Source: Mesorhizobium terrae (GTDB lineage: Bacteria; Pseudomonadota; Alphaproteobacteria; Rhizobiales; Rhizobiaceae). From it: a stretch of 64,000 nt of DNA. The notes under the pieces were generated by a model. The model saw nothing but the letters and a program-made list of their open reading frames with translations, was not told the DNA's origin and searched no databases. Made by a program: the position numbers and the translations under genes. Every line of letters starts with the position of its first letter. Position 1 is the stretch's first letter. The DNA lies in the NCBI RefSeq assembly GCF_008727715.1, contig NZ_CP044218.1:3365501-3429500 (forward strand). Reading direction: 5' to 3'. This document shows positions 1-64,000 of this stretch, piece by piece.

Positions 1-819
1 GTCGGCCAGCCGTCCGCCGACGAAGACGCCTATCGTGGCGCCGACGCCGTTGAGCAGCAACACCCATGGCACTTGCGCCTTGCTGAGACCGGTGACCTCC
101 TCAAGGAAGGGCGTGATGTAGGTGTAGAGCGTCATCTGGCCCATCATCAGCATCAGCATCAGGATGAGCGAGGTCCACACCTGCTGGCGTCCCAATGCGC
201 GCACCTCGCGCGCCAGGCCGGCCGACTTGGTCGAGGCGCCGGTGGTGCGCGGCAAAAGGGCGGCTATCGCCAAAAGCGAGACGACGCCCAGAATGCTCAT
301 CACCCAGAAGGTGGCGCGCCAGCCCCACAGATTGCCGATTGCCGTGCCGACCGGCACGCCGATGATGTTGGAGACGGTGAGGCCGGACAGGACCAGCGCG
401 ATCGCCATGCCGCGCTGTTCGGGGCGCACGAGGCTGACCGCAACCACCATGGCGACGCCGAAATAGGCGCCGTGCGCCACGGCGACCGCGACGCGCAGCG
501 CCAGCATGGACAGGAAATCGGGGGCGACGGCGCAGGCGACCTGGCCGACGGTGAAGGCGATGGCCAGCGCGATGAGCAGCGCCTTGCGCGATACTTTCGA
601 TGTCGCCAGCGTCAACAGCGGGCCGCCGATGGCGATGCCCAAAGCGTAGCCGGAAACCAGATAGCCGGCGCTCGGCACCGAGACGCCGAGCCCCTCGGCC
701 ACCTGCGGCAGCACGCCGGCAATGACGAATTCCGTCGTGCCGAAGGCAAAAGCGGCCAGGAAAAGGGCGATCAGGGGAAGAGGCATAAGGCGGACCGGAA
801 GCGCTATGGGATTGGCCAC
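1..819 (-). CDS. MFS efflux transporter (3' part outside window)
   Basis: This is the N-terminal part of a 12-TM major facilitator drug/sugar exporter of the AraJ/YdhP-like DHA1 group. Read on the minus strand, the protein starts VANPIALPVRLMPLPLIALF and continues with GTTEFVIAGVLP, the typical first-helix motif of this group, followed by several hydrophobic helices separated by short basic loops. I chose a GTG start at 819; an ATG at 786 is the alternative, and neither has a strong Shine-Dalgarno. About 273 residues are present and the frame is open to base 1, so the C-terminal helices lie beyond the window. Inner-membrane location and export by proton antiport are family knowledge; the substrate cannot be told. 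Confidence 0.85.
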   Translation of the reverse strand, partial: MANPIALPVRLMPLPLIALFLAAFAFGTTEFVIAGVLPQVAEGLGVSVPSAGYLVSGYALGIAIGGPLLTLATSKVSRKALLIALAIAFTVGQVACAVAPDFLSMLALRVAVAVAHGAYFGVAMVVAVSLVRPEQRGMAIALVLSGLTVSNIIGVPVGTAIGNLWGWRATFWVMSILGVVSLLAIAALLPRTTGASTKSAGLAREVRALGRQQVWTSLILMLMLMMGQMTLYTYITPFLEEVTGLSKAQVPWVLLLNGVGATIGVFVGGRLAD

Positions 820-896
820 AGATCACGGCACGTGCCGCCGGGCAATCGATAAATTATGGATCGGACTTTAGATTTTCTTGATGGCGGCGATCGCCC

Positions 897-1124
897 TTAC
901 GGCACCGCTTCGGGCGCCGTGCCAGGTTTGCGGCCATAAGGAATGCGTAGCCAGGCCCGCTCGTGCAGGTAATAAAGGATCGATTTCGTCACCACTTCGG
1001 TGAGCCCGATGGTTGCGGCGAGCTTGATGCTGCGGGTGATGATCAAGGACAGCACGATCGTGTCGATGGTGCCGGTAACGCGCCAAGAGATGGCCTTGGC
1101 GAAACTGCGTGAATGCGTGTCCAA
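897..1124 (-). CDS. DUF2061 small membrane protein
   Basis: A 75-residue protein with two hydrophobic stretches (around ISWRVTGTIDTIVLSLIITR and AATIGLTEVVTKSILYYLHE) typical of the DUF2061 family, a predicted inner-membrane protein of unknown function widespread in proteobacteria. The start is a TTG at 1124, chosen because a strong Shine-Dalgarno (GGGAGGAGA) lies just upstream on the minus strand and no ATG fits. It sits alone between the MFS gene and the phosphate cotransporter, all on the same strand, with short spacers. Function is not known; the family call rests on remembered motif similarity. Confidence 0.8.
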   Translation of the reverse strand: MDTHSRSFAKAISWRVTGTIDTIVLSLIITRSIKLAATIGLTEVVTKSILYYLHERAWLRIPYGRKPGTAPEAVP

Positions 1125-1187
1125 TCCCGTCTCCTCCCGAGGATCGAGCCAAGCTAGCGTGACGAAGGGCGGCGCCGCAACCTTGCG

Positions 1188-2852
1188 TTACATCGCCTTG
1201 AGGCGGGAATCGCTGAGCAGGCCGCGCTTCTCCAGCACCGGATAGGTCATGGAGGCGAGCAGCGAGTTGATCTGCTTCAGGTCGCGGATGGTGTCGAGAT
1301 GGATGGAGCTGGTCTCGATGGAATTGGGCGAACCGTCGCGCAGGCGCTCGAAATGGGCGCGGCTGGTTTCTTTCTCGCGGTCGCGCAGCCGGTCCTTCTC
1401 TTCGACGATCTGACGGGCGGTCTCGGCGTCGCTGGAGATCAGCACGTTGAAGGCAAGCCGCGCATTGGCAAGCACCGAGGCGTGGAAGGCAGTCAATTCG
1501 CGCCAGCCTTCCGGCGTGAACTCCAGGCCGCGCTCCATCTTTTTGCGCACCAGCGGCAACATGTTGCGCACGATGATGTCGCCGACCTGCTCCAGCTTGA
1601 CGCAGGCGCCGATCAATTCCTGGCAGCGCAGCGCCTCGTCCTCGGTCAGCGAATTCTTGGTGACCTTGGCGAGGTAGAGCTTGATGGCGGCGTGTTTCTG
1701 GTCGACGCGGTCGTCGAGCGCGGCGAGCGCCCGGATCTTGTCCTCGTCGGCCTGTTCATAGAGGTCGATGACACGCTTCAGCATGATCTCGACGGTCTCG
1801 CACACCCGTACCACTTCGCGCGTGGCGTTGGCCAGCGCCTGGGACGGCACGTTGAGCGCCGCCTCGTTCAGCGCCGAAAGCTCCGTCACCTGGAAGGCTT
1901 CGGCCGGCTGCGGCTTGGCGCCCAGTGCAACGATCTTTTCCGAGGCGCGGTAGACGAGGCCGGCCAGCGGCAGGCCGGCCAGCAGGATAATGATGTTGAA
2001 CAGGATATGCGCGTTGACGATCTGGTCCGGCACGGTCGAGCCGAGGAAGGCGATCGGCGGCTTGAAGCCGAGGAACAGCGTCAGCATGACCAGCGAACCG
2101 AGGCCGCGCATCAAAAGATTGCCAACCGGCACGACACGCACGCCTGGCTCGGCATTGCGGGTGAGCAGCGGCGCGATGATGGAGGAGCCGAGATTGACGC
2201 CCAGCACCAGGACGATGCCGAGTTCCGGCGGGATGAAACCGCGTCCGGCCAGCGTCGTCATCAACAGCACGGCGGCGATCGAGGACTGGAACAGCCAGGT
2301 GGCGAGTGCCGCCAGAAGATAGGCGGTGACGGGGTCGCCCTTGAAATAGTCGATGATGACCGGCAGCAGCTGGCTTTCGCGCAGCGGTTCGGAGGCTTGG
2401 CCGATCATCCCCAGCGACAGAAGCAGCAGGCCGACGCCGATCAGGATGCGGCCGACCTGGCGCCAGTCGCGCCGCTCGGTGGCCATGAACATGACGGTGC
2501 CGGTGATCAGGCAGATCGGCACGATCAGCGACAGATCGAAGGTGAGCAGCTTGACGACCAGCGCCGAGCCGATCTCGGCGCCGCGCACGGCGAGTTGGCC
2601 GGCCATGCCCGAGACGATGCCGGCGCCGGCGAAGGAGCCGACCAGGAGCGTGACGGCGGTGGAGCTCTGCAAGGCGATGGCGAGCGCGGTTCCCGCAAGC
2701 ACCGCCAGGATCGGGTTCTGCATGGTGCCGCGCAGTTTCAGCCGCAGCACGTCGCCATAGGCGCGCTCGACGCCGGTCTTGACCATGCGGGTGGCAAACA
2801 GCATCAGCGCCACCGCGCCGGCCAGATGCAGGAGCACGACCGAGCCGCTCAA
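1188..2852 (-). CDS. Na/Pi cotransporter family protein with PhoU-like C-terminus
   Basis: A 554-residue inner-membrane protein of the NptA/Na-Pi cotransporter II family, which moves phosphate with sodium. Two inverted membrane repeats are visible, each with the family's glutamine-serine signature: ALQSSTAVTLLVGSF near residues 61-75 and WLFQSSIAAVLLM further on. From about residue 330 a helical cytoplasmic PhoU-like domain follows (ALNVPSQALANATREVVRVC onward). I chose the TTG start at 2852 because GGGAAG lies at good spacing upstream and the protein then begins directly at the first helix; the frame is open to an ATG at 2915 but that adds a basic non-homologous-looking segment. Substrate is inferred from the family. 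Confidence 0.87.
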   Translation of the reverse strand: MSGSVVLLHLAGAVALMLFATRMVKTGVERAYGDVLRLKLRGTMQNPILAVLAGTALAIALQSSTAVTLLVGSFAGAGIVSGMAGQLAVRGAEIGSALVVKLLTFDLSLIVPICLITGTVMFMATERRDWRQVGRILIGVGLLLLSLGMIGQASEPLRESQLLPVIIDYFKGDPVTAYLLAALATWLFQSSIAAVLLMTTLAGRGFIPPELGIVLVLGVNLGSSIIAPLLTRNAEPGVRVVPVGNLLMRGLGSLVMLTLFLGFKPPIAFLGSTVPDQIVNAHILFNIIILLAGLPLAGLVYRASEKIVALGAKPQPAEAFQVTELSALNEAALNVPSQALANATREVVRVCETVEIMLKRVIDLYEQADEDKIRALAALDDRVDQKHAAIKLYLAKVTKNSLTEDEALRCQELIGACVKLEQVGDIIVRNMLPLVRKKMERGLEFTPEGWRELTAFHASVLANARLAFNVLISSDAETARQIVEEKDRLRDREKETSRAHFERLRDGSPNSIETSSIHLDTIRDLKQINSLLASMTYPVLEKRGLLSDSRLKAM

Positions 2853-3245
2853 CGGTGGCTTCCCAGCATGGCGCGCGCGCCACGGAACGGCCCGCGGGCA
2901 TTTGCAGGCGGCCATTTGATCGATGGGGCCGAAGCGGTGTCGGCTCGATGTGAAAAGGCGCGGATCATAAGGCTTACATATAGGCCCAACTGTCGGGTTT
3001 TACATTAGCCGGATAATAATTTCCTGTTGACTTCGGCGCGCTTCGACAAACGGCGGCTTGTGTCGGATTTGGACATGAAAGCGGGGCGGGTGCACGCCTG
3101 CCGTGAAATCCCGCGGGATTCCGTCCGATTTCGGACGCCTGGATCAATGCCTTGGTTTCATTACATAATTGTAATTTCGACATTCAGTTTGAGTTCATGT
3201 TGCGAACCCTAATTCTCTCGTGTGAACAAACGAGGAAACACAATC
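2853..3245. other. Intergenic region upstream of the RcnB-like gene
   Basis: No gene seen in these 390 bases, which separate two divergent genes. The sequence is more A+T rich than its surroundings and contains an AT-rich dyad, TTACATAATTGTAA, at 3161-3174, about 70 bases before the RcnB-like start. It is a plausible operator or promoter element, but no known regulator could be matched to it. Confidence 0.5.
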
Positions 3246-3656
3246 ATGAAACGTCTTATTCTTTCCGCGATGGCGGTTTCGATGCTGGCGGTGTCGACAT
3301 TGCAGGGTTTCGCCGCGCCGGTGGCGGTGCCAGCCGCGCCACGCTCCGACGTCACCCAGGTCCAGTGGCAGGAGCCGATTCGCAAGGATCGCCGTTATGA
3401 CGATCGTTATGACCGGCGCTACGACCGGCGCACCGTCGAAAAGCGCGTGATCATCCGCAAGGAAGTGGTGCGCGAGCCGCGCTGGAAGGCCGGTCAGCGT
3501 TACGGCGACTGGCGCCGCTACCAGGGCATCAAGGAATATCACCGCTACGGCCTGCGCCGCCCCGGCCCCGGCCAGCAGTGGATCCGCGTCGGCAGCGACT
3601 ATCTGCTGGTCGGCATTGCCACCGGCCTGATCGCAGGCGCCATCGCCGGGCGCTAA
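3246..3656 (+). CDS. RcnB-like exported protein
   Basis: A 136-residue secreted protein with an N-terminal signal peptide (MKRLILSAMAVSMLAVSTLQ, cleavage near GFAA), an arginine/aspartate/tyrosine-rich middle (DRRYDDRYDRRYDRR) and a C-terminal segment ending in a hydrophobic Gly/Ala stretch. The layout and the tail YRRPGPGQQW-like region (LRRPGPGQQWIRVGSDYLLV) match the RcnB family, periplasmic proteins tied in E. coli to nickel/cobalt homeostasis but of unclear role in rhizobia, where many paralogues exist. The ATG at 3246 follows GAGGAAACA. A G+C hairpin terminator lies 20 bases after the stop. Metal involvement is family inference only. Confidence 0.8.
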   Translation: MKRLILSAMAVSMLAVSTLQGFAAPVAVPAAPRSDVTQVQWQEPIRKDRRYDDRYDRRYDRRTVEKRVIIRKEVVREPRWKAGQRYGDWRRYQGIKEYHRYGLRRPGPGQQWIRVGSDYLLVGIATGLIAGAIAGR

Positions 3657-3677
3657 GGCGCCATCGTCTTAGAGAGC

Positions 3678-3708
3678 AAAAAGGCGGCCCGGGGGGGGCG
3701 CCTTTTCC
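3678..3708 (+). terminator. Intrinsic terminator after the RcnB-like gene
   Basis: Inverted repeat AAAAGGCG / CGCCTTTT with a G-rich loop containing a run of eight G, followed by CC and mixed sequence. It lies 21 bases after the stop of the RcnB-like gene and ahead of dnaG, so it likely isolates the two. Confidence 0.65.
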
Positions 3709-3810
3709 TCGTCGAGACGGGAACGGCCTGTGAAAACCGGGTATGCCGCGCATTGGGGGTCGTCTGGCGCAGCGCCAGCGACTATATCAAAGACAAACGA
3801 GCTTCCGCCC

Positions 3811-5754
3811 ATGCGCTTCCCGCCAACCTTTCTCGACGAGATACGAGACCGCGTTCCGATCTCCTCGCTGATCGGCATGCGCGTGTCGTGGGACAGGAAG
3901 AAGACCAACGCGCCGCGCGGCGATTTTTGGGCGTGCTGCCCGTTTCATGGTGAAAAATCGCCGTCGTTCCACTGCGAGGACAAGAAGGGCCGCTACCATT
4001 GCTTCGGCTGCGGCGTTTCGGGCGATCATTTCCGTTTCCTGACCGAACTCGACGGCCTGAGCTTTCCAGAGGCGGTCGAACGCGTCGCCGACATGGCCGG
4101 CGTGCCGATGCCGGCGCGCGACGAGCAGGCGGAGCGACGCGACAGGCAGCGCGCCAGCCTGACCGACGTCATGGAAATGGCGACTGCCTTTTTCCAGGAG
4201 CGGCTGCAAGGCTCGGAAGGGGCCAAGGCGCGCGCCTATTTGCGCGACCGCGGGCTGACGCCGGCGACGCAGCAGAGCTTCCGGCTGGGCTATGCGCCCG
4301 ACAGCCGCAACGCGCTGAAGGAATTCCTGGCCTCCAAAGGGGTCGACAAGGCGCAGATCGAAGCCTGCGGCCTGGTGGTGTTCGGCGACGATATCCCGGT
4401 CTCCTATGACCGGTTCCGCGACCGCATCATGTTCCCGATCCCGGATTCGCGCGGCAAGATCATCGCTTTCGGCGGGCGCGCCATGTCGGCCGATGTCTCG
4501 GCCAAATATCTGAACTCGCCCGAGACCGAACTCTTCCACAAGGGCAATGTGCTCTACAATTTCGCCCGTGCCCGCAAGGCGGTGGCGCGCGGCGGCACGG
4601 TCATCGCCGTCGAAGGCTATATGGACGTCATCGCGCTGGCGCAGGCCGGCTTCGAGAACGCCGTGGCGCCGCTGGGCACCGCGCTGACCGAAAATCAGAT
4701 GGAACTTCTGTGGCGCCTGTCGGGCGAACCGATGCTGTGCTTCGACGGCGACGCCGCCGGCCTGAAGGCGGCGTGGCGGGCGGCCGATCTCATCCTGCCT
4801 TCGATCCAGGCTGGCCGCACGGCGCGCTTTGCGCTGCTGCCCGAGGGCAAGGACCCCGACGATCTGGTCAAGGCCGACGGTCCGGACGCCTTCCGCGCGG
4901 TGCTGGCCGAAGCGCGGCCGCTGGCCGAGCTGATCTGGATGCGCGAGACAGCGGGCGGGGTGTTCGAGACGCCCGAGCGGCGGGCGGAACTGGAAAAGAC
5001 GCTGCGCGAGATCACCAGCCGCATCCGCGACGAAAGCGTGCGCTATCACTACCAGCAAGACATGCGCGAGCGCGTCCTGACCTTCTTCGGCCAGCGCGCC
5101 AGGCCACAGCGCCAGGGCGAACGCGGAAAAGGTGGAGGCAGGCAGGGCGGCGACAAGCAGGGTGGCCAATGGTCACGCGGCGGCCAGGCTCAAGGGCGCA
5201 GTCCGATCACCGAAAGCCTCGGCCGTTCGGCGATCGTCAAGCGCACTGGCGAGCTGATGTCGGTGCGCGAGGCAACGGTGGTGGTGGCGCTCGTCAACCA
5301 TCCGGCGCTGATCGACGAGAATTTCGAGCATGTCGAATTCCTCGACCTCGCCAACAGCGATCTGCGCCGGCTGCACGCCGCGCTGCTCGATGCGCTGGCT
5401 CACGAACAGGCCAACGATCGCGTGGCCATCATCGCCATGATCGAGCGTACAGGCTGCGCGGATGTGTGGGAGCGCGCGGTGGCGCTGATTCGTCGCACGC
5501 GGCAGTGGCCGGCGCTGGAGAACGCCGCGATCGAGGATGCCCGCGACGCTTTCAACCAGGTGCTGCACTTGCACCGCAGCCAACGCACCTTACATAGGGA
5601 GCTGAAGCAGGCCGAGGCCGCACTTGCCAGCGATCCAACGGAAGAGAATTACCGGCACCTGGTCGAAATCCAGGCGCAGTTTCGCGACGTGCAGGCCACG
5701 GAAGCTTTGATCGAAGGGTTCGGCGTTTCCTCCGGCAGGGCCGGTCGAGCGTGA
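3811..5754 (+). CDS. dnaG: DNA primase DnaG
   Basis: A 647-residue replicative primase, which makes RNA primers on the lagging strand with DnaB helicase. The N-terminal CHC2 zinc finger is complete (C43, H46, C64, C67 in CPFHGEKSP and YHCFGCGVSGD). The TOPRIM catalytic core shows the acidic residues E268 in VEGYMDV and D312/D314 in CFDGDAAG. A Gly/Arg/Gln-rich linker near residues 430-470 joins the C-terminal helicase-binding domain. The start is the ATG at 3811 (MRFPPTFLDEIRDRVPI), which matches the family's beginning; the frame is open further upstream. It precedes rpoD, the conserved macromolecular-synthesis order, here without rpsU. Confidence 0.97.
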   Translation: MRFPPTFLDEIRDRVPISSLIGMRVSWDRKKTNAPRGDFWACCPFHGEKSPSFHCEDKKGRYHCFGCGVSGDHFRFLTELDGLSFPEAVERVADMAGVPMPARDEQAERRDRQRASLTDVMEMATAFFQERLQGSEGAKARAYLRDRGLTPATQQSFRLGYAPDSRNALKEFLASKGVDKAQIEACGLVVFGDDIPVSYDRFRDRIMFPIPDSRGKIIAFGGRAMSADVSAKYLNSPETELFHKGNVLYNFARARKAVARGGTVIAVEGYMDVIALAQAGFENAVAPLGTALTENQMELLWRLSGEPMLCFDGDAAGLKAAWRAADLILPSIQAGRTARFALLPEGKDPDDLVKADGPDAFRAVLAEARPLAELIWMRETAGGVFETPERRAELEKTLREITSRIRDESVRYHYQQDMRERVLTFFGQRARPQRQGERGKGGGRQGGDKQGGQWSRGGQAQGRSPITESLGRSAIVKRTGELMSVREATVVVALVNHPALIDENFEHVEFLDLANSDLRRLHAALLDALAHEQANDRVAIIAMIERTGCADVWERAVALIRRTRQWPALENAAIEDARDAFNQVLHLHRSQRTLHRELKQAEAALASDPTEENYRHLVEIQAQFRDVQATEALIEGFGVSSGRAGRA

Positions 5755-6061
5755 ACCAAAGACGCAGAAGGGGCTATTTGATTCGCTTTTTTAAGGCGAA
5801 TCATGCGAGAGGCGCTTGACCTTCTGGCAGAATGACGGAATCAGAACGATTCGAAACGTTAACCCATGCCCGGCATTGGCGGGAAATAACGACCTATGCA
5901 CTGGACGGGAAGGGGATCCCGCCACAGATATCAGGGTTAATCTGGACTTAAGTGAGATGCAGGTACTGGCTTGGCAGGCGCGTGAGTTAAGCGAACGCAA
6001 CTGATTTGCCCGGTTCAGCAGCGATGCGGTCCCTAGAGAGGCCGCCTGGAGAAGACTTAGA
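5755..6061 (+). promoter_or_regulatory. dnaG-rpoD intergenic region
   Basis: About 307 bases with no convincing gene. A hairpin at 5779-5803 (TGATTCGC / GCGAATCA with a T-rich loop) may end dnaG transcription. A CTTGAC hexamer at 5815-5820 could belong to an rpoD promoter. The leader ends with GGAGAAGACTTAGA before the rpoD ATG. One open frame of 62 codons (5816-6004) shows no recognisable features and is not called. Confidence 0.45.
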
Positions 6062-8086
<2,025 letters not shown>

Positions 8087-8093
8087 GAAGATC

Positions 8094-8121
8094 AAGCCCG
8101 GGCATCGTCCCGGGCTTTTTT
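8094..8121 (+). terminator. rpoD intrinsic terminator
   Basis: Perfect 9-bp stem AAGCCCGGG / CCCGGGCTT with a six-base loop (CATCGT) followed by a T run. It begins eight bases after the rpoD stop codon. Confidence 0.92.
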
Positions 8122-8166
8122 CTGCGCCGGTGCTATAGTGGCCGCCGATCGGAAAGAGAGGCGGAC

Positions 8167-8427
8167 ATGAACTACATTGCGAGGACGCTTGCCTGTCTGG
8201 CTGTTCTGGTGCCCGGCATGACGGGGCCGGTTGCAGCGGGCACAATGCCAAAGACGACCACCCTGGCCAATCCGGCTTCCGTCCACTGTGGCAAGCTTGG
8301 CGGGCGCTTGAAGATCAAGAAAGACGCCGCCGGCAACCAGACCGGCTATTGCTACCTGCCCAATGGCAGCGTGTGCGAGGAATGGGCACTGTTCCGCGAC
8401 AAGAAGTGCGTGCCGCCGAAACGCTGA
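8167..8427 (+). CDS. DUF333 domain protein, exported
   Basis: An 86-residue protein with a signal peptide (MNYIARTLACLAVLVPGMTG, Ala-rich cleavage region) and a DUF333 domain: NPASVHCGKLGGRLKIKKDA, then GYCYLPNGSVCEEWALFR. DUF333 proteins are small periplasmic or lipoprotein-like proteins sometimes annotated as putative hemolysins, with no proven function. Four cysteines in the mature part could form disulfides. The ATG at 8167 has AAAGAGAGGCGGAC upstream. It is a single gene between the rpoD terminator and a convergent barrel protein gene. Confidence 0.82.
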   Translation: MNYIARTLACLAVLVPGMTGPVAAGTMPKTTTLANPASVHCGKLGGRLKIKKDAAGNQTGYCYLPNGSVCEEWALFRDKKCVPPKR

Positions 8428-8538
8428 CCGCAACGGAGAAAAGCGCGATCCCGACGCGCGAATTTAAAATGTTAGAGCGTCCTTTGCGTGTCCGAATGGA
8501 GGCGCGGCGCTCTAGCCGGCGCCGGGATCGTGCCTTGC

Positions 8539-8568
8539 GGCCCTCGCCGCAGGGATGGTGCGAGGGCC
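8539..8568 (-). terminator. Hairpin downstream of the barrel/beta-helix gene
   Basis: Nine-base inverted repeat GGCCCTCGC / GCGAGGGCC just after the stop of the minus-strand gene at 8575. There is no clear T run, so it could be a weak terminator or a 3' stabilising hairpin. A second imperfect dyad (AGAGCG ... CGCTCT) lies just left of it around 8474-8513. Confidence 0.5.
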
Positions 8569-8574
8569 GATGGG

Positions 8575-10749
8575 TCAGAGGCAATTGGCCTTGAAGTTGC
8601 CGCCGTTGAGTTCGCGTCCGTTGAGCGTGAGCGCGGTTCCGGGTGGCTGGGTGAGCGAGCCGTTGACGTAGGAACCGAAGCTCGACACCAGGCAGTTGCG
8701 CGGCGTGCCCTTGACCGTCACGTCGCCGCCGATATCGACCGCCGGACCCATGAAATAGAGGCCGGCCTTGGCGGCGTTTTCGACGCGCAGCTTGTCGAAG
8801 GTGACGTTCTTGACCGGACCGCCGAGGAAATCCCAGTCGCTGCCATAGATGAAGGCGCCGTAGGTGCCGGCATTGGTGATCGTCACATCCCTGAAATGGA
8901 TGTCGGAGACCGGGTTGAGGAAGATGCCGGCATTGCGGGTGTCGTCGACCGTCAGCCCGTTGACGCGGACATTGGTGGTCCTTGCCTCCTCCGGCAAGGT
9001 CGAGGCGGTGACCAGCATCAGGCCGTTGATGCCGCCCTTCAGCGTCATATCGGTGATGGCGACGTTGGAGGTGCCCTGCAAAACGACCAGATCCATGTCG
9101 AGCCCCTGCGCGGAATTGTCGACGGTGACCTTGTTCATGGCGACGTCGTTGGCGGCGACCAGCAACACGCCCTCGCGCCGCGACTTGGAGATGGCGACGT
9201 TGTCGAGCTTGATGCCGGTGGCGGCATGGGTGATGACGGGCGGCCAACCGCTGTCGTCGATGCGGCTGCCGGCGAAGATGCCGTAGGTGACGCTGTCGAT
9301 GACGGTGTCGCGTATGGTGAGCCCGCTGGTGCCGAGCGCGCTGATGGCGGCATAGGGCGCGCGGTTGGGATCGCCGACGGCGAATTCGCAATCGGTGTTG
9401 CTGTTGCAGATGGTGAGATCGCGGATTTTGGTCTTTTCGATCAGCGCGCCGCTGACATTGTCGAGGCGGATGCCGTCGCCGGCCGTGCGGCTGATCTCGA
9501 CGTCGCGAACGGTGATGCCGGTGGCGCCGTTGCTGGCGATGCCGGCAAGGCCGCCGCTGATCGCCAGATGCTCGATGGTGGCGCCGGAGGCCATGGCGAC
9601 GACATTGGCGAGCGGGTTGCTGCCGGCCAGGCGCGTTGCCGCGCCGTCATTGCGGAAGGCGGCCTCGAAGCGGCTGGTCGTGCCGCGCACGCCGATGACG
9701 CCGCCACCGCCGAGCATATATTGCCCGGTGCCGAGCTGCATCGTCTGGCCGAGCGCGATGTCGCCGCTGGCCAGAACCAGCGCATTGCCGCCGGCGGCGG
9801 CGAGCGCTGCATTGATGGCCCTGGCATCGCCGGTGGCGGCGGAGACGGCGACCACCTTGCCGATCGTGCGGCCGTTGGCGACGAATTCGGCCGTCTCGAC
9901 CGCTCCGGTGGCGCCGGCATAGGTGCGGAGGAAATCAGCGCGCTCGACCTGCTGGAACATCGGGTCGAAGGCCGCCTGGCCGGTGCGGCTCGAACCGCCG
10001 AGCGGCACGCGCAGGCGGGCGGTGAGGGCAAACTCCGTGCGGTCTTCCTTATCGTAGGAGACGGAGGCGCCGAGCGCCAGAGTGGAACCGGAAACGCCGG
10101 GCAGGCCGGCAAAGCTCAATTCCGCGCGCGCCCTGACGCCGAGCGTATCGTCGATGGCGCCCTTGCCGTCATACCAGTAGGTGCCGCCGAACACCTTTAT
10201 CTGCGCCGCAATGTCTTGCGGAAACACCGGCAGGCGCAGGCCGGCCTCGGCATCGAAGCCGCCGCGGGCGATTTCGCCGCCGGCGCGGAATTTCAGCTCG
10301 TCGCCGGCGATGAAGGCGCGGCTGAGACTTGCGATAGCCTTTTCGTCGGTCAGCGGCAGATAGACATTGGCGCGCGCCTCATAGAGCGGGCCGAGCGCCT
10401 CGGCGCCAAAGGAGAGCTGGTTGAAGCTGTGGCCATGGTCGCTGTTGAAGGTGTCGAAATAACCATAGGCGCCATAGACCCAGTCGTTGGCCGCGCGATG
10501 GCGGAAGCCGAGACCGAACGAGCCCTGGCGGGCGGAGCCTTCGACGAAGGAGCCGCTGGCATCGAAGAAAGCGCCGTTGGCGCCGCCGTCGAACAGGAAG
10601 GGCACGAAAAGACCGATGCCGCCGCTGCCCCGGCCATAGGCGAGATTGCCGTCGAACTGGAGGATCGGCTGCTGCACCTGCGCGAGGGCATGACTGGAGA
10701 GGGCGGTGCCGGTGATCAGCGCCGCTGCGAAAAGCTTTGGAAATGTCAT
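8575..10749 (-). CDS. Inverse-autotransporter-like barrel fused to a right-handed beta-helix
   Basis: A 724-residue exported protein. After a signal peptide (ending SSHALAQ) come about 270 residues with alternating aromatic/Gly strands, including GSFGLGFRHR, DWVYGAYGYFDTFNSDHGHS and LSFGAEALGPLYEARANVYL. This strongly resembles the inverse-autotransporter beta-domain of intimin/invasin, an outer-membrane barrel that exports a C-terminal passenger. From about residue 290 the passenger is a parallel beta-helix with repeated short strands (ITVRDVEISRTAGDGIRLDN, LTIRDTVIDSVTYGIFAGSR), not the usual Ig-like repeats. It ends in a cysteine near the C-terminus. Start ATG 10749. A role in adhesion or glycan binding is inference. 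Confidence 0.8.
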   Translation of the reverse strand: MTFPKLFAAALITGTALSSHALAQVQQPILQFDGNLAYGRGSGGIGLFVPFLFDGGANGAFFDASGSFVEGSARQGSFGLGFRHRAANDWVYGAYGYFDTFNSDHGHSFNQLSFGAEALGPLYEARANVYLPLTDEKAIASLSRAFIAGDELKFRAGGEIARGGFDAEAGLRLPVFPQDIAAQIKVFGGTYWYDGKGAIDDTLGVRARAELSFAGLPGVSGSTLALGASVSYDKEDRTEFALTARLRVPLGGSSRTGQAAFDPMFQQVERADFLRTYAGATGAVETAEFVANGRTIGKVVAVSAATGDARAINAALAAAGGNALVLASGDIALGQTMQLGTGQYMLGGGGVIGVRGTTSRFEAAFRNDGAATRLAGSNPLANVVAMASGATIEHLAISGGLAGIASNGATGITVRDVEISRTAGDGIRLDNVSGALIEKTKIRDLTICNSNTDCEFAVGDPNRAPYAAISALGTSGLTIRDTVIDSVTYGIFAGSRIDDSGWPPVITHAATGIKLDNVAISKSRREGVLLVAANDVAMNKVTVDNSAQGLDMDLVVLQGTSNVAITDMTLKGGINGLMLVTASTLPEEARTTNVRVNGLTVDDTRNAGIFLNPVSDIHFRDVTITNAGTYGAFIYGSDWDFLGGPVKNVTFDKLRVENAAKAGLYFMGPAVDIGGDVTVKGTPRNCLVSSFGSYVNGSLTQPPGTALTLNGRELNGGNFKANCL

Positions 10750-10918
10750 GATGAACGTTTGGGATTCCGATTGAACGATTGTTCGGATAGGATACTTGAT
10801 TAAAAGAGTCTAGTTTATTCCGGAAATTCCCGCGGCCAGCTGTGGATGGAATTTAGTCCAGCGTTTCAAGAGCTTGATGCCTGGTCTCGACGTACGTGAG
10901 GCAATCCGTCCCGTTGGT

Positions 10919-11668
10919 TCAATCGGCCGGCCCGTCGTCGAGTGTCAGGTCGTGGCTTGCCCACTGGTCGCGCGGGATCTCCTTGCCGAGCAGGAATTCG
11001 AAGGCGACGACGGTCTTGAGATCCGGCGCGACGGTGCAATTGAATTTCAGTTCGTACCAATGGCGCTTGCTGCGCACCGCGCCGCCCTTGGCTTCCATCG
11101 CCCCGCCGGCAAGTTTCACCTCGGCCATGGCATAGGGGACGACGAGATCGGGTTGGAAATCGGCCCGCTGCTGGCGCACCTGCGCGAGTGCCTCGATGTC
11201 ACAGAGCTGGATGATGCGTTCCTGTGGCGCCAGAAGCGGCAAGGCGCGGCGCGCGCCGCGGCTGCGGGGATCGGCAAGCACACGGGCGGAATAGAATTTT
11301 TCGACCCAGATCATCGGTTGCGGGGCGGGCGCCGGCGGCGGGGTGGGGATAGCCGGTTGCTGCGCTGGCGCGTTGGGTGCCGTCTCGGATTTTGCGGCCG
11401 GAACAGGCTCGCTCGCTGGCGCGGGTCCAGGCGGCGGCGGCACGAAATCGACTTTGATACTTTCGATCGGCAATGGCTTGAGCGCAGGCGGCGTCGGCAA
11501 CAAGGCGAGTACCGTCAGCAACAGGAGATGCAGGAGGAAGGACGCGCCGACACCGAGCGGCAGGTCGGCGCGATCCGGTGGCACCGCAATTGCCGGCGCA
11601 CGGCCGAAGCCGCGGCCAGCGCTCGCGGCAAGGGCTACCGGTTCGATGGCGATGGGCGGAGCGCGCAA
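10919..11668 (-). CDS. DUF930 protein with TonB-like N-terminus
   Basis: A 249-residue protein with one N-terminal membrane helix (GVGASFLLHLLLLTVLALLP), a proline/alanine-rich periplasmic linker (VPPPPGPAPASEPVPAAKSE and PIPTPPPAPAPQP-like segments), and a C-terminal globular part with two cysteines (IQLCDIEALAQV and LKFNCTVAPDLKTVVAFEF) typical of DUF930. The topology resembles TonB, an inner-membrane anchor spanning the periplasm, but no TonB C-terminal motif is present. The start is a TTG at 11668 without an evident Shine-Dalgarno, so the first residues are uncertain. DUF930 is common in rhizobia and has no established function. Confidence 0.78.
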   Translation of the reverse strand: MRAPPIAIEPVALAASAGRGFGRAPAIAVPPDRADLPLGVGASFLLHLLLLTVLALLPTPPALKPLPIESIKVDFVPPPPGPAPASEPVPAAKSETAPNAPAQQPAIPTPPPAPAPQPMIWVEKFYSARVLADPRSRGARRALPLLAPQERIIQLCDIEALAQVRQQRADFQPDLVVPYAMAEVKLAGGAMEAKGGAVRSKRHWYELKFNCTVAPDLKTVVAFEFLLGKEIPRDQWASHDLTLDDGPAD

Positions 11669-11852
11669 GGAAGGGTTTCGTCAAAACGCGTGGACAGTGA
11701 CAGCCCGGACCCAAGGACAACTGTGCGGCAGTTTGGCGATGATGGGAAGCGGTGTCGTGCACCGTATGGCGGGCCATCCGCGCCGGGTGGCAGCGCGGCA
11801 GCCGGCATCCCGGCTGACAAACTGATTCAACACGCTGCGCGTTTGATTCTGG

Positions 11853-11880
11853 AAACCCGGCCAACTCATTGGCCGGGTTT
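11853..11880. terminator. Strong hairpin between convergent-facing units
   Basis: Perfect 12-bp stem AAACCCGGCCAA / TTGGCCGGGTTT with a CTCA loop, 15 bases beyond the stop of the lactonase-like gene. On the plus strand it is followed by CGCTTTT, on the minus strand there is no T run. Probably a terminator for the minus-strand gene ending at 11896. Confidence 0.65.
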
Positions 11881-11895
11881 CGCTTTTCGCCTTGC

Positions 11896-12729
11896 CTATT
11901 TCGCGCTGGCCGGGAAGGCCGCCAGTTTGGCGATGTCGTCCGCGTCGTGCTGGACGACGAGGGTGGCGCCGAGGGTTTTGGCCATCGACTGCAGCCGCGC
12001 CATCGAGGCGAGGCTGTCGGCGCGGTCGGTGTTGAAGGGCGGCACGCCACCGGTTTCGAACTGCTTCTCGAAATGAGCGACGTCGCCGGTGAGCAGCACC
12101 GGCCCATTCTTGGCCAGCCGCACCAGCAATGCGTGGCTGCCGGGCGTGTGGCCGGGAGCGGACAGCATGACGATGGAGCCATCGCCGAAGACATCCTTGT
12201 CGCCTTCGACCGCGTCCACCGGGGCGCCGCCGCTCAGCCACGGCGCCGCAAGGTCCGGCATGGCGCCGAAGGGCGGCGGGTTGGTCTTCAGCGCTTCGAA
12301 GTCGGCCTTGCCGATCATCAGGCGTGCCTTCGGGAAATCGGCGGCCTGGCCAAGATGATCGAAATGATAGTGGCTGATGCCGACCCGGGCGATGGCCTCC
12401 GGCTGGACGCCGATTTGCCTCAGCTGGTCCGGCAGGGTGCGATCGAGCGTCGGCGCCAGCGCTTGGTCGGCCGCCATCGGCTTGCCGAGCAGGGCAGCCG
12501 GCAGGCCGGTGTCCCACAGCATGTAATCGCCGTCGTGGCGAATGAGATAGCAGCTGTCGGTCAGTGTCTTCTTCTGGCCGGCATAAGCGAAGGTGTCTGA
12601 GAAGATGCTGAGGTCGTTGACCGCGATGCGGCCGCAGTCCAGGCGCCACAGTTCGATTTGCGGGGCGGCATCGGCGATCGCTGCCGTGCCTGAAAATGCG
12701 GCGGCGAGCATGAAGGTTTTGAAAATCAT
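11896..12729 (-). CDS. Exported MBL-fold hydrolase, N-acyl homoserine lactonase family
   Basis: A 277-residue metallo-beta-lactamase-fold protein. The metal motif HxHxDH is intact (H120, H122, D124, H125 in SHYHFDH), followed by SAPGHTPGSH and the bridging aspartate in LLTGDVAHF, as in AttM/AiiA-type lactonases. I chose the ATG at 12729 because it gives a clear signal peptide (MIFKTFMLAAAFSGTAAIAD). Known quorum-quenching lactonases are mostly cytoplasmic, so a periplasmic form may act on other lactones or esters. The frame is open to 12810. Quorum quenching is a possibility, not shown. A divergent AraC regulator starts 150 bases away. Confidence 0.85.
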   Translation of the reverse strand: MIFKTFMLAAAFSGTAAIADAAPQIELWRLDCGRIAVNDLSIFSDTFAYAGQKKTLTDSCYLIRHDGDYMLWDTGLPAALLGKPMAADQALAPTLDRTLPDQLRQIGVQPEAIARVGISHYHFDHLGQAADFPKARLMIGKADFEALKTNPPPFGAMPDLAAPWLSGGAPVDAVEGDKDVFGDGSIVMLSAPGHTPGSHALLVRLAKNGPVLLTGDVAHFEKQFETGGVPPFNTDRADSLASMARLQSMAKTLGATLVVQHDADDIAKLAAFPASAK

Positions 12730-12881
12730 TGTCTTCGGTCCTGCGTTGGTGACGATGGCAACGCCATCGCTGCGGGGTTTTACAGGCTTGGTCGCGCTGC
12801 TCGTGCCCAAGGCGCTCGGTTTCTGTGCCCGAAACGCTCAATTGCGTTGTGCCGCGGCGCGTGGTCGACTAGGCTCTCGCT

Positions 12882-13766
12882 ATGAACGACACGCCGCGTC
12901 GAAACCTTGCCGAGCGCCTGCTGAAGGCATTGCGGCCGCTTGCGCTCGATCCGGCGCGGCCACGCAAGCAGCCCGGCATGCACCCGCATGGCCGGCAATT
13001 GTTCAGCTATTGCTGCTTCACGTCGGAGCGGCTGGCCCGCGTCATCAATGAAAAGCCGATCATCGGCATCGTGCTCAGCGGTTCCAAGGAAATCTGGCTG
13101 GGCGATGCCGGGCAGCGCTTCGAGGCCGGCGATGTATTCGTGTTTCCGCACGGACGCGCCTTCGACGTGGTCAATGTGCCGTCGGAAACGACCGGCATCT
13201 ATGAATCGCTGATCGTCGAGATCGCGCGCATACCCGAATCCGTGCGCCGCCTCGGCCAGCCGCTGCGGGCGCCCGCCGCCGGGCTCGACCTACGCGTGCC
13301 GCTGACGGAGGAATTGGCCGACGCACTGCCCCATGCGGCGGTGGTCCTGGCCGCGTCCGGCCACGCTGGCGCCCTGGCCGAACACAGACTGGCCGAAGTG
13401 CTGCTTCTGCTGCGCGAGGTGCCGGCGGCGGCATGGCTGTTCGAGGTCTCGCTGGCCGAGCATGTCGCCTGGCTGATCGCCTCCGAACCGGCACGCCGCT
13501 GGACGGCGGAAGCGATCGGCCGCGCGCTTGGCATAGGTGCCTCGACGCTGCGGCGTCGGCTTGTCGAGGATGGCACGTCGCTGAGGGCGGTGCTGGCCGA
13601 CACGCGCATGCAGCTTGCCCACGACATCCTGGCCAAAGGCGAGGGCAACGTCACCGCCGCCATCGGCGCTGCGGGCTATGCCTCGCGCTCGCATTTCGGC
13701 CGTCAGTTCCGCGGCCGCTATGGCGCTTCGCCGAGCGCGGTGCGCCAGCAAGGTTCAACCGAATAG
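12882..13766 (+). CDS. AraC-family transcriptional regulator
   Basis: A 294-residue regulator with an N-terminal cupin-like sensing domain (GDVFVFPHGRAFDVVNVPSE) and a C-terminal double helix-turn-helix of the AraC/XylS type, residues about 195-288 (RWTAEAIGRALGIGASTLRRR and ASRSHFGRQFRGRYGASPSA). The LysE-type exporter gene starts only 19 bases after its stop, so the two probably form an operon and the regulator may control export in response to a small ligand. It is also divergent from the lactonase-like gene. Ligand unknown. Confidence 0.9.
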   Translation: MNDTPRRNLAERLLKALRPLALDPARPRKQPGMHPHGRQLFSYCCFTSERLARVINEKPIIGIVLSGSKEIWLGDAGQRFEAGDVFVFPHGRAFDVVNVPSETTGIYESLIVEIARIPESVRRLGQPLRAPAAGLDLRVPLTEELADALPHAAVVLAASGHAGALAEHRLAEVLLLLREVPAAAWLFEVSLAEHVAWLIASEPARRWTAEAIGRALGIGASTLRRRLVEDGTSLRAVLADTRMQLAHDILAKGEGNVTAAIGAAGYASRSHFGRQFRGRYGASPSAVRQQGSTE

Positions 13767-13785
13767 CAGATGTGAGGAGATTTCA

Positions 13786-14397
13786 GTGTCGCCGGAATTC
13801 CTGATCACCACCTTGATCATCGTCGCGTCGCCGGGCACCGGCGTCGTCTATACGCTTGCCGCCGGGCTGTCGCGCGGCGGGCGCGCCAGCGTGCTGGCCG
13901 CCTTTGCCTGTACGCTGGGCATCGTGCCGCATCTGATCGCCGCGCTGACCGGCCTGGCGGCGCTGCTGCATGCCAGCGCGGTTGCTTTCGAGATCGTCAA
14001 ATATGCGGGCGTCGCCTATCTGCTCTACATGGCCTGGCAGAGCCTGCGCGAACATGGCACGCTGAAGATCGAGGCCAAGCCCGATGCGCGCAGCGCGCGC
14101 CAGGTGTTGGTCGACGGCATCCTGATCAACCTGCTCAACCCAAAACTGTCGATCTTCTTCGTCGCCTTCCTGCCGCAGTTCATCGCGCCGACGGAACCGA
14201 ATGTGCTGTTGCGCATGCTGGAACTGTCGGGTGTGTTCATGGCGGCCACCTTCATCATCTTCGCCATCTACGGCCTGTGCGCGGCTTCGGTGCGCGACCG
14301 GATCGTCGGCAGCCCGCGGGTGATGACCTGGCTGAGGCGCAGCTTCGCCGCCGCCTTCGTGGCGCTGGGCGCGAAACTGGCGCTGACCGAGCGCTGA
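13786..14397 (+). CDS. LysE/RhtB-family translocator
   Basis: A 203-residue inner-membrane exporter of the LysE/RhtB family, which expels amino acids or related small molecules. The N-terminal pattern (FLITTLIIVASPGTGVVYTLAAG) carries the family's SPGP-like motif as SPGT, and the core motif NLLNPKLSIFFVAFLPQF is present. Six hydrophobic stretches fit the family. The start is a GTG at 13786 with GAGGAG upstream. It sits 19 bases after the AraC gene and is closed by a clear terminator at 14421. The substrate is not predictable from sequence. Confidence 0.9.
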   Translation: MSPEFLITTLIIVASPGTGVVYTLAAGLSRGGRASVLAAFACTLGIVPHLIAALTGLAALLHASAVAFEIVKYAGVAYLLYMAWQSLREHGTLKIEAKPDARSARQVLVDGILINLLNPKLSIFFVAFLPQFIAPTEPNVLLRMLELSGVFMAATFIIFAIYGLCAASVRDRIVGSPRVMTWLRRSFAAAFVALGAKLALTER

Positions 14398-14420
14398 GGG
14401 CGTCCATCGAAGCTTGGAGA

Positions 14421-14447
14421 AAAGGGCGGCGCGAGCCGCCCTTTTTG
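14421..14447 (+). terminator. Intrinsic terminator after lysE
   Basis: Perfect 10-bp stem AAAGGGCGGC / GCCGCCCTTT with a GCGA tetraloop followed by TT, ending the AraC-LysE unit. Confidence 0.9.
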
Positions 14448-14492
14448 CATTGGGACGCCGGATATCCGGATCAAGTGCCACTTCACGACGTG

Positions 14493-14570
14493 TAAGATGC
14501 ATCTTAAGATATATCTTGACTCTGATCGTGCATGCTCCTACTTAAGATATATCGTAAGACATAACTTAAG
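14493..14570 (+). promoter_or_regulatory. Cluster of AT-rich palindromes upstream of padR
   Basis: Several overlapping dyads in an A+T-rich 80-base patch: TAAGATGCATCTTA (14493-14506), AAGATATATCTT (14506-14517), CTTAAGATATATCGTAAG (14541-14558) and AACTTAAG (14563-14570). They share the core CTTAAGATATAT and end ten bases before the padR start. PadR-family repressors bind such dyads in their own promoters, so autoregulation is likely. Confidence 0.75.
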
Positions 14571-14579
14571 GAATTTCCA

Positions 14580-15233
14580 ATGCACAGACATCATTCATTC
14601 AGCGAACGTGCCGAGCAGGCATTCTGGCATATGGCCGGTCGTTTCGGCGGCGGGCGTGGCGGCCATGGTCCATTCGGCCACGGCCGGCGCGGCCATGGCG
14701 GACCGGGCGACGTGCTGCGCGCCGGCCGCATGTTCGGCGACGGCGATCTCAAGTTGATCGTGCTTTCGCTGCTCGCCGACGCGCCGCGCCACGGCTACGA
14801 CATCATCCGGGCGCTGGAAGAGCGTTCCAGCGGCATCTACAGCCCGAGCCCGGGCGTGATCTACCCGACGCTGACTTTCCTGGAAGAGGCCAGCTATGCC
14901 GTCTCGTCCGCCGACGGCGCCAAGAAGGTGTTTTCCATCACCGAGGCCGGCGCGGCGCATCTCGGCGAAAACCGCGACATGGTGGAGCGCGCGCTCGATC
15001 ATCTCGAGCGGGTCGGCGCCAAGATGGCCAAGGCCCGCGAATGGTTCGGCTGGGACGACGACCGCGAGCGGCATGGCCGCGACGACCGCCGCAATCCCGA
15101 ACTGCGCCTGCTGCGTCGCCGCCTGCGCGCGGCCCTGGCTGAAGTCATCGAGGCGCCGGCCGACAAGCAGGCCGAGGCCGCCAGTATCCTGAAGGATGCC
15201 GCCGAGGCACTGGAGGCGCTGGTGAAGCGCTAA
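14580..15233 (+). CDS. PadR-family transcriptional regulator
   Basis: A 217-residue PadR repressor. The first 45 residues are rich in Gly, His and Arg (GRFGGGRGGHGPFGHGRRGH), which could bind metal or nucleic acid. Then comes the winged helix (LKLIVLSLLADAPRHGYDII, SPSPGVIYPTLTFLEEASYA) and a C-terminal helical dimerisation region (RNPELRLLRRRLRAALAEVI). The ATG at 14580 follows AAGGAATTTCC. Its promoter is full of matching dyads, so it probably represses itself. No target gene on the same operon is visible; HlyU-like follows 150 bases later with its own ribosome-binding site. The His/Gly-rich tail resembles that of metal-responsive PadR proteins, but this is inference. Confidence 0.9.
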   Translation: MHRHHSFSERAEQAFWHMAGRFGGGRGGHGPFGHGRRGHGGPGDVLRAGRMFGDGDLKLIVLSLLADAPRHGYDIIRALEERSSGIYSPSPGVIYPTLTFLEEASYAVSSADGAKKVFSITEAGAAHLGENRDMVERALDHLERVGAKMAKAREWFGWDDDRERHGRDDRRNPELRLLRRRLRAALAEVIEAPADKQAEAASILKDAAEALEALVKR

Positions 15234-15382
15234 ACGATCCAGCGGCATTGTTGAAAACGGGCAGGCCGGCGAAAAGTGCCGTGCTTGCCCGTTGCCGTCT
15301 GGGCGGCTACTGAACGGTTGAGTTGGCAAGTCGAGGGCGAGTTCCAGCCCGCCATGCCCAGCAAAACCGGTGGAGGTCGCCC

Positions 15383-15679
15383 ATGTCCTTTCTGAAACGT
15401 CTTTTCGGTGGCGGCGCCAGCGAGCCGGAGGCATCGGGCAAGGGCAAGGTGGCGAAGGAGATCGAGCACAAGGGCTTTGTCATTGCCGCGACGCCCTACA
15501 AGTCCGATGGCGGCCAGTACCAGACCTGCGGCGTCATCTCCAAGGAGATCGACGGCGTGGTCAAGGAACACCGCTTCATTCGCGCCGACCGTTTCGCCGG
15601 GCTCGACGACGCCGTCGACATCTCGCTGAAGAAAGGCATTCAGCTGGTCGACGAGCAGGGCGAGCGCATTTTCGGTTAG
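15383..15679 (+). CDS. HlyU-family protein
   Basis: A 98-residue protein matching the HlyU family of small proteins, seen in alphaproteobacteria as stand-alone genes (EHKGFVIAATPYKSDGGQYQ, CGVISKEIDGVVKEHRFIRA). Unlike the ArsR-type HlyU of Vibrio, this family has no obvious helix-turn-helix; its role is unknown although often annotated as a transcriptional activator. The ATG at 15383 has TGGAGGT upstream. It is followed by an intergenic palindromic repeat rather than another gene. Confidence 0.82.
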   Translation: MSFLKRLFGGGASEPEASGKGKVAKEIEHKGFVIAATPYKSDGGQYQTCGVISKEIDGVVKEHRFIRADRFAGLDDAVDISLKKGIQLVDEQGERIFG

Positions 15680-15687
15680 GGTGCGCT

Positions 15688-15835
15688 GATATTCAAGCGA
15701 GGCCGGCCTGCAAATGGCGGCCTTCTGCGCTTCCGGTGCTCACGTACTTCAATGTATGCTGCGCTCCGGTTCTCGAAATCCGCCATTTTCGGCTCGGCCT
15801 GCCTTGAATCTCAACGCACCCCAAGCCTCACTCAG
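15688..15835. repeat. Intergenic palindromic repeat, copy A
   Basis: An imperfect long inverted repeat: ATTCAAG ... GGCC at the left is mirrored by GGCC ... CTTGAAT at the right, with a central GTGCTCACGTACTTCAATG segment. The same layout with related sequence recurs at 21742-21863. Such elements are common between genes in rhizobia and are not coding. Confidence 0.7.
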
Positions 15836-15850
15836 ATCTCCAAAAACGAC

Positions 15851-15880
15851 AACAGCCGCCGTGTCGCCACGGCGGCTGTT
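15851..15880 (-). terminator. azoR terminator
   Basis: Perfect 13-bp stem AACAGCCGCCGTG / CACGGCGGCTGTT with a TCGC loop. On the minus strand it is followed by GTCGTTTTTGG. It lies 17 bases after the azoR stop. Confidence 0.88.
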
Positions 15881-15897
15881 GCGTTGGTCGACCTTGA

Positions 15898-16545
15898 TCA
15901 GGCCGCGGCAGCCGAGAGAGCAATTTCGGTAGCCGAGGCAGCGATGGCGTCGACCTGTTTCCCGGCATTGGCAAGGGCAGCCTTCACGGCATCCTCGCCC
16001 ATGCCAACGCCCTCGACGCGGATGACCTCGACGTCGGTCATGCCGTTGAAGGCGAGCACGCTCTTCAGATAGGGCACTGCGAAGTCCATCACCGCGGCCG
16101 GGCCTTCGGAATAGATGCCGCCGGAAGCCAGCACGACATAGACCTTCTTGCCGGTGACCAGGCCCTTCGGACCGTTGGCGGTGTAGGAAAAGGTCTTGCC
16201 CGAACGCGAGATGTGGTCGACCCACGACTTCAGCGTCGAGGAAATCGAGAAGTTGATGAAGCCGGTGGCAAGCACGATGTGGTCGGCGGCGAACAGTTCG
16301 TCGACGGCGACATCGGAGACGCTGACCAGGTCGGTCTGGCGCGGCGTGCGGGCTTCAGCCGGCGTGTAGATGCCGGTGGCGTAGTCAGGCTCGATATGCG
16401 GCAGCGGGTTGGCGACGAGGTCGCGGGTGGTGACGGTGGAGCCCGGCAGGGCGGCCTGCAGCTTGGTGGCAAGTTCGGTGGCGACGCGGGTGGAATGCGA
16501 GGCAGCGCCGCGCGGGCTCGAAGTGACGAGAAGGATGTTGGACAT
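15898..16545 (-). CDS. azoR: FMN-dependent NADH:quinone oxidoreductase / azoreductase AzoR
   Basis: A 215-residue flavodoxin-fold oxidoreductase that reduces quinones and azo compounds with NADH. The phosphate-binding N-terminal loop (NILLVTSSPRGAASHSTRVA), the mid-protein INFSISSTLKSWVDHISRSG and the isoalloxazine loop VVLASGGIYSEGPAAVMDF are typical of AzoR. The ATG at 16545 has CGGAGAG upstream on the minus strand. A LysR regulator is divergently encoded 120 bases away, the usual arrangement for LysR-controlled quinone or electrophile detoxification genes. A strong terminator follows. Confidence 0.92.
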   Translation of the reverse strand: MSNILLVTSSPRGAASHSTRVATELATKLQAALPGSTVTTRDLVANPLPHIEPDYATGIYTPAEARTPRQTDLVSVSDVAVDELFAADHIVLATGFINFSISSTLKSWVDHISRSGKTFSYTANGPKGLVTGKKVYVVLASGGIYSEGPAAVMDFAVPYLKSVLAFNGMTDVEVIRVEGVGMGEDAVKAALANAGKQVDAIAASATEIALSAAAA

Positions 16546-16665
16546 TTTTGCTCTCCGTTGGTGATGGCGGACAACCGCCTGATTTCGGAGACAGAGATAA
16601 TCCTCGACACTCATCCAAAAAATTGGGAAAATATGTATCGAATGTATCCAGAAAATGGATAAGCC

Positions 16666-17673
16666 ATGCAGGCGAACCCGACCCTTGACCAGTTGCAGGT
16701 GTTCCTGGCGGTAGCTGAGACCGGCAGCTTCTCCCGCGCTGCCCGCCACCTCAACCGCGCCCAATCAGTGATCAGCTATACGATCGCCAATCTGGAGGGA
16801 CAGCTGGAACTCAAATTGTTCACGCGCGAAGGCACGCGTGAACCGACGCTGACGGCCGAGGGCAAGGCGATGCTGGCCGATGCACGGCGCATGATCGGCG
16901 TGCTGCAGGACATCCGCGCCCGCGCGGACGGGCTGAAGCGCGGCCTGGAAGCCGAACTGGCGATCGCCGTCGACGTGACGGTGCCTTCACCGGCGCTGGT
17001 CAGGACACTCGCCGCCTTTGAGGTGGAGTTTCCGTCGGTGTCGCTGAAACTCAATGTCGGAGCGCTCGGCGTGATCTGGGACCAGCTGGCGCAGCGGCTC
17101 AGCGATCTCAGTTTCGGCGGCCAACCGCAAACGCTCGGCGACGAATTGGTGTCGGTGCGCGTCGGCGATGCCTCGATGACGCCGGTCGCGGCACCCGGCC
17201 ACCCGCTTGCCACCTACCAGGGCAGGGTGCCGCTGTCGGAAGTGCGCGAGCATATCCAGCTCGTCGTTTCCGATGTCAGCAAGATCACCGAGGGCAAGGA
17301 GTTCAGCGTCTTCGCCTACCGCACCTGGCGCATGACCGACATGTCGACCAAGCGCGACCTAATCCTGTCCGGTCTCGGCTGGGGCGGCCTGCCAACCTGG
17401 ATGATCCTTGAGGATGTGTCGGCTGGCCGGCTCAAGATCCTCGACCTCGAACCCTATCCGGAGCGGCCTTATCCGCTGCACGCCTTCTACCGGGCCGACA
17501 CGCCGCCGGGACCAGCGGGAAGCTGGCTGATCGAGCGGTTCAAAGAGGAATTGCCGAAGGTCTGTTCGACATTGCAGCATATGAGCGAACGCGAGGAGCG
17601 GCTGAGGGCGGCTCAAGAGCCTGACGGACTGCGCATCAGCCCGTCGATGACGGCGGCAAGCACCGCCCGGTAG
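16666..17673 (+). CDS. LysR-family regulator (of azoR, inferred)
   Basis: A 335-residue LysR-type regulator. The helix-turn-helix occupies residues 8-65 (LDQLQVFLAVAETGSFSRAA, RAQSVISYTIANLEGQLELK) and is followed by a periplasmic-binding-protein-like effector domain. It is divergent from azoR with about 120 bases between, so it probably regulates azoR. Its last 61 bases overlap the 3' end of the TetR gene on the opposite strand, so the final 20 residues (ending [12 protein letters not shown]) are encoded antisense to TetR; this tail is unlikely to be functionally constrained. Confidence 0.92.
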   Translation: MQANPTLDQLQVFLAVAETGSFSRAARHLNRAQSVISYTIANLEGQLELKLFTREGTREPTLTAEGKAMLADARRMIGVLQDIRARADGLKRGLEAELAIAVDVTVPSPALVRTLAAFEVEFPSVSLKLNVGALGVIWDQLAQRLSDLSFGGQPQTLGDELVSVRVGDASMTPVAAPGHPLATYQGRVPLSEVREHIQLVVSDVSKITEGKEFSVFAYRTWRMTDMSTKRDLILSGLGWGGLPTWMILEDVSAGRLKILDLEPYPERPYPLHAFYRADTPPGPAGSWLIERFKEELPKVCSTLQHMSEREERLRAAQEPDGLRISPSMTAASTAR

Positions 17674-18218
17674 TCGTCGGGGGAACCACCGGCGTCGACG
17701 GCAAGGGCGGCGCGGTCGAAGGCCGCGCCCAGCAGCGATGTCAGCGCATCCAGGGGCAATCTCGGCAGGTCGCCGGCGCGCATCGTCGCCGCCAGACCTT
17801 CGCGCAGGGTGCGGTTGCCATGACGGGCGTCGATGGCGTCCATCTCGGCACGGCCGAGTACGGCAGGGCCGTCGACCAGGAGCAGACGGGTGCGACCGGG
17901 CACGCCCATGGCGCCGATATAGGCTTCGCCGCCGGCAAGCAGCGCATCGCGCGCCGATAGCGTGGTGGGCGCGGTCCGCTCGATCTCGGCGGCGACCGCG
18001 GCCGCCTCGGCATCGACCACGGCGCGGAACAGCGCCTGCTTGTCGACGAAGTGGTGGTAGAGCGCGCCGCGCGTGAGGCCGGCGGCCGCCACGATCTCCG
18101 GCGTGCCGGTCTCGGCATAGGATTTTTCCGTGAAAAGCCGGCGCGCGGCGGCGATCAGGTCGCTGCGCGTGGCCTCGGTGCGGTCGCGGTTGGAACGGCG
18201 CGGATTGGCCACTTGCAT
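17613..18218 (-). CDS. TetR-family repressor
   Basis: A 201-residue TetR repressor. The N-terminal helix-turn-helix is clear ([40 protein letters not shown]) and the remainder is a helical ligand-binding domain. Its ATG at 18218 lies within the first of two similar dyads that fill the space to the divergent VOC gene, so it probably represses both itself and that gene. The 3' end overlaps the LysR gene convergently by 61 bases. Confidence 0.93.
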
Positions 18219-18263
18219 ACATGCAGCCTGTATGTTATTTCGATCTACATGCAGACTGTATGT
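18216..18263. promoter_or_regulatory. Paired TetR operators
   Basis: Two near-identical dyads, CATACATGCAGCCTGTATG (18216-18234) and TACATGCAGACTGTATGT (18246-18263), about 29-30 bases apart, sit between the tetR start and the VOC gene. The first overlaps the tetR start codon. This is the usual picture of a self-regulating TetR pair. Confidence 0.8.
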
Positions 18264-18286
18264 TTATTTCAAGAGGAAGAAAAGCC

Positions 18287-18712
18287 ATGAAAACCACCAG
18301 CTATTATCCCGTATTGATGACCGGCGACGTGGCCGGCACCACGGCGTTCTATGTCGAGCATTTCCGCTTCAGGCCGCTGTTCGAAAGCGACTGGTACGTG
18401 CATCTGCAATCGTCCGAGGACAAACGTGTCAATCTCGGCATCGTGCAGGGCGACCACGAGACGATCCCGGCGGAAGGGCGCGGCCGTGCCTCCGGTCTGC
18501 TGATCAATTTCGAGGTAAAGGATGTCGACGCCGTGCATGAGCGCCTTGTCGCGGCCGGCCTGCCGATCCTGCGCTCGCTGCGCGACGAGGCGTTCGGTCA
18601 GCGCCACTTCATCACCCGCGACCCCAATGGCGTGCTGATCGACGTGATCAGGCCGATCCCGCCGAGCGAGGAGTTTCTGCCGCAGTTCGCGCCGGAGGCA
18701 GTCGGCGTCTGA
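18287..18712 (+). CDS. VOC (glyoxalase/bleomycin resistance) family protein
   Basis: A 141-residue vicinal-oxygen-chelate protein with one and a half visible beta-alpha-beta modules ([60 protein letters not shown]). Members bind metal and act as lyases, dioxygenases or drug-binding proteins. The ATG at 18287 has AAGAGGAAGAAAAG upstream. Divergent from the TetR repressor across two operators, so likely induced by the TetR ligand; a resistance or detoxification role is inference. Confidence 0.9.
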
Positions 18713-18797
18713 GCGGACCAGTTTGACAGCAGTTGTCGGCAGTCTACGGGTTGCCGATCCGGCCAAGATGACATCGTCCCGACGAACGACCTATGGT

Positions 18798-18823
18798 GGG
18801 CCCGGCGAACAACCGGGCCCTTT
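18798..18823 (+). terminator. Hairpin between the VOC and arginase-like genes
   Basis: Stem GGGCCCGG / CCGGGCCC with a seven-base loop, followed by TTTCC. It ends three bases before the ATG at 18826. It argues against the alternative ATG at 18793, which would place the hairpin inside the coding region. Confidence 0.6.
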
Positions 18824-18825
18824 CC

Positions 18826-19737
18826 ATGCGCGATCTCTGCCTTATCCGGGCACCGTTCAATCTTGGCCTCAGGCCACTGAGGCCCGGTCATGAACCGGGC
18901 ACCTGGCGGGCGCCGCAGGCATTGACCGACGCCGGGCTGCTCGAGGCGCTGGCGCCGGCGCGGATTGTCGACCTCGATCGACCTGCCTACAGCACCGAGC
19001 CGCAGCCGGGCACCAGGCTGCGCAACGGCCCGGCGATCCGGACCTTCAGCCTGCAACTGGCCGATATCGTCGCCGAGACCGTCGGGCGAGGGCAATTTCC
19101 GCTGATCGTCGGCGGCGATTGCACCGTCCTGCTCGGCGGGTTGGCCGGCGCGCGACGGTCAGGGCTGCTGTCGCTGGTGCATGTCGACGGTCACAGCGAC
19201 TTCCGCCATCCAGGCAATGATGACGACAATCTGCCGCTGGGCTCGGCCGCCGGGATGGACCTGGCGGCGGCGACCGGCCGTGGCGAGGCCTTGCTCACCG
19301 AATGGCCGGGCATAGAGGGGCCGTTGCTGCGCGACGATCAGGTGGCCCAGATCGGCGAGCGGGAAAGCCGCGATGCCGATTTTGCCTGGCACGACATCGC
19401 GGCGACCGAGATGACGCTGGTCGACGTGTTTGCCGCACGCGAACTCGGCGCGGCAGGCGTGCTCGCACGGGTCGAGCCGGTGCTGGCGCGCGGCGGCGGC
19501 CGTTTCTGGCTGCATTTCGACGTCGACGCGCTGGACCAGACTTTCATGCCGGCGGTGGATTCGCCGGGCAGCCCGGGTATCGATCCGGACGAACTCGTCG
19601 CTATCCTGGGAACGCTGGCGGCAAGGCCGGGCTGCATCGGCATGGATGTGACGATCTTCGATCCCGACCTCGATCCGACCGGCGAACTGGCGGCGTGGCT
19701 GGTGGCTCTTTTGCGGCGGGTGTTGACCGCCACCTAG
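18826..19737 (+). CDS. Arginase/agmatinase-family protein
   Basis: A 303-residue ureohydrolase-fold protein. The manganese motifs are partly changed: GGDCTVLLGG has Cys where arginases have a metal-binding His, while VHVDGHSDFR (Asp-x-His-x-Asp) and LHFDVDALDQTFMPAVDSPG (DxDxxD) are kept. This pattern is seen in a subgroup of arginase-like proteins whose substrate is not settled, so arginase, agmatinase or formiminoglutamase activity cannot be chosen. Start ATG 18826 (MRDLCLIRAPFNLGLRPL); ATG 18793 is in frame but crosses a terminator-like hairpin. It ends two bases before the convergent protease gene. Confidence 0.82.
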   Translation: MRDLCLIRAPFNLGLRPLRPGHEPGTWRAPQALTDAGLLEALAPARIVDLDRPAYSTEPQPGTRLRNGPAIRTFSLQLADIVAETVGRGQFPLIVGGDCTVLLGGLAGARRSGLLSLVHVDGHSDFRHPGNDDDNLPLGSAAGMDLAAATGRGEALLTEWPGIEGPLLRDDQVAQIGERESRDADFAWHDIAATEMTLVDVFAARELGAAGVLARVEPVLARGGGRFWLHFDVDALDQTFMPAVDSPGSPGIDPDELVAILGTLAARPGCIGMDVTIFDPDLDPTGELAAWLVALLRRVLTAT

Positions 19738-19738
19738 C

Positions 19739-20692
19739 TCAGGAAGGTCTTGCAGTCGGTGTGACCGCGATGCGGCTGACGCCGCTGCGGCGTAACACCG
19801 TGCAGACCGTCTCGCGGCCGATGCGCTCGGCATCGAGCATCCTGACCAGATCGTCGACACCGGTGACGGGCCTTCCGTCGATGGCGGCGATGATGTCGCC
19901 TTCCTTCAGGCCCGATTTTGCTGCCGGCCCGGAGGGGTCGACTGTGCGCAGCCGCACCGCCGTGCTGCTGGTAACCTGCGAGAGCAAAGCGGCGCGGCGC
20001 GGCAGGTTGGTCGTATCGGCGGAGACGCCGATGAAGGCGCGGCGCACCCGGCCGAAGCGGATGATCTCGGAGATGACGAAATTGGCGGTGTTGGAGGCGA
20101 CGGCGAAGGCGATGCCCTGTGCGCCCGGGATCATGGCGGTGTTGACGCCGATCACCTCGCCGGCGGACGAGACCAGCGGCCCGCCGGAATTGCCGGGATT
20201 GAGCGCCGCATCGGTCTGGATGACGTCGTCGATCAGCCGGCCGGTGGTGGCGCGCATCGAACGGCCGAGCGCCGAGACGACGCCGGCGGTGACGGTCCAT
20301 TCGAAGCCGAGCGGATTGCCGATGGCGATGGCGATCTGGCCGCGCCTGAGCCGTTTGGAATCGCCGAGCGGCGCGACATTGGCAAACGAGCCGCCGGCGC
20401 GCACCAGTGCGATGTCGGTGTCGGGATCTGAGCCGAGCACGCGGCCCTCGTCGACGCTGCCATCAGGCATGGCGACACGCACGGCGCGGGCATCGCCGAC
20501 CACGTGGAAATTGGTGACGATCAGCCCGTCCGGCGAAATGACGAAACCCGAGCCATGGCCGCCACGGCCGCCGATGCGTTCGATGCGGCACACGGCCGGG
20601 CCGATACGGTCGACGGCATCGGCGACCGTCATAGAATAGGCATCGAGCAGGGCGTCGTCGCGGGGGGAGGGGTCGAAAGCGGGCAGCGCCAT
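19739..20692 (-). CDS. Trypsin-like (HtrA/DegP-type) serine protease with PDZ domain
   Basis: A 318-residue HtrA-like protease. The catalytic triad is intact: H63 (TNFHVVGD), D93 (DPDTDIALV) and S169 (NPGNSGGPL). One PDZ domain follows at about residues 225-310 (DPSGPAAKSGLKEGDIIAAI). I chose the ATG at 20692, which has CGGAG upstream; the product then lacks a signal peptide or membrane helix, unusual for HtrA proteins, so it may be cytoplasmic. It is divergent from a paralogue that has lost all three catalytic residues. Confidence 0.9.
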   Translation of the reverse strand: MALPAFDPSPRDDALLDAYSMTVADAVDRIGPAVCRIERIGGRGGHGSGFVISPDGLIVTNFHVVGDARAVRVAMPDGSVDEGRVLGSDPDTDIALVRAGGSFANVAPLGDSKRLRRGQIAIAIGNPLGFEWTVTAGVVSALGRSMRATTGRLIDDVIQTDAALNPGNSGGPLVSSAGEVIGVNTAMIPGAQGIAFAVASNTANFVISEIIRFGRVRRAFIGVSADTTNLPRRAALLSQVTSSTAVRLRTVDPSGPAAKSGLKEGDIIAAIDGRPVTGVDDLVRMLDAERIGRETVCTVLRRSGVSRIAVTPTARPS

Positions 20693-20859
20693 GGCAGGCT
20701 CCGTGTGATTTTGCGGATCGATGCCTATATGTGCGGAGCGCGCCGCTTTGCCGCGACCTGACCAGATGGCCAGAAGCAAGCCGGACTAGCCGTCAGGCGA
20801 GTATCATTGCCCGCCAAGGACAGCGATATCTGGAGCAGACAAGAACTCTGGAGGTCACA

Positions 20860-21729
20860 ATGAGCGACTTCAATCTCGGCGCCTTTTCGGATGCCGTCGC
20901 CGACATCGCGGCAAAGGCGGCACCCGCCGCCGCCAGCCTGCGCGTCCATCACGGGCGCACCGCCACAGCCTTCCATTGGGGCGACGGCTTTTTCGTCGCC
21001 GCCGAGGAAATCCTCGACGCGGACGAGGACATCGAACTGACGCTCGGCTCGGGCGAGACCGTGAAGGCGACGCTCGCCGGGCGCGACCCTTCGACCGGCA
21101 TCGCCCTTTTGAAATCGGACCGGTCCGGCCTGCCGGCGCTGGCGAAAGCAGGGGCCGTGCGGCCCGGCCATGTCGCCATCGCCATCGGCAACGGCGAAGG
21201 TGCGGCACTCAGCGTGCTTGGAACGGTCGCCGAGGTCGGGCCTGCCTGGCGCTCGATGCGCAGCGGCACCATCGACCGGCGTATCAACCTGGCCGTCGGC
21301 ACCGGCGGGCGCTTCGAAGGCGGCCCGGTGCTGGATGCTAAAGGCGACCTGATCGGTATGCTTTTGTTCGGTCCGCGCCGGCGCGCGCTGGTCATCCCGT
21401 TCGAGACCATCGAGCGCACTGTGGCGGTGCTGAAGGAAAAAGGCCATGTCGTGCGCGGTTATCTGGGCGCGGCGCTGCATCCGGCGCGCGACGGCGACGC
21501 GGTCGGCGCCATGGTGATGAGCCTTGACGACAGCGGTCCGGCGAAGGCCGCCGGCCTGCATGTCGGCGACATCATCGTGGCCTGGAACGGCGAGCCCGTC
21601 GAAGGACCGCGCGGGCTGATGCGCAGGCTGGGGCCGGACAGCGCAGGCACCCAGGTGAAACTCGACATCCTGCGTGGCGGCAGCCGTAGCGAGGTTGTCG
21701 TGACGATCGGCGAAAAGCCGCTGAACTGA
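20860..21729 (+). CDS. Catalytically inactive HtrA-like paralogue (pseudoprotease) with PDZ domain
   Basis: A 289-residue protein with the same trypsin-fold plus PDZ order as the divergent protease. Aligning by eye, the three catalytic positions are replaced: His by Glu50 (AAEEILDAD), Asp by Gly80 (DPSTGIALL) and Ser by Glu153 (GRFEGGPVL). The PDZ domain is intact (DSGPAKAAGLHVGDIIVAWN). No signal peptide. The ATG at 20860 has a strong GGAGGT. It is presumably a regulatory or scaffold partner of the active protease rather than an enzyme. A LuxR-type regulator lies downstream after a palindromic repeat. Confidence 0.88.
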   Translation: MSDFNLGAFSDAVADIAAKAAPAAASLRVHHGRTATAFHWGDGFFVAAEEILDADEDIELTLGSGETVKATLAGRDPSTGIALLKSDRSGLPALAKAGAVRPGHVAIAIGNGEGAALSVLGTVAEVGPAWRSMRSGTIDRRINLAVGTGGRFEGGPVLDAKGDLIGMLLFGPRRRALVIPFETIERTVAVLKEKGHVVRGYLGAALHPARDGDAVGAMVMSLDDSGPAKAAGLHVGDIIVAWNGEPVEGPRGLMRRLGPDSAGTQVKLDILRGGSRSEVVVTIGEKPLN

Positions 21730-21741
21730 GAGGATCGCCTG

Positions 21742-21863
21742 GAACTTGATCAGGCCGGGCTGCAAATTGCGAGGATCTGCGCTCCGATGCTCACGTACTT
21801 TAAGTACGCTCCGCTTCGGTGCTCGCTTCTCGCCATTTTCGCCACGGCCTGTTCAAGTTCCAG
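21742..21863. repeat. Intergenic palindromic repeat, copy B
   Basis: An inverted repeat with flanks AACTTGATCAGGCC and GGCCTGTTCAAGTT around a central GCTCACGTACTTTAAGTACG dyad. Layout and several words (CTGCAAAT, CTGCGCTCC, GTGCTC, CGCCATTTTCG) match copy A at 15688-15835. Confidence 0.75.
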
Positions 21864-21882
21864 GCAATCCTAGGGAGTACCG

Positions 21883-22482
21883 ATGGCAGAGAGCAGACGA
21901 CTGACAGTGCTGATCGCGCTCGGCGATGCCGGGCGGGCCGAGCGGCTGTCGGCGTCGCTGGCTGCCGGCGAGGACTTCACGCCCGTAACTGTGGGCAGCG
22001 CGGCCGGCATCGATGTGGCAATTGTCGACAACGCAGCCTTTCCTTTGGACGTGCCGCTGGTGCTGTTGTCGGCCCGTCCGGTTCCGGCGGTCAATGGTGG
22101 CGCCGGTCGCGTCTTCGCTGTTTTGCCGCCCAATGCCGAGGACGGGCTGATCGCCGCTGCCGCCCGCCTGGCGACGGCCGGATACCATGCGGTGCGCGAC
22201 GAGGATGCTTTCGAACCGACCGGCTTCGCGGCGGAGCCGGACGACCATGCAAACGGCTCGGCGGACCATGATGGGGCGGTGCGGCCGGCGCTGTCGCCGC
22301 GCGAAGCCGAGGTGCTGGCACTGCTCGCCGAAGGCGCGCCCAACAAGGTGATCGCCCGCCGGCTCGACATTTCCGTGCACACCGCCAAGTTCCACGTCGC
22401 GGCGATCCTGACCAAGCTTGGCGCAGCCAACCGCACTGACGCGATTGCCATCGCCATGCGGCAAGGGCTGGTGCTGGTCTAG
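21883..22482 (+). CDS. LuxR-family regulator with degenerate receiver-like N-terminus
   Basis: A 199-residue regulator. The C-terminal GerE/LuxR helix-turn-helix at about residues 138-195 is clear (LSPREAEVLALLAEGAPNKV, HTAKFHVAAILTKLGAANRT). The N-terminal 110 residues have a receiver-like alternation of strands and helices (VAIVDNAAFPLDVPLVLLSA) but lack the full acidic pocket, so phosphorylation is doubtful. It follows the pseudoprotease gene after a 150-base palindromic repeat and may be cotranscribed with it. Start ATG 21883 after TAGGGAGTACC. Confidence 0.88.
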   Translation: MAESRRLTVLIALGDAGRAERLSASLAAGEDFTPVTVGSAAGIDVAIVDNAAFPLDVPLVLLSARPVPAVNGGAGRVFAVLPPNAEDGLIAAAARLATAGYHAVRDEDAFEPTGFAAEPDDHANGSADHDGAVRPALSPREAEVLALLAEGAPNKVIARRLDISVHTAKFHVAAILTKLGAANRTDAIAIAMRQGLVLV

Positions 22483-22536
22483 GGCGCGTTGGGATTGCAG
22501 CGCGGCCGGCCCCGTCGAGATCTTTTGCATGTCCTG

Positions 22537-22926
22537 TCAGGCTGCTGCCTCGATGTCGGTCTGGCGGAAGTCGTCGCCCTTGAACAGCAGCGGCATCGCT
22601 TCCAGCTTGGCCGTGGCGTAGGAAATGCAATCGCCGAAATTCAGGCCAGCGGCGTGGCGCCCCTTGCCGTAACGCAGGAAGGCCTGACGGGCGACGGCGG
22701 CATGGTCTGGAGTGAAGGTTGTGGTTTCGATTTGTGCCGTCCGCAGCAGATCATCGAGAAGTTCGGGCCCTTGTTCGCCTTTCCTGCCGAGGATGACCAT
22801 CGTGGCTTCCAGCAAGGTCGGAGCAGCGATGCGCTTCAACGGCGCCTGCTGCAGAACGCGCAGATAATTCTCGAAGCCTTCTTCAGCCAGCAGAATTGCG
22901 ATCAGCACCGAAGTGTCGACGATCAC
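22537..22926 (-). CDS. vapC: Type II toxin VapC, PIN-domain RNase
   Basis: A 129-residue PIN-domain endoribonuclease. The acidic active-site residues are all present: D4 (MIVDTS), E40 (TLLEAT), D99 (NFGDCISYA) and D118 (FKGDDF). VapC toxins cleave tRNA or rRNA when freed from the antitoxin. It is downstream of, and overlaps by four bases (ATGA), the vapB gene, so translation is coupled. The sequence looks intact and the module functional. Confidence 0.95.
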   Translation of the reverse strand: MIVDTSVLIAILLAEEGFENYLRVLQQAPLKRIAAPTLLEATMVILGRKGEQGPELLDDLLRTAQIETTTFTPDHAAVARQAFLRYGKGRHAAGLNFGDCISYATAKLEAMPLLFKGDDFRQTDIEAAA

Positions 22927-23186
22927 TTCGAGGGGATCCCGAATTCGTCATAGCCGAGGATCTCGTCCTCGGTCAGATCGGTGTCCGTTGGGATTAGGGC
23001 GGAACGCTCAACGATCGCCATCAGCTTGTTGTACATGTCATTCGGCGCTTCGCGTGGCACCAGCCTTTCGCGCGCCACCTCGCGCTCAAGGCTTTGCCGG
23101 ATCGCTTCGGTCACCGACACGCGTCGACGCCGCGCCAGTTCGCGCGCCAGTTTCTCGACCTGTGCATTCTTGATCGACAACGCCAT
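22923..23186 (-). CDS. vapB: Antitoxin VapB (PSK-type)
   Basis: An 87-residue antitoxin with an N-terminal DNA-binding segment (MALSIKNAQVEKLARELARR, VSVTEAIRQSLEREVARERL) of the Rv0623/PSK type and a C-terminal toxin-wrapping tail (DTDLTEDEILGYDEFGIPSK). It neutralises VapC and autorepresses the operon. An AT-rich dyad directly upstream of its ATG is the likely operator. Confidence 0.93.
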   Translation of the reverse strand: MALSIKNAQVEKLARELARRRRVSVTEAIRQSLEREVARERLVPREAPNDMYNKLMAIVERSALIPTDTDLTEDEILGYDEFGIPSK

Positions 23187-23189
23187 TAT

Positions 23190-23217
23190 ATGTTCTACCT
23201 TTTTATATAGAATATAT
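23190..23217 (-). promoter_or_regulatory. vapBC operator/promoter dyad
   Basis: An AT-rich inverted repeat with arms ATATGTTCTA and TAGAATATAT separated by about eight bases, immediately upstream of vapB. It is the expected site of VapB/VapBC autorepression. Confidence 0.65.
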
Positions 23218-23352
23218 ACTCGCCATCGCGACGCTGCAATCGCGCCCAGGAAAGGTGGGCCTCCGCAGCGTCACCACGGCGTTGGCCGGTTCGCCCTTGC
23301 GCGATGGTGGCAGCCGGGCAAGGATCGGCCATCGCTGCAGGGAGGCCGCATC

Positions 23353-24219
23353 ATGTCGCTCAAGGGAAAAACGCTGTTCATTTCGGGCGGCTCGCGAGGC
23401 ATCGGCCTGGCGATCGCGCTGCGCGCCGCACGCGATGGCGCCAACGTCACCATCGCCGCCAAGACCGACACCCCGCATCCGAAGCTGCCGGGCACGATCC
23501 ACACGGCGGCGCAGGAGATCGAGCAGGCCGGCGGCGAGGCGCTGCCGGTGCTGTGCGACATCCGCGAGGAAGCGCAGGTGGCGGAGGCAGTGGCGAAGAC
23601 AGTCGAGCGCTTCGGCGGCATCGACATCTGCATCAACAATGCCAGCGCCATCCAGCTGACCGGCACGCTGGAAACCGACATGAAGCGCTACGATCTGATG
23701 CACCAGATCAACACGCGCGGCACGTTCCTGGTCTCCAAAATGTGCGTTCCGCACCTGAAGTTGGCGCAAAATCCTCACATTTTGAATCTGGCGCCGCCGC
23801 TCGACATGAAAGCCAAGTGGTTCAAGGGCCATGTCGCCTACACGATGGCGAAATTCGGCATGTCGATGTGCACGCTGGGCATGAGCGCGGAGTTCGCTTC
23901 CGCCGGCATTGCGGTCAATTCCCTGTGGCCGCTGACGACGATCGATACGGCTGCGGTGCGCAATCTTCTGGGCGGCAACACGGTCGCCGCGATGAGCCGG
24001 TCGCCGGAGATCATGGCCGATGCGGCGCACGCCATCCTGACCCGGCCGTCTGGCGAGGCGACGGGCAATTTCTATATCGATGAAGAGGTACTGCGCGCCG
24101 AGGGCATCACCGATTTCTCGCACTACGCGCCGGGCGCCAAGGGCGCGCTGGCCGGCGACTTCTTCGTGCCGGACGAGGTTTTCGCGCGCAGCGACACCAA
24201 GCTGACCGGGCTGTTCTGA
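23353..24219 (+). CDS. SDR-family protein, HSDL2-like
   Basis: A 288-residue short-chain dehydrogenase/reductase. The NAD(P) loop is intact (SGGSRGIGLAIALRAA) and so is the NNAS motif. The catalytic Tyr163 and Lys167 are present (AYTMAK), but the catalytic serine position, 16 residues before the tyrosine in HSDL2-type enzymes (NxSPP), is Ala147 here (NLAPPLDM). The enzyme may be impaired or may use another residue. The ATG at 23353 follows GGGAGGCCGCATC; the frame is open upstream but non-homologous. A fatty-acid-related role, as for HSDL2, is only family inference. Confidence 0.88.
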   Translation: MSLKGKTLFISGGSRGIGLAIALRAARDGANVTIAAKTDTPHPKLPGTIHTAAQEIEQAGGEALPVLCDIREEAQVAEAVAKTVERFGGIDICINNASAIQLTGTLETDMKRYDLMHQINTRGTFLVSKMCVPHLKLAQNPHILNLAPPLDMKAKWFKGHVAYTMAKFGMSMCTLGMSAEFASAGIAVNSLWPLTTIDTAAVRNLLGGNTVAAMSRSPEIMADAAHAILTRPSGEATGNFYIDEEVLRAEGITDFSHYAPGAKGALAGDFFVPDEVFARSDTKLTGLF

Positions 24220-24246
24220 GCCCGGTTGCGAACCGGGCTGCGCCGG

Positions 24247-24771
24247 TCAGATATCTTCCGACACTTTCTTCCCGCCCTTTCCGTGGCCCATCAGCCGGTC
24301 GATATAGGCCAGCATCAGCGCCGACAGGACGAAGGTGAGGTGGATCAGGGTCAGCCACATCAACTGCTCGGTCGAATAGGACGAGGAGTTGAGGAACACC
24401 TGCAGGAGGTGGATCGAGGAAATGGCCACGATCGTCGAGGCGACCTTCACCTTCAGCGAGCCGACGTCGATGGTACCCAGCCAGTGCACCTTGCCTTCAT
24501 GCTCGTCGAAGCGGCTGACGAAGTTTTCGTAGCCGGAGATGATGACCATTACCACCAGCGAGGCGACAAGGGCTGCGTCGATCAGGCCGAGGATCTTCAG
24601 GATCGTGTCGGTGTCGTCCAGGATCATGACCTTGGAGATGAATTCGTAGAGTTTCTTGGCGAAGGACATCGCGTAGATGGCGAGCGCCAGGCCGAGCCCG
24701 AGGTAGAAAACCACCAGCAGCCAGCGCGAGGCCAGGATGATGGATTCGACGGCAAGTTCGAGGCGTTTCAT
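24247..24771 (-). CDS. UPF0114/TIGR00645 (YqhA-like) membrane protein
   Basis: A 174-residue inner-membrane protein with three to four helices, matching the YqhA/UPF0114 family (ESIILASRWLLVVFYLGLGL, SGYENFVSRFDEHEGKVHWL, SALMLAYIDRLMGHGKGGKK). Function is unknown. I chose the ATG at 24771; the frame is open to 24909 but the added segment is basic and unlike the family. It converges with the SDR gene, with 27 bases between stops. Confidence 0.88.
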   Translation of the reverse strand: MKRLELAVESIILASRWLLVVFYLGLGLALAIYAMSFAKKLYEFISKVMILDDTDTILKILGLIDAALVASLVVMVIISGYENFVSRFDEHEGKVHWLGTIDVGSLKVKVASTIVAISSIHLLQVFLNSSSYSTEQLMWLTLIHLTFVLSALMLAYIDRLMGHGKGGKKVSEDI

Positions 24772-24913
24772 AAAAAGGCGTCCGTGCTTCTGGGCGTGTT
24801 GAGGGCGGAACGATGTCGGCCTGCAAGGCGGCAGTTCAACAGGCGCTAACCGCTGTCGTTTTTGGGCGAGAGGCACGATCTTGGCAAGATGCCGGCCATG
24901 CCTTTCCAAAAGA

Positions 24914-24946
24914 AGGCCCGGTCGGTGGAGTAAGCCGGCCGGGCCT
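24914..24946 (-). terminator. Terminator of the OmpA-repeat gene
   Basis: A 12-bp stem AGGCCCGGTCGG / CCGGCCGGGCCT (one G-T pair). On the minus strand it is followed by TCTTTTGG. It lies about 95 bases past the stop of the OmpA-like gene. Confidence 0.75.
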
Positions 24947-25040
24947 CTTGATGTCCCGCTGGAGACGGGACAGGGCAGGGAACCCCATTAACATTTGGGG
25001 CTCCCATTGTGGCGAATCAATGCCCTAGCGCCTTCACCGC

Positions 25041-27362
25041 CTATTTAGCGTTAGCAACCGGGGCCACCAACGGCGTGATGCGGCGGATGGCGACACGACG
25101 GTTCTCGCGTTCCGGCTTCTGCGTGTTGATCTTGAGATAGCGCTCGCCATAACCCTGCGTGGTCAGGTTCTCCGGCGGGATGTCGAAGACATTGGTGAGC
25201 GCGTTGGCCACGGCCTCGGCGCGCCGGTCCGACAGCGCCAGATTGGCGAGATCGGAGCCGACCGCGTCGGTATGGCCTTCGATCAGGAAGGTTTCGGCCG
25301 GGTTCTTGGCGAGCAGCTTCTGCATGGCGTCCGCCACGCCTTGCAGTTTCTCGACTTCGCTCTCGGCAATGGTCGACGAGCCGAAATCGAAGTTCAGCGT
25401 GTCGAGATCGATGCGTCGGGCGATGTCGCGCACGCGGGCCGAGCGCTTGACCTCGTCGATCGAATAGAGGCGCCGGACCTTCTCCACCGGCGGCCGCTCG
25501 AGGAAGACATAATAGTCGTCGGGGCTGCGTACGCGCTCGGATTCCAGGATGTATTCGTCGCGCGGGATATCGACATAGATCGGTGGCAGGTCGTCGCCTG
25601 GGTCACGCCAGTCGTGCATTTCCTCATAATAGCGTTCGTCGACATAGCTCAGCACATATTCGCGACCGTCCGGGGTGATGCGCGAACGCCGCACGATATC
25701 GCCGTAGCGGTTGCGAACGGTGATGATCTGGTTGCCGTTGTCGCGCACCACGGTTTCGCGGGTGCGGCCGCCGGGCAGGTCTTCGTAATAGACATCCTGC
25801 GCGTCGCGGGTGAGGCGCGGGCGGTCGTTGCTCTCGACGATGATCTGGTTGTTGAACTGGATGATGGTGCGGTCGCCGAAATTCTTGACGATGTCGGCTC
25901 CTTCCGGGCGCTGCATCTTGCGCACGTCGAAGTCGGGCGCGCGTTCCAGCCGCGTGCCCTTCTCCTGGGTGACGGGCGCGATCTTCTCCGGCTGGATCGT
26001 CGCCTGGGCGGCCTTGTCGTCGACCGGCGGCGGCGCTGGCTTTTCCGCCGGTTTCTGCGCGGGTTGCTGGGCCGGCTGAACAGGTTGCTGCGCCGGCTGC
26101 TGGGTTGTCGCCTGGCCGGGCTGCGGCTTGGCCGGTTCGCCCTTCTGGCCCTCGGCCGGGCGCTCCGGCTGCTTCTGGCTGTCGAAGATCGGCGCGGCAT
26201 TGGGATTGGCCGGCGCCTGGCCCTCGACCGGCTTTTCCGCGGGCTTGGGCTGTTCCGCCGCGGGCTTGGGTTGCTCCGCTGCCGGTTTCTGCTCACCTTC
26301 TGCTGGTTTCTCGCCAGGCTGCGGCTTGGCCTCGGGCTGCTCGCCTGGCTTCTTTTCGCCCTCGGCGGGAACAGGCTTATGCCCTTCCTTGGCCGGCTCT
26401 TCGCTGGTCTCGGGTTTCGGCTTGGCGCCTTCCGCAGGCTTTTCGGCCGGTGCGGGCGATGCCTCCGGCTGCTTGGCAGGCTTTTCCGCCGCCGGTTTTT
26501 CGGCGGCGGGCTTTTCACCCTCGGGCGCCGGTTTCGGTTTTTCGGCCGCCGGTTTCTGCTCGCCTTCGGCAGGCTTTTCGGCGGGTTTGGCGGCAGGCTC
26601 CTCGGCTGGCGCGGGCTTGGCTTTGGGCTGCTCGGCGGGTTTTTCCGCCGGCGCCGGCTTCACTTCGGGCGCGGGTTTCTCTTCGGCTGCCGGCTTCTTG
26701 ACCGGTTCCTGCTGTTCCTCGGCCGGCTTTTCCTTCTTGGCGCGCGGCTTCTGCTCCGGTTCGGCGGCCGGAGCTTCGGCTTGCGGCTGCTTCTGAGGGG
26801 CGGGCTCAGCCTGTTCCTCGACCGGTTTTTTCTTGTGCGGTTTCTGCTCAGGCTCCACGGCCGGGGCCTCGGCCTGGGGTTGCTTCCGAGGCGCTGGCTC
26901 GGCTTGTTCCTCGACTGGCTGTTTCTTGCGCGGCTTTTGCTCCGGTTCGGCGGCCGGAGCTTCGGCTTGCGGCTGCTTCCGAGGGACGGGCTCAGCCTGT
27001 TCCTCGACCGGCTTCTTCTTGTGCGGTTTCTGTTCCGCCGGCTCTTCCGCTGGCGCCGGCGCTTCGGTCTGGGCTTCTATCTGCGGTGCCGGCGCAGCCT
27101 GTGCCACCGGTTCGGGCAAGGCGACGGGCTCGGGCACCGCAACAGGTTCGGGCGCCGGCTGCGGCTCCGGGGCGGCCTGTTCGGCCGGCGCCGGGCCGCC
27201 GTCGGTCGCCTCGCCGCCGCCTTCGGCCTGGGCAAGGATCAGCGGCAGGGCGGTCACCGAACGGAGAGCGGTGTCATTCTGCAATGGCAAGGCGGCAAGC
27301 GGCGATGAAGCCATCAGCAGGCCAAGGGCCGTACCGGCGAGGATGCGTGGTTGGCGCTTCAT
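25041..27362 (-). CDS. OmpA-family protein with long Pro/Ala/Glu/Lys repeat region
   Basis: A 773-residue exported protein. A signal peptide (MKRQPRILAGTALGLLMASS) is followed by about 400 residues of low-complexity sequence built from PAEKPAEG-, PKPAAEQ- and EEQAEPAPRKQPQAEAPA-like units. A middle domain (FGDRTIIQFNNQIIVESNDR onward, DUF-like) comes next, then a C-terminal OmpA peptidoglycan-binding domain (LDTLNFDFGSSTIAESEVEK; LIEGHTDAVGSDLANLALSD; TQGYGERYLKINTQKPEREN). The start ATG 27362 has AAGGAGATCAGAT. The extended tract could span periplasm or cell surface while the C-terminus anchors to peptidoglycan. Repeat number may vary between strains. Confidence 0.9.
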   Translation of the reverse strand: MKRQPRILAGTALGLLMASSPLAALPLQNDTALRSVTALPLILAQAEGGGEATDGGPAPAEQAAPEPQPAPEPVAVPEPVALPEPVAQAAPAPQIEAQTEAPAPAEEPAEQKPHKKKPVEEQAEPVPRKQPQAEAPAAEPEQKPRKKQPVEEQAEPAPRKQPQAEAPAVEPEQKPHKKKPVEEQAEPAPQKQPQAEAPAAEPEQKPRAKKEKPAEEQQEPVKKPAAEEKPAPEVKPAPAEKPAEQPKAKPAPAEEPAAKPAEKPAEGEQKPAAEKPKPAPEGEKPAAEKPAAEKPAKQPEASPAPAEKPAEGAKPKPETSEEPAKEGHKPVPAEGEKKPGEQPEAKPQPGEKPAEGEQKPAAEQPKPAAEQPKPAEKPVEGQAPANPNAAPIFDSQKQPERPAEGQKGEPAKPQPGQATTQQPAQQPVQPAQQPAQKPAEKPAPPPVDDKAAQATIQPEKIAPVTQEKGTRLERAPDFDVRKMQRPEGADIVKNFGDRTIIQFNNQIIVESNDRPRLTRDAQDVYYEDLPGGRTRETVVRDNGNQIITVRNRYGDIVRRSRITPDGREYVLSYVDERYYEEMHDWRDPGDDLPPIYVDIPRDEYILESERVRSPDDYYVFLERPPVEKVRRLYSIDEVKRSARVRDIARRIDLDTLNFDFGSSTIAESEVEKLQGVADAMQKLLAKNPAETFLIEGHTDAVGSDLANLALSDRRAEAVANALTNVFDIPPENLTTQGYGERYLKINTQKPERENRRVAIRRITPLVAPVANAK
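26735..27030 (-). repeat. Three tandem 93-bp coding repeats in the OmpA-like gene
   Basis: A 31-codon unit recurs about three times in frame (equivalent words start at 26781, 26874 and 26967, exactly 93 bases apart). Each encodes a version of EQKPHKKKPVEEQAEPVPRK followed by QPQAEAPAAEP. Copies differ at a few residues. Confidence 0.8.
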
Positions 27363-27526
27363 ATCTGATCTCCTTGACGGGGTATGTGGCGCTGCCGAGG
27401 CCCATAAACGTGGCAATCGGGGCCGGCGTGGGGTGTGGCAACGAGGATAGGGATATCGAATGGGCGCTTTGATGACATTGGCGCTGCGCGCTTGACGCGG
27501 CGGTTCCGGCGCGCCACATCCCTGCG

Positions 27527-27976
27527 ATGGCAACGCAACCGTTCTGGAAGACGAAGGCGCTGGAGGAGATGTCTCCGGCCGAGTGGGAATCGCTGTGCGA
27601 CGGTTGCGGCAAATGCTGCCTGTCGAAACTCGAGGACGAGGACAGCGGCGAGATCTACTGGACCAGCGTCGCCTGCCGGCTGTTCGATGCCGGAACCTGC
27701 CGCTGCGCCGACTATGCCAACCGCCTGGCGCGGGTTCCCGACTGCGTCGGGCTGACGCCGCAGAATGTGCGCACCATCAGCTGGCTGCCGTCCACATGCG
27801 GCTATCGCCTCGTCGCCGAGGGCCATGACCTCTACTGGTGGCACCCGCTTGTCTCGGGCAGCGCCGAGACGGTGCACGAAGCCGGCGTCTCGATGCGCGG
27901 CCGCGTCAGCGCCAGCGAGAGCGAGCTCGCCGAGCCGGAAGACTATTTCGACTACGTGCTCGACGAGGAGCCCTGA
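27527..27976 (+). CDS. YcgN-family cysteine-cluster protein (UPF0260)
   Basis: A 149-residue protein with the CxxCxxCC cluster of the YkgJ/YcgN family (C24, C27, C30, C31 in [10 protein letters not shown]) plus further cysteines at [15 protein letters not shown] and [12 protein letters not shown], which probably bind an Fe-S cluster or zinc. Length and order match YcgN. Function unknown. Start ATG 27527. It is divergent from the OmpA-like gene with 164 bases between. Confidence 0.92.
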
Positions 27977-28182
27977 GGGGCCCGTTTTGCCGGTCGAACA
28001 AGCATGCGCGCGGCGCAGGCGCGGTTCCTTTTCCATGCCCGACTATGGCCACCGGCCAAATGAACCTCGCATGAACATGCGGTTCCCGTTCGGTTCAGCC
28101 GGGCCTTTCTATGGTTGCGTCATCGCTTCGGCGAACAGGGTTTGAAGACCAAGCAACCAACGCTTCTGACAAGGAGAAGACC

Positions 28183-28572
28183 ATGTTGACCAAGATCAAG
28201 GCTGCCGCGCTCTCGGCTCTCGTCGGTTTCAGCGCGCTTGCCGCGGTTCCTACCACCGCCCAGGCCGACGGCGTCTATCTGAATTTCGGCAGCGGCGAGC
28301 CGCGCTTCGGCGTCTATGCCGGCGAGCGCGACGACAATCGTGACTGGCGCCGCGACCGCTGGAGCGACGAGCGCGGTTGGGGTCGCGATCGCGACTGGCG
28401 CCGCGGCTGTTCGCCGGAATGGGCGCTGAACAAGGCCGAGCGCATGGGCATCTGGCGCGCCCGCATCGTCGATGTGAACCGCCGCGTCATCAAGGTTGCC
28501 GGCCGCCAGGACGGCGAACGCACCATGGTGGTGTTCGGCCGCGAGCGCGGCTGCCCGGTGCTTTACCGCTAA
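28183..28572 (+). CDS. Small exported protein, conserved in rhizobia, function unknown
   Basis: A 129-residue protein with a signal peptide (MLTKIKAAALSALVGFSALA, cleavage after TAQA) and an Arg/Asp/Trp-rich mature part (ERDDNRDWRRDRWSDERGWG) followed by a short folded domain (CSPEWALNKAERMGIWRARI, VVFGRERGCPVLYR) with two cysteines. Similar proteins are sometimes annotated as antifreeze-like, without evidence. The ATG at 28183 has AAGGAGAAGACC upstream, a strong site, and a good terminator follows, so it is a single-gene unit. Confidence 0.8.
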   Translation: MLTKIKAAALSALVGFSALAAVPTTAQADGVYLNFGSGEPRFGVYAGERDDNRDWRRDRWSDERGWGRDRDWRRGCSPEWALNKAERMGIWRARIVDVNRRVIKVAGRQDGERTMVVFGRERGCPVLYR

Positions 28573-28600
28573 GGCACGGCGTCTGGCGCAACGCGAACGA

Positions 28601-28633
28601 AAAACCCCGGAGGAACGATCCTCCGGGTTTTTT
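28601..28633 (+). terminator. Intrinsic terminator of the small exported protein gene
   Basis: Hairpin AAAACCCCGGAGGA / TCCTCCGGGTTTTTT with a short ACGA loop and a long T run. Confidence 0.92.
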
Positions 28634-28694
28634 CATTTGCAGTCCTGGAAAAGAGAGCGCGCGGCGCGACCATCCAGTCGCGCCGCGCCTCTTT

Positions 28695-29411
28695 TTACTT
28701 CAGCTCGAAGGTGACGTTGACCATCACCCGGTAGGCATTTTCTCCGGCCTGCACCGGAACCGAGGCGCCGGCGGCGTCATAAGCCTTGGCGTTCATCGGC
28801 ATGGGCGGCGACATGAAGTTCTGGTCGGTGATCTCCAGCACCTTGCCGACGCTGACGCCGGCGGCCTCGGCCAAGGTCTTGGCCTTGGCGATGGCGTCGG
28901 CCACCGCCTTCTTGCGGGCCTCGCCGATGACGGCGGCCGGGTTCTCGTTGGTGAAGGAAATACCGCCACCCTGGTTGACGCCGAGCGACACCGCCTTGTC
29001 GAGGATCTCGCCGGTCTTGGAAATGTCGCGCACCCGCACGGACAGCGTGTTGGTGACCTGATAGGCGACCAATTCGGCGGTCTGGCCGCCATCGGGCTTG
29101 TTCGAATAATTGTAGCGCGGGTTGATCTGGATGCCCGCCGTCTGCAGGTCGCGCTCGGCGACGCCGGCCGACTTCATCGCCGCGATGACGGCGGCCATGG
29201 CGTCGTTGTTGGCGTCGAGCGCTTCGCGCGCGGTCTTGGCCTCGCGCATGACGCTGAGCGACAAAAGTGCAAGGTCCGGCGCCACGGTGGCCTCGCCTTC
29301 GCCGGAAACGATGATGCGCGGCGACGGCTGTTGCGGGGCTTCGGCTGCGCCGGCGATTGCAGGAAGGGCGACGGCGGCGGCAAAAGCGAGGGGCAAAAAG
29401 GCTCTGGTCAT
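28695..29411 (-). CDS. SIMPL-domain (DUF541) periplasmic protein
   Basis: A 238-residue exported protein with a signal peptide (MTRAFLPLAFAAAVALPAIA) and a SIMPL/DUF541 domain (IIVSGEGEATVAPDLALLSL, YQVTNTLSVRVRDISKTGEI, AKAKTLAEAAGVSVGKVLEI). Members form oligomeric periplasmic assemblies; E. coli YggE relates to oxidative stress. The start ATG 29411 gives the signal peptide; the frame is open to 29558, which would run into the divergent tRNA gene. Confidence 0.9.
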   Translation of the reverse strand: MTRAFLPLAFAAAVALPAIAGAAEAPQQPSPRIIVSGEGEATVAPDLALLSLSVMREAKTAREALDANNDAMAAVIAAMKSAGVAERDLQTAGIQINPRYNYSNKPDGGQTAELVAYQVTNTLSVRVRDISKTGEILDKAVSLGVNQGGGISFTNENPAAVIGEARKKAVADAIAKAKTLAEAAGVSVGKVLEITDQNFMSPPMPMNAKAYDAAGASVPVQAGENAYRVMVNVTFELK

Positions 29412-29543
29412 CGAAAAACTCCGTTGTTCGCCAAGGGCGAGAGCTCGAATAGGCAGCGAATATGGATTGATTTGGGCGATCTTGGCCAGACCGCCTCTAA
29501 AGCCTTGTGCGGGATCAAGAAAAACACTAATCCAGCCCGCGTG

Positions 29544-29619
29544 GGGCCTGTAGCTCAATGGTTAGAGCCGGCGGCTCATAACCGCTTGGTTGGGGGTTCG
29601 AGTCCCTCCGGGCCCACCA
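29544..29619 (+). tRNA. tRNA with CAU anticodon, probably tRNA-Ile2 (lysidine-modified)
   Basis: A complete 76-nt cloverleaf with encoded CCA. The acceptor pairs GGGCCTG with CGGGCCC, the D-loop has TAGCTCAATGGTTAGAGC and the T-arm has GGGGGTTCGAGTCCCTC. The anticodon loop reads CTCATAA, so CAU. The stem and variable-loop context (CTCATAACCGCTTGGTTG) is closer to the minor isoleucine tRNA read by TilS (E. coli ileX-like) than to elongator methionine tRNA. The identity is therefore probably Ile(AUA), though automatic calls may say Met. Confidence 0.93.
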
Positions 29620-30010
29620 GTCACCTTTTGGCATGCGTGCCAATGTGAAAAATAATCGAAAGAAATCAACGTATCAGCTGCATCGTGAGTGCCGCGCGGT
29701 GCCAATGCATGTCAGCTATTTGCTGGTCGGTTTGCTGGTCACTATTGGTTGTGTCCATCAGAGAGAAAACACGAACCACGCTGATGCCGTGGTTGCGCCA
29801 TTTTCGGACATCCTTAGCAACTCACAGCAGCTAACGTTCGTTGTACAACCGGACCCGATACGTGCCTGCACTCGAGGCGTGAGATGCGGATGTCAGCTTT
29901 GTGGATACTGTATGAAATGGTTCTCTGGCGGGTGGATGGCACGGCTTGCCTATTGGCATCGTCGACGCGTTCGGCTGCTCGCATTCAATAGGCCTGGCAC
30001 ATCGATCCCA
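29620..30010. other. Non-coding stretch between the tRNA and the oxidase gene
   Basis: About 390 bases with no recognisable gene. It is visibly more A+T rich than the neighbours, and short open frames show no family features. The position just 3' of a tRNA is where integrated elements often scar, but I found no direct repeat of the tRNA end within the window. Confidence 0.5.
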
Positions 30011-31219
30011 TCAGGCAACCAGGTTTGCTATCCGTCTTGCGGAACCGAGGGCGAGGGTCCATCCAAGCATGCCGTGCCCGGCATTGATATAGAGACCGCG
30101 CATCCTGCGGGAGGGAGCGATGATCGGCCGGGAGGATGGCGTCATCGGGCGTTCGCCGGACCAGCGGACTTCTTCCGGCGGGCGGTCGAAGCAGGCAGGC
30201 AACACGGCGCTGGCGACCTCCCGCAGGATGCCGAACCGATCCGCGTCGAAGCCCGAGCCGGGCCGCTCGATGTCGGCAAGCCCTGCAACGCGCAGCCGTT
30301 GACCGATTGTTGCGAAGGCTAGTTTGCGCTTCACATCCGTCAAGCTGACACGCGGCGCTCCTTCCCGCCAAGGCACGGTCAGGGAATAGCCGCGCACGGG
30401 CTGGATTTCAGCGGCTTCGGGCAGGTCGGCGACCAGCGTATGGATCAACGGTCCCGCCGTGACGACCGCGGCATCGACGACAAGTGGATCGCGATCGGTA
30501 AGCCGTACCGCCGAGAGCTGTCCCTTGTGCTGATCGAATCCGGCCACCTTGCGTCCGAAGCATGCCGAAACCCGACCTTTGGACACCATGAAATCCGTCA
30601 GTTGACGGCAGAAGGCGACCGCGTCGCCAAGAGCGTCGCCGGGCGTGTAAACGGCGCCAGCGATTTCTCCCTGATAAGTCTTCAGGGCCGGCTCCACTTC
30701 TTCGGCTTCGCAGCGCGACAGGAGACGTTGATCGAAGCCAAGCCGCCGCTTGCGCTCGATGGTCAGCCGGGCCGCAGCAAGGCCCTTTGCGTCAGGATAA
30801 AGGTGCAGCTTGCCAGCGATGCGATAGTCGAAAGCAATTTCCGTCTCCGCCAGCAGCTTCGCCATTTCCCGGCGCGATTCATCGGCCAGTTGCAGGATCT
30901 CGCTTGTGTTGTTCCACCAGCGCCGGGCCGGCATGTTCGCCATGAAGCGCAGCCCCCAGACCAGGAAATCGGCATCAAGCCTCCAGCGAACCCGGAACGC
31001 CGGATCTCGGCCGGCGAGGATGGCCGGCAGATGCTTCAAAAGCGCGGGCGAGGCCATGGCATCGCCATAGGCCCAGGAAAGTTGGGCTGCATTGCCGGCG
31101 CTCGCCCCGCAACCCGGCTCTGCAGCCGCGTCGATCAGGATCACCTCATGATCGGCGCGAGCCAGCAGATAGGCCGACGCGACCCCGACCACGCCTGCGC
31201 CGACAACCGCAATTCGCAT
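30011..31219 (-). CDS. DadA-like FAD-dependent amino-acid oxidase/dehydrogenase
   Basis: A 402-residue FAD oxidoreductase of the DAO/DadA family, which oxidatively deaminates an amino acid or secondary amine to an imino acid. The dinucleotide-binding loop is at residues 5-19 (VVGAGVVGVASAYLLARADH), followed by GCGASAGNAAQLSWAY, the FAD-contact segment of DadA proteins. The C-terminus has GLYINAGHGMLGWTLALGSA. It is the last gene of a transporter operon and starts four bases after the amidotransferase-RidA fusion stop, so RidA could hydrolyse the reactive imine or enamine this oxidase makes. The exact substrate is unknown. Confidence 0.9.
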   Translation of the reverse strand: MRIAVVGAGVVGVASAYLLARADHEVILIDAAAEPGCGASAGNAAQLSWAYGDAMASPALLKHLPAILAGRDPAFRVRWRLDADFLVWGLRFMANMPARRWWNNTSEILQLADESRREMAKLLAETEIAFDYRIAGKLHLYPDAKGLAAARLTIERKRRLGFDQRLLSRCEAEEVEPALKTYQGEIAGAVYTPGDALGDAVAFCRQLTDFMVSKGRVSACFGRKVAGFDQHKGQLSAVRLTDRDPLVVDAAVVTAGPLIHTLVADLPEAAEIQPVRGYSLTVPWREGAPRVSLTDVKRKLAFATIGQRLRVAGLADIERPGSGFDADRFGILREVASAVLPACFDRPPEEVRWSGERPMTPSSRPIIAPSRRMRGLYINAGHGMLGWTLALGSARRIANLVA

Positions 31220-31223
31220 GGCC

Positions 31224-32438
31224 TCAGGCCTCTGCGCTGCTGAGGACGGCCGTCAGCTCGATTTCCACGGGCACGCCACGGGGCAGCGAGGCCACGCCAA
31301 CGGCGATCCGCGCATGTGGCCAGCATTCGGGAAACGCCTCGCGCAGCATTTCGGAAGCGCCATCGACGACCGCGCCATGCTGGGTAAAGTCCGGGGCTGC
31401 GGCGACGTATCCGGCGAGCCGTACGAACCCTTTCACCCGGTCGAGCCGGCCGGCGATGCGCTCCAATTGCGCCAGGGCATTGAGCAATGCCCAGCGTGCG
31501 CATTCGCGCCCTGCTTCTAGGGAGACGTCCTTGCCCAGATGGCCTGCCCTGAGGACAGCCTTGTCCTTGATCGGAACCTGCCCGGACACGGTCACGATAC
31601 CGCCGTTGCGGATCGCACCGACGAATGCGCCGGGGGGCGCGGCTGCTTCCGGCAGGCCAAGGCCGAGGGCATCGAGGCGTTTCCGAACGGCACAAGGGGC
31701 ACCGGATGCGGTCTTGCGGCGGGGACGCCTTGTGCTGCGTTCCACGAAATCGCGCAGGATCGCCTTGTCGAAGTCGGTCAGCCGATATTCGGGATGCCAT
31801 TGCACCCCCAGACAGAAGCCGCTCGTATTGCCCTCGAAGGCCTCGACGACGCCGTCCGGCGCCCGCGCCACGACACGAAACCGTTCGCCCTCCGTGAGGG
31901 CATGCCGATGCAGGCTGTTCACTTCGGCCGAGCCGCCGCCGAGAAGGCGAGCGAGATCGCTGGAGGCCTCGACTGTGACGCCATGGGCCAGGCGATCGGG
32001 AACTGCGCCTGGCATGTGTTCAACCGGTTCTCCGGCAGGCCGTGGCAGGCTGGTGACGAATGTGCCACCCAGCCATTCGCCGATCAGTTGCATGCCGTGA
32101 CAGACGCCGAGCAGCGGCTTTCCTGCTTCCAGCGTCTGCCGCACAAGCTCGCGTTCGAATTCACGCCGCTCCGGACTGGCCTGCTGGCCCGGTGCGGTGC
32201 CCGTGATCATCACGCCGTCGGCAAGTTCCAGCGTGGCGGCAATGTCGAGCGCTTCGTAGGGCAGGATCAGCGCGGTGCCGCCGGCCTCGGCTATCGCTTC
32301 GGCGTAATTCGCCCGAACGACATATTCGCGTTCGGTCCAGCCTTCGGCGGATAGCCTGAAGTCAGGCGTCATCAGGATGACGGGACGGCGGTTGGGCTGC
32401 CGGCACGTCGCGCCGCGATCATGCGTTGAGGTCGTCAT
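31224..32438 (-). CDS. Fusion: class-I glutamine-amidotransferase (PuuD-like) + RidA deaminase
   Basis: A 404-residue two-domain protein. Residues about 18-235 form a class-I amidotransferase/gamma-glutamyl hydrolase (PuuD type) with an intact triad: C113 (GVCHGMQ), H215 and E217 (VQWHPEYR). Residues about 250-400 form a RidA/YjgF domain with its key arginine R377 (PHARIAVGVASLPRG) and acidic VEIE near 391-394. A linker near 236-250 is basic. The two activities are usually on separate proteins. Neighbours are an amino-acid ABC transporter and a DadA-like oxidase. I infer hydrolysis of a gamma-glutamyl or amide bond and quenching of a reactive imine in one pathway. The ATG at 32438 is 22 bases after the permease stop. 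Confidence 0.9.
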   Translation of the reverse strand: MTTSTHDRGATCRQPNRRPVILMTPDFRLSAEGWTEREYVVRANYAEAIAEAGGTALILPYEALDIAATLELADGVMITGTAPGQQASPERREFERELVRQTLEAGKPLLGVCHGMQLIGEWLGGTFVTSLPRPAGEPVEHMPGAVPDRLAHGVTVEASSDLARLLGGGSAEVNSLHRHALTEGERFRVVARAPDGVVEAFEGNTSGFCLGVQWHPEYRLTDFDKAILRDFVERSTRRPRRKTASGAPCAVRKRLDALGLGLPEAAAPPGAFVGAIRNGGIVTVSGQVPIKDKAVLRAGHLGKDVSLEAGRECARWALLNALAQLERIAGRLDRVKGFVRLAGYVAAAPDFTQHGAVVDGASEMLREAFPECWPHARIAVGVASLPRGVPVEIELTAVLSSAEA

Positions 32439-32460
32439 TGTCTTGTCTCGTGATTGGAAT

Positions 32461-33120
32461 TTAGCCGGCAGGGCGTACGAGCCGCCGCGAAAGAAGCGAG
32501 AACGGCCAGGCTATGAGGAAATAGCACAGCCCCACGGCCAGATAGATTTGAAGCGGCAGGAAGTATTCCGTCGCCATGGCCCGGCCGGTCAGCACCAGCT
32601 CATCCACCGTGATGAGCGAGGCGAGCGAGGAATCCTTGAGCAGCGAGACGAAGGTGACGATGAGCGGTGCGATGACGATGCGCACCACTTGCGGCAATAT
32701 GATCAGGGCAAAGCTCTGAAAGGGCGTGAAGCCGACGGCGAGCGCCGCCTCGCGCTGGCCCTTCGGGATCGCCACAAGGCCGGCGCGGAACAATTCCGCG
32801 ACCTGCGCCGCGAAGGCAAGTGCCAGCCCCAGAACCGCGCCTGTGAAGGCATCGAAAGTGATGCCGATGCCGGGCAGGCCGAAATAGAGCAGGAACAGGA
32901 TGGCGAGCAGCGGCACGCCGCGAACCACCGAGACATAGACCGTAGCGAAATGGCGCAGCGTCCGCGACCGCGCATTCCGGCACAGCGCCAACAACAGTCC
33001 GAACACCAGCGACAAGGTGAAGGCGCAACCTGAAAGCAGGGCGGTCGTGCCCATGGCCTTGACCAGAAGCGGAAGCCACTCCTTGCCGTATTCGAAATAA
33101 GGTTCGACGAAGCCGCTCAT
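32461..33120 (-). CDS. Polar amino-acid ABC transporter permease 2 (HisMQ type)
   Basis: A 219-residue inner-membrane permease with five helices and the EAA loop QREAALAVGFTPFQSFALII, which docks the ATPase. The N-terminal pattern (TTALLSGCAFTLSLVFGLLL) is typical of the HisM/GlnP family. It overlaps the upstream permease by four bases (ATGA), so the two are made together and probably form a heterodimer. Substrate unknown but an amino acid or amine by family and context. Confidence 0.94.
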   Translation of the reverse strand: MSGFVEPYFEYGKEWLPLLVKAMGTTALLSGCAFTLSLVFGLLLALCRNARSRTLRHFATVYVSVVRGVPLLAILFLLYFGLPGIGITFDAFTGAVLGLALAFAAQVAELFRAGLVAIPKGQREAALAVGFTPFQSFALIILPQVVRIVIAPLIVTFVSLLKDSSLASLITVDELVLTGRAMATEYFLPLQIYLAVGLCYFLIAWPFSLLSRRLVRPAG

Positions 33121-33776
33121 GCCTTCAGCCTCCCGTAGCGGCTTTCGAGGAAGCGGATCGCCTGCATCAGCGGCATGCCAAGGAGAAGATAGAGACCGGC
33201 CACCGTCACGTAGATCAGCGTGGTCTGGAAAGAGGACGTCACCATGGATCGCGCGTAGAACATGATTTCCGGCGCGGCGATGGCGGAGACGATCGATGTA
33301 TCCTTGAGTAGCTGCACTGCATAGTTGCCGAGCGGCGGAAGCGCGATGCGCAGCGCCTGCGGTGTCAGGATGTCGAAAATCGTCTGGAAGGGTGTGAAGC
33401 CGACCGCAAGCGCTGCTTCACGCTGGCCTTTCGGCAACGCTGCGAAGCCGGAGCGGAACAGGTCGCAGGTGACCGCCCCGCCGATCAGTCCGAGGCCGAG
33501 GATCGCCGCGACAATCGCGGACAATCTGAAGCCGATGCTCGCCAATCCGAAATAGAGGATGAACAGGTGGGTGAGCGCCGGGATGTTGCGCATGATCTCG
33601 CAATAGGCGTCGATCAGGAAATGAACCGGCCGCAGGCCGCCGAAAACGCGCAGAAGGGCGAGGCCGAAACCGAGAGCGACACCGAGCGCGAGCGATGCCA
33701 GCGTGACCAGAACGGTGACGCCGACCCCGGCGAGCAACCCTTCCAGCACCATGATGAAGGTCGACAGTCCGGACAT
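33117..33776 (-). CDS. Polar amino-acid ABC transporter permease 1 (HisMQ type)
   Basis: A 219-residue permease paralogous to the next gene, with the EAA loop QREAALAVGFTPFQTIFDIL and helix patterns of the GlnP/HisQ family (LIDAYCEIMRNIPALTHLFI). It begins 11 bases after the ATPase stop and overlaps the second permease by four bases. Confidence 0.94.
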   Translation of the reverse strand: MSGLSTFIMVLEGLLAGVGVTVLVTLASLALGVALGFGLALLRVFGGLRPVHFLIDAYCEIMRNIPALTHLFILYFGLASIGFRLSAIVAAILGLGLIGGAVTCDLFRSGFAALPKGQREAALAVGFTPFQTIFDILTPQALRIALPPLGNYAVQLLKDTSIVSAIAAPEIMFYARSMVTSSFQTTLIYVTVAGLYLLLGMPLMQAIRFLESRYGRLKA

Positions 33777-33787
33777 GGCGCGGGTCC

Positions 33788-34540
33788 TCAGTGCCGGATC
33801 TGTTTCAGGAAGGCCTGGGTTCTTGCCTCGCGAGGAGAGAGTATCAGCTCCCGCGCCGGCCCCTGCTCGACGATGGTGCCACCGTCGAGGAACATGACCC
33901 GGTCGGCGATGTCGCGGGCAAACGCGATCTCGTGGGTGACGATCAGCATGGTGCGCCCCTCGGCGGCCAGCTCCTCCATCACCTTCAGCACTTCATGCAC
34001 CAGCTCCGGATCGAGCGCGGAGGTCGGTTCGTCGAACAGCATCAGCTTGGGTTTCTGCGCCAGTGCCCGGGCAATCGCCACACGCTGCTGCTGACCACCG
34101 GAGAGCTCCAGCGGCGACGCATCGGCGCGATGGGTCATATGGACCTTGGCGAGCATTTCCAGCGCCAGCTCATGCGCTTCCCTTGCCGAAAGTCCGCGCA
34201 CCTTGCGGGCGGCGATCGCCACGTTCTCCGTCACCGAAAGGTGCGGCCAGAGATTGAAAAGCTGGAACACCATGCCCATTTCGGCCCGCTGCGGCGCGAG
34301 CTGACGATCGCTCATCGCCCGCCCGAGCTTGACGCCGATCCGCTCGCCATCCAGGTGGATTTCGCCGGCATTCGGCTTTTCGAGGAAGTTCAGGCAGAGC
34401 AGGCAGGTGGATTTTCCCGACCCCGAAGGGCCGATCAGCGCGATCTTCTCGCCGGCGGTCACCTCGAAATCCATTCCCTTCAGAACCTCGACCAGTCCGT
34501 AATTCTTGCGCAGGCCCGTGACGCTCAGCAGCGGGTTCAT
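33788..34540 (-). CDS. Polar amino-acid ABC transporter ATP-binding protein
   Basis: A 250-residue ABC ATPase: Walker A GPSGSGKST, Q-loop MVFQLFNLWPH, signature LSGGQQQRVAIARAL, Walker B LMLFDEPTSALDPE and the H-loop IVTHEIAFA. It energises the two permeases. I chose ATG 34540 (MNPLLSVTGLRK), which has GGGGAAC at fair spacing; ATG 34561 is an in-frame alternative. A long perfect hairpin separates it from the upstream binding-protein gene. Confidence 0.95.
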   Translation of the reverse strand: MNPLLSVTGLRKNYGLVEVLKGMDFEVTAGEKIALIGPSGSGKSTCLLCLNFLEKPNAGEIHLDGERIGVKLGRAMSDRQLAPQRAEMGMVFQLFNLWPHLSVTENVAIAARKVRGLSAREAHELALEMLAKVHMTHRADASPLELSGGQQQRVAIARALAQKPKLMLFDEPTSALDPELVHEVLKVMEELAAEGRTMLIVTHEIAFARDIADRVMFLDGGTIVEQGPARELILSPREARTQAFLKQIRH

Positions 34541-34567
34541 GCCGTTCCCCATTTTTGTCATTGAACA

Positions 34568-34619
34568 GGGCGCGTTGAGATTCAGGTGATGCCGGCCTGG
34601 CCTGAATCTCAACGCGCCC
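34568..34619 (-). repeat. Long perfect hairpin inside the ABC operon
   Basis: A perfect 19-bp inverted repeat, GGGCGCGTTGAGATTCAGG and its complement, around a 14-base spacer, between the binding-protein and ATPase genes. A related word (TTGAATCTCAACGC) ends the intergenic repeat near 15815. There is no T run on the minus strand, so it looks like an mRNA-processing/stabilising or REP-type element rather than a terminator. Confidence 0.8.
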
Positions 34620-34667
34620 GGGCTTGAATCGGGGCAGAGGCGGCGGCCTCTGCCCCGGATCGAAGCG

Positions 34668-35549
34668 TCAGCCACCCGCCTTGCAGGAGGGCAGCTTGTA
34701 GTCGGCGGGGCGATCGACGCCGGCGCGGAAGTTCTCGCCGGCGGGCCTGTACCAGACATCGGCGGCCAGGCCGTAGCGGGCGCCTATCTCCTTCATCTCG
34801 CAGCCTTTCCACATGCCGCCGATGATGGCGTCCACCTTCTGGCGCAGATCGTCGTTCTTCTTGTTGAAGCCGTAGACGACCTGGCCGAGACCGGTGAGCA
34901 AGGGGAAATCCGCATTGCTGTCGGTGAAGGCGAGGAACTGCATGTTCCATTCGGGGTTTTTCTTGATCGCATACGACACGACGGGAGGATCGCCGATCAC
35001 GGCGTCGATGCGGCCCGCGATCAGGTCGCGCACGGCGGCGTCGGAGGTGTCGTAGAGAGAAAGCTCGAGGCCTTTGATCTTCTTGAGCTCCGGCACGAAG
35101 GAAAAGCCGGTGATGGTTCCGACCTTCTTGCCTTCGAGGTCGGACAGCTTGTCCCAGTTCGTCTTCGACGACTGCATGATGCCGTTCTTGAAGTAATGGA
35201 TCGGCTCGGAAAGCGTCATGATCTTGGTGCGCTTTTCCGTCCAGCCCATGGTGCCGAGCATGACGTCGACGCGGCCCGCTTCCACCGAAGCGATGGTGCC
35301 GGACCATTCCATCAGCGCCGGCTGGAGCTTGAGTCCCAGCTTGTCGGCGATCTTCTGCATGATCTCGCCGTCATAGCCGATCATCTTGCCGTCCTGCCAA
35401 CCGGAACCCGGCATGTCGCCAGTGAAGGCGACGGTCAGCTTGCCCTGCTCGACCAGTTCGAAAGCCTGCGCCAAGGGCGAGAATGCCAAGAAGCTCCCGC
35501 CTGCCAGCAGCGCACACACCGCCAGCCTTCTCGAAAGAGAAAGTGCCAT
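34668..35549 (-). CDS. Polar amino-acid ABC transporter substrate-binding protein
   Basis: A 293-residue periplasmic SBP_bac_3 protein. A signal peptide ends after SPLAQA; the mature part has TVAFTGDMPGSGWQDGKMIG, YDGEIMQKIADKLGLKLQPA and the cleft motif GRVDVMLGTMGWTEKRTKIM. It is the first gene of the minus-strand operon that continues through the ATPase, permeases, amidotransferase-RidA fusion and oxidase. The ligand cannot be deduced; the operon suggests an amino acid or gamma-glutamyl/amine compound. Confidence 0.94.
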   Translation of the reverse strand: MALSLSRRLAVCALLAGGSFLAFSPLAQAFELVEQGKLTVAFTGDMPGSGWQDGKMIGYDGEIMQKIADKLGLKLQPALMEWSGTIASVEAGRVDVMLGTMGWTEKRTKIMTLSEPIHYFKNGIMQSSKTNWDKLSDLEGKKVGTITGFSFVPELKKIKGLELSLYDTSDAAVRDLIAGRIDAVIGDPPVVSYAIKKNPEWNMQFLAFTDSNADFPLLTGLGQVVYGFNKKNDDLRQKVDAIIGGMWKGCEMKEIGARYGLAADVWYRPAGENFRAGVDRPADYKLPSCKAGG

Positions 35550-35720
35550 TTGTTCGATCCTTGAAATTATTGGTTCCCCTATCCGGCAGTCCTTGTTGCT
35601 CCGGATATCGCGTTTAACGAGGGGCAGTCTGGCATCGAAGACGAGGGCTGAATTGTAAAAAAAAGACTTTTTCTTTGAAAATCGGCGCGGTCATCCTATC
35701 GTGCGAGGAGGGGGGTAACC

Positions 35721-36785
35721 ATGACCGTTGAGGACAGTGCTCCAAGCACGCAGAGCGAGGCGGACTATGTCCGCTGGCTCGATGCCCTCTGGGCGGAAAG
35801 GCTGCTTTCGGCGCGCGAGCACAAGCCTGATATTTCCATCGGCATTCTGCTTTGGCCGACCTTTCCCATGATGTCGCTGACCGGCGTCGTAGAGCCCTTG
35901 CGCCATGCTGCGGATTTCGCCGACAATTCCCGCCCGCTCCACTGCCGCTGGTCGATCATGGGCAAGCCGGGCGTTGCCACTGCTGCAAGCTGCGGTATTC
36001 GCGTGCAGGCAGACGCGCCCTACATCAACCCGACTGACTTCGATTATATCGTTGCTATCGGCGGCCTGCTGCCGCATTTGCGAACCGCGCCCGCCTCGCA
36101 CCGCGACTATATTCGCGTCGCGGCGGCGGCGGGTGTTCCCGTCATCGGTGTCTGCACTGGCGCCTTCGTTCTGGCGCAGGAAGGATTGCTCGCCGGTCGC
36201 AAGGCCGCGATCCATCCCTTCCACGCCGAGGACTTCCGCCTTGCCTTTCCCCGCCAGGCCTTGTCGGTTCGCGACGATTTCCTGATCGAGAATGGCAGGA
36301 TCACGGTGCCCGGCGGCATTTCCATTCTCTCGCTGATGACCGAACTGATCCGCAACCATTGCGGGCCGGATCGGGCTGCGAAAGCCGTTCACCAGCTTTC
36401 ATTGACCGAGCAGAAAACGCTGAGCGTCTTCGATCACGAGCGCGCCCATTCGTACCGCTACGCCGTCGACACCCGCATCCAGCGAGCCATCGTGCTGATC
36501 GAAAGCCGCAAGGGCCGCGATATGTCGCCGGAACTGGCCGCAGATACCGTAGGCCTTTCGCCACGCCAGTTCGCACGCCTGTTCCAGAAGCACGTTGGAA
36601 TGACCCCCAAACGCTTCATTCTGGAGACCCGGCTGCGGTACGCACGCTTTCTCGTGGAAAACAGCACGCTGCCCATCACGGCGATTGCCCTCGAAACCGG
36701 CTTCTCGGATTCAGCGCATCTGGCGACGGCTTTTCGGCAAAAGTACCAAGTTTCCCCAAGTGCGTTCCGATATCGGCACGGGTAG
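35721..36785 (+). CDS. GlxA-type regulator: DJ-1/PfpI-like domain + AraC HTH
   Basis: A 354-residue GlxA-family regulator. The N-terminal amidotransferase-like (DJ-1/PfpI) sensing domain (about 38-205) carries VPVIGVCTGAFVLAQEGLLA with a nucleophile-elbow cysteine, and the C-terminal AraC double HTH (about 250-350) has MSPELAADTVGLSPRQFARL and TAIALETGFSDSAHLATAFR. Relatives such as GbdR, CdhR and ArgR of Pseudomonas control catabolism of betaine, carnitine and arginine. It is divergent from the transporter operon, 171 bases apart, so it is likely its activator. The 3' end abuts a decayed transposase. Confidence 0.93.
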   Translation: MTVEDSAPSTQSEADYVRWLDALWAERLLSAREHKPDISIGILLWPTFPMMSLTGVVEPLRHAADFADNSRPLHCRWSIMGKPGVATAASCGIRVQADAPYINPTDFDYIVAIGGLLPHLRTAPASHRDYIRVAAAAGVPVIGVCTGAFVLAQEGLLAGRKAAIHPFHAEDFRLAFPRQALSVRDDFLIENGRITVPGGISILSLMTELIRNHCGPDRAAKAVHQLSLTEQKTLSVFDHERAHSYRYAVDTRIQRAIVLIESRKGRDMSPELAADTVGLSPRQFARLFQKHVGMTPKRFILETRLRYARFLVENSTLPITAIALETGFSDSAHLATAFRQKYQVSPSAFRYRHG

Positions 36786-36816
36786 CGCATGCATGGTCGC
36801 GCGGTCGCAAGAGATT

Positions 36817-37085
36817 TCGGGACGGCAGGTCGCAGAACTGGCTTCTGTCATCGGTGAGAACCGTTTGGATGTCATAGGCACTGATGCGATCAGAGCCTTG
36901 ATGAACGTGGCGGCTGTACGGACATTGGCACCTGTCCAAAGGTGTCAAAGGTGAACTCGGACAGCCGGTCGATAAGCGACGAAGAAATAGAGCTTTCGCG
37001 GTAGGCACTTCAGCGATGTCTATGTGGAGATATTCGATCGGATAGCGTTAACTTCTTCCTGCGCTTTGTTGTCCTCGGGCAGAAG
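36817..37085 (-). pseudogene. Decayed IS481-family transposase fragment
   Basis: On the minus strand, pieces of a DDE transposase are readable only across several frames: LPEDNKAQEEVN, then YPIEYLHIDIAEV, KLYFFVA, IDRLSEFTF, AATFIKALIASVP and YDIQTVLTDD. These follow the order of the IS481 catalytic core (typical YLHIDIAEVRTEEGKLYLF and HTVLTDNG). At least three frameshifts and loss of both ends make it inactive. A CDKNINRFGGRKGAE stretch around 37165-37210 may be the preceding segment. No terminal inverted repeats were found. Confidence 0.75.
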
Positions 37086-37236
37086 GCTGGCCCCAATACT
37101 GGGTCCTGAACAAAGCGGCCGCTTACTGATCCGTTCGACTGTAAGCAGAAGGACCACTCTCGGCTCCTTTTCGGCCGCCGAACCTGTTGATGTTTTTGTC
37201 GCATTGCACAAAACTCCAGGCGGAGCAGGATGAGGC

Positions 37237-37839
37237 ATGCGAGGCGCGGCCCTTACCGTATTGGTCATCGACGAGAATCGGCTCCGAGCCTCGATCATCG
37301 AGGCAGGGCTGCGCGAGGCTGGTCACACCGAGGTGGTGCTTGTCGACGATGTGACCGGCATCGCCGCCCGCATCGCGGCACTTGAGCCGGATGTGATCGT
37401 CATCGACATCGAGAATCCCAACCGGGACATGTTGGAGAACATGTTCCAGCTCTCGCGTGCGGTGAAGCGACCCATTGCCATGTTCGTCGATCGCTCCGAC
37501 ACCGCTTGGATCGAGGCGGCGGTGGATGCCGGCGTCTCGGCCTATGTCGTTGACGGCCTGAAGAAGGAGAGGGTGAAGCCGATCCTCGACATGGCGATCA
37601 GCCGCTTTAATGCGTTTTCGCGGATGGAACGCGAACTCGAGGAAGCGCGCACCGAACTGGAAAGCCGCAAGACGGTTGAGCGCGCCAAGGGCATCCTCAT
37701 GAAATCGCGCGGGCTCTCCGAGCAGGAATCTTACGCCCTACTGCGCAAGACCGCCATGAACCAGAACCGCAAGATCAGTGACGTGGCGCAGGCCCTGGTT
37801 ACAACCGCGGGCCTGCTGGGCGCTGGAGACGATCAATGA
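37237..37839 (+). CDS. nasT: NasT, ANTAR-domain antiterminator of nitrate assimilation
   Basis: A 200-residue regulator: an N-terminal receiver-like domain with D57 at the phosphoacceptor position (VIVIDIENP), then a coiled linker and a C-terminal ANTAR RNA-binding domain (KTVERAKGILMKSRGLSEQE, SYALLRKTAMNQNRKISDVA). NasT binds two-hairpin leader RNAs and prevents termination; NasS holds it inactive until nitrate or nitrite binds. The gene overlaps nasS by four bases, and a matching leader RNA sits upstream of narK in this window. Start ATG 37237 with CGGAGCAGGA upstream; an ANTAR protein of this size is normal. Confidence 0.94.
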   Translation: MRGAALTVLVIDENRLRASIIEAGLREAGHTEVVLVDDVTGIAARIAALEPDVIVIDIENPNRDMLENMFQLSRAVKRPIAMFVDRSDTAWIEAAVDAGVSAYVVDGLKKERVKPILDMAISRFNAFSRMERELEEARTELESRKTVERAKGILMKSRGLSEQESYALLRKTAMNQNRKISDVAQALVTTAGLLGAGDDQ

Positions 37840-39074
37840 GCCCGGCCCATCAGATATCCGCTGGCTTCCTGCCGCTGCTCGACAGTGCCGTGCTGGTTGC
37901 TGCACGCGAACTGGGTTTCGCGGCCGACGAAGGCATCGACCTCGTTCTCACCAGGGAGAATTCCTGGGCAAGCATCCGCGATCGGCTCGCCGTCGGCCAT
38001 TTCAACGTCGCGCATATGCTGGCACCGATGCCGATCGCCTGCAATCTGGGCCTGACACCGCTCGCCGCGCGCACCATAGCGCCGATGGCGCTTGGCCTGG
38101 GCGGCAATGCGGTGACCGTCTCGCGCGACCTTTGGGACGAGATGTTGGCGCAGGATGCGGCCTCGGATTTCGACCCCCGATCCACCGGGGCAGCGCTGGC
38201 GGCCGTCGTGGTGCACCGCAAGGCGGCGGGCGGGTCGCCGCTGCGCTTCGGCGTCGTGCATCCCCATTCGGGCCATAACTACGAATTGCGCTACTGGTTT
38301 GCTGCCTGCGGCGTCGACCCTGATCGCGATATCGAGATCATCATCGTGCCGCCATCCTTCATGGCCGATGCACTCGGCGCCCGGCGCATCGACGGCTATT
38401 GCGTCGGTGAACCCTGGAACACGGCGGCGGTGGCGAAGGGCGTCGGACGCATCGTCACCACCAAGGCCAGGATATGGCGTTCCAGTCCGGAAAAGGTGCT
38501 GGGTGTCGCTGCCGAGTGGGCGGAGGCAGAGCCCGAGGCGCTGTCGGCGCTTTTGCGAGCTCTTTACCGCGCCGCCGCCTGGAGCGGCGACAGCGGCAAC
38601 CATGGCGAGCTGGCGGAACTGATGGCCGGGCCTGCTTATGTCGATTGTCCAGTCGAATGGCTGAAGCCGGCGCTCTCCGGACTGATCCAGACCGGCGACG
38701 GTGGCGAGGTTGTGACACCGGATTTCTTCGTGCCCCATGCCAAGGCCGCCACCTTTCCCTGGAAGAGCCACGCGCTCTGGTTCTACAGCCAGATGGCCCG
38801 CTGGGGACAGATCGAGGCCAACCCGGCCAACGAAGCGATCGCGCGCGAAACCTATCGTCCTGACCTCTACCGGCAGGCCTTGCGAGATGTTGGCGTGGCG
38901 TTGCCGGGAGCGAACGCCAAGGTCGAAGGTGCACTGGTCACCGAGACGCCGGTCGGTTCGGCCGGCGCCAGCCTCATTCTCGGACCGGACGGCTTCTTCG
39001 ATGGGGCGGTGTTCGATCCCGACCGCGTCGGGGACTACATTCAAGGCCAGCTTCTCGCCGAGCCAAAAGCCTAG
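37836..39074 (+). CDS. nasS: NasS, cytoplasmic nitrate/nitrite sensor
   Basis: A 412-residue protein resembling NrtA/CmpA nitrate-binding proteins (SAGFLPLLDSAVLVAARELG, NVAHMLAPMPIACNLGL, FGVVHPHSGHNYELRYWFAA, GYCVGEPWNTAAVAKGVGRI) but without signal peptide or lipobox. That is the hallmark of NasS, the cytoplasmic sensor that sequesters NasT. It is coupled to nasT by a four-base overlap. Absence of adjacent NrtB/NrtC transporter genes supports the sensor call. It is followed by about 300 bases of regulatory sequence leading to narK. Confidence 0.93.
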   Translation: MSPAHQISAGFLPLLDSAVLVAARELGFAADEGIDLVLTRENSWASIRDRLAVGHFNVAHMLAPMPIACNLGLTPLAARTIAPMALGLGGNAVTVSRDLWDEMLAQDAASDFDPRSTGAALAAVVVHRKAAGGSPLRFGVVHPHSGHNYELRYWFAACGVDPDRDIEIIIVPPSFMADALGARRIDGYCVGEPWNTAAVAKGVGRIVTTKARIWRSSPEKVLGVAAEWAEAEPEALSALLRALYRAAAWSGDSGNHGELAELMAGPAYVDCPVEWLKPALSGLIQTGDGGEVVTPDFFVPHAKAATFPWKSHALWFYSQMARWGQIEANPANEAIARETYRPDLYRQALRDVGVALPGANAKVEGALVTETPVGSAGASLILGPDGFFDGAVFDPDRVGDYIQGQLLAEPKA

Positions 39075-39212
39075 GCGTTCTTTTGCGCTGCATCATTTTT
39101 GTGCATTGCGATATGCCATTTGCCGGAAGTTTTGCCAGCGCCGGACGATGCCACGCGCGTCGATAATGCCAATGATTGTTGATTTCATTGCATAAAACTC
39201 TGCCGATCAAAA

Positions 39213-39230
39213 CTGGCACGCATCCTGCTT
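39213..39230 (+). promoter_or_regulatory. Sigma-54 (RpoN) promoter of the nitrate assimilation operon
   Basis: CTGGCACGCATCCTGCTT has the -24 GG (39215-39216) and -12 GC (39227-39228) exactly ten bases apart, matching the TGGCACG-N4-TTGC consensus apart from C for T at the -12 block. The predicted transcript would start near 39240, at the base of the first regulatory hairpin. Nitrogen control through NtrC is implied, although no clear NtrC site was identified upstream. Confidence 0.8.
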
Positions 39231-39242
39231 TGTAACAAGCGA

Positions 39243-39286
39243 GGCCCAAGGCTGGGCCACGAATTCTGCGTCCAACGAAGGGCGCA
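39243..39286 (+). ncRNA. Two-hairpin ANTAR (NasT) target in the narK leader RNA
   Basis: Hairpin 1 (39243-39258) has stem GGCCC/GGGCC and hexaloop AAGGCT; hairpin 2 (39267-39286) has stem TGCGTCC/GGGCGCA and hexaloop AACGAA. Both loops have A at position 1 and G at position 4, the signature recognised by ANTAR domains, and they are eight bases apart. A terminator follows seven bases later. NasT binding should favour this fold and let transcription continue into narK. Confidence 0.85.
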
Positions 39287-39292
39287 CCAGGC

Positions 39293-39365
39293 AAGGCTGC
39301 CGTTCAGGTCACCACGCGATCCCGGATGTACGGACGCGCGGCCTGTTCGGCAGCCTTTTTGTTTT
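39293..39365 (+). terminator. Leader terminator controlled by NasT
   Basis: A 10-bp stem AAGGCTGCCG / CGGCAGCCTT with an inner CAGG/CCTG pairing, followed by TTTGTTTTC. It lies between the hexaloop hairpins and the narK start, so it would stop transcription unless antiterminated. Confidence 0.85.
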
Positions 39366-39408
39366 CAATCGCAGAGCGGCGCTTTCGATGCCGAACACGG
39401 AGCGAGCA

Positions 39409-40704
39409 ATGGGCGTATCTTTTCGACAAAGCCGGGATCCGGCAGCCACGCATGCGCTAACCCTATCCACGCTGTCGTTCACGGTGTGCTTTGCCGTGTG
39501 GACGATCTTTTCGATCATCGGCATACGCATCAAACAGGAGCTCGGGCTTTCCGAAACCGAATTCGGTCTGCTTGTCGGCACGCCGATCCTCTCCGGCTCG
39601 CTTGCCCGCATTATGCTTGGCGTGTGGACCGACCGTTTTGGCGGCCGTCTGGTCTATTCGGCAATCATGCTGGCGGCGGCGATCGCCACCTTTCTGCTGG
39701 CCTTCGCACATACTTACCCGCAGATGCTGATCGCAGCACTCGGCGTTGGTCTGGCGGGGGGTTCCTTCGCTGTCGGGGTTGCCTATGTTTCGCGCTTCTA
39801 CCCGGCTGAGAAGCAGGGCACGGCGCTCGGCATATTCGGCGTCGGCAATGTCGGCGCGGCAATCACGAAATTCCTGGCGCCCTTTGTGATGCTGGCCGTT
39901 GGCTGGCAGGACGTGGCGATCATCTGGGCGTCCGTGCTCGGCTTCATGGCGTGCATCTTCTGGTTCAGCGCCGAAGACGATCCGGTGATCCGGCAGCGGC
40001 GCGTCACCGGCGCCAATCCCCCACGCAACTTTCGGGCCGAATTCGAGCCCTTGAAGGATGTCCGCGTCTGGCGTTTCGCGCTCTACTATTTTTTCGTCTT
40101 CGGCGGCTTCGTCGCCCTGGCACTCTGGCTGCCGCGCTACCTGATCGGCGTCTACGGCTTCGACATTGCCACCGCAGGCATGGTTGGTGCCGCCTATTCG
40201 GTCCCGGCCTCGATCTTCCGCGCCTATGGCGGTGTGTTGTCGGACAGGATCGGCGCACGCACGGTGCTTTACTGGACCTTCGCCGTGTCGGCGGTGTGTT
40301 GCGCCGTGCTGGCCTTGCCCGCGGCGGATTTCACGGTGCGCGGCATCAGTGGTCCGGTCTCCTTTCATTTCGAGATCGGCTGGATCGCTTTCGTCGCCAT
40401 AGCCTTCGTGCTCGGCTTCTTCATGGCTGTCGGCAAGGCCGCGGTCTACAAGCACATCCCCGTCTACTATCCCGGCAATGTCGGTGCCGTCGGTGGCCTC
40501 GTCGGCATGATCGGCGGGCTCGGCGGCTTCGTCCTGCCGATCGCCTTCGGCGCGCTCAACGACCTGACCAACGTCTGGTCGAGCTGTTTCATGCTGCTTT
40601 TCGTCGTCGTGGCCGCATGCCTTGCCTGGATGCATCTCGCCATCCTTCGGATGGAGCAAGCACGCGCGCTGGCCGAACGGGCCACCGTCTCCCCAGCGGA
40701 ATAG
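39409..40704 (+). CDS. narK: NarK/NasA-type nitrate/nitrite MFS transporter
   Basis: A 431-residue MFS transporter of the nitrate/nitrite porter family with the signatures FAVWTIFSIIGIRIKQELGL, GIFGVGNVGAAITKFLAPFV and the second nitrate motif GNVGAVGGLVGMIGGLGGFV. It imports nitrate for assimilation, as the operon shows. I prefer the ATG at 39409 because GGAGCGAGCA precedes it; an in-frame ATG at 39388 lacks a ribosome-binding site. First gene after the NasT-controlled leader; nirB starts 19 bases after its stop. Confidence 0.92.
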   Translation: MGVSFRQSRDPAATHALTLSTLSFTVCFAVWTIFSIIGIRIKQELGLSETEFGLLVGTPILSGSLARIMLGVWTDRFGGRLVYSAIMLAAAIATFLLAFAHTYPQMLIAALGVGLAGGSFAVGVAYVSRFYPAEKQGTALGIFGVGNVGAAITKFLAPFVMLAVGWQDVAIIWASVLGFMACIFWFSAEDDPVIRQRRVTGANPPRNFRAEFEPLKDVRVWRFALYYFFVFGGFVALALWLPRYLIGVYGFDIATAGMVGAAYSVPASIFRAYGGVLSDRIGARTVLYWTFAVSAVCCAVLALPAADFTVRGISGPVSFHFEIGWIAFVAIAFVLGFFMAVGKAAVYKHIPVYYPGNVGAVGGLVGMIGGLGGFVLPIAFGALNDLTNVWSSCFMLLFVVVAACLAWMHLAILRMEQARALAERATVSPAE

Positions 40705-40723
40705 TCGAGTGGAGCCCCAGACT

Positions 40724-43174
40724 ATGTCAGAGAAACTCGTCATCATCGGCAACGGCATGGCGCCAGGCCGCATGCTGGAGCATCTGCTCGAGGCTGCACC
40801 CGGCCGCTACCAGATCACCATCTTCAACGCCGAACCGCGCGTGAACTACGACCGCATCATGCTGTCGCCCGTTCTGTCGGGCGAGAAGGACTATGAGGAA
40901 ATCGTCATTCACGGCGATGGCTGGTACATCAAGCATGGCATCGTGCTCTACAAGGGCCACAAGATCGTCGCCATCGATCGAAGCGCCAGGATCGTCACCT
41001 CCGACAAGGGCGTGACCGAGCCCTATGACAAGCTTGTCGTCGCCACCGGCTCGGTGCCCTTCATCATCCCGGTGCCCGGCAGGGATCTGCCCGGCGTGCT
41101 CTCCTATCGCGATCTGGACGACGTCGGCGCCATGCTTCTCGCCGCGCAGTCGCGCGACAGGGCGGTGGTGATCGGTGGCGGGCTGCTCGGACTTGAGGCG
41201 GCCGCCGGCCTGAAGGAGCGCGGTATGGACGTCACCGTGCTGCATGTCATGCCAACACTGATGGAACGTCAGCTCGATCCGGCCGCCGGCTATCTGCTCC
41301 AGAAGCAGCTGGAGGCGAGGGGCATCACGGTCAGGACGAAGGCGAACACCAGGCAGATCGTCGGCGCCGGCAAGGTGCAGGGTGTCGAGCTCGACACCGG
41401 CGAGATCATCCCGGCCACGCTGGTGGTGATGGCCGTCGGCATCCGACCGAATGTCGGCCTCGCCAGGGAAGCTGGGCTCGAGGTCAATCGCGGCATCGTC
41501 ACCGACGATTGCATGCGGACATCCGACCCGGATATTTTCGCGCTCGGCGAATGCGTCGAGGTTGGCGGCCATGTCTACGGCCTTGTCGCGCCGCTCTACG
41601 AAATGGCAAAGGTGGTGGCCGCGAAACTGGCCGATGCCGACGACAGGCGCTTCACCCATTCCGATACGCCCACGAAGCTCAAGGTCACCGGCATCGATCT
41701 CTATTCGATCGGCGATTTCGCCGATGGCGAGGATCGCGAGGAGATCATCCTGCGCGATGCCTCGGCCGGCGTCTACAAACGCGTGATCCTGCAGGACAAC
41801 AGGATCATCGGCACGGTGCTGTTCGGCGAGACGGCGGACGGCGCCTGGTTCAACGATCTCAAGAAGAAAGAAGTCGACATCTCCGAGATGCGCGACACCC
41901 TGATCTTCGGGCAGGCCTTCCAGGGGGGCGCTTCTACGGACCCTCTGGCGGCCGTTGCGGCTCTGGCGGATGATGCGGAAATCTGCGGCTGCAACGGCGT
42001 CTGCAAGGGAGAAATCGTTTCCGCCATTGGCGAAAAGGGACTGACGTCGCTGGACGAAGTCCGCGCGCACACCAAGGCGTCGGCCTCGTGCGGCTCATGC
42101 ACCGGCCTGGTCGAGAAGGTGATGGCGCTGGTGCTGGGCGATACTTACAACCCGGCCGCCGTGCAGCCGATGTGCGGCTGCACTGAACTCGGCCATGACG
42201 AGGTACGCCGGCTGATCAAGGCGAAAGGCCTGAAGACCATCCCGGCTGTGATGCAAGAACTGGAGTGGAGCACCTCCTGTGGCTGCGCGAAATGCCGGCC
42301 GGCGCTCAACTACTATCTCGTCGCCGATTGGCCAAATGAATATGCCGACGATTACCAATCACGCTTCATCAACGAGCGCGTTCACGCCAACATCCAGAAG
42401 GACGGCACCTATTCGGTGGTGCCGCGCATGTGGGGCGGGATGACTTCGGCGGCCGAGCTGCGCGCCATCGCCGATGTGGTCGACAAGTTCGCCATTCCGG
42501 CGGTGAAGGTCACCGGCGGCCAGCGCATCGACATGCTGGGCATCCGAAAGGAAGACCTGCCTGCAGTCTGGGCCGATCTCGGCAAGGCCGGCTTCGTCTC
42601 GGGTCATGCCTATGCCAAGGGGCTGCGCACGGTGAAGACGTGTGTTGGTACCGACTGGTGCCGCTTCGGCACGCAGGATTCGACCGGCCTCGGCATCCGC
42701 ATCGAAAAGTTCATGTGGGGTTCGTGGACGCCGGCCAAGGTGAAGATGGCGGTCTCCGGCTGTCCGCGCAATTGCGCGGAGGCAACCTGCAAGGATGTCG
42801 GCGTGGTGTGCGTGGACTCCGGCTACGAGATCCATTTCGCAGGTGCTGCCGGCCTCGATATCAAGGGCACGGAAGTGCTCGGTATGGTGCGCACCGAGGA
42901 CGAAGCGCTGGAGGCGATCGTAGCGCTCGTGCAGATGTATCGCGAGCAGGCCCGTTACCTCGAGCGTATCTACAAATGGGCAAAACGCGTCGGCCTCGAG
43001 GAGATCCGCCGCCAGATCATGGCCGATCCCGACAGGCGCCAAGGCTATTTCGAACGCTTTGTCTTCAGCCAGAAATTCGCTCAGGTCGATCCGTGGTCGG
43101 AGCGTGTCTCGGGCAAGGACAAGCACGAGTTTCGACCGATGGCGGAGACCGATTTCCAACAGGCGGCGGAGTGA
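40724..43174 (+). CDS. nirB: Assimilatory nitrite reductase large subunit NirB
   Basis: An 816-residue siroheme enzyme that reduces nitrite to ammonium with NADH. N-terminal FAD/NAD domains carry IIGNGMAPGRMLEHLL and VVIGGGLLGLEAAAGLKERG. Two BFD-like [2Fe-2S] cysteine sets follow (CGCNGVCKGEI with SCGSCTGLV; CGCTELG with SCGCAKC). The siroheme/[4Fe-4S] ligands are intact: C-x5-C in TCVGTDWCRFGT and C-x3-C in SGCPRNCAEATC. Start ATG 40724 (AGTGGAGCCCCAGACT upstream). Cytoplasmic. No siroheme synthase gene is adjacent, so siroheme must be made from elsewhere. Confidence 0.96.
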   Translation: MSEKLVIIGNGMAPGRMLEHLLEAAPGRYQITIFNAEPRVNYDRIMLSPVLSGEKDYEEIVIHGDGWYIKHGIVLYKGHKIVAIDRSARIVTSDKGVTEPYDKLVVATGSVPFIIPVPGRDLPGVLSYRDLDDVGAMLLAAQSRDRAVVIGGGLLGLEAAAGLKERGMDVTVLHVMPTLMERQLDPAAGYLLQKQLEARGITVRTKANTRQIVGAGKVQGVELDTGEIIPATLVVMAVGIRPNVGLAREAGLEVNRGIVTDDCMRTSDPDIFALGECVEVGGHVYGLVAPLYEMAKVVAAKLADADDRRFTHSDTPTKLKVTGIDLYSIGDFADGEDREEIILRDASAGVYKRVILQDNRIIGTVLFGETADGAWFNDLKKKEVDISEMRDTLIFGQAFQGGASTDPLAAVAALADDAEICGCNGVCKGEIVSAIGEKGLTSLDEVRAHTKASASCGSCTGLVEKVMALVLGDTYNPAAVQPMCGCTELGHDEVRRLIKAKGLKTIPAVMQELEWSTSCGCAKCRPALNYYLVADWPNEYADDYQSRFINERVHANIQKDGTYSVVPRMWGGMTSAAELRAIADVVDKFAIPAVKVTGGQRIDMLGIRKEDLPAVWADLGKAGFVSGHAYAKGLRTVKTCVGTDWCRFGTQDSTGLGIRIEKFMWGSWTPAKVKMAVSGCPRNCAEATCKDVGVVCVDSGYEIHFAGAAGLDIKGTEVLGMVRTEDEALEAIVALVQMYREQARYLERIYKWAKRVGLEEIRRQIMADPDRRQGYFERFVFSQKFAQVDPWSERVSGKDKHEFRPMAETDFQQAAE

Positions 43175-43179
43175 CGGAG

Positions 43180-43509
43180 ATGAGCTGGTTGGACATCGGC
43201 ACGCTCGACAACATCCCGCCGCGTGGCGCGCGCTGCGTGAAGACCCCGAGAGGCAGTATCGGCGTCTTTCGCACGCATGACGATCGCGTCTTCGCCATCG
43301 AGGACCACTGCCCGCACAAGGGCGGACCGCTCAGCCAGGGCATCGTGCATGGCGCCGCCGTGACTTGCCCACTGCACAATTGGGTGATTTCGTTGGAAAC
43401 AGGCAAGGCGCTCGGCGCGGACGAGGGATCGGTGAAGACGATCCCCGTGCGGGTCGAGGATGGGCGGATTTCGATCGCACTGGGTGAGATACTGCAGGCA
43501 GCGGAGTGA
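43180..43509 (+). CDS. nirD: Nitrite reductase small subunit NirD (Rieske-type)
   Basis: A 109-residue Rieske-fold subunit with both ligand pairs, CPH (DHCPHKGGPLSQG) and CPLH (VTCPLHNWVISLETG). In many bacterial NirD the cluster ligands are lost; here they are present, so a [2Fe-2S] centre is likely. I chose ATG 43180 with GGAG eight bases upstream; a GTG at 43171 overlapping the nirB stop is possible. A second, decayed copy of its C-terminus occurs at 61343. Confidence 0.94.
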   Translation: MSWLDIGTLDNIPPRGARCVKTPRGSIGVFRTHDDRVFAIEDHCPHKGGPLSQGIVHGAAVTCPLHNWVISLETGKALGADEGSVKTIPVRVEDGRISIALGEILQAAE

Positions 43510-46178
43510 CTGCCGCCATGAACTCCGCCGAAATCAGCACGACCTGTCCTTATTGCGGAGTTGGCTGCGGCGTGCTGGCGAAGGCTGCCGCCGGTGGCGA
43601 GGCTTCCGTCCGTGGCGATCCCGACCATCCGGCCAATCGCGGCAAGCTCTGCTCGAAGGGCTCGGCGCTCGGCGAAACGACCAGCCTCGACAGCCGGCTG
43701 CTCCATCCGGAAATCGGCGGGAAGCAGGCGGACTGGGATACGGCGCTCGATCTCGTCGCCCGGCGTTTCTCGGACGCCATCGCCGAGCATGGGCCGGATT
43801 CGGTTGCCTTCTACATCTCCGGGCAATTGCTGACCGAGGACTACTACGTCGCCAACAAGCTGATGAAGGGTTTCATCGGTTCGGCCAACATCGACACCAA
43901 TTCAAGACTTTGCATGGCCTCGTCCGTCGCCGGTCATCGCCGCGCCTTCGGCGAGGATATCGTGCCGGGGATCTATGAGGATTTCAATGAAGCCGACCTG
44001 ATCGTGCTGACCGGCTCGAACACCGCGTGGTGCCACCCGATCCTTTACCAGCGCATGCTGGCCGCACGGCAGGCGCGCGGCACGAAGATCGTCGTCATCG
44101 ATCCGCGCCGCACCGCGACAGCCGACGAATGCGACCTGCATCTGGCGCTCGATCCCGGTACCGATGTGCTCCTGTTCAATGGCCTGCTGGCGCATCTGGC
44201 GCGCGTCGGCGCGGTGGACGATGACTACGTCGTGGCTCACACCACTGGCTTCGATGCTGCGGTGGCCCTGGCGCAGGCTGACGCGCCCTCCGAAGAGCAA
44301 GTGGCTGAGGGTTGCGGATTGAAGAGCGGCGACATACGGCTCTTCTACGAGCTCTTTGCGGCAACCGAGCGCACGGTCACGGTCTACAGCCAGGGCGTCA
44401 ATCAGTCGGCACATGGCACCGACAAGGTCAACGCCATCATCAATTGCCATCTGGCCACGGCACGCATCGGCAAGCTGGGCGCGGGGCCTTTCTCAGTGAC
44501 CGGCCAGCCCAACGCCATGGGTGGACGCGAGGTCGGTGGTCTCGCCAACCAGCTTGCCGCTCATATGAATTTCGACAACCCACGCGATATCGACCGTGTC
44601 GGGCGCTTCTGGCGTTCACCTGATATCGCGCGCAGAGCCGGCCTGAAGGCCGTCGACATGTTCCGCGCTGCTGGCGCTGGACGTATCAAGGCATTGTGGA
44701 TCATGGGCACCAATCCGGCGGTCTCGATGCCGGATGCCACACGCGTGCGCGCCGCGCTGAAGGCCTGCGATTTCGTCGCCGTTTCCGACGTCACGCGCAC
44801 CGACACCACCCGTTTCGCCGACGTGTTGCTGCCCGCCGCCGCTTGGGGCGAGAAGGACGGCACGGTGACCAACTCCGAGCGCAGGCTTTCCCGGCAAAGA
44901 CCGTTTTTGGCCATGCCGGGAGAGGCGCGGCCCGATTGGCGTATCATCTGCGATGCCGCAGCCCGCATGGGCTTCGGCGCGGCCTTCGATTTCGGCAACC
45001 CCGCCGCGATCTTTCGCGAGCATGCCGCGCTTTCCGCTTTCGAAAACACAGGCGAGCGGCTGTTCGATCTGGGAGCGCTAACCGATATTTCGGACGCGGA
45101 ATATGACACGTTCGAGCCGCGCCACTGGCCTGTCACCAAGAAGGCGTCCGGCCGGCTGCTGGGCGGCGGTAAATTTCCCACGGCCGACGGGCGCGCGCGT
45201 TTCATTGCGGTGCGGCAGGAAGGCGTGGCGCTCGCCGTCAGTGCAGAGTATCCGCTTGCGCTCAATACCGGTCGGCTGCGCGATCAATGGCACACCATGA
45301 CAAGAACCGGGCCCGTGCCGCGCCTGATGGCGAATACGCCGGAACCGATGGTCGACCTCAACCCGCTCGACGCCGCCGCCAACCGGCTCGCCGATGGCGA
45401 TCTCGCGCAACTGTCCACGCGTTATGGTTTTGCCCGCGCCAAGGTCCGCATCACCGAGGCGCAGCGCCCGGGCCAGGCTTTTGTGCCCATGCACTGGAGC
45501 GCTCATTTCGCGGCCAATGCCGGGGCGGGGGCTCTGGCGACGCCGATCGCCGATCCCCAATCCGGCCAGCCGGAACTGAAGAACGTGCCGTTGCGCATTT
45601 CGCGCGAAGAGATCGCCTGGGTGGGCATCCTGATGACCCGCCGCAACCTCAAACCAACCGGCTTCGTCCATTGGAGCCGGCAGGCCGTTGCGGGTGGCTG
45701 GGTCTACGAACTAAGCGGTACCGAAACGCCAGACCAGGGCATACTGCTCGCGCGCGGGCTGCTTGCCAGCGTCAATCCCGACCATGTGGTCGAGTATCGG
45801 GACCGCAAGGGCCTGACCTACCGGGCGGCGGCAATGGATGAAAGCTGTGCGATGGCCGAGGCGCTGCTGGTTGCCCCGCCGGGGCAGTTGCCAGCCCGCG
45901 ATTGGCTGGTTTCGCTGCTCGGCAGCCGGGCGCAACTGACTTCGGTCGATCGTCACGCGCTGCTTTCCGGGCGTTCGCCTGCCGCCGTGCCGTCAATCGG
46001 CCGCATCGTCTGCTTCTGCTTCAACGTCGGCGTGAACCAACTGGCCGATGCAGTCGCCACCGGCTGTCGCAGCCTGGAGGCTATCGGAAGGGAACTTGGT
46101 GCCGGCACCAACTGCGGCTCGTGTCGCTCGGAGATCAGGACGATCATCGATGCAGGTCGTGTCCAAGCGGTCGAGTGA
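43506..46178 (+). CDS. nasA: Assimilatory nitrate reductase catalytic subunit NasA
   Basis: An 890-residue molybdopterin-guanine-dinucleotide enzyme that reduces nitrate to nitrite. The N-terminal [4Fe-4S] ligands are C14, C17, C21 and C49 (TTCPYCGVGCGVL, GKLCSKGSALG). The molybdopterin core has SRLCMASSVAGHRRAFGEDI, with a Cys at the usual Mo-ligand site, and GQPNAMGGREVGGLANQLAA. A C-terminal BFD [2Fe-2S] domain (IVCFCFNVGVNQLADAV, NCGSCRSEIR) receives electrons, as in NasA/NasC of Klebsiella type. A GTG at 43506 overlaps the nirD stop (GTGA); ATG 43518 is an alternative. Last gene of the operon. Confidence 0.95.
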   Translation: MTAAMNSAEISTTCPYCGVGCGVLAKAAAGGEASVRGDPDHPANRGKLCSKGSALGETTSLDSRLLHPEIGGKQADWDTALDLVARRFSDAIAEHGPDSVAFYISGQLLTEDYYVANKLMKGFIGSANIDTNSRLCMASSVAGHRRAFGEDIVPGIYEDFNEADLIVLTGSNTAWCHPILYQRMLAARQARGTKIVVIDPRRTATADECDLHLALDPGTDVLLFNGLLAHLARVGAVDDDYVVAHTTGFDAAVALAQADAPSEEQVAEGCGLKSGDIRLFYELFAATERTVTVYSQGVNQSAHGTDKVNAIINCHLATARIGKLGAGPFSVTGQPNAMGGREVGGLANQLAAHMNFDNPRDIDRVGRFWRSPDIARRAGLKAVDMFRAAGAGRIKALWIMGTNPAVSMPDATRVRAALKACDFVAVSDVTRTDTTRFADVLLPAAAWGEKDGTVTNSERRLSRQRPFLAMPGEARPDWRIICDAAARMGFGAAFDFGNPAAIFREHAALSAFENTGERLFDLGALTDISDAEYDTFEPRHWPVTKKASGRLLGGGKFPTADGRARFIAVRQEGVALAVSAEYPLALNTGRLRDQWHTMTRTGPVPRLMANTPEPMVDLNPLDAAANRLADGDLAQLSTRYGFARAKVRITEAQRPGQAFVPMHWSAHFAANAGAGALATPIADPQSGQPELKNVPLRISREEIAWVGILMTRRNLKPTGFVHWSRQAVAGGWVYELSGTETPDQGILLARGLLASVNPDHVVEYRDRKGLTYRAAAMDESCAMAEALLVAPPGQLPARDWLVSLLGSRAQLTSVDRHALLSGRSPAAVPSIGRIVCFCFNVGVNQLADAVATGCRSLEAIGRELGAGTNCGSCRSEIRTIIDAGRVQAVE

Positions 46179-46303
46179 TCCATTGCCCACGCGGATCCGG
46201 CCGCTCGGGAAAGGCCGAAACCAATCGTGCTGGCATCGGGGCCGGGCAGGGGCTCGTTTGTCTCGTCCGGCAAATGCTTGGGCTTAATTCTCGCTTATCG
46301 AAC

Positions 46304-48070
46304 TCAGTGCGAATCCTTGGGCACGGCCCGGCCGCGGCAGCCGCGCAGGAAGTCGAAATCCGCGCCGGTGTCGGCACCGGTGACATGGTCGTGGTAGAGC
46401 ATTTCGTAGCCACCGGCGGGGCGGGTGGAAGGGTTTTGCCAGGCTGCCAGCCGCGCCGTGATTTCCCGCTCGGGCACGTCGAGATGCAGGCGGCGGTTCG
46501 GCACATCGAGTTCGATGAAATCGCCGTCGAGCACGATCGCCAGCGGACCGCCGGCGGCGGCCTCCGGGCTGGCGTGCAACACGACGGTGCCGTAGGCCGT
46601 TCCTGACATGCGGGCGTCGGAAATGCGCACCATGTCGGTGATGCCCTTTTTCAGCACCTTCGGCGGCAGGCCCATATTGCCCACCTCGGCCATACCGGGA
46701 TAACCGCGCGGGCCACAGTTCTTCAGGACCATGACGCAGGTCTCGTCGATATCGAGGTCGGGATCGTTGATCTTCTTCTTGTAATCGTCGATGTCCTCGA
46801 AGACGACTGCGCGGCCTCGATGGACCATCAACGCAGGCGATGCCGCGGATGGTTTCAGGACCGCTCCGCTAGGCGCCAGGTTTCCCTTGAGGACCGCGAT
46901 ACCGCCCGCCGCCGTCAACGCTTTCGCGGTCGGCAGGATAACGTCCTCGTTCCAATTGCGGACGTCCTTGACCTCCTCCCACAGGCTTTGTCCGGACACC
47001 GTCAACGCATCCTTGTGAAGCAAATCGGCTTCGCCCAGTCGCCTCAGCACGACCGGCAGCCCGCCGGCGTAGAAGAACTCTTCCATCAGGTATTTGCCCG
47101 ACGGCATGAGGTTGACGATAGTTGGCACGTCGCGCCCCAGCCGGTCCCAGTCGTCCAGCGTCAGGTTGATCCCGGCCCGGCCCGCCAAGGCCAGCAGATG
47201 GACCACGGCATTGGTCGAGCCGCCTATGGCGCCGTTGGTGCGGATGGCGTTTTCGAAGGCTTCGCGGGTCAGGATGTCCGAGGGTTTCAGGTCGTCCTTA
47301 ACCATCTGCACGATGCGTCGTCCGGTCAATTGCGCCATGACCCGGCGACGGCTGTCGACGGCTGGAATGGCGGCATTGCCGGACAATGCCATGCCAAGCG
47401 CCTCGGCCATCGACGCCATGGTCGAGGCCGTGCCCATCGTGTTGCAGGTTCCCGTCGAACGGCTCATCGCCTGTTCGGCTTCCAGGAACTCCGTCTGGCT
47501 CATCGTGCCGGCCTTGATCGCCTCCGACATTTGCCACAGCGCCGTGCCCGATCCTACGCGTTCGTTGCGGAACCAGCCGTTCAGCATCGGGCCGCCGGTC
47601 ACGGTGATCGCCGGCAGGTCGACCGAGGCTGCCCCCATCAGCAGCGACGGCGTGGTCTTGTCGCAGCCGACCATCAGCACCACACCGTCGATGGGCTGGG
47701 CGCGGATGGTCTCCTCCACCGCCATGGCGGCCAGGTTGCGATACATCATCGCCGTCGGACGATAGGTGTTCTCCGAGGCCGAAAGCACCGGCACCTCAAG
47801 CGGAAAACCGCCGGCCTCCCACACGCCTGCCTTCACCTTTTCCGCCAGCTCGCGCAGATGGCCGTTGCAGGGGGTGAGGTCCGACCAGGTGTTCAGGATG
47901 CCGATCACCGGCCGGCCGTCGAACAGATCGTGCGGGTAGCCCTGGTTCTTCAACCAGCCGCGGTGATAGATGTTGTCGCGGGAGGTGCCGCCATACCATT
48001 CCTGCGAACGCAGCCTGCGCGGCCACGGCGCCGGCTGGAACCCGGCGCGGATGTTGGGCTGGATAGTCAT
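46304..48070 (-). CDS. IlvD/Edd-family sugar-acid dehydratase, probably L-arabinonate dehydratase
   Basis: A 588-residue dehydratase. The three cluster cysteines occur in NTWSDLTPCNGHLRELAEKV, LMVGCDKTTPSLLMGAAS and STGTCNTMGTASTMASMAEA; SDARMSGTAYGTVVLHASPE is typical of the family. Length and neighbours favour a pentonate/hexonate dehydratase (L-arabinonate type) over IlvD proper: it is the last gene of a sugar ABC operon and overlaps the YjfF gene by four bases. It would dehydrate an aldonic acid derived from the imported sugar. ATG 48070 has AGGAAAGCAGC upstream. Substrate is inference. Confidence 0.9.
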   Translation of the reverse strand: MTIQPNIRAGFQPAPWPRRLRSQEWYGGTSRDNIYHRGWLKNQGYPHDLFDGRPVIGILNTWSDLTPCNGHLRELAEKVKAGVWEAGGFPLEVPVLSASENTYRPTAMMYRNLAAMAVEETIRAQPIDGVVLMVGCDKTTPSLLMGAASVDLPAITVTGGPMLNGWFRNERVGSGTALWQMSEAIKAGTMSQTEFLEAEQAMSRSTGTCNTMGTASTMASMAEALGMALSGNAAIPAVDSRRRVMAQLTGRRIVQMVKDDLKPSDILTREAFENAIRTNGAIGGSTNAVVHLLALAGRAGINLTLDDWDRLGRDVPTIVNLMPSGKYLMEEFFYAGGLPVVLRRLGEADLLHKDALTVSGQSLWEEVKDVRNWNEDVILPTAKALTAAGGIAVLKGNLAPSGAVLKPSAASPALMVHRGRAVVFEDIDDYKKKINDPDLDIDETCVMVLKNCGPRGYPGMAEVGNMGLPPKVLKKGITDMVRISDARMSGTAYGTVVLHASPEAAAGGPLAIVLDGDFIELDVPNRRLHLDVPEREITARLAAWQNPSTRPAGGYEMLYHDHVTGADTGADFDFLRGCRGRAVPKDSH

Positions 48071-49047
48071 GCTGCTTTCCTGTTTGCGGCGCCACGGTCG
48101 CCGACCAGCACCAAAAGGCGCTGCAGCGCTATGAAGGCGAACAGCAGGATGCCGACGACGATCTTCGTCCACCAGCTCGAAAGGGTGCCGTCGAAGACAA
48201 TGTAGGTCTGGATCAGGCCCTGGATGACGACGCCGAAGAAGGTTCCGGCCACCAGGCCGACACCACCGGTCAGCAGGGTCCCGCCGATCACCACGGCGGC
48301 GATCGCGTCGAGCTCGACGCCTACCGTCGCAAGCGAATAGCCAGCCGAGGTGTAGAGCGAGAAGACGACGCCGGCGAGGCCCGAAAGGAAGCCGGACAGC
48401 GCATAGATGCCGATGGTGGTGCGGGCCACCGGTACGCCCATCAGTTCGGCCGACTGCCTGTTGCCCCCGATCGCGTAGACATAGGAGCCGAAGCGCGTGT
48501 AGTGCGCGATCAGGATGCCGGCGGCAAAGACCAGCAGCATCAGGCCGCCGACCAGTGTCAACCGCCCACCACCCGGCATCAGCACGTACATCTTCTGCAC
48601 AGCCGAGTAGAATTTGTGGTTGATCGGGATCGAGTCCGTCGCGATCACGAAAGCCATGCCGCGCGCCAGGAACATGCCCGCCAGCGTAACGATGAAGGCC
48701 GGCACTTCGAGATAGTGGATCGCCGCCCCCATGGCGGCGCCGAAGGCGGTCGAGACGGCCAGCGCAATCGCGAAGGCCAGCAACGGATGTATGTCGTACC
48801 AGCTGACGAGCACCGAGATCAGTACGCCGGTGAACGCAATCACCGCGCCGACCGAAAGATCGATGCCGCCGGACAGGATGACGAAGGTCATGCCGACCGC
48901 CGCGATGCCGAGAAAGGCGTTGTCGGTCAAGAGATTGCCGGCCACGCGCGTCGACAGCATGTTCGGAAACTGGAACACGCAGACCGCATAGGCCAGCACG
49001 AAGATGACCAGCGTTGCGAAGAAGGGAAGCAGGCGCGACGACATCAT
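48067..49047 (-). CDS. yjfF: Sugar ABC transporter permease YjfF-like
   Basis: A 326-residue BPD_transp_2 permease with about ten hydrophobic stretches. The family motif GMTFVILSGGIDLSVGAVIA and the C-terminal IAAVVIGGTLLTGGVGLVAG are clear, and the order with YtfT matches the E. coli galactofuranose transporter (YtfQRT-YjfF). It overlaps the dehydratase gene by four bases and its own start overlaps the ytfT stop by four, so translation is coupled along the operon. Confidence 0.92.
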   Translation of the reverse strand: MMSSRLLPFFATLVIFVLAYAVCVFQFPNMLSTRVAGNLLTDNAFLGIAAVGMTFVILSGGIDLSVGAVIAFTGVLISVLVSWYDIHPLLAFAIALAVSTAFGAAMGAAIHYLEVPAFIVTLAGMFLARGMAFVIATDSIPINHKFYSAVQKMYVLMPGGGRLTLVGGLMLLVFAAGILIAHYTRFGSYVYAIGGNRQSAELMGVPVARTTIGIYALSGFLSGLAGVVFSLYTSAGYSLATVGVELDAIAAVVIGGTLLTGGVGLVAGTFFGVVIQGLIQTYIVFDGTLSSWWTKIVVGILLFAFIALQRLLVLVGDRGAANRKAA

Positions 49048-50042
49048 GTCCGTTGTGCCTTGCTCTGGGGGAGGGCGCGGTCGCGCACGAAGAGCCGCCC
49101 GACGGATGCCGACTGCGCCAAAAGGATGACGATGATCACAATGGCCTTGACGATGAGGTTGTACTCAGGCGGGAAGCCCGAGATGAGGATGCCGGTGTTC
49201 ATGGCCTGGATGATGACGGCGCCCAGCACCGACATCAGGATCGAGAAGCGGCCGCCGAGCAGGGACGTCCCGCCGATCACCACCGCGAGGATGGCGTCGA
49301 GTTCGAGCCACAGGCCTGCATTGTTGGCATCCGCGCCGCGGATGTCGGCCGTCACGATGATACCGGCGATCGCCGCGCAGAAGCCGCAGAAAGCGTAGAC
49401 CAGCATGAGCAGCAGGCGGCTGTTGATGCCGGCATAGGTCGACGCACTGCGGTTGACGCCGAGGGATTCGATCAGCAGCCCAAGCGCCGTGCGCCGCACG
49501 ACCAGGACGGTCAGCACCGTCAAGGCGGCAACGATGGCGACCGGCATCGGAAATGCGAGGAAGGAGCCGGCGCTAAAGGCGGCGAGGCCGGGATCGTTGA
49601 AGGTCACGATCACGCCCTCGGTCACCAGCTGCGCGATGCCGCGCCCGGCGACCATGAGGATGAGGGTCGCGACGATCGGCTGGAGCTCCAGAACCGCGAC
49701 CAGGAAACCGTTGAGCAGCCCGCAGCCGAGGCCGACGCCGAGCGCGGCCAGCACGACGACCGGCAGCGGATGGCCCGCCATGATCATCGTCGCCGCCACG
49801 GCGCCGGCCATGGCCATGACGGCGCCGACGGAAAGGTCGACGCCCTTGGTGGCGATCACCATCGTCATGCCGATCGCCAGGATGGCCACCGGCGCGCCGC
49901 GGTTGAGCACGTCGATGAGACTGCCGAACAGCCGGCCGTCCTGCAGGCGTATGCTGAAGAAGCCGTCGAAGGCCATCCAGTTGAAGAAGAGGATAAGCGC
50001 CAGGCAGGTGAGCTTCGGGGCTGCACGCTTCAGGCCCGTCAT
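49044..50042 (-). CDS. ytfT: Sugar ABC transporter permease YtfT-like
   Basis: A 332-residue inner-membrane permease (GMTMVIATKGVDLSVGAVMA, LDAILAVVIGGTSLLGGRFS) of the ribose/galactofuranose BPD_transp_2 family. I chose ATG 50042, overlapping the ytfR stop by four bases; the frame is open further upstream without a good start. Pairs with YjfF to form the channel. Confidence 0.92.
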   Translation of the reverse strand: MTGLKRAAPKLTCLALILFFNWMAFDGFFSIRLQDGRLFGSLIDVLNRGAPVAILAIGMTMVIATKGVDLSVGAVMAMAGAVAATMIMAGHPLPVVVLAALGVGLGCGLLNGFLVAVLELQPIVATLILMVAGRGIAQLVTEGVIVTFNDPGLAAFSAGSFLAFPMPVAIVAALTVLTVLVVRRTALGLLIESLGVNRSASTYAGINSRLLLMLVYAFCGFCAAIAGIIVTADIRGADANNAGLWLELDAILAVVIGGTSLLGGRFSILMSVLGAVIIQAMNTGILISGFPPEYNLIVKAIVIIVILLAQSASVGRLFVRDRALPQSKAQRT

Positions 50043-51556
50043 GCGCTCGCCCCTTCGCTGACCGCGATCGTGCGCATGATGTTGCCGGCGCTGATCTCTT
50101 CGCCGGTGAGGTCGCAAATATGCTGGCGGTCGCGCAGCACCCGCACCCGTGTCGAGTATGCCATGATCTCCTCGATCTCGGACGAGATGACCACCAGCGC
50201 CAGTCCCTCCTCGCAGAGCCGGTTGATCAGCTGGATGATCTCGGCATGCGCGCCGACATCGATGCCGCGCGTCGGCTCATCGAGGATGAGCAGGCGCGGC
50301 TGCGTCGCCAACCAGCGCGCCAGGATCACCTTCTGCTGGTTGCCGCCCGACAAAAGCTTGACCGGCTTCTCGATATCGGTGGTGCGGATGTCCAGCGCCT
50401 TCACGAGCCGGTGGGCGAGCTCCGCCTGTTCGCTGCTCGACATGGGTTTCAGCCAGCCGCGCCGCGCCTGCAGCGCCAGGGCGATATTCTCGCGCACCGA
50501 GAGATCGCCGATGATGCCGTCGACCTTGCGGTCTTCCGGGCAGAGGCCGAAACCAAGCCGCACCGCCTCGCGCGGCGAGCTTATGCGCACGGCCTTGCCG
50601 TCGACGGTCGCCTTGCCGCTGTCGGCGTGATCGACGCCGAACATCAGCCGCGCCGTCTCGGTGCGGCCAGATCCCAAGAGGCCGGCGACACCTATCACTT
50701 CGCCCGGCGCGATCGCCAGGTCGAAGGGCGCGACCGAACGCGACAGGCCGAAGGCTGAAAACTCGATTGTGCGTCCAGTCCCGCCAGTAGGTGGCGCCCG
50801 ATGCCCATGCTCCGTCGCGGCTTCCAGGGCACGACCCAGCATCATGGAGACAAGCTCCATCCGGGGCAGCGCCCCTGTGTCGTGCGTTCCCACCAGGCGG
50901 CCATTGCGCAGCACGGTGATGCGGTCGGCGACGGCGTAGACCTGGTCGAGGAAATGCGTGATGAAGACAATGCCGAGGCCGCGGTCGCGCAGCTTGCGCA
51001 TGACGCCAAACAGCAGTTGCACCTCATGCCGGTCCAGGCTGGCTGTCGGTTCGTCCAGGATCAGTACCGAGCCTGACATGTCGACGGCCCGGGCAATGGC
51101 GACAAGCTGCTGCACGGCGACCGAGAAGCTCGACAATGGCGCCCGGACATTGATGTCGATGTCATATTGCGCCAGCAGTGCCCTTGCCATCCGGTTCATG
51201 GCGGCGGCATGGGTCAGGCCGAAGCGTTTCGGCTGCCGGCCGATATAGAGGTTTTCGGCGACGCTCAGATTGGGCAGGAGGTTGACCTCCTGGTAGACCG
51301 TGCCGACGCCGAGCCTTTGCGCATGCAGCGTGTCGCGCACATCGACCGGCTCGCCGTTGAGCGCGATTGTGCCGGCATCCGGCCTATGCACGCCGGTCAG
51401 CACCTTAATCAAGGTGGACTTGCCCGCGCCATTCTCGCCGAGCAGCGCATGGATCTCGCCCTTGCGTACGGTAAAGTCGACATTTTCGAGGGCTTTGAAG
51501 CCGAAGAAGCTTTTTGAGATATCGTGAGCGCTGAGAAGCGCTTCGGTTTCGCCCAC
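50039..51556 (-). CDS. ytfR: Sugar ABC transporter ATPase YtfR-like (two nucleotide-binding domains)
   Basis: A 505-residue tandem ABC ATPase. The first domain has Walker A GENGAGKST and Walker B VLILDEPTAS; the second has the usual degenerate GLLGSGRTE, a signature LLSGGNQQKVILARWLATQP and Walker B LLILDEPTRGIDVG. This double structure is standard for ribose-type importers. It drives uptake by YtfT/YjfF and follows ytfQ after 113 bases. Confidence 0.94.
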   Translation of the reverse strand: MGETEALLSAHDISKSFFGFKALENVDFTVRKGEIHALLGENGAGKSTLIKVLTGVHRPDAGTIALNGEPVDVRDTLHAQRLGVGTVYQEVNLLPNLSVAENLYIGRQPKRFGLTHAAAMNRMARALLAQYDIDINVRAPLSSFSVAVQQLVAIARAVDMSGSVLILDEPTASLDRHEVQLLFGVMRKLRDRGLGIVFITHFLDQVYAVADRITVLRNGRLVGTHDTGALPRMELVSMMLGRALEAATEHGHRAPPTGGTGRTIEFSAFGLSRSVAPFDLAIAPGEVIGVAGLLGSGRTETARLMFGVDHADSGKATVDGKAVRISSPREAVRLGFGLCPEDRKVDGIIGDLSVRENIALALQARRGWLKPMSSSEQAELAHRLVKALDIRTTDIEKPVKLLSGGNQQKVILARWLATQPRLLILDEPTRGIDVGAHAEIIQLINRLCEEGLALVVISSEIEEIMAYSTRVRVLRDRQHICDLTGEEISAGNIMRTIAVSEGASA

Positions 51557-51669
51557 ACCGTCCTCCCGTCAGCGCCGCTGAAACTGGATCTGCTTGCCGA
51601 GCAAACATTCCGTATGGCGGTGGGCGGAGCGCTGGTCTGCCCCACCCACCTTGCCACCCCCAAACCGCG

Positions 51670-52635
51670 TCAGTAACCGAGACCCTTCTTCGCCTCATAG
51701 ACCTTCATCGGATCGTCGGCCTGCGTGTAGAGCTTCGACTCGGTGATGATGGTCTTTGGCGGGACAGTGCCGTCCTTCTTCAGCTTCTCGAGCGCATCGA
51801 AGGCAGGACCGGCCATGTTGGGGGTCAGTTCCACCGTTGCGTTGGCCTCGCCGGCCGCAAGGGCCTTGAAGATGTCGGGCACGGCGTCGATCGACACGAC
51901 CTTGATGTCGGTTCCCGGCTTCAGCCCTGCTTCCTTGATGGCCTGGATCGCGCCCACCGCCATGTCGTCATTGTGGGCATAGAGCGCGCAGATGTTCTTG
52001 CCGCCATTCTCCGCCTTCAGGAAGCCTTCCATGACTTCCTTGCCCTTGGCGCGGGTGAAGTCGCCCGTCTGGCTGCGGATGATCTTGATCGACGATGCGC
52101 CGGCGATCGCTTCCTCGAAGCCCTTCTTGCGATTGATCGCCGGCGACGAGCCGGTCGTGCCCTGAAGCTCGACGACGTTGCAGTTCTTGCCGGCCACGTC
52201 CTTCACCAGCCATTGGCCGGCGACCTTGCCTTCCAGCACCTGATCGGATGCCACCATGGTGGTGTAAAGGTCGTCTGGACCGTCGATACCGCGATCGAGC
52301 AGGAAGACCGGGATCTTGGCTTCCTTGGCTTCGGTCAGCACGGCCTCCCAGCCGGTTGCGACGACGGGCGCCACGAAGATGGCATCAACGCCCTGCGCGA
52401 TAAAACCGCGGATCGCCTTGATCTGGTTTTCCTGCTTCTGCTGGGCGTCCGCGAATTTGAGGTCGACGCCGCGCTTTTCGGCTTGCTGCTTGGTGACGCT
52501 GGTTTCCGCCGCGCGCCAGCCCGATTCCGAGCCGATCTGCGAGAAGCCGATGGTCATGCCGGCCGCCTGGGCCGACGCGCCGATGAGAAGAGATGCCGCC
52601 GAGGCGAGCAAAATTGTCCTGATGGTCCTGGTCAC
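51670..52635 (-). CDS. ytfQ: Sugar ABC transporter substrate-binding protein YtfQ-like
   Basis: A 321-residue periplasmic-binding protein of the ribose/galactofuranose type: signal peptide VTRTIRTILLASAASLLIGA, then GMTIGFSQIGSESGWRAAET, VDAIFVAPVVATGWEAVLTE and LYAHNDDMAVGAIQAIKEAG. The start is GTG 52635 with a strong GGGAGGAACC upstream. E. coli YtfQ binds galactofuranose and arabinose-like sugars; the linked dehydratase suggests galactose/arabinose use here. First gene of the operon. Confidence 0.93.
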   Translation of the reverse strand: MTRTIRTILLASAASLLIGASAQAAGMTIGFSQIGSESGWRAAETSVTKQQAEKRGVDLKFADAQQKQENQIKAIRGFIAQGVDAIFVAPVVATGWEAVLTEAKEAKIPVFLLDRGIDGPDDLYTTMVASDQVLEGKVAGQWLVKDVAGKNCNVVELQGTTGSSPAINRKKGFEEAIAGASSIKIIRSQTGDFTRAKGKEVMEGFLKAENGGKNICALYAHNDDMAVGAIQAIKEAGLKPGTDIKVVSIDAVPDIFKALAAGEANATVELTPNMAGPAFDALEKLKKDGTVPPKTIITESKLYTQADDPMKVYEAKKGLGY

Positions 52636-52769
52636 TGGTTCCTCCCGAGTGAATGCGAAGGGTCGCGCTCCACCCGCGAGCCCTTTCGCTATCAAGGCGC
52701 GCCATGTCATAACCGTCAAATCATCATTGGGCATCTTCATATACCGGAATTGGCAAGATAGAAGAGGAC

Positions 52770-53717
52770 ATGAAGTTCCAATATCTGAAGCTGAATCAGC
52801 TGCGTTTCGTCGATGCCCTGCGCCGTCGGGGACGGCTCGGGCTCGCCGCCGAAGAACTGCACATGTCCCAGCCCGCGGCGTCACGCATGTTGGCGGAGAT
52901 CGAGGGTCTCGTCGGCCAGCCGATCTGCTCGCGCAATGCGCATGGTGTCGTCTTCAACGAACTGGGCCAGGCGCTGGCGGCGCGCGCGCATCGGGTGATC
53001 CATGAAATCGACCAGCTGCGGCGCGACCTGACCGAATTGGTGGACGGCAGCCATGGCAAGGTGCGCATCGGCGCCGTGACGACCGCCGCTGTCGCCTATG
53101 CCTTGCCCGCGGCGATCACGCTGCGGCGGCTGGCACCGCGCATGGAATTACAGATTGACGTCGAGCCGAGCGTGACGCTGATGCAGCGCATGCGGGACGG
53201 CGACTATGATTTCGTACTCGGAAGGCTGACCGAGCCCCAGGACCGCACGCAATTCGACGTGCGCCAGATCGGGGCGGAGGCCGTGAAATTCGTGGTGCGC
53301 GAAGGACACCCGCTGGCAGGCCGCAGCAAATTGCGCCTGGCCGATCTGGCGCGTCAGGACTGGGTGGTCCAGCCGGTCGGCACGCCGATCTGGTCAGCCC
53401 TATCGCGCGCCTTCGTCGATGAGCAGACGCGCTTTCCCGAGAGCGTGACCTATACGGCATCGGTGCTGCTCACGCTGGCCACGATCTCGCGCACCGATGC
53501 CATCGCGCCGCTGGCCGACGATGTCGTCCAGTTGCTGGCTTCGCCCGCGCTGGCGACCCGCGTCGCCATCCTCGGCATGGCCAATCCGATATTCGTGCCG
53601 GATCTCAGTATCATCACCCTGCACGACAGCGTGCTGTCGCCCATTGCTTTGCGGTTCCTGAACTTGATCGAAAGCGAGATTGCGGCGAAAACTCTGGGGG
53701 CGTTTGCCGCTTCCTGA
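52770..53717 (+). CDS. LysR-family regulator of the sugar operon (GbpR-like)
   Basis: A 315-residue LysR regulator with N-terminal HTH (LNQLRFVDALRRRGRLGLAA, HMSQPAASRMLAEIEGLVGQ) and substrate-binding-like effector domain. It is divergent from ytfQ, 134 bases apart, the usual position for a LysR activator, and resembles GbpR of Agrobacterium, which controls galactose/arabinose uptake. Binding of a sugar acid or sugar is expected but not shown. Confidence 0.9.
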   Translation: MKFQYLKLNQLRFVDALRRRGRLGLAAEELHMSQPAASRMLAEIEGLVGQPICSRNAHGVVFNELGQALAARAHRVIHEIDQLRRDLTELVDGSHGKVRIGAVTTAAVAYALPAAITLRRLAPRMELQIDVEPSVTLMQRMRDGDYDFVLGRLTEPQDRTQFDVRQIGAEAVKFVVREGHPLAGRSKLRLADLARQDWVVQPVGTPIWSALSRAFVDEQTRFPESVTYTASVLLTLATISRTDAIAPLADDVVQLLASPALATRVAILGMANPIFVPDLSIITLHDSVLSPIALRFLNLIESEIAAKTLGAFAAS

Positions 53718-54599
53718 CGGTGCGTCGGCTCCCCAGCTTATACCGGTCGGAGCTTAGATTTCGCTTTCCCCAGGCACGAGTGTCATTGGCCAGGGTATGC
53801 GGGCAGGGCGCTCGGTATACTGCCGACGCGAGCGGGCATCGGGGCTAGCAAAGTTTCGGCAAGCGCAATGCCCAGATCAAGTATTGATAGTTCATAAGAC
53901 CAGCCTCGTTCGGCCCGCAAAAGAGCCCGATCGCCAGCACTTCATCGATGAGCAAGATCGCCGTCGGCCGCTCCACGAGAGCGGCAAGGTACCCTACCGT
54001 TGACGACACCGGAGTTCGCGGTGGTCTTCAACGGCCGAGGGAAGAATGAGATCAGCGAGATGATCGGCCCAACTTCGAACCCACGCAGCTTCGTTTGTCC
54101 AACATGCAGACCAAACTGCGGATCTAGGAGATTTACGCGCTGATCGGCGCGGAAGAAGCGATCGGGATTTGTATCTCTCAATTAAAACAGTGCGCACGCT
54201 CCTGTGGTCGTCTCGAGTCATATGCGGTCAAGAGCCTGCCTTGGTCGATAAGTAGCTCCAATCGGCCGTCAGGCCTGCGAAGTCGCGACCGCAATGGTTC
54301 GTGAACCTGAATGGCTGCTTTTACCAAGTGGATTCTCGAAACCAGCCGATCCGCTTGCGGCCCCAAAACGTATTCTGGCGAGCTGCAGGGAAACGTCGAT
54401 CGAGCCCGAATGGCAATTGGGTCTGAAGTTCGACTTCCTTGAACAAGGCCCGGGCAGGATGGTTCATTTCCAATAAATTCACCCGGCCCTGAAGCAGGGC
54501 GAGTACGCCTAGGGACTGTTGCAAGAGGATGCACGGGAAGACGCATCGATGATCGTTAACGCGGCGAAGCTGCTATGAAAGGTCTTTCCGTGATTCTCC
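53718..54599. other. About 880 bases with no assignable gene
   Basis: Both strands contain only short open frames without recognisable motifs. The sequence is more A+T rich and its codon-position bias is lost, so it looks like degenerate remains of one or more genes. One minus-strand frame (54178-54546) is longer than expected by chance in such sequence but has no family features. No repeats or palindromes of note were seen. Confidence 0.5.
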
Positions 54600-56402
54600 G
54601 TGCCGCCGATGACCGCCCTCGAAATTCTCAAAACCGTTTATGGCTATGATGCGTTCCGGGGGCCGCAGGCGCGCATCGTCGAGCATGTCATTGCCGGCAA
54701 CAACGCTTTCGTTTTGATGCCGACGGGCGGCGGCAAGTCGCTTTGCTACCAGATCCCGGCCATTGTCCGTCCCGGCATGGGGCTCGTCGTTTCGCCGCTG
54801 CTGGCGCTGATGGCCGATCAGGTGACGGCACTGCGGCAGGCAGGTGTGCGGGCGGCGGCACTCAACTCCGACCTTGCGCTCGATGACCGCCGCGCGCTGT
54901 GGCGCGATATCCGTACCGGTCAGCTCGACCTGCTCTATGTTGCGCCCGAAACGCTGCTCAGGCCGGACGTATTGGAGCTGTTGGAAGGCGTAAAACTGTC
55001 GCTGATTGCCATCGACGAGGCGCACTGCCTGTCGCAATGGGGGCACGATTTCCGGCCGTCCTACCGTCAGCTTGACGCGGTGGTGGCGCGTTTTGCCGGC
55101 GTTCCGCGCATGGCGCTGACGGCGACCGCCGACGAGCCTACGCGCGCCGAAATCCTGTCGCATCTCGCCATTGACGAGGCCGACGCCTTCATCGCCGGTT
55201 TCGACCGGCCCAACATTCGCTACGCCATCGAGGAGAAAGATAATCCGCGGGCGCAGCTCAAGGAATTCCTCAAACGCTACGAGGGCGAGAGCGGTATCGT
55301 CTACTGCCTATCGAAGCGCCGTACCGAGGAAACCGCCGCCTGGCTTCGAGGCCTCGGCTACGATGCGCTCGCCTATCACGCCGGCATGGACAAGGCGGCG
55401 CGCGAGACCAACCAGAAACGCTTCCAGCATGGCGAAGCGGTCATCATGGTCGCCACCGTCGCCTTCGGCATGGGCATCGACAAGCCGGATGTGCGCTTCG
55501 TCGCCCATATCGACCTGCCGGGCAGCATCGAGGCCTATTACCAGGAGACCGGCCGCGCCGGGCGCGACGGCCTGCCGTCCGATACACTGCTGCTCTACGG
55601 CTCCGAGGACATCGCGCTGCGCAGTCGCTTCATCGAGGAGTCGGAGGCGCCCGACCAGCGCAAGCGCATGGAGCGGCAGAAACTCGACGCGCTGCTGGGC
55701 CTGGCCGAGACGGGGGGCTGCCGCCGGCAGGTGCTGCTGTCCTATTTCGGCGACCATGGCGAACCGTGCGGCAATTGCGACACCTGCGCGGAGCCGCCAA
55801 AACTGTTCGATGGCGCCATCGCGGCGCAAAAGGCGCTATCATGCATCTACCGCACTGGCGAGCGTTTCGGGCAAGCCTATGTCGTCGACGTGCTTCTGGG
55901 CGTGGACAACGAGCGCATTACTCAGTTCGGCCATGACCGCATCTCCACCTACGGCATCGGGCGAGAGCACGACAACCGCACGTGGCGAGCGATCCTGCGC
56001 CAGCTGATCGCGCTACGCCTTATCGATGTCGACCTCACCGGCCATGGTGGCTTGGCGATCGCGCCGGCTGGCCGCGACTTCCTGCGCGACAAGCCGCCGT
56101 TGATGCTGCGCATTCCGGCGCCGGCGCGTGCCAGGCGCGGCAAGGTGGCGCGGAGTGCGGCGCAGTCTGCCGTTGCCGGTGCGGACAATGACCTGTTCCA
56201 GGCGCTGCGGCAGAAGCGTACGGAAATAGCGCGCCTGCAGAACGTGCCGCCCTATGTGATTTTCCACGACAAGACCCTGATCGAGCTCGCAGCGGTGCGA
56301 CCCGCCTCGCGCGCCGAAATGGCCGGCGTGCCCGGTGTCGGCGAAGCCAAGCTCGACCGCTATGGACCGGCCTTTCTTGCGGTGATCGCCGAGCACGCAT
56401 GA
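54600..56402 (+). CDS. recQ: ATP-dependent DNA helicase RecQ
   Basis: A 600-residue superfamily-2 helicase acting in recombination and replication-fork repair. Walker A is PTGGGKSLCYQ, motif II IDEAHCLSQWGHDFRPSYRQ (DEAH), motif VI YYQETGRAGRDG. The RecQ zinc site (CRRQVLLSYFGD, CGNCDTC) and winged-helix RQC domain follow, then a C-terminal HRDC domain (LFQALRQKRTEIARLQNVPP, MAGVPGVGEAKLDRYG). Length is normal. The start is GTG 54600, with ATG 54609 as alternative; neither has a strong Shine-Dalgarno. Confidence 0.97.
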   Translation: MPPMTALEILKTVYGYDAFRGPQARIVEHVIAGNNAFVLMPTGGGKSLCYQIPAIVRPGMGLVVSPLLALMADQVTALRQAGVRAAALNSDLALDDRRALWRDIRTGQLDLLYVAPETLLRPDVLELLEGVKLSLIAIDEAHCLSQWGHDFRPSYRQLDAVVARFAGVPRMALTATADEPTRAEILSHLAIDEADAFIAGFDRPNIRYAIEEKDNPRAQLKEFLKRYEGESGIVYCLSKRRTEETAAWLRGLGYDALAYHAGMDKAARETNQKRFQHGEAVIMVATVAFGMGIDKPDVRFVAHIDLPGSIEAYYQETGRAGRDGLPSDTLLLYGSEDIALRSRFIEESEAPDQRKRMERQKLDALLGLAETGGCRRQVLLSYFGDHGEPCGNCDTCAEPPKLFDGAIAAQKALSCIYRTGERFGQAYVVDVLLGVDNERITQFGHDRISTYGIGREHDNRTWRAILRQLIALRLIDVDLTGHGGLAIAPAGRDFLRDKPPLMLRIPAPARARRGKVARSAAQSAVAGADNDLFQALRQKRTEIARLQNVPPYVIFHDKTLIELAAVRPASRAEMAGVPGVGEAKLDRYGPAFLAVIAEHA

Positions 56403-56620
56403 TGCGGTGGCGGCCGCCGACATCGGACGGTGAGCTTTCGTCAACATCCTGTCCGCAAGCGGGCCGGCAATTCCCGGTCGCATTGTGGTCGTTCGATGCG
56501 GTGTCGGTTTTACGGACGCTGCCATTTGGTCACGGCCATGAATGGCGTTCACCGAACGATGGTTATGCTCCCGCTGCTTGCGGTTGAGCTTCGAGACGGC
56601 TTTGGCTGCCGCGGCCGAGC

Positions 56621-57472
56621 CTACAAGGAGGTGTCCAGCCCGATGTCGAGGATCGGGGCGCTGTGGGTCAGCCAGCCAACCGAGATCAGGTCGACGCCGG
56701 TCGCGGCGATTTCCGGTGCGGTGGCCGGAGTGACGCGGCCCGAAGCCTCGGTGATTGCTCGTCCGCTGACCATGCGCACGGCCTGTGCAAGCAGGTCCGG
56801 TCCCATGTTGTCGAGTAGAACCGCATCCACGCCGAGGTCGAGTGCTTGCTGCAGTTGGTCGAGTGTGTCGACCTCGACCTCGATCTTGACCAAGTGCCCG
56901 ACATTGGCCTTGGCCCGTTCGATGGCCGCGCGCACGCCGCCGGCGATGGCGATATGGTTGTCCTTGATCAGCACGGCGTCGTCCAGACCGAAGCGGTGGT
57001 TCGAGCCGCCACCGGCCCGAACGGCGTATTTTTCCAGTGCGCGCAGACCCGGCGTGGTTTTGCGGGTGCAGACGATCCTTGCCTTGTGGTCGCGCACCGC
57101 ATCGACGATGCCGGCCGTGGCGGTGGCAATGCCGCTGAGGTGGGAGAGGAAGTTAAGTGCCACGCGCTCGGCCGTCAGAAGCCCGCGCGCTGGCCCTATG
57201 AGGGTCGCGAGGATGTCTCCGGCTTCGATGCGGCTTCCGTCCGGGCGTTCGATTTTCATGGCGATTGCGGGATCGATCAGGCCGAAGGCGAGCGCCGCCA
57301 GATCGAGGCCGGCAACGACACCGGGCTGACGCGCGGCCAGCACCAGTTTGGCAGAAACATCGGCAGGAACAATGGCCTCGGTTGTGATGTCGCCGGCACA
57401 GCCGAGGTCTTCCAGCAAGGCGGCGCGAACAAGCGGTTCGAGCATCAGCCGGGGCAGGGGAGAAAGCGTCAT
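56621..57472 (-). CDS. nadC: Nicotinate-nucleotide pyrophosphorylase NadC
   Basis: A 283-residue quinolinate phosphoribosyltransferase, converting quinolinate and PRPP to nicotinate mononucleotide in de novo NAD synthesis. Typical segments are [36 protein letters not shown], the PRPP/quinolinate-binding [40 protein letters not shown], and [14 protein letters not shown]. It starts three bases after the nadB stop and closes the nadABC operon. Confidence 0.97.
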
Positions 57473-57475
57473 GGT

Positions 57476-59017
57476 TCAGGCGCTCCGGGCCAGTGGTGCG
57501 GGGTCGAGTTCGGCATCAGCGGCCAACGCGGCGTCGAGGGTCAGTCGTGCGCGGCGGGTTGGCGCAGTGTGGGTGGGGAAATCGCTGCGAAAATGTGCGC
57601 CGCGGCTTTCTTTGCGACGAAGCGCCGAGACGGCCATCATCAGCGCGACCGCAGCTGGATCTGCGCAGGCGGTTTTGCCGGTCGCCAGAGGCGCCAGGCG
57701 GGCCACGGCGCCGCGCAGTTCATCGCCGTTTCGCACGACCCCCAGGGTCGCCGAAACGATGTCGCGCACGGGGCCGGGGGCTGGTGGCGGCAACAGCTCT
57801 GCCGGACCTGCCTCGATGATACGGGTCCCCGATGCCGAAGCCACGCTGCGGGCCACCCATTCTGCGCAGACCACGGCCTCGGTGAGCGAATTGCTGGCAA
57901 GCCGGTTGGCGCCGTGCAGGCCGGTCGAGGCCACCTCACCACAGGCCCACAGCCCCGGCACGGAACTGCGGCCTTCATCATCCACCGCCACGCCACCCAT
58001 GTGGTAATGGGCAGCAGGCCGTATCGGGATCGGTTCGAATGCCGGATCGATCCCGGCCTCATGGCAGAAGGCGGCGATAGCCGGAAAACGCTCCGCGAAG
58101 CGGGTAACGAGGCAATCGCGCGTGTCGAGAAAGACCCTGTGGCCCTTTGCAAGATGGCGGAAGACTGCGCGTGCGACGGTGTCGCGCGACGCGAGCTCGG
58201 CGCCGGGCAGATCAGCAAGGAAGCGCTGGCCGATTTCGTCGATCAGCACCGCGCCTTCGCCGCGCACGGCTTCGCTTACCAGCGGCATCGGTCGCGCCGG
58301 CGTGTCGAGTGCTGTCGGGTGGAATTGCACGAATTCGAGGTCAGCCAGTTCGGCGCCGGCGCGGGCGGCAAGCGCCAGACCCTGGCCGAAACAACCGAGC
58401 GGATTTGTAGTGTCGTGATAGAGGCTGCCGATGCCGCCAGTGGCAAGCACGACGCGATCGGTCGCAAATACCGCGCTGGCGGTTTGGCTCGTCGCGATGA
58501 CGCCGGCGATGGAGCCGTCCTCGATGAGGAGCCTGCGCGCCCGGACATCTTCAAACACGGTGATGGACGGCGTGGCGCGTACGGCCGCGACCAAGGCACG
58601 GATGAGTTCGCGCCCGGTCGCGTCGCCGCCGGCATGAACGATGCGCCGGCGGCTGTGCGCCGCTTCCAGGCCGAGGGCCAGGCCGCCGCTGGGATTCCGA
58701 TCGAAGACGACGCCAAGCCGTTCCAGCCTCTCAATGGCCTTGGGCGCCGCCTCGACGATACGCCGGGCGACCGGGACATCGCACAGGCCGTCGCCGGCGT
58801 TGCAGGTATCGGCGAGGTGTAGCGCGGTGGAATCGTCGCTGCCGAGTGCGGCCGCCATGCCGCCTTGCGCGAGAGGGCTCGATGCCTCGCCGCCGAGCGG
58901 GGCGGCGGACATCAGCACCACCGGCAATGGTGCAAGTTCCAGTGCCGTCATCAAGCCGGCGATGCCGGCGCCGATAATGACGGGCCGGCCGGCGAGGTCG
59001 TGGCGATCGGCACTCAT
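57476..59017 (-). CDS. nadB: L-aspartate oxidase NadB
   Basis: A 513-residue FAD enzyme that oxidises L-aspartate to iminoaspartate, the substrate of NadA. FAD loop [37 protein letters not shown], catalytic-site segment [20 protein letters not shown] and [16 protein letters not shown] are as in the succinate dehydrogenase/aspartate oxidase family. ATG 59017 overlaps the nadA stop by four bases (ATGA). The frame is open to 59317 inside nadA, which is not a credible start. Confidence 0.96.
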
Positions 59018-59988
59018 ATTTCGAGCATCCGCTCCACCGCGAGACGGGCGCGGGACGCGACGGCCGGGTCGATCGTCACGGGATGACGCATCTGCTCCAG
59101 TGCTGTGCGAATGTTGGCGAGCGTGATGCGCTTCATATGCGGGCAAAGATTGCAGGGGCGGATGAATTCGACCTCGGGATGGTCGATGGCGACATTGTCG
59201 CTCATCGAACACTCGGTCATCAAAACGACGCGCGCCGGCTTTTCCCTGCCGACATAGTCCGACATCGCCGCGGTCGAGCCGGCGAAATCGGCCTCCGCCA
59301 CCACTTCCGGCGGGCATTCGGGATGGGCGAGCACGATGACGCCGGGGTGTGCGGCGCGCAGTTCGCGGATGTCGGCCGGTGCGAAGCGCTCATGCACCTC
59401 GCAATGGCCCTTCCAGGCGATGATCTCGACATTGGTCTGGGCGGCGATGTTCTGCGCCAGATATTCGTCGGGCAGCATCATGACGCGGGGCACGCCGAGC
59501 GATTCCACGACGGCCTTGGCATTGCCGGAGGTGCAGCAGATGTCGGAATCGGCCTTCACCGCGGCCGAAGTGTTGACATAGGTGACGACGGGAACGCCCG
59601 GATAGCGCTGCCGCATCAGCCTGATGTCTTGCGGCGTGATGGAATCGGCCAGCGAGCAGCCGGCGCCCATGTCCGGAATGAGCACGGTCTTTTGCGGATT
59701 GAGCAGCTTGGCCGTCTCGGCCATGAAATGTACGCCGGCCAGCACGATCACATCGGCCTCGACGTTTATCGCCTTGCGCGCCAGCGCCAGGCTGTCGCCG
59801 ACGATGTCGGCCACGCAGTGGTAGATTTCCGGGGCCTGGTAGTTGTGCGCCAGGATGACGGCGTTGCGTTCGCGCTTGAGCGCCAAGATCGCGTCGATAT
59901 CATCGGAAAAGGCCGGCCATTCGATCGCCGGGATGAATTTGGCGACGCGACTGTGGAGTTCGGCTGTGGTGGGAGCGATGCTAGACAT
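59014..59988 (-). CDS. nadA: Quinolinate synthase NadA
   Basis: A 324-residue [4Fe-4S] enzyme that joins iminoaspartate with dihydroxyacetone phosphate to quinolinate. Conserved segments: [34 protein letters not shown] (first cluster cysteine), [30 protein letters not shown] and [16 protein letters not shown] (cluster cysteine). First gene of nadA-nadB-nadC, with two operators just upstream. Confidence 0.97.
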
Positions 59989-59997
59989 GTTGATCCT

Positions 59998-60047
59998 TAT
60001 TATGCTCTAGTGGAGTATAATATGGGTATATGCTTACCATGAGCATA
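59998..60047. promoter_or_regulatory. Two NAD-regulator operators upstream of nadA
   Basis: Two dyads of the same form, TATGCTC-N5-GAGTATA (60001-60019) and TATGCTT-N5-GAGCATA (60029-60047), centred 28 bases apart between nadA and the regulator gene. A TTGACA-like hexamer for nadA transcription lies just beyond the second (60053-60058, minus strand), so binding would block the promoter. Confidence 0.85.
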
Positions 60048-60071
60048 AGTGCTGTCAAGGGAAGGATTTTG

Positions 60072-61007
60072 CTATTTAGTGCCGGCCAGCGGCCTTTCGT
60101 CGAGCACGGCATGGCGGAAGCGGAACAGCTTGGCCGGACGACCGCCGGTGTCGGAGGACATCTGGCCGGTCTCCTCGACGAGATCCTGTTGTTCGATCAG
60201 ACGGCGGAAATTCTGCTTGTGCACGGTGACGCCCGCCAATGCCTCGACCGCCCGCTGCAATTGCAGCAGCGTGAACGCCGGTGGCATCAGTTCGAAGACG
60301 ACGGGCCGGTATTTGATCTTGGTGCGCAGCCTGGCAATGCCGGTCGCGAGGATGCGGCGGTTGTCGCCTTGCATGACTCGTCCCGGCACAAGGTGGGCAC
60401 GGCTGGGGCTGCTTCGACGCGCGGCTTCTTCGACAAGCCCCGCCTCGTAGAGCAACTCATAGCGTTGCAGGATCAATTCCTCGTTCCAGGGCTGGCCTTG
60501 GAGACCAAAAGCGATCGCCGCGCGCCGAAGGCGCTTTTCCTCAAATTCGCCGATGCCGGTCCATCGCTGGAGCGCCGGTTCGATGAGGTCGGCGATAAGC
60601 TGTGGCGCACCGTAGCGATGATCTTCCCAAGGAAAGAATTCGTACCAGCTACGCCAGCTGCCGGATGTGGTGGCGTGGGGCTGCTCCTCGTGGGTCAGGC
60701 CAAGATAGCTGATCGAGATCACCCGGTGACCGGGCTCGTCCGTGCCGCGGTCACGGTCGGCGAAGGTGTAGAGCTGTTCGATGTAGCCCAGCGGCCGGCC
60801 GGTCTGCTGTTCCACCCAGTCGCGCAATCCGGCTTGCAGCGAACGGTGGCTGGATTCGAGGGGACCGGAGGGGAGGGAGGCCGCATCGCCGATCGTCAGG
60901 ACGAGCGGATTGCCACCGCCAGCAGCAACCAGGACGGCCGTGAGGTCAACCTGCACCGCATGGTTTCTGTCCACCTGGATTGACTTGTCGAAGCTGCTGT
61001 TCTGCAT
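60072..61007 (-). CDS. nadQ: NAD-biosynthesis transcriptional regulator, Nudix-related (NadQ-type)
   Basis: A 311-residue protein with a Nudix-like N-terminal domain (VDLTAVLVAAGGGNPLVLTI, ISISYLGLTHEEQPHATTSG) but no complete Nudix box, and a C-terminal winged helix (TLLQLQRAVEALAGVTVHKQ, NFRRLIEQQDLVEETGQMSS). This architecture belongs to the NrtR/NadQ group that represses NAD genes. It lies directly upstream of nadABC on the same strand, and matching palindromes fill the gap, supporting control of nadA. The start ATG 61007 is chosen; the frame is open to 61046. The exact name is from memory of the rhizobial regulators. Confidence 0.88.
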   Translation of the reverse strand: MQNSSFDKSIQVDRNHAVQVDLTAVLVAAGGGNPLVLTIGDAASLPSGPLESSHRSLQAGLRDWVEQQTGRPLGYIEQLYTFADRDRGTDEPGHRVISISYLGLTHEEQPHATTSGSWRSWYEFFPWEDHRYGAPQLIADLIEPALQRWTGIGEFEEKRLRRAAIAFGLQGQPWNEELILQRYELLYEAGLVEEAARRSSPSRAHLVPGRVMQGDNRRILATGIARLRTKIKYRPVVFELMPPAFTLLQLQRAVEALAGVTVHKQNFRRLIEQQDLVEETGQMSSDTGGRPAKLFRFRHAVLDERPLAGTK

Positions 61008-61614
61008 ATGCCCATTGGTCTCGAAAGAGTTCCATCCGCCTTGCAAAACGTTGCCAGCAGTGCCTTACCCTCGCCAGTAAACACAAAGCGGCTGCGACAT
61101 CCATCCCCGCGAATTTGCAAATGGCCGAAGCCGTTCGGTCAGACACTTTTCACTCGTCCTCTCAACATTTGTGTTGGAAGATTGCCCTGGCATTGACTTG
61201 CCAACACCATCGAGACCGAGTTTTGCCGTCCAACACCGCTCGAGCAACCCGGCATGTCTTTCAATCTTACCAAGATCATGACTTCGGGCGGATCAGGGTG
61301 CTGCTATCGAGAGCAAGCGGATGAAGCTGGCCATTTCATCAGGCGCTCGGCGCGGATGAAGACGACCTCCGTGCGGCCGAGGACGGGCGCATCTCGATCG
61401 CGCTCGGTGAGATGCCGAGCGGCAGGCGAAACCGCGAACCGGTCGGCTTTGAAGCGCGGGGTCATATTGAATTTAACGCGGCCCAATCGATCCGGACAGG
61501 CAATCACCGAAGCTTCACCGGGGCAGTCGTTGAGCCTGCCAGTAGAACGGGAAGCAAGGCTGTCGGCGTTGGAAGGGCTCGGATTCCGGCCGTATCCGTC
61601 TTCTGCTCCCACGG
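61008..61614. other. Degenerate region between the NAD regulator and a small HTH gene
   Basis: About 600 bases with no intact gene. It contains a readable remnant of a nirD 3' end (61343-61421). Other open frames lack motifs. The remnant indicates that this stretch once held, or received, part of a second nitrite-reductase locus. Confidence 0.6.
61343..61421 (+). pseudogene. nirD C-terminal remnant
   Basis: In one plus-strand frame the sequence reads ALGADEDDLRAAEDGRISIALGE split around a small deletion; intact NirD in this window reads KALGADEGSVKTIPVRVEDGRISIALGE in overlapping pieces (ALGADE, then EDGRISIALGE). The DNA words differ at many third positions, so it is a diverged copy rather than a recent duplication. 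No Rieske ligands are left. Confidence 0.6.
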
Positions 61615-61842
61615 TTATTGCGCGCTAAACCGCTTCCCCTTCAGCCCCTTGGGCTTCATGCCGTCCGCGGTTTCCATAAATTGAGCCACAGTATCGATCC
61701 ATGCCGCCGTCTTTGGCGGGATCTCTGCTTCTTCCGTCAGCCACGCCTCGACCAAAGACACGTCGCAGCCTAACGCTTCCGCCAAAGTTTCCGGTGACCA
61801 GCGCATGATGGTCAGGCATTCTTCGAGACGCTCAGGTGTCAT
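61615..61842 (-). CDS. Small helix-turn-helix-like protein, function unknown
   Basis: A 75-residue protein with a helix-turn-helix-like core (ERLEECLTIMRWSPETLAEA, LGCDVSLVEAWLTEEAEIPP) as in XRE-type DNA-binding folds, followed by TAAWIDTVAQFMETADGMKP. Similar short proteins occur in rhizobia, without a known role. ATG 61842. Just upstream, on the same strand, is an open stretch encoding DIDTAFRDLMEYLNRVYSAQ that ends at its start but has no start codon of its own. Confidence 0.7.
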   Translation of the reverse strand: MTPERLEECLTIMRWSPETLAEALGCDVSLVEAWLTEEAEIPPKTAAWIDTVAQFMETADGMKPKGLKGKRFSAQ

Positions 61843-62174
61843 GGATCATCTTGCTCGCTGCTGTGCGCTGTAGACGCGATTGAGATATTCCATCAGGTCG
61901 CGGAATGCCGTGTCGATGTCAATCTGCGTGGGATCTTTTCGCAGTCGCCGTATGGCGCGGCTGAAGAGGGGCGACTGCCTCTCGGCTGTTCTTCAGCCTG
62001 TTTCTTCGCGATGTTTGTTGGACGCAAAAAAGGGTTCGGCCGGCAAATCTCTCGCTGGTGCACGATCTATCTCGTGAACTTCCGGTGAACGGCGCCTTCA
62101 GCATCGGTTCCGAACGCTCTCGCTACAAAGGAGCCGTTCAACCGCGGTCCAGTCCGCACTGAAGGAGGTTCACA
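61843..62174. other. Region upstream of the curli genes, with a broken open frame
   Basis: About 330 bases. On the minus strand, an open stretch ending near 61850 (DPTQIDIDTAFRDLMEYLNR) looks protein-like but begins after a stop with no usable start, so it may be a gene fragment. The right part, to 62174, should hold the curlin promoter; AAGGAGG precedes the curlin ATG. Confidence 0.45.
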
Positions 62175-62612
62175 ATGATCCGCACATCCATCGTAGGTGC
62201 CGTAGTTGCCGTTGTCGTTGGTGCCGGTGTTACCGCCCCAGCCTTCGCCAATGACGTGCGCATCGAACAATTTGGCTGGCACAACTCCGCCGGAGGCGTG
62301 CAGAATGGCCATAAGAACCGTGTCCGCTTCTATCAGGACGGTCAATACAACACCGCCATCGGCCAGCAATACGGACACCGCAACCTGTCCGCGATCGGAC
62401 AGGAAGGAGACGGCAATTACGGTGCCACCTATCAATACGGCAATCGTAACCAGGCTGGCATCGGCCAGTTTGGCTCGGACCACACCGCGATATTGACGCA
62501 GGATGGCAACGGCAATGTCGCCGCTGGCGTCCAGGTCGGGCATGGCTGCAGCGCGGATGTCAACCAGGGTGGCAGCGGCAATGTCGCGGCTTTCGTTCAG
62601 GCCTGTCCTTGA
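62175..62612 (+). CDS. Curlin-repeat protein (CsgA/CsgB-like major or minor subunit)
   Basis: A 145-residue secreted amyloid subunit. A signal peptide (MIRTSIVGAVVAVVVGAGVT, cleavage after APAFA) is followed by five to six curlin repeats with the Q-x-G-x-x-N/x-x-x-x-Q pattern: IEQFGWHNSAGGVQNGHKN, YQDGQYNTAIGQQYGHRN, IGQEGDGNYGATYQYGNRN, IGQFGSDHTAILTQDGNGN. Cysteines near the end (GHGCSADV, QACP) are unusual for curlins. AAGGAGGTTCACA precedes the ATG. It precedes csgH and is secreted by a CsgG pore, not seen in this window. Confidence 0.9.
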   Translation: MIRTSIVGAVVAVVVGAGVTAPAFANDVRIEQFGWHNSAGGVQNGHKNRVRFYQDGQYNTAIGQQYGHRNLSAIGQEGDGNYGATYQYGNRNQAGIGQFGSDHTAILTQDGNGNVAAGVQVGHGCSADVNQGGSGNVAAFVQACP

Positions 62613-62670
62613 TCCACAAGACAGGGCGGATCAGGCTCCCGGCTTTTCTCCGTCAAACAGGAGATGATTC

Positions 62671-63075
62671 ATGGCTAACACCGACAGACGAATTCCGACC
62701 GTTGCCGCAATCGCATTCGCAGGATTGGTCGCCGTGGGTGCAAGCGGCGCCTTTGCCGACAAGGACAATTCTGCCTCCGGCCCGCTACGCTGCGAGATCC
62801 GGGGCAGGGTTCAAGGCAACACGATCTTTATCGAACCCGTCGTGCGCTCCGATGAAGGCGTGAGCGGCAGCTACAGCATCACTGTATCCGGAGGAGGGGC
62901 TGGCGGCTCCTCCAACATCAGGCAGGGCGGTGAGTTCACCGCCCTGCCTGGACATCCCACCGCGCTCGGCCAGATCAGCCTTAGCGCCGCCGATGCCTCC
63001 TATGACGTGAAGCTCAAGGTGGCGGCTGCAGGGACAAGCGCCACCTGCACCAAGCAGGTGCCGAGCGAAATCTGA
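62671..63075 (+). CDS. csgH: CsgH, periplasmic curli chaperone/inhibitor
   Basis: A 134-residue exported protein with a signal peptide (PTVAAIAFAGLVAVGASGAF) and a beta-sandwich-like mature domain with paired cysteines (LRCEIRGRVQGNTIFIEPVV, SGSYSITVSGGGAGGSSNIR, AAAGTSATCTKQVPSEI). CsgH, found in alphaproteobacteria, keeps CsgA from forming amyloid in the periplasm. It lies between the two curlin genes. ATG 62671 has CAGGAGATGATTC upstream; a terminator follows the stop. Confidence 0.88.
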   Translation: MANTDRRIPTVAAIAFAGLVAVGASGAFADKDNSASGPLRCEIRGRVQGNTIFIEPVVRSDEGVSGSYSITVSGGGAGGSSNIRQGGEFTALPGHPTALGQISLSAADASYDVKLKVAAAGTSATCTKQVPSEI

Positions 63076-63103
63076 GCTTCATTTTCAAAAATAGTCGGAT
63101 ACG

Positions 63104-63132
63104 CGCCCCGGATCGTCCGGGGCGTTTCTTTT
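63104..63132 (+). terminator. Intrinsic terminator after csgH
   Basis: Perfect 9-bp stem CGCCCCGGA / TCCGGGGCG with a TCG loop, followed by TTTCTTTT. Confidence 0.9.
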
Positions 63133-63205
63133 CCCTCGCCAGCCTGGTGCTGAACGATGGCTGAACACGTCCTTCCGGCCCGGTTCAGTATGGTCATGCG
63201 AGAGT

Positions 63206-63281
63206 TCGGCATTCCCTGGCGAATACCCAAAAAGGAGAGTTCATCGGCATTCCCTGGCGAATACCCAAAAAGGAGAGTTCA
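63206..63281 (+). repeat. Exact 38-bp tandem duplication carrying the ribosome-binding site
   Basis: Bases 63206-63243 and 63244-63281 are identical over all 38 positions and directly adjacent. Each copy contains AAAAAGGAGAGTTCA, so the Shine-Dalgarno of the following curlin gene is present twice, the second at functional distance from ATG 63283. Confidence 0.95.
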
Positions 63282-63282
63282 G

Positions 63283-63699
63283 ATGAACGCCAAAGCTGCC
63301 AATGTCCTGCGCACTGTTGCCGCTGCCGTCATGTTGGGACCACTGGTGCTTTCCAGCCCCGCCGTGGCGGGTGGCTCGATTGCCTTCTACCTTTCACCCC
63401 AGAATGGCGATGATGCCCAGATGATGGACCTCGGTCTGAGAGCCTATGCGCTCTATAACGGCCTGCGCCACGGCGCGAACGTCCGTCAGCACGGCCACGG
63501 CAACAATGCCGGGATCGGCCAGAACGGAGGCGGCAATCTCGGCATCGTCGATCAGCAGGGCGACAGCCATTCCGCTACCCTGCAGCAGAACGGCAACGGC
63601 AATTCATACGGTGTCTTCCAGTTCGGTCGGAACACCGACGCGGAAGTCGTACAGAACGGTCAAGGCCAGAGTGGCGCGGCGCTGTTGTTTGGTTGGTGA
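63283..63699 (+). CDS. Second curlin-repeat protein (CsgB/CsgA-like)
   Basis: A 138-residue secreted protein: a signal peptide (VLRTVAAAVMLGPLVLSSPA) followed by curlin repeats VRQHGHGNNAGIGQNGGGN, IVDQQGDSHSATLQQNGNGN, YGVFQFGRNTDAEVVQNGQG and a hydrophobic C-terminus (SGAALLFGW). The less regular first part and odd end resemble a nucleator/minor subunit (CsgB) more than CsgA, but this cannot be decided by eye. ATG 63283, preceded by a duplicated 38-base leader. Confidence 0.88.
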   Translation: MNAKAANVLRTVAAAVMLGPLVLSSPAVAGGSIAFYLSPQNGDDAQMMDLGLRAYALYNGLRHGANVRQHGHGNNAGIGQNGGGNLGIVDQQGDSHSATLQQNGNGNSYGVFQFGRNTDAEVVQNGQGQSGAALLFGW

Positions 63700-64000
63700 T
63701 AAAGCCGCGGTTTGCGAAAAAGCCCCTCCGCGTTGATGGTGAACTCTCTCAAGATGAAAATGACGCGCAAGCACCTGGGTGTCTCGCGAGCAGCCCTTCT
63801 TCAGAACCAGCAAGGACGCGATTCAAGACGACGAATTGGTGCCAAGCGCAACAACGCAGGCCCCATATCGCCCCTAAGCGCCAGTTTCATCTTGGTCCGA
63901 CGCAGATATTCGCCGGCAACGCGTTGTTGTCCCCGTGTCGAACGTGGCTAGCGAACGGATTTTAGGAACGCGCCGAGGCGGGGGCTGCGCGGCTGGCGCA
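63700..64000. other. Right end of window, no assignable gene
   Basis: About 300 bases. Short open frames such as one from 63712 (basic, no motifs) are not convincing. Further curli genes (csgE, csgF, csgG) may lie beyond the edge but none is visible. Confidence 0.4.

What the first reader, a model, noticed from the sequence alone, without database searches (positions are those of the whole stretch)
31224..32438. Fusion of a PuuD-like amidotransferase with a RidA deaminase in an amino-acid transporter operon
Seen: one 404-residue frame with a complete class-I amidotransferase triad (C113, H215, E217) followed by a RidA domain with its key arginine (R377). Known: PuuD-type enzymes split gamma-glutamyl amides, and RidA hydrolyses reactive imines/enamines made by amino-acid oxidases. 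The next gene is a DadA-like oxidase, preceded by a complete amino-acid ABC importer and a divergent GlxA-type regulator. Inference: a dedicated uptake-and-catabolism pathway for a gamma-glutamyl or N-substituted amino compound in which the fusion couples amide hydrolysis to imine quenching. I do not recall this fusion as a described pathway.
Basis: partly seen in the sequence, partly recalled or inferred. Interest (0 to 1): 0.72.

Follow-up and report, generated by a model that had tools for sequence, protein, structure and literature searches.

The report
Fused amide-splitting and imine-quenching enzyme
Some root-associated bacteria carry a gene that joins an enzyme resembling those that cut glutamate off small molecules to one resembling those that disarm reactive imines, beside a gene for a D-amino-acid-oxidising enzyme, which hints at an undescribed way of using D-amino-acid conjugates as food.

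Summary
The fusion is real: one 404-residue frame on the MINUS strand, a PuuD-like amidotransferase domain followed by a Rid1-type imine-deaminase domain, catalytic residues kept. It is no assembly error: 100 of the 120 listed database relatives carry both domains. In 14 of 14 fused loci examined a DadA-like oxidase gene follows directly; 12 of 14 keep the whole operon (divergent GlxA regulator, binding protein, ATPase, two permeases, fusion, oxidase). In nine further loci the three enzymes are separate neighbouring genes, seven of them behind an M20 peptidase gene. Thirty of 30 ordinary PuuD-like loci lack the partners. Both domains carry residues that set this gene set apart from ordinary relatives.

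Best explanation: the amidotransferase domain frees an amino acid, probably a D-amino acid, from an imported gamma-glutamyl-type conjugate; the DadA-like enzyme oxidises it; the Rid1 domain hydrolyses the imine. Gene content and order are shown; substrate and reaction order are inferred, and only one unfused locus has further D-amino-acid genes. The DadA-Rid partnership is known (DadA/DadY). I did not find the three-enzyme unit or its fusion in the papers searched. New variant of a known kind.

The parts
31224..32438 (-). Fusion gene, 404 aa: PuuD-like class-I amidotransferase plus Rid1-type domain
31719..32438 (-). Amidotransferase part, about residues 1-240 (C113, H215, E217)
   Evidence: boundary approximate
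31239..31691 (-). Rid1 part, about residues 250-400 (R377, E392)
   Evidence: boundary approximate
30011..31219 (-). DadA-like FAD-dependent oxidase, 402 aa
   Evidence: Pfam DAO 3.2e-57; best NCBIfam D-amino acid dehydrogenase, 321 of 383 bits, below cut-off
32461..33120 (-). Amino-acid-type ABC permease 2
33117..33776 (-). Amino-acid-type ABC permease 1
33788..34561 (-). ABC ATPase (start at 34561 or 34540; the longest frame begins at 34759)
34668..35549 (-). Family-3 (amino-acid-type) substrate-binding protein
35650..35688 (.). Conserved element in the divergent promoter region, possible regulator site
   Evidence: alignment of 14 intergenic stretches; judged by eye, kept in 13 and not in L012
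35721..36785 (+). Divergent GlxA/AraC-type regulator
   Evidence: DJ-1_PfpI plus HTH_18; best NCBIfam GbdR, 151.8 of 480 bits

Best explanation
The operon takes up and breaks down a gamma-glutamyl-type conjugate of an amino acid, most likely of a D-amino acid. The importer brings the conjugate in. The first domain of the fusion cuts the gamma-amide with a Cys-His-Glu triad and frees the amino acid. The DadA-like enzyme oxidises this to a 2-imino acid. The Rid1 domain hydrolyses the imine to a 2-oxo acid and ammonia. The fusion thus holds the step before and the step after the oxidase. Shown: gene content, order, kept catalytic residues, constant company of the oxidase gene. Inferred: substrate, D-configuration, order of reactions, any physical coupling.
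For: Both domains with kept catalytic residues. Oxidase gene directly after the fusion in 14 of 14 fused loci and after the separate genes in 9 of 9; 0 of 30 ordinary PuuD-like loci have Rid1 or DadA nearby. Triad members share residues absent from the ordinary relatives compared. Published: DadA releases imino-alanine, which a Rid protein hydrolyses (PMC9714295, abstract and passages); Rid genes cluster with FAD amine oxidases (PMC4433059); Rid1 proteins hydrolyse amino-acid imines (PMC5619798). The best solved structures for the first domain include SpuA, one with a glutamyl-thioester, and PuuD. One unfused locus, L014, adds 4-hydroxyproline epimerase, a second DadA-like gene, an M19 dipeptidase and a peptide importer. 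The binding protein aligns its Arg and Asp with those of AncQR (their role is recalled).
Against: No substrate is shown. The first domain and the oxidase both miss the equivalog or subfamily cut-offs of PuuD and DadA, so specificity may differ. Only 1 of 9 unfused loci (L014) has further D-amino-acid genes; L011 lies among unrelated genes and the plasmid loci among polyketide-type, transposase or mixed genes. Rid1 proteins PA0814 and ACIAD3089 did not act on iminoarginine made by DauA. The three trees do not agree on where Vreelandella L011 belongs.
Confidence: 0.48

Rival explanations
1. The amidotransferase domain acts last, as an omega-amidase. The oxidase turns D-glutamine or an N-substituted glutamine into an imine, Rid1 makes 2-oxoglutaramate or its N-substituted form, and the fused domain splits that amide to 2-oxoglutarate. 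The fusion then joins consecutive steps.
For: Joining consecutive steps is the usual logic of fusions (general knowledge). PA0814 (Rid1) lowered the signal from glutamine-derived imine from 18 to 1. An amino-acid-type importer suits glutamine analogues.
Against: C26 enzymes of known function that match here take gamma-glutamyl compounds. In seven unfused loci an M20 peptidase gene precedes the triad, which suits a conjugate.
Confidence: 0.2
2. The substrate is a cell-wall fragment or other gamma-D-glutamyl peptide, cut by the fused domain, with the D-amino acids going to the oxidase.
For: M20 or M19 peptidase genes beside unfused triads and Opp-type importer genes in L014 and near L103.
Against: The fused operon has a small amino-acid-type importer (12 of 14) and no peptidase gene between importer and oxidase.
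Confidence: 0.13
3. It is a polyamine or alkylamine route of the Puu/Spu kind: a gamma-glutamylated amine is split and the oxidase acts on an amine or aldehyde-forming step.
For: PuuD and SpuA are the nearest solved structures of the first domain.
Against: No gamma-glutamyl-amine synthetase gene lies in the operon; the oxidase resembles D-amino acid dehydrogenase most; the importer is amino-acid type, not polyamine type.
Confidence: 0.1
4. The Rid1 domain is only a trimer-forming scaffold or general detoxifier, and its imine chemistry is not part of the pathway.
For: Rid proteins typically assemble into trimers (PMC4433059, passage).
Against: R377 is invariant in 30 of 30 and E392 kept in 29 of 30; Rid1 persists as a separate gene next to the oxidase in nine loci.
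Confidence: 0.07

Closest known systems
DadA/DadY alanine catabolism of Pseudomonas (PMC9714295; abstract and passages seen)
   Same: A D-amino acid dehydrogenase gene beside a Rid gene, with the Rid protein removing the imine released
   Different: DadY is Rid2, not Rid1; no amidotransferase, no fusion and no importer in the locus as described in the passages read
PuuD / SpuA gamma-glutamyl amide hydrolases
   Same: C26 fold, Cys-His-Glu triad
   Different: Below the PuuD equivalog cut-off; CHGMQ or CNGMQ at the nucleophile, where 30 ordinary relatives have CGG and the genome's own paralogue CRG; fused to Rid1
Rid1 subfamily (PA0814, ACIAD3089; PMC5619798, passages seen)
   Same: Nearest solved Rid structures with Atu1372 and SO_1960; the arginine kept
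   Different: LPRG[VA]PV[ED] motif not found in the two paralogues of this genome; fused to an amidotransferase
DauA plus Rid2/Rid3 in vitro (PMC5619798, passages seen)
   Same: Imine set free by a D-amino acid dehydrogenase is taken by Rid proteins
   Different: There the two Rid1 proteins were inactive on iminoarginine; no amidotransferase

Membership tests
Peptidase C26 / class-I amidotransferase | Pfam score above cut-off | tested here: met
   137 bits against 20.5
Peptidase C26 / class-I amidotransferase | Cys-His-Glu triad | tested here: met
   C113, H215, E217 invariant in 30 of 30
PuuD equivalog (NF008471) | Score above the curated cut-off | tested here: not met
   59.6 of 266 bits
PuuD equivalog (NF008471) | Hydrolyses gamma-glutamyl-GABA | not testable with these tools
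   needs enzyme assay
Rid1 subfamily | Closest relatives are Rid1 proteins | tested here: met
   Atu1372, PA0814, SO_1960, ACIAD3089 are the best solved Rid matches; PA0814 and ACIAD3089 are called Rid1. No tree with all Rid subfamilies was built
Rid1 subfamily | Arginine needed for imine hydrolysis | tested here: met
   R377, 30 of 30, aligned with the Arg of Atu1372
Rid1 subfamily | Imine deaminase activity | not testable with these tools
   needs semicarbazide assay
D-amino acid dehydrogenase DadA (NF001933) | Score above the curated cut-off | tested here: not met
   321 of 383 bits, yet the best match of the library
DadA/DadY-type partnership | Oxidase and Rid genes adjacent | tested here: met
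   14 of 14 fused and 9 of 9 unfused loci
DadA/DadY-type partnership | Imine released by the oxidase is hydrolysed by the Rid part | not testable with these tools
   needs the semicarbazide assay

The most novel reading that the evidence does not exclude
An undescribed route, found in plant-associated bacteria, for gamma-glutamyl conjugates of D-amino acids (such as the gamma-glutamyl-D-alanine reported from pea seedlings), in which one bifunctional enzyme brackets a D-amino acid dehydrogenase: it makes the oxidase's substrate and destroys its reactive product. The separate-gene version with M20 peptidases would be a sister route for N-acylated, for example malonylated, D-amino acids.
Probability: 0.3. 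Interest if true: 0.7.

Novelty: new variant of a known kind. Interest (0 to 1): 0.48.

Why it matters
It would give a Rid1 protein a fixed place in a pathway, beside one oxidase and one amidase, and it predicts a nutrient class (D-amino-acid conjugates) for rhizobia and related bacteria, some of which carry the genes on large plasmids. The gene set is small and several hosts are cultured strains, so it can be tested directly.

Tried and rejected
Assembly error: rejected. Relatives with both domains come from many contigs and three complete plasmids annotate one gene. Chance neighbourhood: rejected. Recent import by composition: no support, operon GC 0.639 and window 0.640.

Single origin of the fusion: not settled. 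The amidotransferase tree puts the 30 fusions on one side of a branch, weakly (82/49), with Vreelandella L011 next to them (99/96); the Rid1 tree puts L011 among the fusions (81/92); the DadA tree puts it with L102 and L103 (96/93). L011 is a long branch. L012 was labelled fused in the DadA tree although its state is unclear. A later split in Vreelandella is possible; that its two genes share a frame is no argument, since the same holds for L094 and L107, 3 of 9, as chance would give.

Standalone P0107-type proteins, about 64% identical to the first domain: looked for in 394 family genomes (cut-off 1e-45) and in PLSDB (cut-off 1e-40); the matches were six and four places that are all fused loci known, so their context stays unknown. 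Structure: mean pLDDT 80.2, pTM 0.59; the arrangement of the two domains is not interpreted. Regulator and binding-protein matches name no ligand. The second protein-fold job, pdb_via and two protein searches were not used.

Literature: 0 papers held RidA with 'gamma-glutamyl-gamma-aminobutyrate hydrolase' and 'fusion'; 4 papers and 10 (listings, four of these read in passages); 0 held Atu1372; 16 held three of six pathway terms (12 listed, listing only); 2 held RidA and PuuD, of which PMC5320631 was read in passages (in separate sections) and the other seen in the listing only. PMC4921024 names RidA only in its reference list. One search was set so that one term sufficed and says nothing. The library lacks most subscription papers.

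Full report
What is there. On the minus strand, 32438 to 31224, lies one 404-residue frame. Residues 30-232 match Peptidase_C26 and class-I amidotransferases, residues 254-398 the YjgF/Rid families. The AlphaFold model (pLDDT 80.2, pTM 0.59) finds SpuA, PuuD and Lin1909 as best solved structures for the first half and SO_1960, Atu1372, PA0814 and ACIAD3089 for the second. The same proteins head the sequence search. PA0814 and ACIAD3089 are called Rid1 in PMC5619798 (passages).

Active sites. C113, H215, E217 and R377 are invariant in 30 of 30 aligned fusions, the window and 29 that I chose from the 120 listed hits. E392 stands 15 residues after R377 and is D in one of the 30; papers name R105 for RidA and E120 for TdcF, so the same spacing is suggested but rests on numbering from two proteins. 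At the nucleophile the fusions read CHGMQ (28 of 30) or CNGMQ (2 of 30); the seven unfused members that I compared read CHGMQ (1) or CNGMQ (6) (L096 and L105 were not compared). All 30 ordinary alphaproteobacterial relatives fetched read CGG there, and 25 of 30 read VNSAHHQ where the window reads VNSLHRH (the cruder pattern match had read another spot in one of them). The genome's other PuuD-like protein reads CRGIQ. In the Rid1 part 30 of 30 fusions and 7 of 7 unfused members carry LPRG[VA]PV[ED]; the two Rid1-like paralogues of this genome carry LPLNAPVE and LPGNITVE. Both halves thus look like subfamilies tied to this gene set, as far as this small comparison goes.

The operon. Order on the minus strand: binding protein, ATPase, permease, permease, fusion, DadA-like oxidase. 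The permease genes overlap by 4 bases, the fusion starts 22 bases after the permease and the oxidase 4 bases after the fusion. A GlxA-type regulator is divergent. The oxidase follows the fusion in 14 of 14. The full importer precedes it in 12 of 14; in L010 the first permease matches only from residue 78, and L103 lacks it but has Opp-type permease genes about 3.6 kb or more away on the other strand. A GlxA homologue is present in 14 of 14, downstream of the oxidase in L103. In 13 of 13 other fused loci the Rid1 part is closer to the window's than the amidotransferase part is. Named hosts: Rhizobium, Neorhizobium and Sinorhizobium strains and plasmid pTiCFBP4996 of Agrobacterium leguminum.

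Distribution is patchy: 2 of 397 genomes of the order, 1 of 41 relatives and 6 of 394 genomes of the family match at 1e-60, the window's genome counted each time and the draws overlapping. In PLSDB 9 records matched at 1e-40: four fused, five with separate genes.

Unfused relatives. In nine loci the amidotransferase, Rid1 and DadA-like genes are separate neighbours: L011 (Vreelandella), L014 (Ensifer), and L094-L096, L098, L104, L105 and L107 on rhizobial plasmids; the oxidase comes next in 9 of 9. L104 and L105 are near copies, and in L096 the amidotransferase frame looks damaged (191 aa, 29% identity). The seven plasmid loci have an M20 peptidase gene before the triad. L014 alone adds Opp-type importer genes, a second DadA-like oxidase, 4-hydroxyproline epimerase (569 bits, cut-off 376), a hydro-lyase of the D-glutamate-cyclase Pfam family and an M19 dipeptidase. 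The neighbours of L011 that I scanned give no such hint. In the Devosia draft genome L012 the two domains lie in different frames, with a further frame change inside Rid1; I count it as neither. Control: from a search with an unfused amidotransferase, 163 of 367 class genomes matched at 1e-32, and the 30 best loci, those fetched, have neither Rid1 nor DadA in the 1.5 kb flanks (three loci are shorter).

Mechanism. DadA of Pseudomonas releases imino-alanine, and the Rid2 protein DadY hydrolyses it and adds competitive fitness (PMC9714295, abstract and passages). Rid genes cluster with FAD amine oxidases (PMC4433059, passages). Rid1 proteins hydrolyse several amino-acid imines, PA0814 most completely the glutamine-derived one, but the two tested did not act on iminoarginine (PMC5619798, passages). 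A C26 amidase before such a pair gives the simplest pathway: conjugate, amino acid, imine, oxo acid. The stress on D-amino acids rests on the resemblance of the oxidase to DadA and on L014. It fits a report, seen only as a title in a reference list, of gamma-L-glutamyl-D-alanine synthesis in pea seedlings, and the text on malonylated D-amino acids in the same review (PMC7432710, passages). The reverse order, with the amidase last on 2-oxoglutaramate, cannot be excluded.

Binding protein. It is family 3 and aligns with glutamine- and arginine-type proteins; its TEKR arginine and IDAVIGD aspartate line up with the same residues of AncQR. That these hold the amino-acid head group is recalled. This suits any ligand with a free alpha-amino-acid head, gamma-glutamyl conjugates included.

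Conclusion. The fusion is a stable gene of a small, patchily spread operon. The parts are familiar; the three-enzyme unit and its fusion were not found in the searches named. I rate it a new variant of a known kind.

Noticed in passing
window 35650-35688: A/T-rich element with GTC-like repeats about 20 bases apart, kept by eye in 13 of 14 aligned GlxA/binding-protein intergenic stretches (not in L012): a possible regulator site.
   Followed up: partly
L094, L095, L096, L098, L104, L105, L107: M20 peptidase, amidotransferase, Rid1 and DadA-like genes in a row on rhizobial plasmids; beside polyketide-type genes in L094 and L098, and with aspartate ammonia-lyase and glutathione-dependent formaldehyde genes a few kb away in L104 and L105.
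   Followed up: partly
L011 9947-11167; also L094, L107: Unfused amidotransferase and Rid1 genes in the same frame, parted by a stop and few bases.
   Followed up: partly
proteins P0102, P0106, P0107: Standalone 237-residue relatives of the fusion's first domain in Rhizobium; gene context not found.
   Followed up: partly
L010 8123-9256: The first permease matches only from residue 78 and the ATPase frame runs on to 377 residues: a possible deletion.
   Followed up: partly
L106 7893-9191: Novosphingobium plasmid with a DadA relative (43%) but neither of the other two partners in the stretch at the cut-off used.
   Followed up: no
window 37237-43174: Beyond the regulator, frames that look like nitrate assimilation (ANTAR-type regulator, binding protein, transporter, nitrite reductase), judged by eye from the translations, no search made.
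   Followed up: no
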